DNA of 55,058 nucleotides from an uncultured Eubacteriales bacterium (GTDB lineage: Bacteria > Bacillota > Clostridia > Lachnospirales > Lachnospiraceae). Made by a program: the position numbers and the translations under genes. The first letter of the stretch is position 1; every line of letters starts with the position of its first letter. The notes beneath the pieces were generated by a model that was not told the DNA's origin, ran no database searches, and worked only from the letters and a program-made list of their open reading frames with translations. Below, in pieces: positions 1 to 55,058 of this stretch. The DNA lies in contig ONEC01000019.1 in assembly GCA_900316715.1 (NCBI GenBank), positions 1 to 55,058 on the forward strand. Reading direction: 5' to 3'.

Positions 1-306
<306 letters not shown>

Positions 307-324
307 CGAAGAATTATGAGCAGC

Positions 325-475
325 GTCATTGTAAGATGACAGATTTCGTCCAAGCTTGCTTGGTAAGAAATATGTTCATCGAACAATGCGGTCGTTCAGA
401 ATGAACGACATCGCTGATTGAAAGCAGCGAAGCTGCGACCGACGGCAAAGCCGGAGGAATCAGCGATTAACGCTG
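325..475 (+). other. Multi-hairpin intergenic RNA element between atpE and atpF
   Basis: This 215-base gap inside the operon is packed with perfect inverted repeats. They are GTCAT/ATGAC (325-340), CCAAG/CTTGG (350-363), TGTTC/GAACA (373-385) and GTCGTTCA/TGAACGAC with a GAA loop (391-409). A 9-bp closing stem TCGCTGATT/AATCAGCGA (411-419 with 458-466) encloses two further hairpins: GCAGC-GAA-GCTGC (424-436) and CGGC-AAA-GCCG (443-453). The second hairpin is flanked by a possible tandem G-A step. CAGCG at 461-465 can instead pair with CGCTG at 471-475, which would exclude the closing stem. No U-tract follows, so it is not a standard terminator. A role in processing, stability or differential expression of atpE over atpF is inference. 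Confidence 0.6.
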
Positions 476-521
476 CGAAAGACACTATGAATAATATTAT
501 TAATTAAAGGAGCAAATATCT

Positions 522-1016
522 ATGTTAGGTATTGATATACAGCAGATTCTCCTGCATCTTCTGAACTTTGTAATACTTTTCACAGGTCTTTATGTTCTTC
601 TTTACGGACCTGTAAAGAAGTTTATGGACAGCCGTATTGAAGAATACAAGAAGCAGGATGATGAGGCAGAAGAAAAGCTTAAGAATGCTGAAAAGCTTGA
701 AGCTGAATATAAAGAGAAGCTTGCAGGCGCAGATGTTGAGATAGCAGAGAATAAGAAGAAAGCATCAGCTGAGATCAGTGTTGCAAGAGAGAAGAGTGAA
801 GATGAGGCAAGAGCTCAGGCAGAGTCTATCCTTGCAGCTGCAAGAAAATCTGCAGAGATTGAGAAGGAAGAGATTCTTGAAAGCGCAAAGGGCGAGATAA
901 CAAAGATGGTTGAGGAAGCAGCATCCAAGATGATCCTTTCAAGCAACACATCTGAGGTATTTGACGCTTTCCTTGCAAATGCCGAAAGGAGTACAGCAAA
1001 TGGCACAGGAGCCTAA
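522..1016 (+). CDS. atpF: ATP synthase F0 subunit b
   Basis: This is the peripheral stalk subunit that ties the membrane sector to F1. The 164-residue protein has one N-terminal membrane helix (about residues 8-30, [20 protein letters not shown]) and then a long charged Lys/Glu/Ala-rich coiled coil to the C-terminus, the standard b architecture and length. It starts at ATG 522 behind AAAGGAG. It carries no added delta-like domain, which matters because the next gene is not atpH. Its end overlaps the start of the alpha gene by 17 bases, suggesting translational coupling. Confidence 0.95.
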
Positions 1017-2795
1017 TGAAGTTAAGAAGGTCCTGGAGTGCTATATCTATGCGGCAGTTGAACCATCTGCTGAGCAAATAAGCGGATTCAAAGACTTTCT
1101 TGCAAATAAATATAAGAATAGAGAAATTGAGCTTGAGTTTAAGATGGATAAAACTATCGGCAAAGGTTTCAAGCTCATAGCCGGTGATGATATATATGAC
1201 TGGACTGAAGTGGGACGTTTCGCTCAGTTCAAAGACTTTATGGAAGGAATCCGTACAGGCGGAACTTTTTCAGGTGACGGAAGATATGATATCTCCAGAC
1301 CGGCTGAGGATGTTCCGGACCTTGTAACACTTATCAAGAGCTCTATCGAGGAATGGTCTCTCGCACCTATTGCTGAAGAAGAGGGACATGTAAGTTCAGT
1401 CGGAGACGGTATAGTTGTTGCTAAGGGACTTGAGTCTGTTGAATACGGTGAGATAGTTATATTTGATTCAGGCGTTAAGGGAATGGTACAGGATCTTAAA
1501 TCCGATGAAGTCGGTATCATTCTGTTTGGTAGTGATGATGATGTATCTGAGGGAAGCCGTGTAAGACGTACCAAGAAGACTGCCGGTGTTCCTGTAGGTG
1601 AAGACTTCCTTGGAAGAGTAGTAGATTCACTTGGTAATCCTATAGATGGAAAAGGACCTATCAACGCTGATGGATACAGACCTATTGAAACTCCTGCACC
1701 GGGAATCGTAAAGAGACAGTCAGTCGATACACCTATGAATACAGGTATCGTAGCTATTGACTCTATGTTCCCTATAGGAAGAGGACAGAGAGAGCTCATA
1801 ATAGGTGACAGACAGACAGGTAAGACAGCAATCGCTGTAGATACTATCCTCAATCAGAAGGGTAACGGCGTTGTATGTATATATGTTGCCATCGGACAGA
1901 AGGCATCAAGTATAGCTCAGCTTGTAGATAATCTGACAAAGCATGGAGCTATGGATTATACAATAGTAGTTGCGGCTACTGCCAGTGACTCAGCACCTAT
2001 TCAGTATATTGCACCTTATGCAGGCTGTGCTATTGCTGAATACTTTATGTATAAGGGTAAGGATGTTCTTATCGTATACGATGATCTTTCAAAGCATGCT
2101 ATAGCATACAGAGCACTTAGTCTCCTGCTTGAGAGATCTCCGGGACGTGAGGCTTATCCTGGTGACGTATTCTATCTGCATTCAAGACTTCTTGAGAGAT
2201 CAGCAAGACTTTCAGATGATTTTGGCGGCGGAAGTATAACAGCACTTCCTATAGTTGAGACACAGGCCGGTGATGTATCGGCTTACATACCAACAAATAT
2301 CATATCCATCACTGATGGACAGATATTCCTGGAGTCTGACCTGTTCTTCGCAGGACAGAGACCTGCCGTTAACGTAGGTCTTTCCGTATCCCGTGTAGGT
2401 GGTGCGGCACAGACTAAGGCTATGAAGAAAGCAGCAGGAACCATAAGACTGGATCTTGCACAGTATAGAGAAATGGAAATATTCACCCAGTTCTCAAGTG
2501 ATCTGGATGAAACAACTAAGAAACAGCTTGCTTATGGACAGGGACTTATGAGACTGCTCCGTCAGCCTCAGAGTAATCCATTCAAGCCTCATGAGCAGAT
2601 TATCATGCTGGTTGCAGCAACTGCCCATGTTATGCAGGATATTAAACCTGATGACATTATAAAGTTCCGTCAGGGACTCCTGGATTATTTCCATGAAGAA
2701 GAGAATGACATCTGTGAACAGCTTGAAAAGAGCGGACAGATGAGTGATGAGACTAAAGCTGAGATTATAGAGATATCGAAGAAGTATCTGGAAAT

Positions 2796-2817
<22 letters not shown>
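1000..2817 (+). CDS. atpA: ATP synthase F1 alpha subunit with N-terminal delta-subunit-like domain
   Basis: The C-terminal ~500 residues are a canonical alpha subunit, the non-catalytic nucleotide-binding partner of beta. Evidence is GDRQTGKT (269-276), [21 protein letters not shown]-like KRQSVD, and [10 protein letters not shown] near the arginine finger. The 605-residue product is about 100 longer than usual. Residues ~6-85 read like the C-terminal domain of the delta/OSCP subunit: a beta strand, a PSAEQ helix, then [20 protein letters not shown] and IYDW. These can be aligned to the E. coli delta ending around its KIDKSVMAG and AGDMVIDGS motifs. A Gly-rich linker (~85-104) precedes the alpha crown domain. 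No separate atpH lies between atpF and this gene. ATG 1000 is preferred over an upstream in-frame ATG at 961 because AAAGGAG at 985-991 precedes it by 8 bases. Confidence 0.93.
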
Positions 2818-5088
<2,271 letters not shown>

Positions 5089-5092
5089 GAAA

Positions 5093-5109
5093 AACGGTGA
5101 TATACCGTT
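5093..5109 (+). other. Small hairpin in the atpD-atpC gap
   Basis: AACGGT-GATAT-ACCGTT forms a perfect 6-bp stem with a 5-base loop just upstream of the atpC ribosome binding site (GAGG at 5112-5115). There is no U-tract, so it is unlikely to terminate. It could tune atpC translation or mark a processing site, but that is inference. Confidence 0.4.
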
Positions 5110-5123
5110 GATGAGGTAGTTAT

Positions 5124-5579
5124 ATGAAAACGTTTCATGTAAGAATATATGAGGCAGACAACCCTTTCTTTGAGGGAGATATTGAATCTATCGTGGTACC
5201 TGCTACTGATGGAGAATATGGAGTTCTTGCAGGACATCAGAACATGGCTATCGCTCTTACTGAAGGAGAAATGAGATTCCGTACCGGAGATACCGTCACC
5301 TTTGGAAGCGGTTTAACCGGTAAGCGCGAGATTCAGCCAAATAGTGAGTGCAGTGCTGTTATCTCAGCAGGAATGATGAGAATAGAGAATAACGATGTCC
5401 TCATTCTTATAGATGCCGCCGAGTGGCCGGACGAGATAGATGCAGAGAGAGCTATCAGGGCTAAGGAGCAGGCTATGGAAGAAATGTTATCCAAGCGCAG
5501 CCGTGCCGAATATGCTCTGGCAGAGGCATCTCTCAAGAGAGCAATCGCAAGACAGCGATTTGTTGAGAGAAATTTCTAA
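5124..5579 (+). CDS. atpC: ATP synthase F1 subunit epsilon
   Basis: Epsilon sits on the gamma foot, couples to the c ring and can inhibit hydrolysis. The N-terminal beta-sandwich shows FEGDIESIVVPATDGEYGVLAGH, the family signature, and the C-terminal ~45 residues form the expected two-helix domain rich in Ala/Glu/Arg. At 151 residues it is slightly long compared with the usual ~135. It is the last gene of the operon, separated from atpD by 35 bases and followed by a strong terminator. Confidence 0.95.
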   Translation: MKTFHVRIYEADNPFFEGDIESIVVPATDGEYGVLAGHQNMAIALTEGEMRFRTGDTVTFGSGLTGKREIQPNSECSAVISAGMMRIENNDVLILIDAAEWPDEIDAERAIRAKEQAMEEMLSKRSRAEYALAEASLKRAIARQRFVERNF

Positions 5580-5600
5580 CAGATTTTGTATGAGAGTGGA

Positions 5601-5631
5601 CAATCCGTGAAGTGATTCACGGATTGTTTTT
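5601..5631 (+). terminator. Intrinsic terminator of the atp operon
   Basis: CAATCCGTGAA (5601-5611) and TTCACGGATTG (5616-5626) form a perfect 11-bp stem with a GTGA loop, followed at once by TTTTT. It closes the ATP synthase operon 21 bases after the atpC stop. Confidence 0.93.
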
Positions 5632-5685
5632 GTATCAGGTACCGGCGGGCCGGTGCCAAGGGTTTTGTTAATAGGGGGATACACA

Positions 5686-7854
5686 TTGGAAGAGGAATTC
5701 GACATTTTAAAAGATCTGAATAATGCACAGAAGGAAGCGGTTACAACGACAGAGGGATTTGTAAGAGTAGTTGCAGGAGCAGGAAGCGGAAAGACAAGAG
5801 CTCTTTCAAGCCGCTTTGCATATCTTGTAAATGATCTGGGAATCCTTCCGGGAAATATACTGTGCGTTACATTTACCAGTAAGGCTGCTAACGAGATGCG
5901 CCGAAGAATCCATAATCTCACAGGAGATAACGATACCGGATATATTAATACATTTCACGGTTTCTGCGTGAATGTACTGCAGGAGGAATCCCATGTGGTT
6001 CAGTATCCGAAGTCATTTCTTGTGCTGGATGTATCTGATATAGATGATATGCTGGGCATGATCTATGCTGAGAGAGGACTGACTCTCAGGGATATGACCT
6101 ACAGTGATGCCCGTGACATGATAGAAATGATAAAGCTGGTAGAAATGCCGGACTATTATATCTACATGATTGAGATGGACCTTGAACTGCTGAAGAAGAG
6201 ATATGATGAAGCAGAGACTGTAAAGGATATAATCTTTTATGGTTATCTCTATCAGCAGAAGAAATGCTTCGGTCTCGATTATGATGACCTTATCAGCTTT
6301 GTTCTGTATATCTTCTCAAAGAATGAAGAGAGCAAACTGAAGTGGCAGAAGAGACTGGAATACATCATGATAGATGAGTTCCAGGATATTGACCGTCCGC
6401 AGTATACACTTATGCAGGTTCTGTGCGGATATCATCATAATCTTTTTATAGTAGGTGATCCGGACCAGACCATATATACCTGGCGTGGTGCCAGCACAAA
6501 GTTCCTTATGGACTTTAACAGTGAATATCAGACAACAAAGACCATCATGATGATGGAGAATTATAGAAGTACTCCTGAGATTCTGGATGTGGCTAATTCT
6601 CTTATAGCACACAATCAGGACAGGATAGAGAAGAATCTTATTCCGACTCTTCCGAACGGAGATAAGGTTACAGCTAAGTTTGCTGAGAATCCTGAGAAGG
6701 AAGCAGACTGGATAGCAGAAGAGATAGAAAAACTCCATATGTCAGGAGTGGATTATAAAGATATAACTATAATGTACAGAGCACATTTCCTGACAAGAAA
6801 TGTGGAGCAGTCCCTTCTTAAGGCGAAGATTCCATATACGATTTATAGTGGGGTTCAGTTCTATGAAAGAGCAGAGATAAAGACTGCGCTTTCATATCTC
6901 AGATGTCTTGCACTCCGTGATGATATGTCCTTCAGACGTGTTATCAATAATCCTAAGAGAAATATGGGACAGCGCAGGATGACATTTCTCGAAGAGTATG
7001 CAGAGCTGAAGGGTATAACCCTGTATCAGGCGCTGGAAGAGACAATTGATGAGAAGATATTTAACGGTACAGAGGCCAGAGAGTTTCTTGATATGATGAA
7101 GGAGCTTTCTGAAAATATGGAGCAGAGACCTATCTCCGAGCTTCTGGCTGACATAATGAATAAGAGTGGTTATGAGGAAGCTCTCCGTACAGAGGGAGCG
7201 CAGATGAGACTGGATAATCTGGCAGAGCTGAAGCAGTCGGTCTATGAGTATGAGACTACCTGTGGTGAAGAAGCCATGCTGGTGGATTATCTCAGACATG
7301 TGGCACTCTACACCAATACAGATATTGAGGATACTAAGGACAGAGTCAAGCTGATGACAGTTCATGCAGCTAAGGGTCTGGAGTTTCCATATATTTTCCT
7401 TGTCGGCATGAATGAAGGAATATTCCCATCCAAGAAGTCCCGTACAAGAGAGGCAATGGAGGAGGAGAGACGAGTTGCATTTGTAGCATATACAAGAGCT
7501 ATGAAGAAGCTGTATCTTTCATCAGCAGAGGGAAGAAACTTTGACGGTTCACCAAGATATCCTTCGAGGTTCGTGCTTGAACCGGAAGAGGGACTTATCG
7601 AATATGTGGAAAAGCCGAGAGAAGATCTCATCAAGGAGACTAAGGATTATATCGGAATCTCAGAGCGGATTATGAAGGGACAGGATGCGGTAACAAGACT
7701 TCCTGAGGGAACCCGAGTTAAGCATGCGGTTTTCGGAGATGGAGAGATAATCGGAGTTGATACGGATAAGAATGCGTATGTGGTGAAATTTGAGGCACAG
7801 CATACGGAGAGGCTGATATCTTTCAGAGTTAAACTGGAAGTGATTGAGGAGTAA
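5686..7854 (+). CDS. pcrA: UvrD/PcrA-family ATP-dependent DNA helicase
   Basis: This is a superfamily 1A 3'-5' helicase acting in DNA repair and replication-fork or transcription conflict clearance. Motifs in order are Q-motif LNNAQKEAV, Walker A AGAGSGKT (about residue 30), IDEFQDID (motif II), GDPDQTIYTWRGA (motif III), VKLMTVHAAKGLEFPYIF (motif V) and RRVAFVAYTRA (motif VI). A C-terminal Tudor-like region (GTRVKHAVFGDGEI) matches PcrA. I start at TTG 5686 because AGGGGG at 5673-5678 precedes it by 7 bases. A GTG at 5653 would add 11 residues and lacks such a site. The product is 722 residues, within the PcrA range. No clear terminator follows. Confidence 0.93.
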   Translation: MEEEFDILKDLNNAQKEAVTTTEGFVRVVAGAGSGKTRALSSRFAYLVNDLGILPGNILCVTFTSKAANEMRRRIHNLTGDNDTGYINTFHGFCVNVLQEESHVVQYPKSFLVLDVSDIDDMLGMIYAERGLTLRDMTYSDARDMIEMIKLVEMPDYYIYMIEMDLELLKKRYDEAETVKDIIFYGYLYQQKKCFGLDYDDLISFVLYIFSKNEESKLKWQKRLEYIMIDEFQDIDRPQYTLMQVLCGYHHNLFIVGDPDQTIYTWRGASTKFLMDFNSEYQTTKTIMMMENYRSTPEILDVANSLIAHNQDRIEKNLIPTLPNGDKVTAKFAENPEKEADWIAEEIEKLHMSGVDYKDITIMYRAHFLTRNVEQSLLKAKIPYTIYSGVQFYERAEIKTALSYLRCLALRDDMSFRRVINNPKRNMGQRRMTFLEEYAELKGITLYQALEETIDEKIFNGTEAREFLDMMKELSENMEQRPISELLADIMNKSGYEEALRTEGAQMRLDNLAELKQSVYEYETTCGEEAMLVDYLRHVALYTNTDIEDTKDRVKLMTVHAAKGLEFPYIFLVGMNEGIFPSKKSRTREAMEEERRVAFVAYTRAMKKLYLSSAEGRNFDGSPRYPSRFVLEPEEGLIEYVEKPREDLIKETKDYIGISERIMKGQDAVTRLPEGTRVKHAVFGDGEIIGVDTDKNAYVVKFEAQHTERLISFRVKLEVIEE

Positions 7855-8033
7855 GTTGTTGGCTGACGGACGCTCGTCGCAGGCTGACGCGCTTCAACCG
7901 CGTGAGAAGCCGCTCTGAAGCACGCACCTGCCTCCGAGCTATCAATTAAAGACTTTCATTTACCTCTGAGTTGGTAATGGCTATGGTGCACCTGCCTCCG
8001 TAATGCTTCAATACGTATTAATAAAGCTTTAAT
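7855..8033. other. Non-coding gap with a 13-bp direct repeat
   Basis: No convincing coding frame was found. The 13-mer GCACCTGCCTCCG occurs at 7924-7936 and again at 7988-8000, 64 bases apart, and GGCTGACG occurs twice near 7861 and 7889. The first ~80 bases are GC-rich with short imperfect hairpins but no U-tract. The last part is AT-rich and leads into the promoter of the next gene. Confidence 0.4.
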
Positions 8034-8062
8034 TTGTCATATTTATATATAGATGGTAAACT
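8034..8062 (+). promoter_or_regulatory. Sigma-A-type promoter for the LCP gene
   Basis: TTGTCA (8034-8039), exactly 17 bases, then TAAACT (8057-8062) lies in an AT-rich stretch about 35 bases upstream of the start codon at 8098. An overlapping TATA-rich stretch makes the exact -10 uncertain. Confidence 0.55.
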
Positions 8063-8097
8063 GTATCAGTTAGAAAATCTATTTTCGAGGGGATAAT

Positions 8098-9750
8098 ATG
8101 AGTTATCAGGAAGAAGAAGAGAGACTCAGGATGATCCAGGCGGAGACTGAGAGAAAGAAAAGAGAACTTCAGATGCTGCAGGAAGAAGAGCTGAGACATA
8201 TCAGAGAGCTCGAGCGTATTAAACAGCAGACCGGCGGCTATGAAGAGGAATATGATCCGGAGATGGATTCTGCTTTTGCGTCAGTGCAGCAGCCGAGACA
8301 GTCGGTACAGATACCACCGCAGGGACAGTATATTCAGAACCCGATGGCACAACAGCAGAGACCGGTGCAGCAGCCACAACAGCAGAGACCGGTGCAGCAG
8401 CCACAGCAGCAGAGACCGGTACAGCAGCCACAGCAGCAGAGACCGGTGCAGCAGCCACAACAGCAGAGACCGGTGCAGCAGCCACAGCAGCAGAGACCGG
8501 TACAGCAGCCACAGCAGCAAAGGCCGGCACAGAGACCGCCACAAAATCAGCAGAGGTACGAGAAAGACATGGGCAGAAATAAATATGATGATTATGATGA
8601 CGATGATGACGGAGCAGACTTTGATGTAGCAGCTTACAGAGCAGCTGAAAGAGCAAAGAAGCAGCAGGCGGCAGGTGGAAGAAAACCATCCAAGGCAGCT
8701 TCTGATACACGTCATCAGTCAAAGAAGAATAATAATAGAAGACCGGCAGAAGAAGATTACGAAGAGAGAAGACCTAAGAAAAAGAAGAAGAAAAAGAGTG
8801 CATTTGGAAGATTTATCAGATTCATACTTTTCCTGCTTCTGATCCTTATCGTAGTACTTGCATTCTTTGTAAATATCATTTTATCGAAGTTTGATCATAT
8901 AGATACAGAAGTTGCTTCAAGATCAACTTCCATGACGGGATCACAATATAACATTCTCTTTATCGGACAGGATGCCCGTGAGGGAGAGAGCGGACAGAGA
9001 TCTGATACGATGATCCTCTGTACTATTAATAAGACTAATCACACAGTTGTTCTTACATCTCTCATGAGAGATATGTATGTTGATATTCCGGGATATGGCG
9101 GAAACAGAATAAATGCTGCCTATGCCTTTGGTGCAAGTGGTGGTATTGAAGGAAGTGTTAATCTTCTGGACAAGACCATTGAAGAAGATTTCGGTGTGAC
9201 TATCGATGGAAATATGCTTGTAGATCTCGGAACTTTCCTTGACGCACTTATATCTGTAGGTAACGTTGATATGGAACTTACAGCTGAGGAAGCAGAGTAC
9301 ATGAACGAGAATCCTGCCATCGGCTCTAATACAGATGAATCTGATGAAGTATGGGAACTTCATGAAGGAATGAATTCACTTACACCAACTCAGGCTATGT
9401 GTTATGCAAGAATGAGACATGTAGGTAATTCTGACTGGGAAAGAACAGAGAGACAGCGTAAGCTTATCAAGGCTGTTATCAGCAAGGTTAAGCATGGCCA
9501 TCTCCTTAGCGGAATAAAGATTGCCAATGGTGTGGCTCCATGTATCACAACAGATCTTAGTAAGGCTGAAATCCTTAAGATGGGATTCGGCATTGTATTT
9601 GGTGGTGATATGCAGAGTTACAGACTTCCTGTAGAGGGAGCTTATTATAACGACAATATTGACGGCATGGCCGTACTTGTACCTGATATGGAAGCAAACA
9701 GAAATTACCTTCAGCAGTATATGTCAGGTGAATATTCTGAAGATGAGTAA
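8098..9750 (+). CDS. LytR-CpsA-Psr (LCP) family cell wall glycopolymer ligase with Q/P-rich cytoplasmic tail
   Basis: LCP proteins transfer undecaprenyl-linked glycopolymers such as teichoic acid or capsule to peptidoglycan outside the cell. The catalytic domain (about residues 280-490) shows NILFIGQDAREGE, RSDTMILC, LTSLMRDMYVDIPGYG, RINAAYAFG and a late MCYARMRH, all typical. The N-terminal ~235 residues are cytoplasmic and unusual: a Glu/Arg/Lys-rich coiled coil (1-45), seven near-identical 9-residue Gln/Pro repeats (~85-147), an Asp-rich patch and a Lys-rich stop-transfer segment. One membrane helix (~238-260) follows. At 550 residues it is well above the ~300-400 of plain LCP proteins, and the extra length is mainly this tail. 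It starts at ATG 8098 behind GAGGGG. Confidence 0.92.
   Translation: MSYQEEEERLRMIQAETERKKRELQMLQEEELRHIRELERIKQQTGGYEEEYDPEMDSAFASVQQPRQSVQIPPQGQYIQNPMAQQQRPVQQPQQQRPVQQPQQQRPVQQPQQQRPVQQPQQQRPVQQPQQQRPVQQPQQQRPAQRPPQNQQRYEKDMGRNKYDDYDDDDDGADFDVAAYRAAERAKKQQAAGGRKPSKAASDTRHQSKKNNNRRPAEEDYEERRPKKKKKKKSAFGRFIRFILFLLLILIVVLAFFVNIILSKFDHIDTEVASRSTSMTGSQYNILFIGQDAREGESGQRSDTMILCTINKTNHTVVLTSLMRDMYVDIPGYGGNRINAAYAFGASGGIEGSVNLLDKTIEEDFGVTIDGNMLVDLGTFLDALISVGNVDMELTAEEAEYMNENPAIGSNTDESDEVWELHEGMNSLTPTQAMCYARMRHVGNSDWERTERQRKLIKAVISKVKHGHLLSGIKIANGVAPCITTDLSKAEILKMGFGIVFGGDMQSYRLPVEGAYYNDNIDGMAVLVPDMEANRNYLQQYMSGEYSEDE
8350..8538 (+). repeat. 27-bp tandem repeat, seven units, inside the LCP gene
   Basis: Six units coding for the 9-mer QQQRPVQQP (8350-8511) and a seventh degenerate unit (8512-8538) run without spacers. 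The units differ only at two silent sites (CAA/CAG and GTG/GTA). Units 2-3 carry the same silent pattern as units 5-6, pointing to duplication of a multi-unit block. Because 27 is a multiple of three, copy number can change without breaking the frame. Confidence 0.95.
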
Positions 9751-9760
9751 CAGGTGACAT

Positions 9761-10651
9761 ATGAAAGGTAAGAGAAAACAGCAGAGAATGAAACAGGAAC
9801 TTCTCGAAGAAGAGAAGAAGCTGGCTGAAGAAACAAAACAGGAAACTCCCGCCGAGGAAGAGAAACCGAAGGAAATCTGGGAGAAGTTCAAGAAGGAAGA
9901 ACCAAAGAAGAAAAAGCCGAAGGGATTAACAGGATTCAATATCAAGATTATTGCCTGCCTGTCTATGCTTTTTGATCACATAGCAGCGATATTTATTGAT
10001 GAAGGATATCTTATACTTCATCCTAATATCGAGGAAGCTCCGGACTGGATGGCTCATTTGGACTTTGCTATGAGAGCTTTCGGCAGACTTGCATTTCCAT
10101 TATTCTGCTTTCTGATGATAGAGGGATACTTCCATACAAGAAACAAACTGAAATATCTGAGAAACCTGATAATATTTGGTGTTATCTCAGAGGTACCGTT
10201 TGATATGGCTTTTAACAGAAGCTTCTGTGACTGGTCAGGTCAGAATGTGTTCTTTACACTGGCATTGGGGCTGCTTACTGTCTGGGGAATAGATTTCTTC
10301 ACAAAGGGATCTTTTATGAAGGCAGATCCAAAGTCAAAACTTGGTGCGATATTTGTTGTGACTGTTGCATGTATAGCAGCATTCTTTATACATTGTGATT
10401 ATATATGGCTTGGAATACTTGTTGTTCTGTTTATGTATATATACAGAAAGAGTCATGGTATTTCTGCAGCAGGTCTGGTATTCCTGTTCGTCTTATATAA
10501 TCCATTGGAATTATTCTCTATGATAGATTTTGCAATCCTGCCTCTTTATAATGGGGAGAGAAGACACAATCTGAAATATGCGTTTTATATTTTCTATCCG
10601 GCGCATATTTTAATACTTGCAATTATCAGAAAGATTACAATGGGTATATAA
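9761..10651 (+). CDS. TraX-like multi-pass membrane protein
   Basis: The protein resembles the TraX family, named for the F-plasmid pilin N-acetylation factor but common as a chromosomal membrane protein of unknown role in Firmicutes. The clue is GFNIKIIACLSMLFDHIAAIF followed by an AFGRLAFPLFCFLMIEGYFHT segment, with about seven to eight hydrophobic helices from residue 65 on. The first ~55 residues are highly charged (Lys/Glu) and likely cytoplasmic. It lies 10 bases after the LCP gene and probably shares its transcript. An acyltransferase function is only a family-level guess. Confidence 0.75.
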   Translation: MKGKRKQQRMKQELLEEEKKLAEETKQETPAEEEKPKEIWEKFKKEEPKKKKPKGLTGFNIKIIACLSMLFDHIAAIFIDEGYLILHPNIEEAPDWMAHLDFAMRAFGRLAFPLFCFLMIEGYFHTRNKLKYLRNLIIFGVISEVPFDMAFNRSFCDWSGQNVFFTLALGLLTVWGIDFFTKGSFMKADPKSKLGAIFVVTVACIAAFFIHCDYIWLGILVVLFMYIYRKSHGISAAGLVFLFVLYNPLELFSMIDFAILPLYNGERRHNLKYAFYIFYPAHILILAIIRKITMGI

Positions 10652-10682
10652 ATTTAAGTATGTATAAGGAGAGGGTTGAACT

Positions 10683-11021
10683 ATGGCAGAGTTCGCAACA
10701 GACAGGCTTCTTGTTACGGCCAGACTTATGGACTTAGTTGATAAACTGAAGAGAATGGGAGGCTGTAAATATCTTATAAAGAAGGAATATCCGGACGGAA
10801 ACGGGGGAGTTGTCTTTGAGATTTCACATCCCATATCACTATGGTCATGGGGAGAAAAGATAAGAATCAATATGATTCCGTATAATGATTTTCAGACGGT
10901 GGTATTTATTACCTCAGAATGCAGGATGCCGGTGCAGGTTGTGGATTGGGGTAGAAATCAAAAGAATATTGATGATATAATGGGTTATCTGCTTTCGGGA
11001 TTAATGAACCAGCGGATATAA
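10683..11021 (+). CDS. Small conserved-looking protein of unknown function
   Basis: This 112-residue soluble protein has no signal peptide or membrane helix and belongs to no family I recognise. It starts at ATG 10683 behind GGAGAGGG, 31 bases after the TraX-like gene, and ends just before a terminator. It looks like an alternating alpha/beta fold with several aromatic residues (SLWSWGEK). Codon use matches its neighbours, so it is probably a real gene and the last of the LCP transcript. Confidence 0.7.
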   Translation: MAEFATDRLLVTARLMDLVDKLKRMGGCKYLIKKEYPDGNGGVVFEISHPISLWSWGEKIRINMIPYNDFQTVVFITSECRMPVQVVDWGRNQKNIDDIMGYLLSGLMNQRI

Positions 11022-11033
11022 TTAAGGATTAAG

Positions 11034-11071
11034 GGACATTCATGAGTAGGCTTACTTAGGAATGTCCTTTT
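11034..11071 (+). terminator. Intrinsic terminator after the LCP-TraX transcript
   Basis: GGACATTC (11034-11041) pairs with GAATGTCC (11060-11067). An inner AGTA/TACT pairing lies in the loop, and TTTT follows at 11068-11071. It separates the small unknown gene from the MATE gene. Confidence 0.75.
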
Positions 11072-11105
11072 AGTAATTTTAATAGTCTTTTTAGAGGTAG
11101 TTGTA

Positions 11106-12452
11106 ATGAAGAAGACAATGACTGAGGGAACTCCATGGAAGCATATCCTGAAGTTTTCGCTTCCGGTTCTTGCGGGTTCTTTGTTGCAGCAGTTATATAA
11201 TACTGTTGATGCCATGATAGTTGGCAAATATGCGAGTGAGGCTGCACTTTCTGCGGTGGGAACCACAGGCAGCTTTGCATTTATGCTGGTTGCAATCGCG
11301 ATAGGTTTTTCTGCGGGAAATGGAGTGGTTGTGGCCCAGCACTATGGTGCAGGAGAGTCGGATAAGGTCCGGGCAAATGCATCTACAGGAATACTCTTTC
11401 TTTTACTGTTGGGTGTTCTGTTTACTGTGATAGGACTTGTGGCTGCAGGGCCGGCATTTAAATACTTAATAGATGTTCCGGATGAAATACTGGACCAGAC
11501 GCTGCTGTATTTCAGAATATTTTCCCTGGGTTTTGTATTCTCCTATGGTTATAACATTTTCTCTTCAATCTTAAGAGCAGTGGGAGACAGTGCGGCAACC
11601 CTGTACTTCCTGCTTGTATCATCGGTACTCAACATAGTTCTGGATTATGTTCTCGTAAAGATATACCACGAGGGTGTTGCAGGAGCAGCGATTGCAACAG
11701 TTATATCCCAGGCGGTTTCATTCTTTGCGGCTTATGTTTATATGTCAGTAAGATATCCGATATTCAGATTTAAGCTCAGCGACTATAAATGGGACAGCGG
11801 TCTGGTGGCGAAAACAGTAAAGGTGGGATTTCCTATTTCCCTTCAGATGATCGTTGTGTCTGCGGGACTTACCTTCATTCAGAGAGCAGTTAACGGATTC
11901 GGCAAGGTCATGACCGCTTCCTTTACTGTGGGACAGAGAATAGAGATGTATCTTAATCTGCCTTGCAATGCATTTCAGACAACGCTTGCAACATATACAG
12001 GTCAGAACATCGGCGCGGGAAAGATGGAGAGAGTAAAGAGCGGCGTGCGCCAGACATTTGTTATATCCATTCTCATGACACTGGTGATATCCGCCTGCGT
12101 CTGGGGCTTCGCACCGAATCTGATAGACCTCTTCGGACTGAGCGATGAAGCTGCGGGATACTGTCTTCAGCATCTCAGAGCAGTAGCACTTATAAATGTG
12201 GTGCTGTCGATGTATATACCGCTGTTCGGAGTTTTTCAGGGGGCAAACCACAGTGCATTTCCTATGTACGTTGCCTGCGGTGCACTGGGCACAAGAGTTA
12301 TAATAGTGTATCTTCTCAGATACAGTGCGTTCTTTGGATATACCATCATATGGTGGAACGGAATCTTCGGCTTTGGAATGGGCTTCCTTATCACCTGGAC
12401 ATTTTATCTGAGTGGAATCTGGAAGAAAAATGCAATGCTGACGAAGAACTGA
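11106..12452 (+). CDS. MATE-family multidrug/cation antiporter
   Basis: This is a multi-pass exporter that uses Na+ or H+ gradients to expel drugs or metabolites. The 448 residues contain about 12 hydrophobic helices arranged as two halves. The N-terminal signature LPVLAGSLLQQLYNTVDAMI, then VGKYASEAALSAVG and GFSAGNGVVVAQHYGAG, is characteristic of the DinF/NorM-like branch. The start is ATG 11106 with an AGAGG-type site just upstream. Substrate cannot be told from sequence. Ldh follows 40 bases later, possibly co-transcribed. Confidence 0.92.
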   Translation: MKKTMTEGTPWKHILKFSLPVLAGSLLQQLYNTVDAMIVGKYASEAALSAVGTTGSFAFMLVAIAIGFSAGNGVVVAQHYGAGESDKVRANASTGILFLLLLGVLFTVIGLVAAGPAFKYLIDVPDEILDQTLLYFRIFSLGFVFSYGYNIFSSILRAVGDSAATLYFLLVSSVLNIVLDYVLVKIYHEGVAGAAIATVISQAVSFFAAYVYMSVRYPIFRFKLSDYKWDSGLVAKTVKVGFPISLQMIVVSAGLTFIQRAVNGFGKVMTASFTVGQRIEMYLNLPCNAFQTTLATYTGQNIGAGKMERVKSGVRQTFVISILMTLVISACVWGFAPNLIDLFGLSDEAAGYCLQHLRAVALINVVLSMYIPLFGVFQGANHSAFPMYVACGALGTRVIIVYLLRYSAFFGYTIIWWNGIFGFGMGFLITWTFYLSGIWKKNAMLTKN

Positions 12453-12492
12453 TATAATAGGGGAAGGTCAATATACAAGGAGGTGTGACAGA

Positions 12493-13482
12493 ATGAAGAT
12501 CAATAGTTCTAAAGTTGCTATGATAGGTTGTGGATTTGTCGGTGCGGCATCATGTTTTGCACTTATGCAGAGCGGACTGTTCAGAGAGATGGTTCTGATA
12601 GATGCCAATCGTGCAAAGGCGGAAGGAGAGGCTCTTGATATAAGCCATGGACTTCCATTTTCAAAGCCTATGGATATTTATGCAGGTGATTACTGTGATA
12701 TCGCTGATGCGGCTATAGTTATAGTCAGTGCGGGAGCGGCACAGAAACCAGGCGAAACAAGACTTGATCTTGTTAAGAAGAATGTTGGAATATTTAAGTC
12801 CATTATGCCGCAGATAAAGAATAGCGGTTTTGAAGGAATCCTTCTCATAGTTGCAAATCCTGTGGACATTCTTACTACTGTAGCTCAGAAGCTTACGGGC
12901 TTCCCTGAATCAAGAGTTATCGGTTCAGGTACTGTACTTGATACAGCAAGACTTAAGTATCTTCTGGGAGAGCATCTGGGAGTGGACAGCAGAAGTATAC
13001 ATGCATTTATCATAGGAGAGCATGGCGACAGTGAGATAGTAGCCTGGAGTAGTGCAAATGTATCAGGAGTTCCTATCAATGATTTCTGTGAACTTCGCGG
13101 TCATTTCAAACATAGAGAATCCATGCAGGAGATTGCGGATACTGTAAAGAACAGTGCTTATGAGATAATAGAGAAGAAGCAGTCGACTTATTACGGAATT
13201 GCAATGTCCGTAAAGCGTATATGTGAAGCTATCATAAGAGATGAGGAGTCCATACTTCCGGTATCAATCACGCTTCATGGTGATTTCGGAATAGAAGGAG
13301 TAAGCCTTTCCATGCCGGCGGTGGTGGGAAAGGACGGAATAGAGACACTGGTTCCTATAAAGCTTTCAGTGGATGAACTTGTAAGACTGCAGAACTCGGC
13401 TGCGGGACTTAAGGAGATATATAAAGAAGCTATGGCAGATGTGGTAACGGAAGAAGCCCATGCCTACAGCGAAGACGAATAG
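12493..13482 (+). CDS. ldh: L-lactate dehydrogenase
   Basis: It reduces pyruvate to L-lactate with NADH, recycling NAD+ in fermentation. The 329-residue protein has the Rossmann motif GCGFVG (12-17) with Asp37 for NAD. Q84 and R90 lie in the AAQKPGETR loop that favours lactate over malate dehydrogenase activity. NPVD at 122-125, R153, and the catalytic His177 in GEHGDSE complete the active site. AAGGAGGTG lies 8 bases upstream of ATG 12493, predicting strong translation. It shares a terminator with the convergent permease gene. Confidence 0.95.
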   Translation: MKINSSKVAMIGCGFVGAASCFALMQSGLFREMVLIDANRAKAEGEALDISHGLPFSKPMDIYAGDYCDIADAAIVIVSAGAAQKPGETRLDLVKKNVGIFKSIMPQIKNSGFEGILLIVANPVDILTTVAQKLTGFPESRVIGSGTVLDTARLKYLLGEHLGVDSRSIHAFIIGEHGDSEIVAWSSANVSGVPINDFCELRGHFKHRESMQEIADTVKNSAYEIIEKKQSTYYGIAMSVKRICEAIIRDEESILPVSITLHGDFGIEGVSLSMPAVVGKDGIETLVPIKLSVDELVRLQNSAAGLKEIYKEAMADVVTEEAHAYSEDE

Positions 13483-13517
13483 TAAAACGATAGTTTATAA
13501 ATTTAAAAGCATAATAA

Positions 13518-13557
13518 AAGGACCACAGGACGGACACTTGCCAATCCTGTGGTCCTT
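13518..13557. terminator. Bidirectional terminator between ldh and the purine permease
   Basis: AAGGACCACAGGA (13518-13530) and TCCTGTGGTCCTT (13545-13557) form a perfect 13-bp stem with a 14-base loop. On the minus strand the stem is followed by TTTTATT, a good U-tract. On the plus strand it is followed by the weaker TTATTAATTT. It can serve both convergent genes. Confidence 0.9.
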
Positions 13558-13572
13558 ATTAATTTCCTGTAT

Positions 13573-14940
13573 TTACTGGAAGTTTGTTATGAGTGCGATA
13601 ATTCTTAATGCAAAGAGTATGAATACAACCCACATAACAGGATTAACTTCCTTAGCCTTTCCTGTAAGAACCTTAAGGATAACCCAGCTTATGATACCGA
13701 ACATGATACCGTTAGCGATTGAGTATGTAAGAGGCATCATAAGGATTGCCATATAAGCACTTGCTACATCAGCAACGTCTCCGTCGAACTTGATCTTAGC
13801 AGCACTGGATACCATCAGCATACCTACATATACAAGAGCAGGAGCTGTTGCGAAACTTGGGATGGCAAGGAAGATAGGGCTGAGCACTATAGCAACGAGG
13901 AATAGAATTCCTGTTGTGAGTGATGTAAGACCTGTCTTACCACCTTCAGCAACACCGGCACTGGACTCAACAAAACTTGTTACTGTTGAAGTACCGAGAC
14001 ATGCACCGACTGTTGTACCGATGGCATCTGCCATGAATACCTTTCCCGCACGCGGAAGCTGGCCCTTCTCGTCAAGAAGTCCTGCTTTGTCGGCAACACC
14101 GACAACTGTTCCGACTGTATCGAAAAGATCTACAAAAAGGAAACTGAATACGATAGCTATAAACTGGATGATATGTGAACCAACCCATGAGAAGTTAAAT
14201 TTAAATGCTGTCTCACTGAGTCCGCTGAAGTTAAATCCGTTTGCGAAGCTTGGGAAGAGGCTGTATACTCCGGCCTCAGGATTAACCTGATACCAGCCCA
14301 TGATCTCTGCACCCATTCCGAGTACCCATGTGATAATGATACCGATAAGAACGGCACCCTTTACCTTATAGTGGCTGAGAGCAACTATGATGATGAAACC
14401 GATAAGTGCAAGTGCAACTTCAGGTGTTCCGAAATTACCGAGAGCTACAGTTGTTGACGGATCGGCTATAACAATCTTAGCACCGACAAGACCGATGAGT
14501 GCTATGAAAAGACCTATACCGACAGTGATTCCGTACTTGAGATTCTGAGGTATACCGTTGATGATAGCTTCTCTGAATTTGAATAATGAGAGAAAGATAA
14601 ATATGATACCTTCAACAAGTACTGCTGTAAGAGCAATAGTAAATGGATTCTCTACGTCGCTGAGTTCTCCGAGACATACGGTAAATGCAAAGTAAGCATT
14701 AAGTCCCATGCCGGCACTGAGCGCAATAGGGTAGTTTGCAAGAAATGCCATAATGAATGTTGCGATTGCCGATGAAATTGCGGTGGCAAGGAAAACACCA
14801 TTGGCATTCATTACATTTCCGAGGATGTTCGGGTTAACTGCAAGAATGTAAGCCATGGCAAGGAATGTAGTGATTCCTGCTATGATCTCTGTCTTTGCGT
14901 CGGTCCCGTGCTCCTTCAATTTGAAACACTTTTCTAACAT
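13573..14940 (-). CDS. NCS2 (AzgA/PbuG-type) adenine/guanine/hypoxanthine permease
   Basis: This 455-residue multi-pass transporter imports purine bases with protons. The N-terminus has EIIAGITTFLAMAYILAVNP, the signature of the AzgA-like branch. Downstream come LSAGMGLNAYFAFTVC, LFDTVGTVVGVADKAG and GTSTVTSFVESSAGVAEGG, the last matching the conserved substrate-site region of the family. An AGGAGGA-type site lies just upstream of its ATG (around 14948-14955 on the plus strand). It is the only long minus-strand transporter gene here. No purine riboswitch is recognisable in the ~65-base leader. Confidence 0.92.
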   Translation of the reverse strand: MLEKCFKLKEHGTDAKTEIIAGITTFLAMAYILAVNPNILGNVMNANGVFLATAISSAIATFIMAFLANYPIALSAGMGLNAYFAFTVCLGELSDVENPFTIALTAVLVEGIIFIFLSLFKFREAIINGIPQNLKYGITVGIGLFIALIGLVGAKIVIADPSTTVALGNFGTPEVALALIGFIIIVALSHYKVKGAVLIGIIITWVLGMGAEIMGWYQVNPEAGVYSLFPSFANGFNFSGLSETAFKFNFSWVGSHIIQFIAIVFSFLFVDLFDTVGTVVGVADKAGLLDEKGQLPRAGKVFMADAIGTTVGACLGTSTVTSFVESSAGVAEGGKTGLTSLTTGILFLVAIVLSPIFLAIPSFATAPALVYVGMLMVSSAAKIKFDGDVADVASAYMAILMMPLTYSIANGIMFGIISWVILKVLTGKAKEVNPVMWVVFILFALRIIALITNFQ

Positions 14941-15003
14941 GATACAGGTCCTCCTCTTGAGTATGATATTTCCGCTTTTTGCGGTTGTTATTAAGACCTT
15001 TTC

Positions 15004-15032
15004 ATTATATATAAATATACATAAAATGTGAA
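15004..15032 (-). promoter_or_regulatory. Promoter for the purine permease
   Basis: Read on the minus strand, TTCACA (15027-15032), exactly 17 bases and then a perfect TATAAT (15004-15009) give a strong sigma-A promoter about 65 bases upstream of the permease start. Confidence 0.75.
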
Positions 15033-15100
15033 TAGCACATTCTTGACTTTGTTAGTTTTTTATGCAATTATAAGGAAGTTCAAGAGGAATATTTATTGAA

Positions 15101-15106
15101 TATAAT
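15101..15106 (+). promoter_or_regulatory. Probable -10 element of the amino acid ABC transporter operon
   Basis: A perfect TATAAT at 15101-15106 lies about 27 bases before the preferred start codon, but the -35 region (around TTCAAG) is poor. If real, transcription would begin near 15113, which rules out the ATG at 15107 as the start of the permease. Confidence 0.4.
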
Positions 15107-15133
15107 ATGTATATATACAAGGCAGGTATGCTT

Positions 15134-15856
15134 ATGGGAGAGTTTTTTGATAAGCTGGCGAACTGGTTCATGAACTGGTTTAATTCTGTGGCTTCCGATT
15201 TTGAAAAATGTTTTATAAAAGAAGACAGATATTTACAGCTCCTCGGTGGTATAGGAGTGACGCTTAAGGTTGCGCTTCTTGCGGCGGTTATGGGACTCAT
15301 CATAGGTTTCCTTATCGCACTTTGCAACCTTTCGAAGAAGAAGGCTCTTAACAGATTTGCGAAGGTTTATACAGATATCATTCGAGGTACTCCTTCGGTC
15401 ACACAGCTCATGATCATATACTTTGTTGTATTCGGTCAGGTTAAGTGGGAGAAATGGATAATAGCCGCGATAGCATTCTCCATCAATTCGGGAGCGTATG
15501 TATCGGAGATAATCCGTGCGGGTATTCTCTCTATAGATAAGGGACAGACCGAAGCGGGAAGATCCCTCGGACTCAGCGGATCCCAGACTATGATAAATAT
15601 CATTGTTCCGCAGGCTGTTAAGAATATCTTCCCTGCGCTTTGTAACGAGTTCATCACTCTTATAAAGGAAACGGCAATCGTGGGATACGTAGGTCTCGTT
15701 GATATCCAGAAGGCCGGTGACTTCATAAAAAGTGCGACCTATCTTGCATTTATGCCGCTCATAGCAACGGCTATCATATATTTTATCATTATAAAGATTC
15801 TTACGATCCTTCTCGGCAAGGTTGAGAAGAGGCTTCGTAAAGCGGACGTAAGATAA
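15134..15856 (+). CDS. Polar amino acid ABC transporter, permease subunit
   Basis: This is the membrane channel of a HisM/GlnP-type importer. It has about five membrane helices. The family region [20 protein letters not shown] is followed by [16 protein letters not shown] and the EAA loop [23 protein letters not shown] that contacts the ATPase. In-frame ATGs lie at 15107, 15128 and 15134. I prefer 15134 because AAGGCAGG sits 7 bases before it and only 1-2 bases before 15128. The ATPase gene follows after 34 bases. Substrate class is from family resemblance only. Confidence 0.9.
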
Positions 15857-15890
15857 ACATTTAGTATTAACAGCGAATCGGAGGTTTGTT

Positions 15891-16613
15891 ATGATACGCG
15901 TTAAAGATCTTCATAAGAGCTTCAATGGAAGAGAAGTTCTTAAGGGAATAGATGAAGAGATACAGGATGGAGAGGTTGTGGTTGTTATCGGTCCTTCAGG
16001 ATCAGGTAAGAGTACTTTCCTCAGATGTATCAATCTTCTTGAAAAGCCGGAAAGCGGAGAAATATGGATAGATGATACCCAGATCAATGCTCATAAGGTA
16101 AATGTAAATCAGATAAGACAGAAGATGGGAATGGTGTTCCAGCATTTTAACCTGTTCCCACATCTTACAGTTAAGAAGAACATAACACTGGCTCCTGTAA
16201 AGCTTAAGAAGATGACACCGGAAGAGGCGGATGCAAAGGCTATGGAACTGCTTAAGATCGTTGGTCTTGAGGACAAGGCGGATGCTTATCCAAAGCAGCT
16301 TTCAGGTGGTCAGCAGCAGAGAATAGCTATTGCAAGATCCCTTGCCATGGAACCGGAGATCATGCTTTTCGATGAGCCGACTTCAGCGTTGGATCCTGAA
16401 ATGGTAGGCGAGGTTCTTGAAGTTATGAAGAGACTTGCAAAGAGTGGTATGACAATGGTTGTAGTTACTCACGAGATGGGCTTTGCAAGAGAAGTAGGAA
16501 GCAGAATTCTCTTTATGGATGAGGGTATTATCCTTGAACAGGGTACCCCGAAGGAAATCTTTGATAATCCACAGAGTGAAAGAACAAAGAGCTTCCTCAG
16601 CAAGGTATTATAA
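15891..16613 (+). CDS. Polar amino acid ABC transporter, ATP-binding subunit (GlnQ-like)
   Basis: It powers uptake by hydrolysing ATP at the inner membrane face. The 240 residues include Walker [10 protein letters not shown] (34-42), Q-loop [10 protein letters not shown], signature LSGGQQQR (137-144), Walker [13 protein letters not shown] (159-170) and the H-loop VVTHEMGFA. The tight match to HisP/GlnQ proteins, including [14 protein letters not shown], places it in the polar amino acid group. Permease lies upstream and the binding protein 61 bases downstream. Confidence 0.95.
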
Positions 16614-16674
16614 ATAAGTATATAATCAGGTTTATCCTGTATATAGAATTCTTATAATAAAGGAGAATTATGAT

Positions 16675-17478
16675 ATGAAGAAGTTTATGAAGAAAATTGC
16701 AATCGGTCTTACAGCTATGATGATGACCTTTAGTCTTGCTGCATGCGGAGACAAGAAGGAAGAGACAACTGCTGCAGGCAGCCAGGATGCTGCAGGCGGA
16801 CAGATAGTATTTGGAACAAATGCAGAGTTCCCTCCATTTGAGTTTGTATCAGGAAGCGGAATAATCGATCAGTATGACGGTATTGATGTTGCAATCGCAA
16901 AGCAGATCGGTACAGATATCGGTAAGGAAGCAACAATCAACAACATGGAGTTTGATTCACTCCTTATAGCACTTCAGAATGGTCAGGTTGATGCAGTTAT
17001 CGCAGGTATGACAGTTACTGATGAGCGTAAGGAAGCAGTTGATTTCTCAACTCCTTACTACACAGCTACACAGGTTATGATCGTAAAGGATGATTCAACA
17101 ATCGCTGCTGCAGCTGATCTTGCAGATAAGAAGATCGTTGTTATCCAGGGTTACACCGGTGAGACAGTTGTTAAGGATCTTGGATACAAGTATGAGTCAT
17201 TCAAGAAGGGATCTGAAGCTATACTTGAGCTTGTAAATGGAAAGTGCGATGCTGTAGTTATCGACTCTGCAACAGCTGAGAAGTATGTTAAGGATAACGA
17301 AGGACTTAAGATAGTTGAAGATAACGCTGCTTTCGGTGAAGAACAGTATGCAATCGCTGTTAAGAAGGGAAATACAGAGCTTCTTGACCAGATTAATGGA
17401 AGCATTGATAAGATGCTGAAGGATGGTACTATTTCTGAGCTTTCAGCTAAGTATCTTGATGTTGAGACTGAGGAATAA
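16675..17478 (+). CDS. Amino acid ABC transporter, substrate-binding lipoprotein
   Basis: This is the extracellular receptor that delivers an amino acid to the permease. A lipoprotein signal peptide ends in LAAC with Cys24 as the lipidation site. The mature part has the family-3 solute-binding fold: FGTNAEFPPFEF, YDGIDVAIAKQIG, the hinge-region AGMTVTDERKEAVDFSTPYY and AVVIDSATAEKYV. The IAGMTVTDER segment binds the amino acid carboxylate in relatives. The 267-residue length is normal. It is preceded by AAAGGAG and ends the transport genes. Ligand is unknown. Confidence 0.93.
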   Translation: MKKFMKKIAIGLTAMMMTFSLAACGDKKEETTAAGSQDAAGGQIVFGTNAEFPPFEFVSGSGIIDQYDGIDVAIAKQIGTDIGKEATINNMEFDSLLIALQNGQVDAVIAGMTVTDERKEAVDFSTPYYTATQVMIVKDDSTIAAAADLADKKIVVIQGYTGETVVKDLGYKYESFKKGSEAILELVNGKCDAVVIDSATAEKYVKDNEGLKIVEDNAAFGEEQYAIAVKKGNTELLDQINGSIDKMLKDGTISELSAKYLDVETEE

Positions 17479-17534
17479 GCATAAAAAAACGGACGCTCTG
17501 AGCAGGATGTCGCGGTTCAGAATGAGGTATATAG

Positions 17535-18320
17535 ATGGCAAATATTTATGCGGTGGTTACGGGGGCCAGTTCCGGTATTGGGCTGGAGATATCCAGGGTT
17601 CTTGCCAGACAGGGATATGATATGATCCTGGTGGCGAGACGTAGGGATCGTCTTGAAAAGCTTAAGAAATATCTTTCAAAGAGATATGGGACTGAGTCTG
17701 TTATCATAGAGGAAGACCTTTCCACAAGGGAGGGCTGTGAAAGACTTTATGATAAGATAAAGGATTATGATATTGAAGTCTTCGTCAATAATGCAGGCTT
17801 CGGTGATGCAGGTCCTTTTACTGAGACAGATCTTAATAAAGATGTACAGATGATCGACGTTAATGTCAGAGCGGTACATATTCTTACGAAGCTTATGGCG
17901 ATTTACTTCCGTAAGAAAAACGGAGGCTATCTCCTTAATGTAGCTTCTTCTGCGGGACTGTTTCCTGCAGGACCATATATGGCAACTTACTATGCAACAA
18001 AGGCTTATGTCACAAGTCTTACTTCAGCTCTGGCTGAGGAACTCCGTGAGGCGGGAAGCGATGTTTATGTCGGTGCCCTCTGTCCGGGTCCTGTTAATAC
18101 AGAGTTTAACGATGTTGCAAATGTACAGTTTGCACTTAAGGGTATCAGCCCTAAGTACTGCGCGGCATATGCGATAGATCAGATGTTTAAGCGTAAGGAA
18201 ATAATAGTGCCGACCGCACGCATGAAGCTGGTTGTTTTTATTCAGAGACTGGCAACACGCCGCTTTACGGTAAGAACAACTGCAGGTCAGCAGAAAAAGA
18301 AGATTGTCTTAAGCTCATAG
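17535..18320 (+). CDS. Short-chain dehydrogenase/reductase
   Basis: This is an NAD(P)-dependent oxidoreductase of the classical SDR family. The 261 residues hold the cofactor motif TGASSGIG (9-16), NNAG (85-88), a catalytic Ser in NVASSAG (~138), and Y152-x3-K156 in the active site. Arg pairs after strand 2 (VARRRDRL) suggest NADPH. The segment resembles the YqjQ/DltE-like SDR branch. It lies 56 bases after the binding-protein gene with no clear terminator between, so read-through from the ABC operon is possible. Substrate is unknown. Confidence 0.9.
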   Translation: MANIYAVVTGASSGIGLEISRVLARQGYDMILVARRRDRLEKLKKYLSKRYGTESVIIEEDLSTREGCERLYDKIKDYDIEVFVNNAGFGDAGPFTETDLNKDVQMIDVNVRAVHILTKLMAIYFRKKNGGYLLNVASSAGLFPAGPYMATYYATKAYVTSLTSALAEELREAGSDVYVGALCPGPVNTEFNDVANVQFALKGISPKYCAAYAIDQMFKRKEIIVPTARMKLVVFIQRLATRRFTVRTTAGQQKKKIVLSS

Positions 18321-18349
18321 AGAAAAATTCTTAAGAATAGTTAAAGTGC

Positions 18350-18378
18350 TTTACTTTATGTTGGCACGGTTGTATAAT
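18350..18378 (+). promoter_or_regulatory. Promoter of the thrS T-box transcript
   Basis: TTTACT (18350-18355), 17 bases, then a perfect TATAAT (18373-18378). Transcription would begin near 18385, just before the T-box stem I sequence. Confidence 0.7.
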
Positions 18379-18389
18379 CACGGAATATA

Positions 18390-18648
18390 ACACACTTAAA
18401 CCTGTGATGAGAAGAGTAGGATGGAAAACAGGACAACAGAGAGGGACGCCGTCGGCTGAGAGCATTCCGGTCACGTACCATTTGAAGACTAACTCGGAGG
18501 GATTCTAAGTAGCTGCGGAGCAGTGAAATGAATACGTTGATTACGTTATAATCATTAATGAGAGGTCATTAGTATTAATGGCAATCAGGGTGGAACCGCG
18601 TGTATCACGTCCCTTGTATCGATTTTTCGGTACAAGGGATTTATATTT
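18390..18648 (+). promoter_or_regulatory. T-box riboswitch leader (threonine) with terminator
   Basis: The leader senses uncharged tRNA-Thr and allows read-through into thrS when threonyl-tRNA is low. The conserved T-box AGGGTGGAACCGCG lies at 18587-18600. Stem I starts with GATGAGAAGAGTAGG near 18406. A candidate specifier codon ACC followed by A is at 18477-18479, though I have not folded stem I. The terminator hairpin pairs CCCTTGTA (18611-18618) with TACAAGGG (18631-18638), followed by ATTTATATTTTT. The T-box bases overlap the antiterminator region as expected. Confidence 0.93.
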
Positions 18649-18665
18649 TTCAGGAGGTAAATTTC

Positions 18666-20489
18666 ATGGATAAGGAAGAGTACAGAGATTATTATCTGAG
18701 TGTATACAGACACTCACTTGCTCATGTTATGGCTAAGGCTGTAATGGAAATCTTCGGAAAGGAGAATGTTCAGATCGCTATAGGACCACAGATCGCTGAT
18801 GGTTTCTATTATGATTTTATGCTTCCGAGAACAATTACTAATGACGACTATAAGACTATAGAAGATAAGATGCGCGAGATATTAAAGCGTCGCGAGGACT
18901 GGACTGTAAAGGAAGTTTCTAAGGAAGAAGCTTTAGAAATCTTCAAGGGTCAGAAGTATAAGGAAGAGCTTATCAATGACCTGGGTCCGGATGAGAAGAT
19001 TACTATCTATTATACAGGTGATGACTTTGTGGACCTTTGCCGTGGACCACACATTTCTAATTCTCAGGAACTCATGAATGCAGCTTTCAAGGTTAAGTCT
19101 GTTTCTGGTTCATACTGGAGAGGTGATGAGCATAACGATCAGCTCCAGAGAGTTTATATGTATGCTTTCCCTTCAAAGGAAGAACTGAAGGATCACCTTG
19201 CATTTGTAAAAGAGGCTATGGAGCGTGATCACAAGAAGATCGGACCAGAGCAGGAGCTCTTTATGTTCGATGAGTCTGCACCTGGTATGCCATACTGGCT
19301 CCCACGTGGATTCAAGATGTACAACGCTATCCTTAACTTCTGGAGAGACCTTCATGAGAAACATGGTTATCAGGAGATTCTGTCCCCTGTTATCAACCAC
19401 AAGAATCTTTGGGAGACATCAGGTCACTGGGGACACTATAAGGAAAATATGTTCCTTGTAACAAATGCTTCAGTTAATCCTGAGACAGATGAAGAAGTAA
19501 TAGATACAGACGTTCAGTACGCTATCAAGCCTATGAACTGTCCAAATGCTATCAATGTATATAAGAACGGACTTCACAGCTATAAGGAGCTTCCTATCAG
19601 ATACAGCGAGACTCAGGTTATCCACAGACGTGAGAAGAGTGGTGAGCTGAACGGACTGTTCCGTGTACAGATGTTCCATCAGGATGATGATCATACATTC
19701 CTTACAGAGGATATGATCGAGGATGAAATCGGAGATATCATGGATATTGCTAAGTATATCTATGAGACATTCGGACTTACATATGCAGCTGAGCTTTCAA
19801 CAAGACCGGATGATTTCATGGGAGCACCTGAACTTTGGGATGCTGCTGAAGCTTCACTCAAGAGAATCCTTGATAAGAAGTATGGCGAAGGCAACTATGA
19901 GATCAACGAAGGTGATGGAGCTTTCTATGGTCCTAAGATCGACCTTAAGATGAAGGACTGCATAGGCCGTGAGTGGCAGATGGGTACTATCCAGCTTGAC
20001 TTCCAGCTTCCACTTAACTTTGACCTTAAGTACGTATCACAGGACGGATCTCTTAAGAGACCTGTTATGATCCATAGAGCAATCTTCGGTTCTTTCGAAA
20101 GATTCATTGGAATCCTTATTGAGAACTTCAAGGGAAGCTTCCCATTCTGGATGTCACCATTCCAGGTTGGCGTAGTTCCTATCAGAGAGTCACACAATCC
20201 ATATGCAAAGATGGTTGTTGACCTTCTCAGAAAGAACGGAGTAAGAGTAGAAGCTGATTACTCAGATGAGAACATGAAGAATAAGATCAAGAAGTTCAAG
20301 AACTTCAAGGATCCATATATTCTTATCCTCGGAGATCAGGAAGCAGAGAATAATACAGTATCTGTTAACCTCCGCGGCAACAAGCAGATGAAGGATGTTC
20401 CACTTGATACATTTATCAAGATGTGTCAGAAGCTGAACAGAGATCACAGTCTTGAGTTAATAGAGAGCGTAGAAGAGTTCGAAAGCTAA
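18666..20489 (+). CDS. thrS: Threonine--tRNA ligase lacking the N-terminal TGS domain
   Basis: It charges tRNA-Thr with threonine. The 607-residue protein begins almost directly with the editing domain (HSLAH at ~17-21, then CRGPH), whose His and Cys residues form the site that removes misacylated serine. Class II catalytic motifs follow: the motif 2 region RYSETQVIHRREKSGELNGLFRVQMF, FHQDDDHTF, and motif 3 HRAIFGSFERFIGIL. The C-terminal anticodon-binding domain includes FQVGVVPI. The ~60-residue TGS domain present in many bacterial ThrS is absent. I choose ATG 18666 (after CAGGAGG) because upstream codons in the same frame lie inside the T-box terminator. Confidence 0.95.
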   Translation: MDKEEYRDYYLSVYRHSLAHVMAKAVMEIFGKENVQIAIGPQIADGFYYDFMLPRTITNDDYKTIEDKMREILKRREDWTVKEVSKEEALEIFKGQKYKEELINDLGPDEKITIYYTGDDFVDLCRGPHISNSQELMNAAFKVKSVSGSYWRGDEHNDQLQRVYMYAFPSKEELKDHLAFVKEAMERDHKKIGPEQELFMFDESAPGMPYWLPRGFKMYNAILNFWRDLHEKHGYQEILSPVINHKNLWETSGHWGHYKENMFLVTNASVNPETDEEVIDTDVQYAIKPMNCPNAINVYKNGLHSYKELPIRYSETQVIHRREKSGELNGLFRVQMFHQDDDHTFLTEDMIEDEIGDIMDIAKYIYETFGLTYAAELSTRPDDFMGAPELWDAAEASLKRILDKKYGEGNYEINEGDGAFYGPKIDLKMKDCIGREWQMGTIQLDFQLPLNFDLKYVSQDGSLKRPVMIHRAIFGSFERFIGILIENFKGSFPFWMSPFQVGVVPIRESHNPYAKMVVDLLRKNGVRVEADYSDENMKNKIKKFKNFKDPYILILGDQEAENNTVSVNLRGNKQMKDVPLDTFIKMCQKLNRDHSLELIESVEEFES

Positions 20490-20495
20490 ATCTGC

Positions 20496-20524
20496 TTGCT
20501 AGTTTCGGCCATTTACCATATAAT
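20496..20524 (+). promoter_or_regulatory. Promoter upstream of the cdaA gene cluster
   Basis: TTGCTA (20496-20501), 17 bases, then a perfect TATAAT (20519-20524), beginning just after the thrS stop. It would start the transcript of the run of genes from 20580 onward. Confidence 0.65.
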
Positions 20525-20579
20525 ACTAAGTGGTATGTTCTGACCAATTGAGAATTATTATGTAAACTGGAGAATTATT

Positions 20580-21074
20580 ATGCTAAACGAAGGCAAGGTC
20601 ATGCTTATGACTAAGGCTGCTATATACGAGAAGCACCAGGCCAACGAGGATCTCGTTATCAGCCACTATTTTAAAGAAGACTATATAAAGTACGGATGCC
20701 TTAAATCTATTGTTGCGGCAACAGTTGTTTTTTGGCTTTATGTGGCTATATATATCCTGCTTAACTTTGAGGAGATCCTCAATAAGCTTATGGATATGGA
20801 CTATTTTGAGGTTATGTCCAGCTTTATCAAGGCATATGTAATAGTGTGTCTGGTAATGTTTTTCTATGCATTTGTCATTTACTGGATCAAGTTTGAAATC
20901 GCTAAACCGGGAATAGTTAAGTATAACGGAACACTTCGCAAGCTCCTTAAGTACTATGAGATCGAGCAGCGTGAAGAGGATAAGCTTAAGAAACGTATCA
21001 GAGTATACGACGGAGTAGGCGGAAGTGAAGAAGAACTTCCGTTAGATGATACAACAAGGAGACCAGAAGAATGA
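20580..21074 (+). CDS. Membrane protein of unknown function upstream of cdaA
   Basis: The family is not recognised. The 164 residues carry two strongly hydrophobic segments (about 39-62 and 86-111) flanked by charged, probably cytoplasmic N- and C-terminal parts. The C-terminal ~45 residues are Lys/Glu-rich (REEDKLKKRIRVYDG). The start is ATG 20580 with GGAG eight bases upstream. ATGs at 20601 and 20607 are possible alternatives. Its TGA overlaps the start of the next gene (ATGA), so the two are translationally coupled and may work together. Confidence 0.75.
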   Translation: MLNEGKVMLMTKAAIYEKHQANEDLVISHYFKEDYIKYGCLKSIVAATVVFWLYVAIYILLNFEEILNKLMDMDYFEVMSSFIKAYVIVCLVMFFYAFVIYWIKFEIAKPGIVKYNGTLRKLLKYYEIEQREEDKLKKRIRVYDGVGGSEEELPLDDTTRRPEE

Positions 21075-22300
21075 CTCAGATAGTTGCAATAAAAGATAAG
21101 GTTAGAGATTTTTTTAGAAAATATGATCCAATAGTTAATCCGATTGTCAGATTTATATTCTGCGTACTTTGTTTCTTTACAGTACGCAGCCTATATCCAT
21201 ATTTTGATCTTACATCAAGAACAGATGTGTGCGTACTGCTTGCAGTAATGTGCGCTATCCTTCCTGACGGATTCTTAGTATTTGTAGTAGGTGCGATCAT
21301 CGCCATAAACAGTTTTAAGGTTTCTTTGGAAGCCGGACTTGCGTTTATGCTTCTCTTTATGTTTATGTACTGCATTTATATCAGATTTTTCCCTAAGTGC
21401 GGCATGGCTATTATGCTTACACTTATGTGCATAGTATGGAAGATTCATTTTGCAGTTCCATTTGTTGTTGGAATGTTCGCCGGTGTCGGCGGTGCAGTTC
21501 CGGCAGCACTTGGTGTTCTGCTTTACTACTTCTCAACATATGTTGAAGAGGTTCACAGACTTATGCCTAAGACTGATGCTAAGGCTATCATTTCTTCTTT
21601 CACAGCACAGGGTGATGATAAGCAGCAGATGGACGGACTTCAGTTCCTTATTGATAACATGATCAAGAATAAGGAAATGTTCATGATCATGGGAGTTCTT
21701 ATTATAACTATTCTTGTAATCGGAATTATTTACAGTCTCTCATTTAAGTATTCATGGTTTGTTGCCTTTGGTGCAGGAGCGGTTGCAAATATATTCTCAT
21801 ACATTTACATGTGTTTTGTTTTCGGATTTGATGCAGATCTTCCACTTTGTATAAAGGGCGTTCTGCTGGGACTTATCGTTGCGCTTATAGTCCGGTTCAT
21901 GAAAGGATTCCTGGATTACAACCATACGGAAATTGTCCAATTCGAGGACGACGAGTATTACTACTATGTTAAGGCAGTACCAAAGCTTGCAGTTGAGAAG
22001 AAGCCTGCAGTTGACTTCTCAAAGCTTACAGAGAAGGCAAGAAAGGCAAGAGCTCCAAAGAAGGAAGGAGCTAAGTCTGAAGGCGGTAAGGCTGATAAGG
22101 CAAAAGATGGTGCTAAGGGTGATAAGGCTGACAGAGCTCCTAAGAAGGACAGTGCTAAGTCTTCTGAGAAGAAGAAGGCACCTGCTGCTGAAAATGCTCA
22201 GTGGGCAGATATATCATCTGAGCCTGTTATGACAATGGATGAACCGCCTATTGCTCCGGTTCAGGAGAATACAAGAAGCGGTATGCAGATGAAACACTAA
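21071..22300 (+). CDS. Multi-pass membrane protein with Lys/Ala-rich tail, unknown function
   Basis: The family is not recognised. The 409 residues contain roughly eight to ten hydrophobic helices between residues ~20 and 285, including a Gly/Ala-rich stretch VVGMFAGVGGAVPAALGVLL. A ~100-residue hydrophilic tail follows, dominated by Lys, Ala, Glu and Asp. The start ATG overlaps the stop of the upstream gene, and the stop lies 24 bases before cdaA. Position suggests a partner in cell envelope homeostasis around c-di-AMP synthesis, but this is inference from context only. Confidence 0.75.
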   Translation: MTQIVAIKDKVRDFFRKYDPIVNPIVRFIFCVLCFFTVRSLYPYFDLTSRTDVCVLLAVMCAILPDGFLVFVVGAIIAINSFKVSLEAGLAFMLLFMFMYCIYIRFFPKCGMAIMLTLMCIVWKIHFAVPFVVGMFAGVGGAVPAALGVLLYYFSTYVEEVHRLMPKTDAKAIISSFTAQGDDKQQMDGLQFLIDNMIKNKEMFMIMGVLIITILVIGIIYSLSFKYSWFVAFGAGAVANIFSYIYMCFVFGFDADLPLCIKGVLLGLIVALIVRFMKGFLDYNHTEIVQFEDDEYYYYVKAVPKLAVEKKPAVDFSKLTEKARKARAPKKEGAKSEGGKADKAKDGAKGDKADRAPKKDSAKSSEKKKAPAAENAQWADISSEPVMTMDEPPIAPVQENTRSGMQMKH

Positions 22301-22324
22301 TAGATACTAATCACGGAGATGCTT

Positions 22325-23206
22325 ATGGCAGATATGGCTGCAAGTATCTGGTCGGCGATAAAGTCCTATCTTGACTGGTTTTATTTCCCGAAGATGTCAT
22401 GGACTGACGTACTGGATATATTATTAATTTCATATCTTCTGTATCATATCCTCCTGTGGCTAAAGACCAGCCGGGCCTGGACGCTGCTGAGGGGCGTGGC
22501 TATTATTGCCCTTTTCCTCGGACTTGCAGCGCTCCTGAGACTCAATACGATTCTCTGGATAGCCCGAAATCTCATAAGCGTGGTTCTTCTCACACTTATA
22601 GTTCTGTTCCAGCCTGAGTTGAGACATGCTCTTGATGAGCTGGGACGAAAAAATATACTTAGAAATATTATCAACAACAGTGTACCTAAGGGTGAGAAAC
22701 CTATCCTGGAAGACAGGACGGTTTTCGAACTCGTAAAGACAGCGACAGTTTTGTCGAAGTCTAAAACAGGTGCACTTATTGTACTTGAACATGAAACTCC
22801 TTTAGGAGAATACATTAATACCGGTATTGCACTGGATGCCGTCGTTACCGAGCAGCTTCTCGTAAATATATTTGAGAAGAATACACCGCTTCATGATGGT
22901 GCAGTTATCATCAAGAATAACCGTATAGTTGCGGCTACCTGCTACCTTCCGCTCACAGACAGAACGGATGTTAATAAGGAGCTTGGAACCAGACACAGAG
23001 CGGGCCTTGGTATAAGTGAGGCAACAGACAGCATGACCATTATTGTGTCAGAGGAAACAGGAAGTGTTTCTATAGCTCACGGAGGAGTGCTGTATAGGAA
23101 CCTGGATGAAAATGGTATCCGCACTCAGCTTGAAAAGATACAGGATAAGCCTGAAGACAGACCTGTCAAGAGCAGAAAGCTTAAGAAGGGAGGTCGCAAG
23201 GCATGA
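22325..23206 (+). CDS. cdaA: Diadenylate cyclase (c-di-AMP synthase), CdaA type
   Basis: It makes the second messenger c-di-AMP from two ATP at the membrane. Three N-terminal hydrophobic helices are followed by the DAC domain with its two signature motifs, PLHDGAVII and TRHRAGLGISE, which line the ATP site. Length (about 293 residues) is typical of CdaA. I prefer ATG 22325 because GGAG at 22314-22317 is spaced 7 bases from it and only 1 base from the in-frame ATG at 22319. The next gene, cdaR, overlaps its end, the classic regulator pairing. The glmM that often follows is not present. Confidence 0.94.
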   Translation: MADMAASIWSAIKSYLDWFYFPKMSWTDVLDILLISYLLYHILLWLKTSRAWTLLRGVAIIALFLGLAALLRLNTILWIARNLISVVLLTLIVLFQPELRHALDELGRKNILRNIINNSVPKGEKPILEDRTVFELVKTATVLSKSKTGALIVLEHETPLGEYINTGIALDAVVTEQLLVNIFEKNTPLHDGAVIIKNNRIVAATCYLPLTDRTDVNKELGTRHRAGLGISEATDSMTIIVSEETGSVSIAHGGVLYRNLDENGIRTQLEKIQDKPEDRPVKSRKLKKGGRKA

Positions 23207-24468
23207 ATAATTTAAAAAAATCTAAGATATTCGACCATCTCGGATTAAAGCTTGTGGCACTTATTATCAGTTTCTTTATCTGGCTTATAGTTATGAATGT
23301 TGATGACTATAAGATCACAAGAACCTTTACTGATATTCAGGTTGAACAGCTTAACGGAGATATTATAGAGCAGCAGGGAATGGTTTACGATGTTGTAGAT
23401 GGTGAGACGGCCAGCATTATTGTTAAGGGGCCTCGCTCCATAGTTGAGAAACTTACGACATCTGATTTCAGAGCATATGCAGATCTGTCACGTCTTTCAG
23501 TAACCAATACCGCTGAGATAAAGGTTGAAGCGTTAAATGCGGCGGTTGATTCTCAGATATCCATAGAGATCAACACACCGACACTTACTCTCAGTATTGA
23601 AGAAACGGCATCAATAGAGCTTCCTATAAAGATAGTTACTACAGGAAGTGTGGCAGATAACAGAGCACTTGGTACATGTGTTCCGACACCAAACCTTGTA
23701 ACTGTTGAAGGACCTGCATCGGTGCTTTCAACTATTACAGAACTCAGAGCTGTCGTAGGACTCAGCGGCAACAGTGAGACCTTTGATGAGAAAGTAAGCA
23801 TAATGGCATTTGATGCCTATGGTAAGTCACTTGAGAATAAGCATATCAAATTATCAAATACAGAAGTTACTGTAAATGTACCGATTTACCCGACTAAGAC
23901 GGTTCCTGTCGAACTGTTTACAACGGGAGAACCGGCTGAAGGATATTCTATTAAGTCCATGAGCTATACTCCTCAGGAAGTTGTAATCTATGGTTCTGAG
24001 GAAGCACTTGAGGGAGTACAGAAGATAGTAATTCCTGATATCTCTGTAGCTGATGCTACTGAGGGTATAGAAGAAAATATGCTTATAAGCAGTTATCTTC
24101 CTGATGACATATTCTTATATGATTCAAACCAGCAGATTGCAGTCAGCATAACACTTGAAGAACATATTCAGAAGAAACTGCCGATTAAGGAAGAGAATAT
24201 CTCCATAAAAGGAGTTAACTCAAATTATACATATAAGATGATTGTTCCTTCACCGTATCTTGTTACGGTTTCAGGACTTTCAGATTATATAGATGGTATG
24301 AAGAATACAGAGCTCGGCTCATATGTGGATTATTCAGATTATACGCCGGGTGAGTATGATGTTCCTATTCAGTTTACGAACAGCGGTGATTTTGATGTAA
24401 TTGGCGATTATTCGGTCAGGGTTATCGTTACAGAGAAGAGCACAACCGAACAATCCACGGATGAATAA
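23203..24468 (+). CDS. cdaR: YbbR-domain regulator of diadenylate cyclase
   Basis: CdaR is an extracytoplasmic partner that modulates CdaA. One N-terminal membrane helix (about residues 15-32, LVALIISFFIWLIVMNV) is followed by four YbbR-like beta-rich repeats. Recurrent motifs are VVDGETASIIVKGPRS, TVEGPASVLSTI, VVIYGSEEALEGV and TVSGLSDYIDGM. The 421-residue length fits. Its ATG overlaps the cdaA stop (ATGA). The C-terminal tail is Ser/Thr/Glu-rich. Confidence 0.92.
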   Translation: MNNLKKSKIFDHLGLKLVALIISFFIWLIVMNVDDYKITRTFTDIQVEQLNGDIIEQQGMVYDVVDGETASIIVKGPRSIVEKLTTSDFRAYADLSRLSVTNTAEIKVEALNAAVDSQISIEINTPTLTLSIEETASIELPIKIVTTGSVADNRALGTCVPTPNLVTVEGPASVLSTITELRAVVGLSGNSETFDEKVSIMAFDAYGKSLENKHIKLSNTEVTVNVPIYPTKTVPVELFTTGEPAEGYSIKSMSYTPQEVVIYGSEEALEGVQKIVIPDISVADATEGIEENMLISSYLPDDIFLYDSNQQIAVSITLEEHIQKKLPIKEENISIKGVNSNYTYKMIVPSPYLVTVSGLSDYIDGMKNTELGSYVDYSDYTPGEYDVPIQFTNSGDFDVIGDYSVRVIVTEKSTTEQSTDE

Positions 24469-24490
24469 GTGAGATCAGGGGGTAGCTGGT

Positions 24491-25258
24491 ATGGATAAGG
24501 AAACACAGATGGGGATTGAAAAACTTCAGCAGGCTATAGATGAATCAAATTATATTGTATTCTTCGGAGGCGCAGGAGTTTCAACTGAAAGCGGAATACC
24601 CGATTTCAGAAGTCAGGACGGATTATATCATCAGAAGTATAAATATCCGCCTGAAACAATAGTAAGCCATACATTTCTCATGCAGAAGCAGGAAGATTTC
24701 TTCGAGTTCTATAAGGACAAGATGCTTGCTCCAAATGCAAAGCCTAACGCAGCGCATTATAAGCTGGCAGAGCTTGAGGCTGCAGGGAAACTTAAGGCTG
24801 TTGTAACACAGAATATAGATGGTCTTCATCAGGCTGCCGGTTCGAAGGAAGTGCTCGAGCTTCACGGCAGTGTCCTCAGAAACTATTGCATGAGATGCAA
24901 AAAGCGTTTTGATGGAACTGAGGAAGATGTCCTGGCAGGAATGAAGTTTGTTCTTGATTCCGATGGGATTCCAAGATGCCCGGACTGCGGCGGTGTTGTA
25001 AGACCTGACGTTGTCCTGTATGAGGAAGGCCTCGACAGTGAGGTTATATCCCGTTCAGTTATGCATATCGAAAGAGCGGATATGCTTATTATCGGAGGTA
25101 CGTCGCTGGTTGTATATCCGGCTGCTTCATTTATAAATTATTTCAATGGAAAGCATCTTGCTGTTCTGAATATGGCACCTACGTCAAGAGACAGCCAGGC
25201 TGACATTGTAATAAAAGACAAGATAGGTGAGGTTCTATCACAGATAAAAGTAAAATAA
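24491..25258 (+). CDS. NAD-dependent protein deacylase, sirtuin family
   Basis: It removes acyl groups from lysines using NAD+. The 255-residue protein shows the NAD-binding [15 protein letters not shown], the [12 protein letters not shown] loop, the catalytic His in ELHGSV, a four-cysteine zinc site (CMRCKK and CPDCGG), [11 protein letters not shown] and [10 protein letters not shown]. It resembles CobB/SrtN-type enzymes. It lies 22 bases after cdaR and 19 before glyA, so it probably belongs to the same transcript. Targets cannot be told from sequence. Confidence 0.94.
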
Positions 25259-25277
25259 TATTGGAGGAATTACTAAA

Positions 25278-26516
25278 ATGTACGACTTTTCAGAAATCAC
25301 AAAGATTGACGCAGAAGTAGCTGCAGCTATGATAGATGAGATTACTCGTCAGAATCAGAATCTGGAGCTTATCGCTTCTGAAAATATTGCATCCAAGGCA
25401 GTTATGGCTGCAATGGGAAGCCCACTTACAAATAAGTATGCAGAGGGTTATCCTGGAAAGAGATATTATGGTGGATGTCAGTATGTTGACGTTGTAGAAG
25501 ATCTTGCAAGAGAAAGAGCTAAGGAGCTTTTCGGTGCAGAGTATGTAAATGTTCAGCCTCATTCAGGTGCACAGGCTAACATGGCAGTATTCTTCGCAAC
25601 AATGCAGCCAGGCGATACATTTATGGGTATGAACCTTGACCACGGCGGACACCTTACACATGGAAGTCCTGTTAACATGTCAGGTAAGTACTTCAACGCT
25701 GTTCCTTACGGTGTAAATGACGAAGGAAGAATAGATTATGATAACGTTCTTGCAATTGCTAAGGAAGCTCGTCCAAAGCTTATCGTAGCAGGTGCTTCAG
25801 CATACGCAAGAGAGATAGATTTCAAGAAGTTCCGTGAAATCGCTGATGAGGTTGGAGCTATCCTTATGGTAGATATGGCTCACATCGCTGGTCTTGTAGC
25901 AGCAGGTTATCACATGAGCCCAATCCCATATGCACATATTACAACAACTACAACACATAAGACACTTCGTGGACCTCGTGGTGGTATGATCCTTTGCAGC
26001 AACGAGATCAACGAGAAGTATAACTTCAATAAGGCTATTTTCCCTGGAATTCAGGGTGGTCCTCTTATGCATGTTATCGCTGGTAAGGCTGTATGCTTCA
26101 AGGAAGCTCTTTCACAGGATTACAAGGATTACATGGGAAGAGTAGTAGAGAATGCAAGCACACTTGCAGCAGCACTTCAGGATAGAGGATTCAAGATCGT
26201 ATCAGGTGGTACAGATAATCACCTTATGCTTGTTGATCTTCAGAATCTTGATCGTACAGGTAAGGAAGTTGAGAAGCTTCTTGATGAAGTACATATCACA
26301 GTTAACAAGAACACAGTTCCTAACGACCCTAAGTCACCATTCGTAACAAGTGGTATTAGAGTTGGTACTCCTGCAGTAACAACAAGAGGAGCTGTTAAGG
26401 AAGACATGTTCACTATTGCTGATGCTTTCAAGGCAGCAATAATCGACGAGGATTCAGCTAAGGCAGAGGAGCTTGTAAAGAGCATTACAGATAAGTATCC
26501 TCTCTATGCTGACTAA
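25278..26516 (+). CDS. glyA: Serine hydroxymethyltransferase
   Basis: This PLP enzyme interconverts serine and glycine with tetrahydrofolate, feeding one-carbon units to purine and thymidylate synthesis. The 412 residues include [49 protein letters not shown] and the PLP lysine Lys228 in [13 protein letters not shown]. Length and motifs are standard. A TTGGAGGAATT site precedes ATG 25278. It sits between the sirtuin and ftsH with very short gaps. Confidence 0.97.
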
Positions 26517-26536
26517 TATTTACAGCGGAGCAGATA

Positions 26537-28678
26537 ATGGGAGAAAACGATAACAACAACGAAGGCGGTAAGAAGCCGGGTGGTCTTAATTCCACTATAA
26601 TCATGCTTATCATTGCTATCGTACTTACGCTTATCTTCTGGATCCAGTTTAACAATTATAAGACTAAGGGTGAAACAGAGGTTGAGTACAGTAAGTTTAT
26701 ACAGATGGTTGATCAGCACGAGGTCGGTTCTGTAAAGGTTTACAGTGATAAGATTTACTTTGAACCTAAGAAGGCCGATACTGCAACGGAGAACGTGGTA
26801 TACTACGTTGTACGTCTTGATGATTATGAGCTGGTAGACAGACTGGCCGCTTCCGGCGTTGAGTTTAAAGCGATAGATGAAGGCGGAAATGTATTTATCC
26901 GCGAACTTCTGTCGTGGGTAGTAATGATAGCTGCATTCTATATAGTCATGATGCTCTTTATGAGAAGCATGTCCAAGAATGGCGGCGGAATAATGGGTGT
27001 TGGAAAGTCCAATGCCAAGATGTATGGCATGCAGAAGGAAACCGGAATTACCTTCGCAGATGTTGCCGGTGAAGAGGAAGCGAAGGAGTCTCTTTCTGAG
27101 ATGGTTGACTTCCTGAAGGAACCGGAAAGATATCTTGCAATAGGAGCCAAGCTTCCTAAGGGAGCACTTCTTGTAGGTCCTCCGGGAACTGGTAAAACAC
27201 TTCTTGCCAAGGCGGTAGCCGGTGAGGCAGGAGTGCCATTCTTCTCAATGTCAGGATCAGAATTCGTAGAAATGTATGTCGGTGTCGGTGCATCTCGAGT
27301 AAGAGATCTGTTTAAGCAGGCCAACGCAAAGGCACCATGTATCATATTCATCGACGAGATCGATGCCATCGGTAGAAGCCGTGATACCCGTCATATGGGT
27401 GGTGATTCAGAACGTGAGCAGACTCTTAACCAGCTGCTTTCTGAGATGGATGGTTTCGATACAGAAAAGGGTATTATAGTCCTTGCTGCAACAAACAGAC
27501 CTGAGGTTCTTGATAAGGCTCTTCTGAGACCTGGCCGTTTCGACAGACGTGTCATAGTTGAGAAGCCGGACCTTAAGGGTAGAGAAGATATTCTCAGAGT
27601 TCACTCTAAGAATGTTAAGCTTGATGAAACAGTAGATCTGCATGAACTTGCATTTGCCACAAGCGGATCAGCAGGTGCGGATCTTGCAAATATCATTAAC
27701 GAAGCTGCACTTCTTGCAGTTCGTAAGGGAAGAAAACTGGTATCACAGAATGACCTTCTTGAATCTGTAGAGGTTGTATTTGCGGGTAAAGAGAAGAAGG
27801 ATCGTATCCTCAGTGCTGAGGAGAAGAGCATAGTCGCTTACCATGAGTCAGGACATGCACTTCTTACAGTTCTTCAGAAGCACACGATGCCGGTACAGAA
27901 GATTACCATCGTACCTCGTACAGGTGGAGCACTCGGTTATGTATGGCAGACTCCTGAAGAGGAGAAATACCTGCAGACCAAGACAGAGATGGAAGCTCAT
28001 ATCGTAATAGCTATGGGTGGACGTGCTGCCGAGGCTATCAAGTTCCCATCTGTAACAACAGGTGCATCTAATGATATTGAGCAGGCTACCAGAGAAGCAA
28101 GAGCTATGGTAACCATGTATGGTATGTCAGATAAGTTTGGTATGATCCAGCTTGAAGCTATAACAGGTGAGTACCTTGACAGAAGAAGCGTTATGCAGTG
28201 CTCAGAAGAGACTGCAACCAAGATTGATAATGAAGTTAAGAATATTGTAAATGCAGCGTATGATAAGGCTTACAGAATCCTCAAGGAAAATGAGGCAGTT
28301 CTCGATGCCATCGCTACATACCTTATCGATCATGAGACTATCTCCGGTAAGGAATTCATGCAGATATTCAATGAAGCTACAGGCAACAATCTTGAAGTAA
28401 AGGTGAATGAGAAGGGCGAAGTTGTAAACGAGACTTCAATGTTCACATCAGGCTTCGATGTAGACCTCGAAAAAGCGGCTGATGAGAAAGAAGCTAAGAA
28501 AGCTGCTGACAAGGCTGCCGCAAAAGAGGAGAAGAAAAAGAAGAAAAAAGATAAGGAAGCTGTAGCTGCAAAGACTGTGGCTAAGGAAAAAACTAAGGAG
28601 AAGACTCCTAAGAACAAGGTCAAAGTTTTTCAGTCAGAGGTTAAGAATCGAAAGATGCGTTTTCTGAAGAAGAGCTGA
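26537..28678 (+). CDS. ftsH: ATP-dependent zinc metalloprotease FtsH (apparent frame break at 3' end)
   Basis: FtsH is a membrane-bound AAA+ protease that degrades unassembled membrane proteins and regulators. The 713-residue frame has two N-terminal membrane helices (~20-37 and ~124-142), Walker A GPPGTGKT (214-221), Walker [13 protein letters not shown] region [10 protein letters not shown] and the zinc site HESGH (436-440). From ~640 the tail is Lys/Ala-rich. The last ~10 codons (28652-28678) look abnormal and basic. The -1 frame from 28654 continues with an acidic, well-behaved tail to TAA at 28798-28800. The catalytic core is unaffected. Confidence 0.96.
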
Positions 28679-28800
28679 AAGAAGCTTTTCCGAAGGAAGA
28701 GAAGAATGCGGATGAACCGAATGTGGTATGGCTCGATGAGTCAGAAGCTGAGGAGCAAGCTCCAGAAGAGGAGAAACCGCAGCTTCCATGGGATAACTAA
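28651..28800 (+). other. Displaced ftsH C-terminal tail in the -1 frame
   Basis: Reading from GAT at 28654 gives about 48 residues of acidic sequence starting [12 protein letters not shown] and ending KPQLPWDN before TAA, just ahead of the ftsH terminator. Codon use matches coding sequence. A missing A in the GTTAAGAATCG run (near 28644) would restore one frame. Alternatively, ribosomes could slip at A_AAG (28651-28654), which has AGAGG ten bases upstream (28636-28640) and a possible 8-bp hairpin downstream (GAAGAGCT with AGCTTTTC, starting about 28667). The sequence alone does not decide between mutation, sequencing error and programmed slippage. Confidence 0.7.
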
Positions 28801-28804
28801 TAAG

Positions 28805-28834
28805 AAGCCCGAGCACATGAGTGCTCGGGCTTTT
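28805..28834 (+). terminator. Intrinsic terminator after ftsH
   Basis: AAGCCCGAGCAC (28805-28816) and GTGCTCGGGCTT (28821-28832) form a perfect 12-bp stem with an ATGA loop and a short T-run (TTTT at 28831-28834). It lies only 4 bases after the displaced TAA, supporting that TAA as the ancestral ftsH stop. Confidence 0.92.
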
Positions 28835-28856
28835 CGGTTTGCGCGCACATCTGGAT

Positions 28857-28935
28857 GCTGCGCTGCATTTGTGGATATCTGAAAGATGCGCTGCACCCGT
28901 GGATATCTGAAAGATGCGCTGCACCCGCGGGAAAA
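28857..28935. repeat. 28-bp tandem repeat, about 2.8 units
   Basis: Units at 28857-28884 and 28885-28912 match at most positions (shared core GTGGATATCTGAAA, preceded by TGCGCTGCA). A third partial unit from 28913 starts with GATGCGCTGCACCCG and then diverges. It is intergenic, between the ftsH terminator and the YfbR-like gene. Apparent minus-strand ORFs here are repeat artefacts. Confidence 0.85.
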
Positions 28936-29043
28936 GCAACACAAAAGCCAGAAATGGCGAAAAATGTTGCTGAGGTCACTGGATTTTGGCCCCGGAGAGC
29001 CTGAAAAAGCAACACAAATGCGAGAAATGGTGAAAAATGTTGC
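28936..29043. repeat. Pair of 35-bp palindrome-bounded repeats
   Basis: Two 35-bp copies (28936-28970 and 29009-29043) start with GCAACA and end with TGTTGC, its reverse complement. They share a core differing at three positions. In the first copy the core folds as GCCA-GAAA-TGGC, while in the second that inner stem is degraded. On the minus strand each copy ends in TGTTGCTTTT or TGTTGCTTTTT, so they might weakly terminate the YfbR-like gene. They look like a dispersed intergenic element. Confidence 0.8.
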
Positions 29044-29055
29044 CACGGCGTTGTT

Positions 29056-29658
29056 TTAGCGTGAAAGTTCATCAAGAGTGCGGCCGTACGGTGGGAGGAA
29101 CTCCTTCATGAAGTCTGCAACCTCCGGAAGTTCAGCGGCCAGCTTATCCAGGGCTCCGGAGATGGTCTCCTTTGCGGTGCGGAACTCTCTGTTGCCGGAG
29201 TTTTCTTCTTCGATACACTTGATGTATGCGGAAAGCTTGTCTGCTCCTTTGACCAGGCGGCGCATATAGAGTTCGTTCTCATCTGCAGATGCAGGCTTCT
29301 TAAGAATCGACTCATATTCAGCGCGGATGTCTGCAGGGAGGCGTTCCAGCAGTTTGTATTCTGCCATGCGCTCGACTTCCTTATATGCATCCTTCAGGTG
29401 GTCATTAACATATTTAACCGGAGTAGGCATATCGCCGGTTATTATCTCAGAAGCATCATGGTAGAGGCCTATAAGAGCTGCGCGGCTTGCGTCCAGGTTT
29501 CTGCCGTACCTTACATTTCCTATGGTGCAGAGTGCATGGGCAATCATTGCGACTTCCAGTGAATGCTCACTTAAGTTTTCGCTTCGGGAGTTTCTCATAA
29601 GTGCCCAGCGCTCGATATATTTCATTCTTGATATGGTTGCAAAAAAATTGTATTCCAT
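29056..29658 (-). CDS. YfbR-like HD-domain 5'-deoxynucleotidase
   Basis: The protein resembles YfbR, which dephosphorylates deoxyribonucleoside 5'-monophosphates. The 200 residues have the metal-binding HD pattern at nearly the same positions as the E. coli enzyme: His32 in SEHSLEVAMIAH and His67-Asp68 in LYHDASEIITGDMPTPVK. FFATISRMKYIERWALMRN at the N-terminus is also typical. It is one of two genes on the minus strand in this window. The start at 29658 has an AAGGGGA site upstream (29666-29672 on the plus strand). Confidence 0.9.
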   Translation of the reverse strand: MEYNFFATISRMKYIERWALMRNSRSENLSEHSLEVAMIAHALCTIGNVRYGRNLDASRAALIGLYHDASEIITGDMPTPVKYVNDHLKDAYKEVERMAEYKLLERLPADIRAEYESILKKPASADENELYMRRLVKGADKLSAYIKCIEEENSGNREFRTAKETISGALDKLAAELPEVADFMKEFLPPYGRTLDELSR

Positions 29659-29775
29659 GGTGAATCCCCTTTGTTTATATAGTAATCACGATTATAGCAT
29701 TTATTCGATAATTATGATACACTATATCTTTAAAGTATTTTTTTCGAAAATATTTATGGATTATTAAGAAAATTC

Positions 29776-29784
29776 TGTTATAAT
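29776..29784 (+). promoter_or_regulatory. Extended -10 promoter of the CapA-like gene
   Basis: TGTTATAAT fits the extended -10 pattern TGnTATAAT exactly, 30 bases upstream of the start codon. No good -35 is seen, which is usual for extended -10 promoters. Confidence 0.65.
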
Positions 29785-29813
29785 CACACAGAAAATAATC
29801 AAAAGGGGCATAT

Positions 29814-31130
29814 ATGAAATTGAATTCTGTTACAGGACGTAAGAGGCTTCTTTCGTTGGTTCTTGCAGGAACCATGATGCTGACTGCATTTACAGGATGC
29901 GGTTCTGATAAGAAGGATAAAGCGTCAAAGGATAAGAAAACAGAGATAGCAACACCGATAGAAGCTGAACCGGTTGATCCATATCCAAATGGTGTGGATG
30001 TCAGTCTGATAATGGTCGGAGACCTTCTGATGCATGAAAGAGTTCAGCTCTCAGGTCAGCTGTCTGATGGAACATATAGCTATGATCACATGTTTGAACA
30101 TGTTAAGGATGATGTTCAGGCTGCGGACTGTGCAATAATCAATAACGAAGTTATATATGGTGGAAATGACCTGGGTATCCAGGGTTATCCGAATTTCAGT
30201 GCAAGAGATGAAGTTGCGGATGCAGTTGCAAATGCGGGCTTCGACGTTGTTCTTCATGCATCGAACCATACCATGGACTGGGGAGTAAATGCCATTGAGC
30301 ATTGTATGAGCTACTGGGAAAGCGCTCATCCGGAGGTTGAAGTTCTTGGAATTCATCCGAGTCCGGCTGATGCTTCAGAAATATACATATACGAGAAGGG
30401 CGGTTTTAAGATCGCTATGCTCAATTATACCTATGGCCTGAATGGATTTATTCTTCCGGATGAAGATCATTACATGATAGACATGCTGGATGAAGATAAT
30501 AAGAACAAGATTGCATATGATATAAGACGTGCAAAAGATATGGCCGATGCAGTGGTTGTGTTCCCTCACTGGGGAACAGAGTATAACCTTGGCGTTGATG
30601 ATTTCCAGAAGGACTGGGCTCAGTTCTTTGCTGATGAGGGAGTAGATCTTGTTTTGGGAGATCATCCTCACGTTGTTGAACCGGTAGAATGGATAACAGG
30701 CAAGAACGGTAACCAGATGCTGTGCTATTATTCCATGGGTAACTTTATATCAACCCAGGAAACAGCCGAGCCCATGCTGGGACTTATGGCAAAGGTTACA
30801 CTTCATAAGGATAAGAGTGGTGCGGTATCTATCAGCAGTTATGCAGTTGAACCGCTGGTAACTCATCGTGTGGTTGCTGAAAAGGCAATGACAACATACA
30901 GACTCAGAGATTATACACCTGCACTTGCAGCAGAGAATTCAATTACAGAATATGACGACAGATGGTCCATAGAATTCATGCAGAATCTCTGCAGTGAGGT
31001 ATTCGGTGATCTTTATACAGGCGGAACAGGAACAGCCGGTTCTGCAGATAGTGGTGCCACTGAAGAAGGCTTGGGGGAGTCGACAGAAACAGGCGCTGAC
31101 GATAGTCAGAACGGTGACGGTACTGACTGA
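29814..31130 (+). CDS. CapA-family (PGA_cap) lipoprotein, metallophosphatase-like
   Basis: CapA proteins take part in poly-gamma-glutamate capsule export in bacilli, and the domain has a calcineurin-like metallophosphatase fold. A lipoprotein signal peptide ends in FTGC. The domain shows the family metal-site motifs in order: MVGDLLMHE, a NNE segment, HASNHTMDWG, VVFPHWGTEY and VLGDHPHVVEPVE. The tail is Gly/Thr/Asp-rich and low in complexity. The 438-residue protein is exported and anchored. No capB/capC neighbours are present, so a role in PGA is not supported; the gene instead leads directly into a two-component system. Confidence 0.88.
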   Translation: MKLNSVTGRKRLLSLVLAGTMMLTAFTGCGSDKKDKASKDKKTEIATPIEAEPVDPYPNGVDVSLIMVGDLLMHERVQLSGQLSDGTYSYDHMFEHVKDDVQAADCAIINNEVIYGGNDLGIQGYPNFSARDEVADAVANAGFDVVLHASNHTMDWGVNAIEHCMSYWESAHPEVEVLGIHPSPADASEIYIYEKGGFKIAMLNYTYGLNGFILPDEDHYMIDMLDEDNKNKIAYDIRRAKDMADAVVVFPHWGTEYNLGVDDFQKDWAQFFADEGVDLVLGDHPHVVEPVEWITGKNGNQMLCYYSMGNFISTQETAEPMLGLMAKVTLHKDKSGAVSISSYAVEPLVTHRVVAEKAMTTYRLRDYTPALAAENSITEYDDRWSIEFMQNLCSEVFGDLYTGGTGTAGSADSGATEEGLGESTETGADDSQNGDGTD

Positions 31131-31155
31131 TACATATAGTGAAGGGTTATAGGAA

Positions 31156-31815
31156 ATGCTTAGGATACTGGTAGTAGAGGATGAAGAAGCAATAGCAAGA
31201 ATGATTGCTGTAAATCTTGAATGTTCGGGATATGAAGCAGTTGTTTTTAATAATGGAATGGAGGCGGCCGAGTCCCTTGATGCAGATTCGGACTATAGTC
31301 TTGCGCTCCTTGATGTTATGCTTCCGGGAATGGACGGCTTCGAGCTTTTTGAAGTTGTTAAGGCCAGGGGAATCCCTGCGATATTCCTTACTGCAAAAGA
31401 TGATATAGCATCTAAGGTTACAGGCCTTAAGGGCGGTGCAGAGGATTATATAGTAAAGCCTTTTGAGGTTCTGGAATTAATGGTCAGAATAGAAAAGGTT
31501 CTCGCAAGAACGGGAGCTCTTAATACGACTGAAAATATATGTGGTCTGGAAGTGGACTTCGACGCGATGCAGGTAAAGCGGGACGGAGAAGAAATCCATC
31601 TTAAGACTATGGAGTTTAAACTTTTCGAAGTTCTTATCCGAAATAAGAATAAAGCCATATCCAGAGAGAAACTTCTCTCTATGGTATGGGGAGTCGATTT
31701 CGTTGGTGAAACAAGGACCGTGGATGTCCACATAGGACAGCTGAGAAAGAAACTGGGACTTGAAGATGCGATAAAGACAATTCCAAAGTTCGGATACAGA
31801 CTTGAGGTAGAATAG
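31156..31815 (+). CDS. OmpR-family response regulator
   Basis: This is a DNA-binding transcriptional regulator controlled by phosphorylation. The receiver domain has the acidic pair VEDEE near residue 8, the phospho-acceptor Asp53 in LLDVMLPGMDG, and Lys in FLTAKDD. The C-terminal winged helix (~128-219) has MEFKLFEVLIRNKNKAISREKLL and RTVDVHIGQLRKKLG. The length of 219 is standard. It starts 25 bases after the CapA-like gene and its stop overlaps the GTG start of the kinase gene. Confidence 0.95.
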   Translation: MLRILVVEDEEAIARMIAVNLECSGYEAVVFNNGMEAAESLDADSDYSLALLDVMLPGMDGFELFEVVKARGIPAIFLTAKDDIASKVTGLKGGAEDYIVKPFEVLELMVRIEKVLARTGALNTTENICGLEVDFDAMQVKRDGEEIHLKTMEFKLFEVLIRNKNKAISREKLLSMVWGVDFVGETRTVDVHIGQLRKKLGLEDAIKTIPKFGYRLEVE

Positions 31816-33200
31816 TGAAGCTTAAAAATAAACTTATAATAATTGTCTGTATTGCCGCAACTGTAAGTATTATAGTTAGCGGCATTGTTCTTTTATGGAT
31901 GCTTAGAAGCAGCATGATCCGCGATGCTTATGGCGAAGCCATGATGGTGTCGACGGAGGCTTTCTCGCGTTTTGAAAGTCTTGTGGACAGAAATGATGCG
32001 GAAGGACTGGATGCAAGGATCAAGGTAGTTTATAAGAACGATAACAACTGGAGAAATGTAATCTATAGAGATAATGAAGAACTATATAACCTTACGGTAT
32101 TCACCAAGGAAGATTTAGAAAGAGTCGGATATCAGGTTAATACCGGAATGGCTTCAACTGAGAAGCGAGAGGAACTGGTCTATGATGACGGAAGATATGT
32201 AGTCCATTATAAGAATATAGGTGGTTACACATTCTACAGATTATATGACATAACAGATGCCTATCTAAAGTTCAGACAGTATATGTTATATTTCATTCTT
32301 ATTTCTCTTGGGATTATAGCTGTTGTGCTGCTTATCACTGCGCTGGTGTTAAGAGGAATACTCTCTCCGCTCAGTTCGCTTACTGAAGCTGCCGGTAATA
32401 TGGCAGAAGGAGATTACACAAAACGTGTAGAGGTTTCTTCTACGGATGAGATAGGAGTTCTTGCCGGACGTTTCAATGAGATGGCTGAAGCAGTTGAAGA
32501 GAACAGCAGAAGACTTACGGAATCAGAGTATAAGAAGACTCTTATGATGGGAAATCTTTCCCATGAATTGAAAACTCCGATGACGGCTATAGCAGGATAT
32601 GCTGAAACACTGCTTACTACCAGGCTCAGTGAGGATCAGAAGAATGAAGCGCTTTACTATATCTATTCTGAGACCTCAAGACTTGGACGACTGTCAAAGA
32701 AGATGATGCAGCTTCTCAGTCTTTCTGATGGGGAGGTCGTTGAAAAGAAAAAGATAGATACAAAGGAACTTTTGGAAAGCATCTCTGACACTGTATCAGT
32801 GAGACTGAAGGAAAAGGACATAAAGCTTATTACGGAAGCAGATAGGGAGTTTATCCTTACCGACGAAGATCTGATAAAAGACGTGATCATCAATCTTGTG
32901 GATAACAGTATTAAGGCCAGCAGTCCGGGAAAGAGAGTATGGATATCTATAAAGGGAAATGCGCTGTCTGTAAGAGACGAAGGAATCGGTATTCCTGAGG
33001 AGGAGCTGAGTGCAGTTACCGAACCCTTCTATATGGTTGATAAGTCCAGATCCCGTAAGGAAGGCGGAGCAGGTCTTGGATTATCTATCATAAAGCTGAT
33101 AGTGGAGAAACTTGGCGGAATCCTCAGAATATCCAGCAAGGTCGGTGAAGGTACAGAGATAACGATAGAGAATTGTTTTCATGCTGGCAGTGAAGAGTGA
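31815..33200 (+). CDS. Sensor histidine kinase
   Basis: This is the membrane sensor partner of the adjacent regulator. The 461 residues contain TM1 (~7-30), an extracytoplasmic sensing region of ~120 residues, TM2 (~153-178), HAMP (LSSLTEAAGNMAEGDYTKRV), the phospho-His in GNLSHELKTPMTAIAGY, the N box LVDNSIKAS, DEGIGIPEEE and the G box GGAGLGLSIIKLI. It starts with GTG overlapping the regulator stop codon by one base, which points to coupled translation. The signal is unknown; the upstream lipoprotein is a possible partner or target. Confidence 0.94.
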   Translation: MKLKNKLIIIVCIAATVSIIVSGIVLLWMLRSSMIRDAYGEAMMVSTEAFSRFESLVDRNDAEGLDARIKVVYKNDNNWRNVIYRDNEELYNLTVFTKEDLERVGYQVNTGMASTEKREELVYDDGRYVVHYKNIGGYTFYRLYDITDAYLKFRQYMLYFILISLGIIAVVLLITALVLRGILSPLSSLTEAAGNMAEGDYTKRVEVSSTDEIGVLAGRFNEMAEAVEENSRRLTESEYKKTLMMGNLSHELKTPMTAIAGYAETLLTTRLSEDQKNEALYYIYSETSRLGRLSKKMMQLLSLSDGEVVEKKKIDTKELLESISDTVSVRLKEKDIKLITEADREFILTDEDLIKDVIINLVDNSIKASSPGKRVWISIKGNALSVRDEGIGIPEEELSAVTEPFYMVDKSRSRKEGGAGLGLSIIKLIVEKLGGILRISSKVGEGTEITIENCFHAGSEE

Positions 33201-33327
33201 TGGGATTTGCAATGTGCATTTGAATAGTAATGGAATTTACAACTTGTTTACAAAAATATGAATACTTGATTTTAGGTTTAGATGTATCTTTTTACCATAA
33301 TAATTATTCTACGGAGGAAATGGTAAA

Positions 33328-35001
33328 ATGATAAAGAAGATTAAAGGTACAGGATTTGCACTTATGATGAGCGTTATGATGATGGCAGCATCAGGGTGCA
33401 CAAGGGGAAATGAAAAGGATGCCGAAAGAGCTCCTATTAAAGCAGATAAGAATATCAGCAGCATGGTTAATGAAGCCGGAAAGAGTGAGGCAGAGGGAAC
33501 AGAAGACTATACCACTGATGGAGCTGTTATATCTGAAGGCACTGCAGCGGAATTTAAGAAGATAGATGATTTCAGTACAACATTAGAAAGTGATAATGGT
33601 CTTATAAAGGTGGAGGTTGATGCACCTGTAAGTCTTCCGGAGTGTGACAGCTATCCGATAGTCAAGGTATCCAGAAAGGATATTGATGAGGAGATGCTTA
33701 AGAAGACGAAGGACGTACTCTTAGGTGATACAAAGCTTTATGACGGAATAAGAGTCATGGACCCGGAAATTGAAAGAGATATTAAAAGTGGTAAATATGG
33801 AGAGGCTGAGAAAAGTGAGCTTTATATAGGCGGACAGGTTGACTATGAAGATATCGGACAGTACCCAGTGGATGTTAAGCTGAATAATGTGACTGAAATG
33901 GCAAAAGCGTATTCAGATGTCGATGATTATGATTTCTATTACATGCAGCTTATGCCGGAGGGAGATCTGTTCTACGGCGTTACAGATGGGGCGGATGGGA
34001 ATTATGCCAGCCTGTGTCTGACTAACTCAGAAGGTTATGGCAGTTCTCTTAAATATTTTAGCAGCAGAGATTACTTCGTAAGATCAGGACTTGTTCTTCC
34101 GGAAATGAACTTTGTTACCTGGCCGGTAGAATATGGCAAGGATTATATAATAAATGAGGGCAATCCTGAAAGAGTGTTTGAACCGGAAGAACCGGCTGAA
34201 CCGGAATATGACGAAAATGGTGAGATCATTCAGTGGGTTGGTTCCGGAAAGAAGGATTCCAACTTTGAAGGGTTTAACGTTATAGACAGTACTAAGGAAA
34301 CGAATGCACTGTCAGAACAGGAAGCGCTTCAGCAGGCAGGACAGCTTCTTAATGAACTTGGACTGGACAGCCAGTATGTTCCTGTGTATGCCGAGGATAC
34401 ATATCTTACAGACCCGGAGAATGTTGTTAAAACATCAACAGAAGGCGGTAAGTATACAGAGAATATAACCGTCGGAAGAGTCTGGGATATCGTATATGAA
34501 AGAGCTGTAAACGGAAATATCGTTGAAGACTATGGCGAAAAGTATTCAGAAACCTATGACCATGGTGAAGTTGATAAGAAGGTCTGGTTTGGTGAGTATG
34601 TAAGAATACTGGTTAATGATAACGGTGTCGTAGGATTGTTTATCGGTGATCCGATGACGGTTGAAGAAACAGTTGTTGATAACAGTAATCTTATGAGTTT
34701 TGATGAGATTAAGAAAATATATGAAGAGACACAGCTGGAAACTCTGAACGGAATGAGCTCTTTTGACTCTATTCTTTCAGATGAGTCCGGGGACCTTCAG
34801 TATGATATAAAGATCGATGATATTAAGTTAAAGTATACAAAAGTATCAGAGCCAAATGAATTTAACAAAGGTTTATTAGTTCCTGTTTGGGATTTCAGTG
34901 GAGTGTGTTATAATGGGCAAGGTGGCTTGGAAGGTGAAGGCAGTTTCATCCAGATAAATGCCATTGACGGAACGGTTTATAACGCCGAAGCCGGATATTA
35001 A
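33328..35001 (+). CDS. Large secreted lipoprotein of unknown function
   Basis: The family is not recognised. The 557-residue protein has a lipoprotein signal peptide with ASGC (Cys24) and then a low-complexity Glu/Thr/Ala linker before a long, Tyr/Asp/Glu-rich extracellular region with no membrane helix. Paired segments rich in Asp and Tyr, such as DVDDYDFYYMQLMPEGDLFYG, and the late LVPVWDFSGVCYNG resemble YycH/YycI-like or PepSY-like beta-rich regulatory folds only loosely. It follows the two-component genes by 127 bases. An AAAAATATG / ATAAT-rich stretch may hold a promoter, but no clear one was found. Confidence 0.75.
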   Translation: MIKKIKGTGFALMMSVMMMAASGCTRGNEKDAERAPIKADKNISSMVNEAGKSEAEGTEDYTTDGAVISEGTAAEFKKIDDFSTTLESDNGLIKVEVDAPVSLPECDSYPIVKVSRKDIDEEMLKKTKDVLLGDTKLYDGIRVMDPEIERDIKSGKYGEAEKSELYIGGQVDYEDIGQYPVDVKLNNVTEMAKAYSDVDDYDFYYMQLMPEGDLFYGVTDGADGNYASLCLTNSEGYGSSLKYFSSRDYFVRSGLVLPEMNFVTWPVEYGKDYIINEGNPERVFEPEEPAEPEYDENGEIIQWVGSGKKDSNFEGFNVIDSTKETNALSEQEALQQAGQLLNELGLDSQYVPVYAEDTYLTDPENVVKTSTEGGKYTENITVGRVWDIVYERAVNGNIVEDYGEKYSETYDHGEVDKKVWFGEYVRILVNDNGVVGLFIGDPMTVEETVVDNSNLMSFDEIKKIYEETQLETLNGMSSFDSILSDESGDLQYDIKIDDIKLKYTKVSEPNEFNKGLLVPVWDFSGVCYNGQGGLEGEGSFIQINAIDGTVYNAEAGY

Positions 35002-35042
35002 AGTCAGGGATATAAGTCTTATAAACATTTTGATAATATCTA

Positions 35043-35071
35043 TTGACATTTTAAAAATGTAGATATATAAT
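35043..35071 (+). promoter_or_regulatory. Perfect consensus sigma-A promoter for the MoxR operon
   Basis: TTGACA (35043-35048), exactly 17 bases, then TATAAT (35066-35071): both hexamers and spacing match the consensus completely. It lies 48 bases upstream of the MoxR start codon. Confidence 0.9.
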
Positions 35072-35118
35072 CATAATATCATTATGATAATAACGTATAA
35101 ACGGGAGGAGATAATCAT

Positions 35119-36123
35119 ATGGATCCGATCAAGGATAAGGGTGCAGGTATCACAAGAGAAGAGTTTGAATACGCTCAGGATACCATTAAGAAATTATCGG
35201 ATTATTTCGATGCAAAGGTTGTAGGTCAGCAGAATCTTAAGTTCGCGCTTGTTGCTTCTATTATTGCAGACGGACATGTACTTATAGAGTCTGTTCCTGG
35301 TCTTGCAAAGACCACGGCTGCAAAGACTATTTCAGATGCTGTTGATGGAAAATTTTCCAGAATTCAGTGTACACCTGACCTTCTGCCAAGTGACATCATA
35401 GGAACTCAGATATATAATCAGTCAACAGGTAAATTCGAAACTAATCTGGGACCTGTTTTCGCAAACTTTGTACTACTCGATGAGATTAACCGTTCAAGTG
35501 CTAAGACTCAGAGTGCCATGCTCGAGGCCATGCAGGAGAGACAGGTTACTATCGGTGGTGAGACATACAAGATGCCGGGAGATGTGTTCATAGTTATTGC
35601 AACACAGAACCCTATCGAGCAGGAAGGTACTTACCTTCTTTCAGAGGCACAGACAGACCGTTTTATAATCAAAGAGAAGATCACATATCCTACTCCTGAT
35701 GAAGAGACAGAGATTCTTAACAGAATCGAAGCAGGCAGCATCAAGAAGACTCCTGCAGTTCTTACTATAAAGGATGTAGATAATGTTCAGGATATAGCTG
35801 AGAGAGTATATGTTGATCCGGTTATCAAGAAGTACATTTCTTATATCGTAGATGCTACAAGACGTACAGACAAACTGCTTCCAAAGGAATACAGCAAGTA
35901 TGTAAGACTTGGAGCCAGCCCTAGAGCATCTATTGCATTTATGAGAATCGCTAAGGCAGTTGCACTTATCTATGGTAGAACATATGTTACACCGGATGAT
36001 GTTAAGCTTCTCAGATATCAGGTTCTTCGTCATAGAATCGAGCTTAACTATTCTGCAGTTGCAGACAATGTATCAGTTGAGACCATCATTGATCAGATTG
36101 TAAATACAATTCAGGCTCCATAG
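35119..36123 (+). CDS. MoxR-family AAA+ ATPase
   Basis: MoxR ATPases act as chaperones that mature or activate partner complexes, often with VWA-domain proteins. The 334 residues include Walker A VPGLAKTTAAK, FSRIQCTPDLLPSDIIGTQI, Walker B FVLLDEINRSSAKTQSAMLEAM, sensor 1 ATQNPIEQEGTYLL and sensor 2-region GASPRASIAFMR. The start is ATG 35119 with GGGAGGAG upstream. It is the first gene of a five-partner operon with DUF58, VWA and TPR proteins. Confidence 0.95.
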   Translation: MDPIKDKGAGITREEFEYAQDTIKKLSDYFDAKVVGQQNLKFALVASIIADGHVLIESVPGLAKTTAAKTISDAVDGKFSRIQCTPDLLPSDIIGTQIYNQSTGKFETNLGPVFANFVLLDEINRSSAKTQSAMLEAMQERQVTIGGETYKMPGDVFIVIATQNPIEQEGTYLLSEAQTDRFIIKEKITYPTPDEETEILNRIEAGSIKKTPAVLTIKDVDNVQDIAERVYVDPVIKKYISYIVDATRRTDKLLPKEYSKYVRLGASPRASIAFMRIAKAVALIYGRTYVTPDDVKLLRYQVLRHRIELNYSAVADNVSVETIIDQIVNTIQAP

Positions 36124-36133
36124 GAGATAAAAA

Positions 36134-37009
36134 ATGGATTATGATAATCTTTCGAAAATAAGAGCTCAGGTTTCTCTTTTTACGAACAGAAAGACTTCTA
36201 ATGTCCTTGATGGTGATTTTACTTCAGTTTTCAGGGGACGAAGCCTTGATTTCGATGATCTCAGGGAATATGCCTATGGAGACAATATCAAGGATATTGA
36301 CTGGAAGTCTTCATCCAAGACCGGTAAGACTCTTGTAAGAAGGTTCATAGCTGAGAAAAAGCATAATGTTCTCTTTGTTGTTGATACAGGAGAAAAGATG
36401 CTGGCGGATACTTCAGAATTTGAGGAGAAATCTGAAATTGCAATAGATGCCTTTGGTACTATTGCTTACCTCGTAGATAAACATGGTGATGATTTTGCGT
36501 TAATGCAGGATACAGCCGGAGGAATCGATTTCAGTTACTTTAAGTCGGGAGCGGCGCATTTTGAAAATCTTATGGTACGCTGCAGACAGAATATCGGAAG
36601 TAATGGAAAGACCGGACTCGGTGGACTGCTGGACTATATCGCTGAGTGTATCAGAAGAAATATGGTTATTGTCTGCGTTACAGATATGGCAGGCATGCAG
36701 CAGCTTACAGAGAAGATCCTTCGTAAGGTAACTGTTAACAACGACCTTCTTATAATGAATATAGAAGATGCATATATGTATGGATATGACGTATATGATG
36801 TTGAACGTATGAGATACGAGGATGAATATACTGCCCACAGAGAAAAGCTTTATCAGGCTGAGTGGCAGGAGAGAAAAAACAGAATAGAAAATCTGGAAAG
36901 AATGTACAGAAGGTACGGCATTTCAATGGTATCTATAAGCCGTGAGGCAGATATCATAGATAAAGTAGTAGAGTTATTTGAGAGGCACAGGCATGAGAAT
37001 ATCGGTTGA
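36134..37009 (+). CDS. DUF58 / VWA-like protein
   Basis: DUF58 proteins accompany MoxR ATPases and contain a degenerate von Willebrand A fold. The diagnostic N-terminal segment FRGRSLDFDDLREYAYGDNI plus IDWKSSSKTGKTLVRRF is present. The metal-site strand VLFVVDTGEKM lacks the DxSxS serines, so metal binding is uncertain. The protein is soluble (291 residues), with a charged C-terminal helix. It starts 10 bases after moxR, and its end overlaps the next gene by 32 bases. Confidence 0.92.
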   Translation: MDYDNLSKIRAQVSLFTNRKTSNVLDGDFTSVFRGRSLDFDDLREYAYGDNIKDIDWKSSSKTGKTLVRRFIAEKKHNVLFVVDTGEKMLADTSEFEEKSEIAIDAFGTIAYLVDKHGDDFALMQDTAGGIDFSYFKSGAAHFENLMVRCRQNIGSNGKTGLGGLLDYIAECIRRNMVIVCVTDMAGMQQLTEKILRKVTVNNDLLIMNIEDAYMYGYDVYDVERMRYEDEYTAHREKLYQAEWQERKNRIENLERMYRRYGISMVSISREADIIDKVVELFERHRHENIG

Positions 37010-37469
37010 GCTTGAAGATCCAATTTCATATATGATTATATGGCTTATCCTGGGCATCCTGTTTGTGGCGGCGGTATTGTTTCTGCAGATATTCTTCAGG
37101 AAGAAGTTCGGAGACAAACTGAAGCGTCCGAAGAAGATTAAGATTAAGAAGCCAAAGCCAAAGACCATGCAGGAGATAAGATCCAATTATCTTGGCAAGC
37201 TGGGCGCTATTGAGGGAAGGCTTCGCGGCGGACAGATATCCATAAGACAGGCATATCAGGAAATGAGTGTATGTATCAGAGGATTTATCTTCGAGGCAAC
37301 AGGAATTCCGGTTGAAAAGTATACTCTGTCAGAGATAAGAAAGGTTAATATACCGGCACTTACACAGCTGGTAGAAGAGTATTATGAACCGGAGTTTGCA
37401 CGTTTTACATACGCAGATGTTAATCAATCTTTATATAAGACCAGAAAGGTTCTGGAGTTATGGCACTAA
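36978..37469 (+). CDS. Membrane-anchored small protein of the MoxR operon
   Basis: This 163-residue protein has one membrane helix (~16-37, MIIWLILGILFVAAVLFLQIF), a Lys/Pro-rich basic linker, and a C-terminal helical domain including GRLRGGQISIRQAYQEMSVCIRGF. A similar single-helix protein is commonly found at this position in MoxR-DUF58-VWA clusters, but I do not assign a family. It overlaps both neighbours (32 bases upstream, 10 downstream), indicating strong translational coupling. Confidence 0.85.
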   Translation: MRGTGMRISVELEDPISYMIIWLILGILFVAAVLFLQIFFRKKFGDKLKRPKKIKIKKPKPKTMQEIRSNYLGKLGAIEGRLRGGQISIRQAYQEMSVCIRGFIFEATGIPVEKYTLSEIRKVNIPALTQLVEEYYEPEFARFTYADVNQSLYKTRKVLELWH

Positions 37470-38554
37470 AGTATCCATTGATTCTGAAGATAGGAATACC
37501 GGTTCTTTTAGTAACCGTTGTCCTTCTTCATATTCTAAAAAGGAAAACTAAATATAAGGGTGGTGTCAGAGCAGCTAACACAAGCTTTGTAAGAAAGCTG
37601 CCTGAATACAGACGCTATTATCTGACAGAGAAGATATTGCGGGCAGCTATGGAGTTCTGCATACTGACAGCACTTATTGTGACCATGGTACTTATGGCTC
37701 GTCCGGTAAAGACAGAGACTGTAAGTAATGGTACAAAGAAGAGAGATATCTATCTTAATCTTGATGTTTCTTATTCTATCTGTTATCTGAACTATGATCT
37801 TGTGGATAGTCTGCAGGACGTAGTAAAGAGTCTGGACGGAGACAGATTCGGTATTACTATCTATAATACTTCAACTGTTCTCTATGTTCCTATGACTGAT
37901 GATTATGATTTTATCTTAAGAAAGCTTGATGAACTTAAGGTATACTTCGATCTTCAGAAACAGTACATGGATCTGTATAACAGATACGATCTTACAGATG
38001 CAGAGTGGGACAGATTATATGAGCTTCAGGATGAACTGGAGTATTATGATGCGGGTACACTTATCAATAACTATCAGAAGGGTAGTTCACTTATAGGTGA
38101 GGGCCTTGCTTCCTGTCTTTACAGTTTCCCACATCTTGATGATGAGGACAGAACCAGAATCATCATAATGTCAACCGATAATGAGCAGCAGGCTATGGGC
38201 AGACCTCTTGTAGAACTTGATGAGGCATCTGATTACTGTAAGAAATATGACGTTACTATATTCGGTATCTTCCCGAATAAAGAGAACTTTACTGCAACAA
38301 ATACCAATACATCTGACTACGATAGTCTTGTTTCGGAGATGAGAGAATGTGTTGAGAAGACAGGTGGAGTATTCTATCAGCAGAGTGATTCTCTTCCGGT
38401 AAGAGATATAGTAAAAGATATTTCTTCACAGAAGGTTATGGAAGTTAACGAGATCACCATTACCAAGGTTGTTGATCAGCCTATGGTTCCTGCAACAATT
38501 CTCGTTATAGTGATATTTTTACTTATAATAATAGGAGTGGCAATTCTGTTATGA
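37460..38554 (+). CDS. VWA-domain membrane protein, first copy
   Basis: This BatA-like membrane protein has two N-terminal hydrophobic segments (~9-27 and ~67-85), then a von Willebrand A domain. The metal-ion site DVSYS (DxSxS, about residue 98) is intact, and IIIMSTDNEQQ supplies the later acidic position. An ~45-residue Tyr/Asp/Glu insertion (LQKQYMDLYNRYDLTDAEWD) sits inside the domain. A C-terminal helix ends the protein. At 364 residues it resembles the Bat proteins of Bacteroides in architecture. The next VWA gene overlaps it by 4 bases. Confidence 0.9.
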   Translation: MALKYPLILKIGIPVLLVTVVLLHILKRKTKYKGGVRAANTSFVRKLPEYRRYYLTEKILRAAMEFCILTALIVTMVLMARPVKTETVSNGTKKRDIYLNLDVSYSICYLNYDLVDSLQDVVKSLDGDRFGITIYNTSTVLYVPMTDDYDFILRKLDELKVYFDLQKQYMDLYNRYDLTDAEWDRLYELQDELEYYDAGTLINNYQKGSSLIGEGLASCLYSFPHLDDEDRTRIIIMSTDNEQQAMGRPLVELDEASDYCKKYDVTIFGIFPNKENFTATNTNTSDYDSLVSEMRECVEKTGGVFYQQSDSLPVRDIVKDISSQKVMEVNEITITKVVDQPMVPATILVIVIFLLIIIGVAILL

Positions 38555-39513
38555 TAACGAACCCGATAATACCCATAGCGGTGGTTATTCCGGTGATGGT
38601 TCTTATTCTGGCAGCACTGGTAGTTGCGATTGTCAGAAAGAAGATCGGCGTCTGGGGGAAGATACTCAGAATAGCCAGAGTTACTCTGGTAATCGTTCTG
38701 GTATTCTTCATAAACCTCCGAATCATGGGTAAAAGATATAATGTAGATGTAGAATTGAAGAATATAGACGTACTCTTTGTAGTTGATACTACGATCAGTA
38801 TGTGGGCTGAAGATTACAACGGCGATGATACACGTATGTCAGCAGTTCTTAAAGACTGCGAGCATATCATGGACAGCCTGTCAGGAAGTAACTTCTCTCT
38901 TATCAAGTTTGATAACAGAGCTCAGATACTTTGTCCGTTTACACAGGATAGCCGAAATGTATCAGATGCTTTTGCAACCCTTTCTGTACCGGACAGATAT
39001 TATGCAAGAGGAACAACTCTCAATACTCCGTATGAGGCTATGGCAGAGATGCTTAAGTCATCAGCGAAGAAAGAGGACAGACTCACAGTTGTTTTCTTCA
39101 TAAGTGATGGAGAGGTTACAGCTGAAGGACAGCAGATGCAGTCCTATGCAGGAATGGAGCCTTATATAGATGGCGGTGCTATCCTTGGTTACGGTACTAA
39201 GGAAGGCGGAAAGATGTATGATAAGGGCGACTCTAAATATATAAAGGATCCGGAGACCAATAAGGACGCTCTTTCAATCTACAACGAGACAACACTGCAG
39301 GATATGGCGCATGAGATGGATATAGATTATATCCATATGGATAATCCATCAAATGTTGAGTATCTTCTCGACTCCATAAAGAGCGGAAGCTCAATGTCTA
39401 TGGCAAGCAGTGACAATGTAAGCTATGAGGATACATATTTCTATTATACATATCCGCTGTTTATACTGCTTATTATTGAAATGATACTTATAATCAGGAG
39501 AGGTCGAATCTAA
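38551..39513 (+). CDS. VWA-domain membrane protein, second copy
   Basis: This BatB-like partner of the previous gene has 320 residues. N-terminal helices (~8-30 and ~47-60) lead to a VWA domain with DTTISMW (DxTxS metal-site variant), FIKFDNRAQILCPFT and VVFFISDGEVTAEG, and a C-terminal helix with basic end (LIIRRGRI). It likely displays the VWA domain outside or in the periplasm-equivalent space, paired with the first VWA protein. Start ATGA overlaps the upstream stop. Confidence 0.9.
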   Translation: MITNPIIPIAVVIPVMVLILAALVVAIVRKKIGVWGKILRIARVTLVIVLVFFINLRIMGKRYNVDVELKNIDVLFVVDTTISMWAEDYNGDDTRMSAVLKDCEHIMDSLSGSNFSLIKFDNRAQILCPFTQDSRNVSDAFATLSVPDRYYARGTTLNTPYEAMAEMLKSSAKKEDRLTVVFFISDGEVTAEGQQMQSYAGMEPYIDGGAILGYGTKEGGKMYDKGDSKYIKDPETNKDALSIYNETTLQDMAHEMDIDYIHMDNPSNVEYLLDSIKSGSSMSMASSDNVSYEDTYFYYTYPLFILLIIEMILIIRRGRI

Positions 39514-39518
39514 CGATC

Positions 39519-40346
39519 ATGGAAGAAAAAAGAGACACATCGTCACGCAGACGTGATGAAAAACTACATATAGAGAATCCAAGAAGCTTTATGGCTATTA
39601 TCGATATAGTATGCGTGCTTCTTCTTATCTGCGGCCTCTTTCTGGTTGTCAGATTTGTAATGAACGAGATATTCCTGAGAAGATATGACAGAAAGGTTTA
39701 CAGTACAAAGTATGAAGAACCGCTTCTCGTCATGAATTTCCCGGACAGCTACCTTCCTTACTATAACTTAGGAAATGTAGCCTATCAGAATGGAGACTAC
39801 GATGAGGCAATATCTAATTACAAGAAGGCTCTAGAAATCGGAGCTCCTCATGAGGATAAGGAATGTAATATCAGAGTTAATCTGGCGCTCAGCATGCTTA
39901 TGAAAATAGACTGGGCTAATATGACTACTCAGAAGGATGTTGAACGTGCTATCCGTCAGCTTAAGGCTGCAAGAAATGTTCTTACAGAAGAGGGCTGTGC
40001 TAATCCGGACGATCCAAATGGTCATAATGAAGATGCTGAAAAGCTTAAGAAGGATATTGATGATATGCTTGAACAGCTTCAGCAGCAGAATGATTCCGGA
40101 AATAGTGATAATCAGCAGGATGATCAGCAGAATCAGGGCCAGGATGAACAGCAGGAGCCTGAAAAGAAGGAATCAACCAAGAGAGAAGAAGATCTGAAAG
40201 ATAAGCTGGATGATCAGAAGAGAGACAGCATGCAGGAGAGACAGCAGGCTGAACAGGATAAACAGAACGAAATAGAAGCCAAGGAAAACAACCAGAATCC
40301 TCAGGGAGGAATGGGCGGCAACAGTTACGACGGAAAAACATGGTAA
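39519..40346 (+). CDS. TPR-containing membrane protein of the MoxR operon
   Basis: This BatC/BatE-like protein has one membrane helix (~26-47), then a clear tetratricopeptide unit YNLGNVAYQNGDYDEAISNY with a following partial one. The C-terminal third (~185-275) is low-complexity Gln/Asp/Glu/Lys and predicted disordered. At 275 residues it is the last gene of the operon, followed by a strong terminator. TPRs usually dock partner proteins, here plausibly the VWA pair. Confidence 0.88.
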   Translation: MEEKRDTSSRRRDEKLHIENPRSFMAIIDIVCVLLLICGLFLVVRFVMNEIFLRRYDRKVYSTKYEEPLLVMNFPDSYLPYYNLGNVAYQNGDYDEAISNYKKALEIGAPHEDKECNIRVNLALSMLMKIDWANMTTQKDVERAIRQLKAARNVLTEEGCANPDDPNGHNEDAEKLKKDIDDMLEQLQQQNDSGNSDNQQDDQQNQGQDEQQEPEKKESTKREEDLKDKLDDQKRDSMQERQQAEQDKQNEIEAKENNQNPQGGMGGNSYDGKTW

Positions 40347-40351
40347 TAAAA

Positions 40352-40386
40352 CGGGAACCTGAATATTTCGGGTTCCCGCTATTTTT
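40352..40386 (+). terminator. Intrinsic terminator of the MoxR operon
   Basis: CGGGAACCTGAA (40352-40363) pairs with TTCGGGTTCCCG (40367-40378), a 12-bp stem with one G-U pair and a TAT loop. CTATTTTTC follows. It lies just after the TPR gene stop. Confidence 0.92.
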
Positions 40387-40460
40387 CGAAGGAGAAAGAC
40401 CTTAAATAACACTTGCGTAACCTTCGCTTTATGTTTATAATACTAAGAAGTTTTTGTTTT

Positions 40461-40533
40461 GCTTCCGTGGCTCAGTTGGTAGAGCAATTGATTCGTAATC
40501 AATAGGTCGTCGGTTCGAGTCCGATCGGGAGCT
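40461..40533 (+). tRNA. tRNA-Thr (anticodon CGT)
   Basis: The 73-nt cloverleaf has acceptor arm GCTTCCG with CGGGAGC (one G-U) and D arm GCTC/GAGC with AGTTGGTAGA. The anticodon arm ATTGA-TTCGTAA-TCAAT carries anticodon CGT at 34-36, reading codon ACG. Variable loop AGGTC and T arm GTCGG-TTCGAGT-CCGAT complete it. The 3' CCA is not encoded. It is an isolated single tRNA gene between two terminators. Confidence 0.95.
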
Positions 40534-40543
40534 TTAATCATAT

Positions 40544-40570
40544 GCCGCAGTGAGAATCTGCGGCTATTTT
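40544..40570 (+). terminator. Terminator after tRNA-Thr
   Basis: GCCGCAG (40544-40550) and CTGCGGC (40558-40564) form a 7-bp stem with a TGAGAAT loop, followed by TATTTTTG. Confidence 0.85.
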
Positions 40571-40607
40571 TGTATTATTTTTTGTGAAAAATTACTTTGA
40601 TTTTTGC

Positions 40608-40636
40608 TTGCGTTTTTCCGCCTATTGGGGTAGGAT
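40608..40636 (+). promoter_or_regulatory. Candidate promoter for guaB
   Basis: TTGCGT (40608-40613), 17 bases, TAGGAT (40631-40636). Both hexamers are moderate matches. The start codon at 40690 lies about 50 bases downstream. Confidence 0.4.
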
Positions 40637-40689
40637 ATAGAGCAAATATCAAAAAAATAATATATTAAAAGAATGGAGGAAAATATCAA

Positions 40690-42198
40690 ATGGCAACTTA
40701 CATTACAGAACCGTCAAGAACTTTTAACGAGTATCTTCTTATTCCGGGATATTCATCCAGTGAGTGCATTCCTGCAAATGTTACACTTAATACTCCACTG
40801 GTTAAGTTCAAAAAGGGAGAGACTCCTGCTATCGAGATGACAATACCTATGGTATCAGCCATCATGCAGTCAGTTTCAGGAGACAGACTTGCTATAGCAC
40901 TTGCCAGAAGCGGTGGTGTTGCATTTATCTATGGTTCTCAGTCAATCGAGGACGAAGCAGCTATGGTAGCCAAGGTAAAGAATTATAAGGCAGGTTTTGT
41001 AAAGAGCGATTCTAATGTAAGCCCTGATGATACTCTTGCAGATATAATTGAGATGAAGAAGAAGTCAGGTCATTCTACAGTAGCAGTTACTGAGGATGGA
41101 ACTTCTCAGGGAAAGCTTGTAGGTATCGTATCAAGCCGTGATTACCGTATAAGCAGAATGGAGCCAACAGTTAAGGTATCAGAGTTCATGACACCACTTG
41201 AGAAGCTCATCACTGCAAAGGATGGCATCACACTCAGCGAAGCTAACGATATCATCTGGGATAACAAGCTTAACTCACTTCCTATCGTAGATGAGGCTGG
41301 AAAGCTTGTATCATTCGTATTCCGTAAGGATTATGATGAGCATAAGGATAATCCGGGCGAACTTCTTGATCAGCATAAGAGATACATTGTTGGTGCCGGA
41401 ATCAACACAAGAGATTACGCAGAGAGAGTTCCTGCACTTGTTGATGCAGGTGTTGATGTTCTCTGTATAGATTCTTCAGAGGGATTCTCAGAGTGGCAGA
41501 AGCTTACTCTTGGATGGATCCGTGAGAAGTATGGTGACACAGTTAAGGTTGGAGCAGGAAACGTAGTTGACGCTGAAGGCTTCAGATTCCTTGCAGAAGC
41601 TGGTGCAGACTTTATCAAGGTTGGTATCGGTGGTGGTTCAATCTGTATCACCAGAGAGACAAAGGGTATAGGTAGAGGACAGGCTACAGCTCTTATTGAA
41701 GTATGTAAGGCCAGAGATGAATATTTTGAAGAGACAGGTATCTATGTTCCTGTATGTTCAGATGGTGGTATCGTATACGATCATCACATCACTCTTGCAC
41801 TTGCAATGGGAGCTGACTTTGTTATGCTTGGTAGATATTTCGCAAGATTTGATGAGAGCCCAACAGAGAAGCTTCTCGTTAATGGCAACTACGTTAAGGA
41901 GTACTGGGGCGAAGGTTCTAACAGAGCTAGAAACTGGCAGAGATATGACCTTGGTGGAGATAAGAAGCTTTCTTTCGAAGAGGGTGTTGATTCTTATGTT
42001 CCTTATGCAGGACCACTTAAGGACAACGTTGACAGAACACTCAGCAAGGTTAAGTCAACAATGTGCAACTGTGGAGCTCTTAATATCAAGGACTTCCAGA
42101 ACAAGGCTAAGCTTACTCTTGTATCATCTACAAGTATTGTAGAGGGTGGTGCTCATGACGTTATCCGTAAGGAGCACGGTTCAGGAGATAACAACTAG
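40690..42198 (+). CDS. guaB: IMP dehydrogenase, Tritrichomonas-like type
   Basis: It oxidises IMP to XMP with NAD+, the committed step of GTP synthesis. The 502 residues form a TIM barrel with a CBS pair inserted at ~108-215. The catalytic Cys319 lies in [17 protein letters not shown]. The flap holds R418-Y419 in NWQRYDLGG, and the ending STMCNCGAL...[12 protein letters not shown] is present. By memory, this agrees with Tritrichomonas foetus IMPDH far beyond ordinary bacterial GuaB. Cys319, Arg418 and Tyr419 carry the same numbers as there. Typical bacterial enzymes read GPGSICTTR in the loop. An ATGGAGG-type site precedes ATG 40690. Confidence 0.95.
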
Positions 42199-42246
42199 GA
42201 ATATAATGCATTTTGCATTTGAAAATTAAAGAGGAGGTATGAAAGC

Positions 42247-42621
42247 ATGAAGTTTTTTAAGTGCGTAAGCTGCGGCAATATCCTGATGTATCTTAACAAG
42301 GATGCATGTGATGTTAAATGTTGTGGCGAGACAACTGTGGAGATGGTTCCTAACACATCCGATGGGGCGGGTGAGAAGCATGTTCCGGTTATCGAAGCGG
42401 ATGGAAACAAGGTCACTGTAAAGGTTGGTGAGGTTGCACATCCTATGCTGGATGCTCACTACATTACATGGGTAGTTATTGAGACTAAGGAAGGATTCCA
42501 GGTTAAGTACCTTAAGCCGGGCGATGAGCCAAAAGCTGATTTTGCGATCGCTGATGGTGATGAGCTTGTTGCAGCATATGAGTACTGCAATCTGCATGGA
42601 CTGTGGAAGGCTGAGGCTTAA
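42247..42621 (+). CDS. dfx: Desulfoferrodoxin (superoxide reductase)
   Basis: It reduces superoxide to peroxide without making oxygen, a protective enzyme of anaerobes. Both iron centres are visible in 124 residues. Centre I is a desulforedoxin-like four-Cys site (KCVSCGN and VKCCGE). Centre II has EKHVPV, HPMLDAHYI and the final CNLHGLW with the Cys and His ligands. GAGGAGGT precedes ATG 42247. It lies 48 bases after guaB and may be co-transcribed. Confidence 0.95.
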   Translation: MKFFKCVSCGNILMYLNKDACDVKCCGETTVEMVPNTSDGAGEKHVPVIEADGNKVTVKVGEVAHPMLDAHYITWVVIETKEGFQVKYLKPGDEPKADFAIADGDELVAAYEYCNLHGLWKAEA

Positions 42622-42649
42622 GCCTATCTGAATCATAATAGAGATTAGA

Positions 42650-42692
42650 TGCATCGACTGCTGATAAGTATCGGCGGCCGGTGCATTTTTTT
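42650..42692 (+). terminator. Intrinsic terminator after desulfoferrodoxin
   Basis: A long stem beginning TGCATCGACTGC at 42650 pairs with its partner ending GCGGCCGGTGCA at 42685. It has about 17 positions, several G-U and one mismatch. Seven T residues follow (42686-42692). Confidence 0.88.
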
Positions 42693-42764
42693 GCTTAAAT
42701 ATATCTAACTAATGTGATAAAATAGCTATGTATGTGCTTTAGAAAAGAAGAATAGATAGATTGG

Positions 42765-43361
42765 ATGATCACGATGAACATTTCAAAGAAGATTAAGGAA
42801 TCAGGCTGGTATAATCACCTGAAGACCATAAATGAACATAAGATTGAAGTTGGAAAGAACTGCTTCAGATGCGGACTCTATAAACAGGGTCTTCTGCACG
42901 ACCTCTCGAAATATTCATGGACAGAGTTCTCGGTAGGTGCAAAGTATTATCAGGGCAACAGAAGCCCAAATGAAGCTGAACGCGAAGATAAGGGTTATAC
43001 ATCCTCCTGGCTTCACCATAAGGGCAGGAACAAGCATCATCTTGAGTACTGGATAGATTATGATATAGAGCATAGGGACAGAGGCATGACGGGCATGAAG
43101 ATGCCTGATAACTATATAGTTGAAATGTTCTGCGACAGAGTGGCTGCCAGCAAGATATATAAGAAGGACGCTTATACAGACAGAAGTCCGCTGGAATATT
43201 ACTTACAGGGTAAGGGAAAGCACATGCTTCATCCATATTCGAAGAAGCAGCTTGAGAGACTTCTATATATGCTGGCTGAAAAAGGTGAAGATGAGACTTT
43301 TGCCTATGCCAGACGTTATATGAAGGCATACAGAAAGTATCTGAGAAGGAAGAAAAGCTGA
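42765..43361 (+). CDS. DUF5662-like protein
   Basis: This 198-residue protein resembles what I recall as the DUF5662 family, of unknown function. It is His/Tyr/Lys-rich, with LLHDLSKYSWTEF, SWLHHKGRNKHHLEYW and a later DRVAASKIYK. These hint at an HD-like metal site (His-Asp plus His clusters) but no enzyme activity is known to me. No signal peptide or membrane helix was found. The start is uncertain: ATG 42765 and ATG 42774 are both in frame and neither has a strong ribosome site. It lies 15 bases upstream of dnaE. Confidence 0.7.
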   Translation: MITMNISKKIKESGWYNHLKTINEHKIEVGKNCFRCGLYKQGLLHDLSKYSWTEFSVGAKYYQGNRSPNEAEREDKGYTSSWLHHKGRNKHHLEYWIDYDIEHRDRGMTGMKMPDNYIVEMFCDRVAASKIYKKDAYTDRSPLEYYLQGKGKHMLHPYSKKQLERLLYMLAEKGEDETFAYARRYMKAYRKYLRRKKS

Positions 43362-43376
43362 CACAGGGGTTTACTA

Positions 43377-46300
43377 ATGAACGGAAATGAATTTACACAT
43401 CTGCATGTACATACCGAGTACAGTCTTCTGGACGGTGCTGCCAAGATCCCGCTTCTTGTTGCAAGGGCAAAGGAGCTGGGATTCGACAGTCTGGCCATTA
43501 CAGACCACGGTGTCATGTACGGTGTTATAGATTTTTATAAAGAATGCCAGAAGCAGGGCATAAAGCCTATTATCGGATGCGAGGTTTATGTAGCTCCGGG
43601 AAGCCGCTTTGATAAGGAGGCTGCACCGGATGATGAGAGATACTTCCATCTGATTCTCCTTGCAGAGAATGATATAGGTTACAGTAACCTTTCTAAGATC
43701 GTTACAAGGGGATTTACCGAGGGTTATTATTATAAGCCTCGTGTAGATAAGGAGCTGCTTAAAGAGTACCATGAGGGCATCATATGTACCTCAGCCTGCC
43801 TTCAGGGTGAAGTTGCTTATTATATCAGAAAGAGACTTCCGGACGAGGCAAGGAAGGTAGCACTTGAGTATCAGGAGATTTTCGGAAAAGATAATTTCTT
43901 CCTGGAAATGCAGGACCACGGAATGTCAGATGATACTCTGGTCAACACAGAGCTGCTTAAGATGTCCGAGGAGCTTGGCATAGAGCTTATCGCTACCAAC
44001 GATTCCCATTATATAAAAGCTGAAGACTGGGAGGCACACGATGTGCTTCTCTGTATCCAGACCAATGCAAAGGTTCAGGATGAGAAGAGGATGCGCTATG
44101 ACGGAGGACAGTACTATCTTAAGTCTGCCGACGAGATGGAGCGTCTGTTTCCTTATGCCAAGGAGGCACTCAGGAATACTCATAAGATAGCAGAGCGCTG
44201 TAATGTGAATATCGTATTCGGTGAGCAGAAGATTCCGAAGTATGATGTTCCTGGAGATGGGGATGCTTATGAATACCTCTGCAGACTCTGCAAGTCAGGT
44301 CTTAATGAAAGATATGAGGATGTAACTCCGGAACTTTCACAGAGACTGGATTATGAGCTTGAAACCATAAAGAACATGGGATACGTTGATTACTTCCTGA
44401 TAGTATGGGACTTCATCAACTATGCAAGAAGTAATGGGATCGGTGTAGGACCGGGACGTGGTTCCGCTGCCGGAAGCCTGGTATCCTATACACTTAAGAT
44501 CACGAATATAGATCCGATAAAGTATAGTCTTATCTTTGAGAGATTCCTGAATCCGGAACGTGTCAGCATGCCCGATATAGACGTTGACTTTGCTCCGGAT
44601 GGACGTCAGAAGGTTATAGACTATGTTACAGAGAAATATGGCGAGGAGAAGGTGGTTCAGATTGTTACCTTCGGTACCCTTGCTGCACGTAACTGTATCA
44701 GAGATGTGGGACGTGCTCTGGACATATCCTATAAGACCTGTGATATGGTTGCGAAGTCTATTCCGGCCGATGTGAATATGACTATAGAGAAGGCTCTGGC
44801 TCAGAGTCCGGACTTCAAGAAGATGTATGATGAGAGCGAAGAGGTTCACTATCTGGTTGATGTATCAAAACAGCTGGAAGGACTTCCGAGACATGCATCT
44901 CTTCATGCCGCAGGAGTCGTAATCGGCAGAGAGCCTATAGATGAGTTTGTGCCGCTCTGTAAGAACGGAGATGTGGTAGCAACTCAGTTTAATATGACAA
45001 GAATAGAAGAACTGGGTCTTCTGAAGATGGACTTCCTGGGACTCAGAAATCTTACTGTAATAAAAGATGCAGTTGAAAATATCCGTAAGAGAACCGGAGA
45101 AACTGTTGATGTTGAGAACCTGGACTTTGATGACAAGGCTGTATACGACATGATATCACAGGGTAAATGTGATGGTGTATTCCAGCTGGAGTCCAGTGGT
45201 ATGCAGAGCTTCATGAAGGAACTGAAGCCGCACAGCATAGAGGATGTAATAGCCGGTATCTCTCTGTATCGTCCGGGTCCTATGGACTTTATACCTCAGT
45301 ATATCAAGGGAAAGAACAACCAGGACCTTATAAAGTACGATACTCCGGAACTGGAACCTATCCTTAAACCGACCTATGGCTGTATCGTATATCAGGAGCA
45401 GGTTATGCAGATCGTTATGACCCTGGCAGGTTATTCCTTGGGTCGTTCCGATCTTGTTCGTCGTGCCATGTCCAAAAAGAAGGCGGATGTCATGGCGAAG
45501 GAAAGACAGTATTTCGTATATGGTGACGAGGCCTCAGGAGTTCCGGGCTGTATAAAGAATGGAATCAGTGAAGAGATAGCTAATAAGATATTCGATGAGA
45601 TGACAGATTTCGCCAGCTATGCCTTCAACAAGTCCCATGCTGCAGCCTATGCAGTTGTAGCCTATGAGACAGCATATCTCAGATGTCATTATCCGCTGGA
45701 CTTTATGTCTGCCCTGCTTACATCAGTAAGGGATAATTCCCAGAAACTGAGCAAATATATAGTGGCTGTAAAGAGAATGGGCATTAAGCTTCTTCCTCCG
45801 GATGTGAATAAGGGTGAAGGCGTATTCTCTGTTGATGGTGATGCTATAAGATACGGAATGTCAGCTATTAAGTCGATCGGTGATAATGTGGTTGAAACCA
45901 TCCTTGAAGCGAGAAGGACGGGAGGGCCATTCAGAGACTTAAGAGACTTTATAGAAAGAGTATCAAATAAAGAAGCTAACAAGAGAACTATTGAGAGCTT
46001 TATAGATTCAGGAGCATTTGACAGCTTTGGATATAACCGCCATCAGATGAAGGAGGTATATCCGAAGATAATAGATGAGGTTACACAGGAAAAGAAGAAG
46101 GCAACCTCAGGCCAGATAAGTCTGCTGGACTTTATGGGTGCAGAGGATAAGAAGGCTTTTGATGTGGTATATCCGGATGTTCCGGAGTACGATAAGGAGA
46201 CATTCCTCAGAGCAGAGAAGGATGCCCTTGGTCTCTATGTCAGCGGCCATCCGTTGGACAGCTATACTGATCTTTTGAAAAAAGAGACTACAGCTTCAAC

Positions 46301-46850
46301 CATGGATTTCTACATCGATGAGGAGACTCTTGTAGCCGAAGCAAAGGACGGAATGAACTACCGCCTGGGTGGCGTTATAGACGAGATCACTTACAAGGTA
46401 ACCCGTAATGGAGAGAACATGGCCTTTGTGAGAATAGAAGATCTTTACGGAAGCCTTGAAGTAGTTATATTCCCAAGAGTATTTGAAAGATGCCGATATA
46501 AGCTGGAGGAAAACAAGGCGGTTATCGTCGAGGGACGTGCACAGGTATCAGAGAAGGAGAGTAAGCTCATAGTTTCCGACATCTATACCATGGAAGAAAT
46601 AGCGAAGAAGTCAGAAGCAGCCAGTACGGAGCTCTGGATACTATTTCCGAATATGGATGATTTCACGGCAAACTCTAAAAACCTGAATCAGATACTTAAA
46701 AACTATCCTGGTTTTTCACCGGTATTCGTGCAGCTGAAAGAAGAAAAGATGATGAAACGCCTTACAGCAAAGGTGGATGCATCTTCAGGAGTCAGCGATG
46801 CACTGAAGCTGGAGTATGGTGCTGACAGGGTTATGACAAGAAAAGTCTAG
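43377..46850 (+). CDS. dnaE: DNA polymerase III subunit alpha, DnaE type
   Basis: This is a replicative DNA polymerase of the DnaE branch. The 1157 residues begin with a PHP domain (THLHVHTEYSLLDGAAKI, ITDHGVMYG) and continue with the catalytic palm. The palm includes GPGRGSAAGSLVSY and MPDIDVDFAPDGR, whose Asp residues bind metal. QEQVMQIVMTLAGYSLG, FNKSHAAAYA, tandem helix-hairpin-helix and an OB-fold at the C-terminus follow. Length is typical of DnaE1/DnaE3-like Firmicute enzymes. PolC is expected elsewhere as the main leading-strand enzyme. The site AGGGG lies 9 bases upstream of ATG 43377. Confidence 0.96.
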   Translation: MNGNEFTHLHVHTEYSLLDGAAKIPLLVARAKELGFDSLAITDHGVMYGVIDFYKECQKQGIKPIIGCEVYVAPGSRFDKEAAPDDERYFHLILLAENDIGYSNLSKIVTRGFTEGYYYKPRVDKELLKEYHEGIICTSACLQGEVAYYIRKRLPDEARKVALEYQEIFGKDNFFLEMQDHGMSDDTLVNTELLKMSEELGIELIATNDSHYIKAEDWEAHDVLLCIQTNAKVQDEKRMRYDGGQYYLKSADEMERLFPYAKEALRNTHKIAERCNVNIVFGEQKIPKYDVPGDGDAYEYLCRLCKSGLNERYEDVTPELSQRLDYELETIKNMGYVDYFLIVWDFINYARSNGIGVGPGRGSAAGSLVSYTLKITNIDPIKYSLIFERFLNPERVSMPDIDVDFAPDGRQKVIDYVTEKYGEEKVVQIVTFGTLAARNCIRDVGRALDISYKTCDMVAKSIPADVNMTIEKALAQSPDFKKMYDESEEVHYLVDVSKQLEGLPRHASLHAAGVVIGREPIDEFVPLCKNGDVVATQFNMTRIEELGLLKMDFLGLRNLTVIKDAVENIRKRTGETVDVENLDFDDKAVYDMISQGKCDGVFQLESSGMQSFMKELKPHSIEDVIAGISLYRPGPMDFIPQYIKGKNNQDLIKYDTPELEPILKPTYGCIVYQEQVMQIVMTLAGYSLGRSDLVRRAMSKKKADVMAKERQYFVYGDEASGVPGCIKNGISEEIANKIFDEMTDFASYAFNKSHAAAYAVVAYETAYLRCHYPLDFMSALLTSVRDNSQKLSKYIVAVKRMGIKLLPPDVNKGEGVFSVDGDAIRYGMSAIKSIGDNVVETILEARRTGGPFRDLRDFIERVSNKEANKRTIESFIDSGAFDSFGYNRHQMKEVYPKIIDEVTQEKKKATSGQISLLDFMGAEDKKAFDVVYPDVPEYDKETFLRAEKDALGLYVSGHPLDSYTDLLKKETTASTMDFYIDEETLVAEAKDGMNYRLGGVIDEITYKVTRNGENMAFVRIEDLYGSLEVVIFPRVFERCRYKLEENKAVIVEGRAQVSEKESKLIVSDIYTMEEIAKKSEAASTELWILFPNMDDFTANSKNLNQILKNYPGFSPVFVQLKEEKMMKRLTAKVDASSGVSDALKLEYGADRVMTRKV

Positions 46851-46877
46851 AATTGTTTACATAATTCAAAATAATAG

Positions 46878-46906
46878 TTGGAAAATTCGCATTTTTCTAG
46901 TAAAAT
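46878..46906 (+). promoter_or_regulatory. Promoter of the surface-protein transcript
   Basis: TTGGAA (46878-46883), 17 bases, TAAAAT (46901-46906), about 50 bases upstream of the TTG start of the first gene. Confidence 0.55.
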
Positions 46907-46956
46907 AAGCATAGTGTGTATTTTATAATAAACGACATTTCATAAGGGGATAATCC

Positions 46957-48264
46957 TTGAAGAATATAATAAAAAAACTGCCTATCAGAGAAGTAACAGT
47001 GTTCTGTATAACAACAGTAATATTCGTTATTTCTTTGCTTGCTGCAACTGTGATACCACGCACTGCTATACAGAATAATATGCAGAAGTCTGCGGAGTAT
47101 CTATGCGAGCGTAAGCAGTTTTTTTCAGTAATAGATGATTACTATGGAAGCAGGATAGACAGGTACGCAGATTCCATCCTGCTGGGAATCGCATGGCAGT
47201 ATGATTCGGAAGAGCCGCTGAAGTCAGTTATGAAGTCGGCTTACTACCATGTTGAACATAAAAATGAGAACGAGAATCTGCTGGAGGCGGTAAAGGACGG
47301 ACGGGAAGCAAACCAGCAGTATTTAAGATACTGGCATGGATCGATAGCAGTAGTGAGACCGTTAATGCTCATCATGTCAGTTAAGGGAATATATATTCTG
47401 AATGGTATTATACTTGCGGGGCTTGCTGTGTTATTTACCATAATGCTCATCAGAAGAAAGTATTTTGATTTTGCAGCAGGAATGATAACAGGGCTGATTG
47501 CTGTGGCAGCATGCTTTGTTCCATTTTCACTTGAATATACATGGATGTTTATCCTGATGTTTATCTTTTCAATCATGATACTTTGGATATCCGGAAAAGA
47601 TAAAGAGAAGTGGTATGGGAGTGCATTTCTTATATTTGGAATGCTGACCTGTTTCTTTGATTTCCTTACAACAGAGACGCTTACACTGACAGTACCGCTG
47701 CTGCTTCTGGTAAAAATGGAACATGATAAGAAGCGTTCTGAGAATCCATGGAAACTTCCTGTAAAGATGACTGTTATGTGGGGACTGGGCTATGTCCTTA
47801 CATGGATCATGAAGTGGGTTATCGCATCCATTGCTCTCGGTGAAAATGTAATGCCATATGTATCGGAGCATATCTCTGAGAGAATCGGAGGAACTGAGCA
47901 GGTGACACTTGGCCTGGGGTCATATCTCTTTGGAGCTCTGATAAGAAATGTTATGTGCCTGTTCCCAATCGGATGGGGAGCTGCAGGTGCTGTGATCGGA
48001 ATAATACTTATACTAATATATATTTACATTGCATATGTATATCATATAAAAGGTGCGGATAAAAAGCAGATTCTTATATATGTACTTATAGCAGGTATTC
48101 CTTATGTAAGATATCTGGTGCTTCATAATCATGCATATCTGCATAACTTTTTTACGTATCGTGCGCAGCTGGCAGCTGTTCTTGCAATGATTCTTGTTTT
48201 GGAAGAGTTGAAGGTGTGGGAATCTATGCGGAGAGGGCGAAGGCATGAGAGAAAATCAAAGTGA
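46957..48264 (+). CDS. Multi-pass membrane protein, possible GT-C-type glycosyltransferase
   Basis: The exact family is not recognised. The 435 residues contain about nine or ten hydrophobic helices. A large extracytoplasmic loop after the first helix carries acidic motifs (FSVIDDYYGSRIDRYADS), and a conserved-looking LVLHNHAYLHNFFTYRAQ lies near the last helix. This layout (acidic first loop, many helices) resembles GT-C enzymes that use lipid-linked sugars, a structural inference only. The start is TTG 46957 behind AAGGGGA (46944-46950). It overlaps the downstream GT2 gene by 20 bases, supporting joint function. Confidence 0.75.
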   Translation: MKNIIKKLPIREVTVFCITTVIFVISLLAATVIPRTAIQNNMQKSAEYLCERKQFFSVIDDYYGSRIDRYADSILLGIAWQYDSEEPLKSVMKSAYYHVEHKNENENLLEAVKDGREANQQYLRYWHGSIAVVRPLMLIMSVKGIYILNGIILAGLAVLFTIMLIRRKYFDFAAGMITGLIAVAACFVPFSLEYTWMFILMFIFSIMILWISGKDKEKWYGSAFLIFGMLTCFFDFLTTETLTLTVPLLLLVKMEHDKKRSENPWKLPVKMTVMWGLGYVLTWIMKWVIASIALGENVMPYVSEHISERIGGTEQVTLGLGSYLFGALIRNVMCLFPIGWGAAGAVIGIILILIYIYIAYVYHIKGADKKQILIYVLIAGIPYVRYLVLHNHAYLHNFFTYRAQLAAVLAMILVLEELKVWESMRRGRRHERKSK

Positions 48265-48952
48265 ATTTGAGCTGACAATACTGATGCCTTGTCTGAACGA
48301 AGAAGCAACTGTTGGGAAATGCATAGATACAGTTAAGGCGTATCTAGACCGCCATAATCTGAACGGAGAAATACTGGTTGCTGATAATGGTTCTACAGAT
48401 AAGTCGGTTTCGGTGGCGCGGGAACATGGAGCCAGAGTCATACATGTGCCCAGACCGGGATATGGACGGGCTCTCAGAGCGGGAATGAAGGCCGCCAGAG
48501 GATCTGTAATAATATTGGCGGATTGTGATACCACGTATGATTTTAATGAAATGGACAGGCTGTATAAACCGCTTATCGCAGGGAAATATGATGTGATGAT
48601 CGGTGACAGATTCCGCGGAGGAATAGAGAAGGGCGCCATGCCTGTCATTCACATAATTGGAGTAAAGTTTTTATCACTCATGGGAAGAGTAAGATATAGA
48701 ACTGATGTAAGGGATTTTCATTGCGGATTCCGTGGTATAACCCGGGAAGCACTAAGTAACTTAAGATTTCATACCACCGGAATGGAGTTTGCTACAGAGA
48801 TGATAGCAGAGGCTGTGAAAAAGGGACTGAGGATCGGCCAGATTCCGGTGAGTTTAAAAAAGTGCAGAGATTCCAGGCAATCAAAGCTTAGGACAATAAG
48901 GGACGGGATAAGGCACTTGATTTATATAATGAGGGGTGGAAGTGTAATATGA
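48245..48952 (+). CDS. GT2-family glycosyltransferase (polyprenyl-phosphate sugar synthase-like)
   Basis: The 235-residue protein has a GT-A fold: N-terminal LTILMPCLNEEATVGKCI, the nucleotide-sugar region VADNGSTDKSV, GYGRALRAGMKAARG, the metal motif LADCDTTYDF, and later VRDFHCGFRGI. This pattern matches DPM1-like enzymes that load a sugar onto a polyprenyl phosphate, without the extra C-terminal membrane helices some have. It overlaps the membrane protein upstream and its stop overlaps the next ATG (ATGA), so the three genes are one translational unit. The sugar is unknown. Confidence 0.88.
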   Translation: MRENQSEFELTILMPCLNEEATVGKCIDTVKAYLDRHNLNGEILVADNGSTDKSVSVAREHGARVIHVPRPGYGRALRAGMKAARGSVIILADCDTTYDFNEMDRLYKPLIAGKYDVMIGDRFRGGIEKGAMPVIHIIGVKFLSLMGRVRYRTDVRDFHCGFRGITREALSNLRFHTTGMEFATEMIAEAVKKGLRIGQIPVSLKKCRDSRQSKLRTIRDGIRHLIYIMRGGSVI

Positions 48953-51900
48953 ATCAGAGAGCTGAAGTAAAAAGAAGGAAAAAGTCATTTTGGGCTATGC
49001 TGCTGGCAGTGATGCTGGTGATCAATATGCTGCCGGCAAATGTATATGCTGCCGACATTGATTTTGGCGTGATTACAGGTTCAACTTTGGATGGATATAT
49101 TGGAGATGTATTCCTTCCGGGTGATGAAATGTCGTGGACATTTGTCTCTAATGGAGCTGATACAAATAATGATAATGTTTTAATCTATTATGAGTTCATG
49201 AGTACAGATGAGTATGACATCGTGTCTGGAACAGCTGATCCTAATAATACAGCTGCGGGAAATAATGAAAATGACAAGTATTACTATAAATATAATGTAA
49301 AGACATTAAGTGGTGCGGGTTTTACATTTGATTCGACAAATCCATCTTCGGATATTGCAGGATGGAAAATAAGCAGTGCTGTTGAAACTGGTTCTGGTGG
49401 AAATCATATAGAAAGTATATCTTTACAGGCAGTATATAGCGTTGAATTTGTCACAGCTCATGGAATAGCGCCTGCTACTCGGTATGCAGCATATGGTGAA
49501 AAGGTTACGGAACCAAGTGCCATAACTACTGAGCATTATCAATTTGGTGGCTGGTATACAGACAGCAGCTTTGCAGATGGCAGTAAATGGGATTTTGCAA
49601 ATAATAAAGTTACACAGAATACAGTATTGTATGCAAAGTGGATTCCAAATAAATATACTATAACCTGGAAAAATGATGATGGAACCGTACTGGAAACAGA
49701 TGTGGATGTAGATGCTGGATCTACACCTTCATATGACGGAGCAACACCGACACCGTCAGTGACGGATCCTGCATATGATTATACATTCAGTGGATGGAAT
49801 CCGATTCCGGTTGAAGTAGCTGGTGATGCAGAATATACAGCGCAGTATTCTAAGACAGCTAAAAAAGTAACTGTGACATTTGACAAAAATGGATATGGTA
49901 AAGATGAAGATGTGCCACCAGCACAGTCTGTGGAATATAATAGTAAGGCTTCTGAACCAACCAAGAAATTATTAGATGAGAGATGCAAATTTGGCGGCTG
50001 GTATAAAGAGAAAGAATGTCAGAATCTTTGGAAATTTGACACAGACACAGTTACAGCCAACACAACTTTATATGCAAAGTGGAATCCAGAAACATTTAAT
50101 ATTTCCTATGAACTGGATGGGGGGACAAATCAGAATAATAATCCATCAACATATATTTATGGAACGGGAGTAACATCTCTTCAAGATCCTCAGAAAACAG
50201 GATATGACTTTGTCGGATGGTATACGAATTCGGAACGTAATAGTCCGATATCCAGCCCTGTAATATCAACAACTGATTATGGAAACAAAACATTCTATGC
50301 GAAGTTTACTCTGGCAGAATATACAATCAGTTATGAGATGAACGGAGGAACAAATTCTGAGAAAAACCCGAAGTCTTATAAATATGGAACAAGTATACAA
50401 TCTTTAGAAGATCCTCAGAAAGAAGGATATACTTTTAATGGATGGTATACAGATTCTGAATTTAAACATCCTGTAGGTACGGAAGTTATTTCGGCTACGG
50501 ATACAGGTAATAAAAAATTCTATGCAAAATGGGATATAAATAAGTATACCATTACCTGGAAAAATATAGGTGGAACTATTCTCGAGACTGATACCGGTGT
50601 AGAGCATGGCACAATACCTACGTATGATGGACAAACACCAACCACAGAAGAATCAGCTGAGTTTACATATTCTTTTTCTGGATGGGATCCGGATGTTAAA
50701 GCAGCTGATAGTGATAGAGAATATACAGCAAAGTACACCTCTACAACGAGAACGTATACAGTAACATGGAAGAATTACGACGGAACGGAACTGAAGAAAG
50801 ATGAAAATGTTCCGTATGGTACAACTCCAACATATAATGGAGCCACACCGACAAAGCAGGCAGATGCACAGTATACATACACCTTTAGCGGCTGGTCTCC
50901 ACAGATAAGTTCTGTGACTGGTGATACAGAATATACAGCTCAGTATAGCCGGACATTAAACAAGTACACAGTAACTTGGAAGAATTATGATGGAACAGTA
51001 ATTAAGATAGATAAAGATGTTCCATATGGTACAACTCCAACATATAATGGAGCCGCACCGACAAAGCCGGCAACAGCTCAATATACATATACCTTTAGCA
51101 GCTGGAGTCCGACACTGGATGCCATAACCGGTGATGCAACATATACAGCTCAGTATAACCGGACAGTAAACGAGTACACAGTAACTTGGAAGAATTATGA
51201 TGGAACAGTAATCAAGACAGATAAAGTTCCATATGGTACAACTCCAACATATAATGGAGCCACACCGACAAAGCAGGCAGATGCGCAGTTTACATACACC
51301 TTCAGTGGATGGGATCCAACAATTTATGCGGTAACCGGTAATGCAACATATACAGCTCAGTATAACCGGACATTAAACAAGTACACAGTAACTTGGAAGA
51401 ATTATGATGGAACAGTAATCAAGACAGATAAAGATGTTCCGTATGGAGCAACACCATCGTATGTCGGATCAGAACCAGTACAGCCGGCTACGGCGCAGTA
51501 TACATACAGCTTCAGCGGCTGGGATCCGGTGGTTGGTGTTGTAACAGGAAATGCAGAATATACAGCTCAGTATGATTCTACAGTTAATAAGTATACAGTT
51601 ACCTGGAAGAACATAGGTCAGATAATTGAGACTGATACAGGTGTTGAATATGGAACAACACCATCATATGATGGTGCCACACCAACAAAGGGTGCAGATC
51701 AGCAGTATACATATACTTTTGAAGGCTGGGATCCTGAAGTTGAAACAGTAAAAGGTGATGCAACATATAATGCAAAGTATAATAATACTTTAAATAAGTA
51801 TGAAGTAAAGTTCGTAGATGAAGATGGAACTACACCTCTTAAGGTAAATTATTCAGGTCAGGAAGTTAACAGCGTAAAGTATGATTATGGAACTGCGGCA

Positions 51901-53493
51901 GCAGATATAGTAAGACCAAAGAATCCGGAAAAGACAGCTACAGCAGAATACACCTATACATTTACAGGCTGGACTCCAGCGATTGCAGATGTTACAGATG
52001 ACGCAACCTATAAGGCAACTTATTCAAGAGCAAAGAATAAGTATACAATAAAGTTTGTAGATTATAATGGGGATGTTATATCATCTGCAGAATATGAGTA
52101 TGGAAAAACGGCTGCAGATATAGTAAGACCGTCAAATCCATCAAGAACAGCTACAGCGGAATACACTTATTCATTTTCTGGCTGGACTCCTGCAATTGCA
52201 GATGTTACAGGAGATGCAACATATACAGCAACCTATTCAGCAGCAAAGAATAATTATAAAGTAACCTTCGTTGATTCAGATGATACGGTTCTTCAGGCAA
52301 CTGCAGAGTATGAGTATGGAACAACTGCAGATCAGATAACAAAGCCTGCAGATCCAAGCAAGGCAGCAACAGCAGAATTTACCTATGCATTTGGCGGCTG
52401 GAATCCAAAGGTTGATACTGTAACAGGTGATGTGACTTATAAGGCTGTTTATACAGCAACAAAGAATAAATACGATGTAAGCTTTGTAGATGAAGATGGA
52501 ACAACAGTTCTTATGGCTGCAACACCTTATGAATATGGAACAGCAGCGGCAGATATTGTAAAGCCATCTCCTGAGAAGAAGCCAACAGCTGAGTATTCTT
52601 ATGAATTTACAGGCTGGACTCCTGAAGTAAAGGATGTAACTGGACCTGCAGTATACCAGGCAAATTATGTTCAGAAGGATAGGATGTACAAGGTTACATT
52701 TGTAGATGATGACGGTACTACAGTTATCAAGGAAGCTGAGTATAAATATGGAACTGCAGCAGCAGATGTGGTTAAGCCTGATGATCCTGAAAAGGCAGCA
52801 ACAGCAGAGTATACATATACTTTTGCAGGCTGGGATAAGGATATAGCTGATGTAACAGCAGATGCTGTTTATACAGCAACATATACAGCAGTTAAGAATA
52901 AGTACAGCGTTGTATTTGTAGATGAGGATGGAACAACCGTTCTTAAGGCAGCAGCAGAATATGAATATGGAACTAAGGCGGCAGATATAGAAAAGCCTGC
53001 AGATCCAACTAAGGCAGCAACAGATAAATTCACATATGAATTTACAGGCTGGAGTCCGGAACTTGCAGATGTAACAGCAGATGCAACTTATAAGGCTGTT
53101 TACAAAGAGAACAAAACTGCGGTTTATCATAAGATAAGCTATGACCTGAATGGCGGAACACTTGATGGAAAGACAGGAGTTATAACTGTTGAAGCTGAAG
53201 AGGGTTCTGTAATAACCATTCCGGATGCTCCTACAAGAGAAGGATATAACTTCCTTTACTGGAAGGGTTCAGAGTATCATCCTGGTGACAAGTACACAGT
53301 AGAAGGTGATCATACTTTCACAGCTCAGTGGCAGCTGGTAATTAAGGATGAACCAAAGAAGGATGAAACTACAAAGAAAGATAAGAACACACCTTCAACA
53401 GGTGACGAAGCAGATCCGATGTTATGGATGGCTATATGCATGTTGTCACTTTCAGGAGTGATCTTTATCAGGAAAAGAAAAAAGAGTAATTAA
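48949..53493 (+). CDS. Giant wall-anchored surface protein with 18 InlB-type repeats
   Basis: The 1514-residue protein is secreted (signal peptide ending NVYAAD, ~35 residues) and carries a C-terminal sorting-like signal TPSTGDE, a hydrophobic helix and a KRKKSN tail. It therefore likely is fixed to the wall by a sortase. Between them are three beta-rich repeat types: about five InlB/Listeria-Bacteroides repeats (FGGWYTDS-type and ISYELDGGT-type), seven of the TWKNYDGT type (~70 residues each) and six of the FVDEDGT type (~70-75 residues). Most end in YTFSGWxP and TGDATYTAQY. It is Thr-rich and Cys-poor. The ATG overlaps the glycosyltransferase stop. Adhesin function is inference. Confidence 0.92.
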   Translation: MNQRAEVKRRKKSFWAMLLAVMLVINMLPANVYAADIDFGVITGSTLDGYIGDVFLPGDEMSWTFVSNGADTNNDNVLIYYEFMSTDEYDIVSGTADPNNTAAGNNENDKYYYKYNVKTLSGAGFTFDSTNPSSDIAGWKISSAVETGSGGNHIESISLQAVYSVEFVTAHGIAPATRYAAYGEKVTEPSAITTEHYQFGGWYTDSSFADGSKWDFANNKVTQNTVLYAKWIPNKYTITWKNDDGTVLETDVDVDAGSTPSYDGATPTPSVTDPAYDYTFSGWNPIPVEVAGDAEYTAQYSKTAKKVTVTFDKNGYGKDEDVPPAQSVEYNSKASEPTKKLLDERCKFGGWYKEKECQNLWKFDTDTVTANTTLYAKWNPETFNISYELDGGTNQNNNPSTYIYGTGVTSLQDPQKTGYDFVGWYTNSERNSPISSPVISTTDYGNKTFYAKFTLAEYTISYEMNGGTNSEKNPKSYKYGTSIQSLEDPQKEGYTFNGWYTDSEFKHPVGTEVISATDTGNKKFYAKWDINKYTITWKNIGGTILETDTGVEHGTIPTYDGQTPTTEESAEFTYSFSGWDPDVKAADSDREYTAKYTSTTRTYTVTWKNYDGTELKKDENVPYGTTPTYNGATPTKQADAQYTYTFSGWSPQISSVTGDTEYTAQYSRTLNKYTVTWKNYDGTVIKIDKDVPYGTTPTYNGAAPTKPATAQYTYTFSSWSPTLDAITGDATYTAQYNRTVNEYTVTWKNYDGTVIKTDKVPYGTTPTYNGATPTKQADAQFTYTFSGWDPTIYAVTGNATYTAQYNRTLNKYTVTWKNYDGTVIKTDKDVPYGATPSYVGSEPVQPATAQYTYSFSGWDPVVGVVTGNAEYTAQYDSTVNKYTVTWKNIGQIIETDTGVEYGTTPSYDGATPTKGADQQYTYTFEGWDPEVETVKGDATYNAKYNNTLNKYEVKFVDEDGTTPLKVNYSGQEVNSVKYDYGTAAADIVRPKNPEKTATAEYTYTFTGWTPAIADVTDDATYKATYSRAKNKYTIKFVDYNGDVISSAEYEYGKTAADIVRPSNPSRTATAEYTYSFSGWTPAIADVTGDATYTATYSAAKNNYKVTFVDSDDTVLQATAEYEYGTTADQITKPADPSKAATAEFTYAFGGWNPKVDTVTGDVTYKAVYTATKNKYDVSFVDEDGTTVLMAATPYEYGTAAADIVKPSPEKKPTAEYSYEFTGWTPEVKDVTGPAVYQANYVQKDRMYKVTFVDDDGTTVIKEAEYKYGTAAADVVKPDDPEKAATAEYTYTFAGWDKDIADVTADAVYTATYTAVKNKYSVVFVDEDGTTVLKAAAEYEYGTKAADIEKPADPTKAATDKFTYEFTGWSPELADVTADATYKAVYKENKTAVYHKISYDLNGGTLDGKTGVITVEAEEGSVITIPDAPTREGYNFLYWKGSEYHPGDKYTVEGDHTFTAQWQLVIKDEPKKDETTKKDKNTPSTGDEADPMLWMAICMLSLSGVIFIRKRKKSN
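50731..51590 (+). repeat. Highly similar TWKN-type tandem repeats within the surface protein gene
   Basis: Four adjacent ~200-base units (starting near 50755, 50965, 51175 and 51382) share long stretches of identical DNA around ACTTGGAAGAATTATGATGG and CCATATGGTACAACTCC. The third unit lacks one GAT codon found in the others (near 51225). This points to recent duplication and in-frame change. The flanking repeats are more diverged. Confidence 0.85.
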
Positions 53494-53503
53494 TTAAGTG
53501 AAC

Positions 53504-53538
53504 GTGACAGCTAATCGTAAGGTTAGCTGTCACATTTT
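53504..53538 (+). terminator. Terminator after the surface protein gene
   Basis: GTGACAGCTAA (53504-53514) and TTAGCTGTCAC (53523-53533) form a perfect 11-bp stem with an 8-base loop, followed by a short ATTTTAC tract. The T-run is weak. Confidence 0.75.
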
Positions 53539-53552
53539 ACAAGAGGAAAAAC

Positions 53553-54374
53553 ATGAAAGAGATAACTTCAGTTAATAACGAAAAGATTAAAGATATAGTA
53601 AAGCTCACGAAGAGCGCTTCCAGAAGACGCGAAGAAGGCGTCTTTATTGTTGAAGGACTGAGACTTGTGTCAGAGGTGCCGATAGACAGACTGGTCGAGA
53701 TATTTGTGGAAGAAAGCTTTTTAGATAAGCTTGAATCAGGAACCGGTGGTGGCAACGAAAAAACTGTATTGAATCTTATAGAATCAGCAGAGCAGAAGGA
53801 TTCCTGTACTAAGGTAAATCAGTCGGTTATGAAGAAACTTTCTGATACAGATTCACCTCAGGGCGTTCTTGCTGTTGTAAGCATGGAGAAGCATGATATC
53901 GCAGAGCTTACGGCAGGAGATTCGGTACCATTTATTCTTATCATGGACAGACTCCAGGATCCGGGAAACATGGGAACTATTATAAGAACTGCTGAGGGAG
54001 CGGGAGTTACCGGGATACTGATCAGCAGTGACTCGGTTGATGTATACAGTCCAAAGACAGTGAGATCCACAATGGGATCCATATTCAGAATGAAGGTATG
54101 CGTGAGCGAGAATCTTCTTGAAGATATAGATAAACTGCGAGAATCCGGAATAGTTGTTTTCGGAACACATTTGGATGGAAAAGAGTTTTATGATGAGGAC
54201 TTCACGGGGGCTGCTGCATTTCTTATAGGAAATGAGGGGCGCGGGCTCAGCGAAGCAGTATCGGAGAAGGCTGACAGACTGCTGAGGATCCCTATGGAGG
54301 GACAGGTGGAATCCCTTAATGCGGGAGTCTCCGCGGCGGTCGTAATGTACGAGGTTTTAAGGCAGAGAAGATAA
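53553..54374 (+). CDS. SpoU/TrmH-family rRNA 2'-O-methyltransferase
   Basis: It methylates ribose 2'-O positions in RNA, most likely 23S rRNA, using SAM. The 273 residues have an N-terminal substrate-binding domain (KLTKSASRRREEGVFIVEGLRL) and the trefoil-knot SPOUT domain with its three motifs: LQDPGNMGTIIRTAEGAG, LIGNEGRGLSE and RIPMEGQVESLNAGVSAAV. It resembles RlmB/TsnR-like enzymes. AAGAGGA lies upstream of ATG 53553. It stands alone between the surface protein terminator and the sigma factor gene. Confidence 0.93.
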   Translation: MKEITSVNNEKIKDIVKLTKSASRRREEGVFIVEGLRLVSEVPIDRLVEIFVEESFLDKLESGTGGGNEKTVLNLIESAEQKDSCTKVNQSVMKKLSDTDSPQGVLAVVSMEKHDIAELTAGDSVPFILIMDRLQDPGNMGTIIRTAEGAGVTGILISSDSVDVYSPKTVRSTMGSIFRMKVCVSENLLEDIDKLRESGIVVFGTHLDGKEFYDEDFTGAAAFLIGNEGRGLSEAVSEKADRLLRIPMEGQVESLNAGVSAAVVMYEVLRQRR

Positions 54375-54406
54375 TAAAAAATTTTTTTTAGAAAATTTGT
54401 AACGAA

Positions 54407-54435
54407 TCGACACTTTCTTGCATTAACTTTATAGA
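54407..54435 (+). promoter_or_regulatory. Candidate promoter of the ECF sigma operon
   Basis: TCGACA (54407-54412), 17 bases, TATAGA (54430-54435) fits a sigma-A promoter. TGTAAC just upstream (54399-54404) could be an ECF-type -35 for autoregulation, but no matching -10 was clear. Confidence 0.4.
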
Positions 54436-54458
54436 ACAGACAAGAAGGAGGTGAGAAC

Positions 54459-54938
54459 TTGCAGTCGATGGATGAGATATATCAGAAGTATGCTCAGACA
54501 GTTTTCAGATTCATACTGTCGAAGGTGCAGGACAGCGACCTGGCTGAAGAACTGACACAGGAAACGTTCTATCAGGCTATAAAGTCCAGCGACAGATATG
54601 ATGAAAGCTGCAAGATTTCAACATGGCTTTGCGCAATCGCAAAGAATGTTATCCTTACCTATCTCAGAAAACATCCGAAGCATGAAGATATTGAGGATAT
54701 GGCCATTCCCGTAGATTCAGCCGAAAAGGATGTGATCCGGTCAACGGAAAAAACGGAGCTTTTCAGGAAGCTCCATAACGTGGAAGAACCTTACAGGGAA
54801 GTCATTTACCTCAGAGTTTTCGGAGGTCTGTCTTTCAGGGAGATAGGAGAGATTCACGGAAAGACGGAAAACTGGGCAAGAGTTACGTTCTATAGAGGTA
54901 AGGAAAAATTAAGAAAGGAAGTGGAGAATAATGAATAA
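54459..54938 (+). CDS. ECF-type RNA polymerase sigma factor
   Basis: This is an alternative sigma factor that directs transcription of a stress or envelope regulon. The 159 residues show region 2 (AEELTQETFYQAIKSSDRYD, then ISTWLCAIAKNVILTYLRK) and region 4 (EPYREVIYLRVFGGLSFREIGEI). The start is TTG 54459, with AGGAGG at 54446-54451 spaced 7 bases; an ATG at 54468 is the alternative. Its end overlaps the anti-sigma gene by 8 bases, the usual coupled arrangement. Confidence 0.93.
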   Translation: MQSMDEIYQKYAQTVFRFILSKVQDSDLAEELTQETFYQAIKSSDRYDESCKISTWLCAIAKNVILTYLRKHPKHEDIEDMAIPVDSAEKDVIRSTEKTELFRKLHNVEEPYREVIYLRVFGGLSFREIGEIHGKTENWARVTFYRGKEKLRKEVENNE

Positions 54939-55058
54939 TATACCATGCGAGATCATACTGGATCTGCTTCCGTCATATGTAGACGGATTAACAAACGATG
55001 TTACAAATGCCGCGATAGAAGAACATGTGGAAAGCTGTGAGAAGTGCAGACAGATCCT
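54931..55058 (+). CDS. Zinc-finger anti-sigma factor (3' end cut by window)
   Basis: Only the first 42 residues are in the window. They read as a zf-HC2 / anti-sigma zinc domain: CEIILDLLPSYVDGL then HVESCEKC, giving the His-x3-Cys-x2-Cys pattern that binds zinc and holds the partner sigma factor. The ATG overlaps the sigma gene by 8 bases. A membrane helix and extracellular part are expected beyond the edge but are not visible here. Confidence 0.88.
   Translation, partial: MNNIPCEIILDLLPSYVDGLTNDVTNAAIEEHVESCEKCRQI

Follow-up and report, generated by a model that had tools for sequence, protein, structure and literature searches.

Fusion of the delta C-terminal domain to the alpha subunit in ATP synthases of Lachnospiraceae, and how many stalks such an enzyme may carry

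An ATP synthase is generally held to possess a single peripheral stalk and a single a subunit. How many stalks, then, should one expect of an enzyme in which the part of delta that holds the stalk has been joined to alpha, of which every F1 has three? The question is raised by the beginning of a 55,058-nucleotide stretch of DNA (contig ONEC01000019.1, assembly GCA_900316715.1; here called the window) from an uncultured Eubacteriales bacterium. A sequence-only reading of the window, which placed it correctly in the family Lachnospiraceae and was right to see a puzzle in three alphas against one delta, proposed that the alpha gene begins with the C-terminal domain of delta and that atpH is missing. 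That interpretation is, overall, partly supported: the fusion is confirmed, but its presumed novelty is not.

The fused gene lies on the forward strand at 1000..2817, encodes 605 amino acids from an ATG at 1000, and is preceded by a ribosome-binding site (AAAGGAG, 985..991, forward strand) 8 nt 5' of that ATG, within the end of atpF. Residues 1-107 match the Pfam OSCP profile (PF00213) significantly (E 2.6e-7; 31.3 bits, cut-off 22.3), and because the match sets residues 6-77 (1015..1230) on profile positions 97-168 of 172, what is present is the C-terminal domain only, without the N-terminal helical domain (NTD) of a full-length delta. The NCBIfam delta model TIGR01145 is matched under its cut-off (E 1.9e-6, 70 of 172 positions). 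Predicted fold elements run on to residue 86 and are followed, still on the forward strand, by a linker (residues 87-107, 1258..1320) of low confidence in the predicted model, by an alpha N-terminal helix that the model shows as retained (residues 108-118, 1321..1353), and by the beta-barrel, nucleotide-binding and C-terminal domains of an ordinary alpha (1372..2784; PF02874, PF00006, PF00306). These three domains, together with 756.6 bits on TIGR00962 (atpA; cut-off 484.45), identify the alpha subunit of an F-type ATP synthase. N-ATPases are F-type enzymes without a delta gene, and we considered that identity as well; it was rejected because the alpha scores 599.1 bits on TIGR03324, below that model's cut-off of 750.5, while exceeding the ordinary atpA cut-off.

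An AlphaFold model of residues 1-132 has a mean pLDDT of 66.9 (about 80-84 over residues 11-70), and its best 46 Foldseek matches in the PDB, 9jc1 among them, are chains of ATP synthase entries aligned over 64-115 columns; the chains that we recognised are, we take it, delta, OSCP or b-delta. The predicted fold of the fused N-terminus agrees with that of a delta C-terminal domain. A model of the full-length alpha, of modest quality (mean pLDDT 68.8), served for secondary structure and domain confidence only. The Gly-rich linker that had been described is indeed found in the window, but it is a feature of the window and its closest relatives (L004-L006) alone, and the linker at other loci is shorter and different.

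The genes around the fusion, all on the forward strand, run atpE-atpF-atpA-atpG-atpD-atpC, and the window opens inside atpE (c subunit, 1..306), which is truncated by the contig start, was named by eye, and is complete in the near relative L093. The b subunit has its own gene, atpF (522..1016, 164 amino acids, PF00430 E 2.2e-19), whose product is the expected partner of the delta domain; the last 17 nt of atpF are also the first of the fused gene, which leaves no space for atpH. Downstream lie atpG (gamma, 2796..3707, PF00231), atpD (beta, 3700..5088, PF00006/PF02874) and atpC (epsilon, 5124..5579, PF02823/PF00401). The epsilon, of 151 amino acids, has an apparent beta-sandwich insertion, with 96 residues on 80 positions of the PF02823 profile and TIGR01216 matched in two stretches. 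The atpE-atpF spacer (307-521) folds at -73 kcal/mol (z -6.5 against shuffles); long folded spacers also occur in the near kin L093 and L094 and are absent from five other loci checked, Rfam gives no match up to E 0.1 in window positions 1-3000, and the fold possibly serves translation control between c and b. Farther along, a 27-bp tandem repeat (8348-8527; 6.7 copies, 94% matches) encodes a Gln/Pro-rich stretch of a 550-residue ORF that, judged by eye, resembles a LytR-type protein.

Could the missing half of delta be encoded somewhere else? The window's genome is a draft, 98.6% complete, in 195 contigs, and the fusion is its sole PF00213 match above the cut-off. One further match (C130, 20 bits) is below the cut-off, in an ORF that appears by eye to be unrelated, and was rejected as a delta. 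A Lachnospiraceae NTD profile (A3), built from 23 sequences and run on 34 genomes, recovered all eight positive controls at E <= 7e-15 and found nothing at E <= 1 in the window's genome. Nor did it find anything below E 0.05 in any of the 26 genomes, the window's included, that show only a truncated fusion (that is, one without the NTD); weak matches at E 0.07-0.8 turned up in five of them. These 26 had been chosen as seemingly delta-less and are a check, not a frequency; one (G005) is a single contig of 3.19 Mb. The NTD that the sequence-only reading could find nowhere in the window was thus not found in the whole draft genome either, and the genome searches yielded no separate delta for this enzyme.

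Two sources of confusion deserve mention. PF00213 matches seemed to extend into the NTD across one stop in seven genomes (G029, G012, G033, G005, G032, G122, G007) and without a stop in an eighth (G128); because the NTD profile matches none of the eight below E 0.05, we read these extensions as helical b sequence. Two were inspected singly: the extra matched part in G128 is the end of b, and the gene preceding the fusion in G005 (locus L129) is atpF. A frameshifted or relic NTD adjoining the gene was sought in all six frames of the fetched locus DNA, some of which stops at contig edges, and at E < 0.05 it appeared at 0 of 127 truncated loci, at 26 of 28 loci filed by length as fusions of the whole delta, and at 15 of 15 loci with separate genes. 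The whole-delta loci without the signal, L084 and L224, were then moved to the truncated class.

The same layout has been made by design. According to PMC12229609 (2025), the NTD of the Bacillus PS3 delta was deleted and the remainder joined to alpha; cryo-EM of the resulting deltaDeltaN-alpha enzyme revealed as many as three stalks and a subunits, its H+/ATP was 5.8 instead of 3.0, and the equilibrium gradient was halved, at an incomplete stalk occupancy of about 2 by gel and 1.26 by cryo-EM. The authors note that the alpha N-terminal helix normally contacts the NTD, argue that the NTD enforces one stalk, and guess that there are natural exceptions; they point to a natural fusion of this kind in Acidaminococcus fermentans and in two further UniProt entries, G4Q3K6 and A0A1I2C5T3, and consider it highly likely that the A. 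fermentans enzyme has several stalks. The belief of the earlier reading that no delta-alpha fusion had been described does not survive this paper, which engineered one and reports natural cases.

How close is the resemblance? In the window, too, the delta C-terminal domain stands in frame before alpha, the NTD is missing, and the draft genome yields no separate delta. The window protein aligns with the engineered chain (PDB 9jc1_I) from residue 15 to 594, on 7-573, so the native enzyme is best read as one of the same design; the family profile also spans the delta-alpha joint of that chain. The PS3 enzyme differs in being designed, in the GGSGGS joint of the aligned chain, in the deletion of the epsilon C-terminal domain, and in having a measured stalk number. 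The Acidaminococcus fusion, as PMC12229609 describes it, is like the window's in being natural and lacking the NTD, but that paper names it for a few species, whereas the Lachnospiraceae have many cases, along with whole-delta fusions and separate-gene neighbours. The b-delta fusion of mycobacteria likewise joins delta to another stator subunit (b-delta chains were among our matches), but its partner is b, whereas in the window b is a separate protein of 164 residues and the NTD is lost. The mycobacterial fusion retains its NTD. The passages of PMC5709465 that we consulted describe a b-delta fusion alongside other arrangements of the genes and contain no delta-alpha fusion; among the matches listed in searches of the open-access literature, PMC12229609 is the only paper on this design that we recognised, and we recognised none on it in Lachnospiraceae.

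The survey of the family that had been proposed shows the fusion to be common. Among 397 Lachnospiraceae genomes, PF00213 matched 325, and the fused N-terminus (A1) also matched 325. The best 83 of the 325 A1-matched genomes, typed by length and domain content, hold 47 truncated fusions (one of them also fused to b), 26 whole-delta fusions, 8 pairs of separate genes in one frame, and 2 unclassified loci (L075 and L218, on cut contigs). As family counts these are lower bounds; outside the best 83, only G131 and G434, of one genus, were typed; their fusions are truncated ones and sit on another branch of the alphas. Delta-alpha fusion is therefore widespread in Lachnospiraceae, a finding that is new here; in 24 genomes from other families of the order, there was no stop-free match covering the domain among the matches listed. 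At L079, L082, L083 and 23 other loci, the whole delta is joined to alpha, its NTD being, in aligned fragments, several residues shorter than that of conventional deltas. As a further observation, the c subunits of L093, L129, L161, L276, L277 and others begin with a signal-peptide-like extension of about 50 residues (extended c subunits of fused operons reach 116-142 amino acids overall), which was not seen in three whole-delta, two separate-gene and three conventional operons, nor in the truncated G103.

Within the genus, the match takes in the delta domain in 36 of 37 genomes (the window's included), the exception being G035, where it begins at residue 129; the fusion is therefore not a matter of chance. 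A ribosome-binding site precedes the fused start at all 30 same-genus loci fetched, and a scan of 80 loci from named genomes found one of at least 5 nt at 70, one of 4 nt at 8, and none at 2; both scans chose among candidate starts by the quality of the site, a choice that favours this outcome. In 7 of 10 pairs the domain has a dN/dS of 0.05-0.22 (dS is saturated in the other three, and for several of the seven it is high, reaching 1.55), which points to purifying selection on it.

How did the fusion come about? At the eight loci with separate genes, alpha lies in the frame of delta, with one stop between them in seven and two in L189, and alpha starts 0-14 codons after the last stop; with a single stop intervening in seven of the eight, loss of one stop could yield the fusion. 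A quick tree of 101 alphas places the conventional ones, six of which come from genomes with a truncated fusion as well, in a clade of their own (support 100), while the truncated, whole-delta and separate-gene loci are intermixed, with weak deep branches. Forcing the truncated loci into one clade is rejected (lnL 262 lower, p-AU 0.0003). The tree calls for 13 changes between truncated and whole-delta, 3 between fused and separate, and its close pairs of differing type include L183/L192 and L213/L217 (99 each). As truncated fusions do not make up a single clade, repeated loss of the NTD after fusion is probable; regain seems unlikely, and we infer the direction separate to whole-delta to truncated. 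Separate-gene loci nest among fused ones, which, with the weak deep branches, makes several fusions or re-splitting possible.

Beyond the family, a phylum-wide set of 398 genomes contributed G721, G487, G537 and G646, whose stop-free matches (E <= 1e-30) reach partly or wholly into the domain. OSCP is above its cut-off in G537 and in G646, which is a fragment, and weak in G487 (E 0.029, below cut-off). The quick tree sets G131/G434 and G487, G537 apart from the main clade, and AU tests do not reject joining either to it (p 0.106 and 0.398) or to each other (p 0.48); because these tests allow a common origin, we do not claim independent, convergent fusions. The truncated fusion of G721 (L233), from another family of the same class, adjoins the Lachnospiraceae locus L076 in the tree (99), through either transfer or an issue of classification.

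One genome goes further. In G128 (L224, 943-3303), a stop-free frame of 787 amino acids comprises a whole b (PF00430 E 1.8e-18), the delta C-terminal domain (PF00213 E 3.7e-7) and alpha. By eye, there is no ATG between b and the delta domain, and there is a TTG without a clear ribosome-binding site. It is the only b-delta stop-free match at E <= 1e-20 in the 397 family genomes (five candidates scored per genome), and G128 is a single draft, the one genome of its genus in the set, so the triple fusion may be real or an assembly error. If it is real, every alpha would carry a b strand.

What, then, would such an enzyme do? In an ordinary enzyme the NTD of delta occupies the threefold axis of the alpha3beta3 crown and permits only one peripheral stalk. 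With the NTD lost and the C-terminal domain, the holder of the b2 stalk, joined to every alpha, the covalent joint would take over the tethering role, and each F1 would present three equal docking sites for b2; more than one b2-a unit would mean more ions per ATP and hence ATP synthesis at a low ion gradient. That the fusion replaces the NTD tether and gives three docking sites is, in our analysis, the most likely reading, and that it makes the NTD dispensable fits with truncated fusions being polyphyletic. For the native Lachnospiraceae enzyme, we infer both the presence of several stalks and the use this would have: an engineered enzyme of the same design bears up to three stalks, so the natural one may too, and we incline, if only somewhat, toward a natural deltaDeltaN-alpha F-type ATP synthase with more than one b2-a unit per enzyme. 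The joint could, instead, be a shortcut tether in a single-stalk enzyme, where one of three delta domains binds b2 (the a subunit or the supply of b allowing a single stalk) and the NTD is redundant. At five loci inspected, the fused operons have the ordinary layout, with one atpF and one atpB-like gene apiece. The existence of whole-delta fusions shows that fusion does not require NTD loss, and since the entire delta, NTD included, is fused in 26 surveyed genomes, fusion alone is no proof of multiple stalks; the three NTDs of such fusions could not all occupy the axis. Proteolysis might also trim two of the three alphas. In the window design, however, we saw no feature limiting it to one stalk, and PS3 enzymes of the same design have up to three, with an a subunit each (PMC12229609); the single-stalk arrangement is a possibility that we take seriously but doubt.

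Or might only some alphas carry the domain? If internal initiation or proteolysis left one fused alpha and two plain ones, the result would be an ordinary enzyme with one delta, and an ATG, GTG or TTG does occur in the linker at 94 of 115 assessable truncated loci and 13 of 24 whole-delta loci. With a ribosome-binding site required and loci without a recognisable landmark left out, however, linker starts are about as frequent as in control windows: 15/113 (13.3%) against 122/1130 (10.8%) for truncated loci, and 3/24 (12.5%) against 29/240 (12.1%) for whole-delta loci. The fused starts have such a site at 99/113 and 23/24, respectively, and the linker itself varies in length and sequence. Starts near residue 100, proteomic evidence of which the sequence-only reading had named as fatal to its proposal, are thus not enriched, and we expect the domain on all three alphas unless it is cut off afterwards; a mixture of alphas seems to us improbable. 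We find it hardly credible that the enzyme is completed by a separate NTD, or a full delta, encoded at another place in the genome. At least 17 of the 37 same-genus genomes do have a second, conventional-looking alpha, and all six conventional operons fetched have a separate delta ORF of 178-188 amino acids; but in the six genomes with both, that delta adjoins the conventional alpha, whose clade is a separate one, and the window's genome and the 25 others with only a truncated fusion lack NTD matches below E 0.05.

As for physiology, the window's genome carries, besides the F-type operon, a gene for a V/A-type ATPase subunit (PF01813 E 3.7e-62). In genomes with two F-type operons, the conventional c subunit reads GIGQG...AETTGLYG, which we take to be a Na+ signature, in three of four upstream regions fetched (none was recognised in the fourth), and the fused-operon c subunits examined are without the Gln, which tentatively suggests two F-type enzymes on two ions. 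According to Hackmann and Firkins (PMC4478896), each of 62 genomes of rumen butyrivibrios encodes every F-type subunit, and 76% encode Rnf as well as Ech pumps; their main text contains neither the word "fused" nor "atpH". A bolder picture is one that we hold tentatively and rate a little below even odds: multi-stalk, multi-a enzymes would be normal in gut and rumen Lachnospiraceae, having arisen by loss of the atpH/atpA stop codon and repeated loss of the NTD, geared to low gradients, with b fused on in one lineage and a conventional, probably Na+-type enzyme kept in some. The same cut in the NTD, made apparently more than once in a large family of anaerobes with cultured strains, makes the guess of natural exceptions directly testable, and has consequences for the ion/ATP ratio, a figure basic to fermentation energetics.
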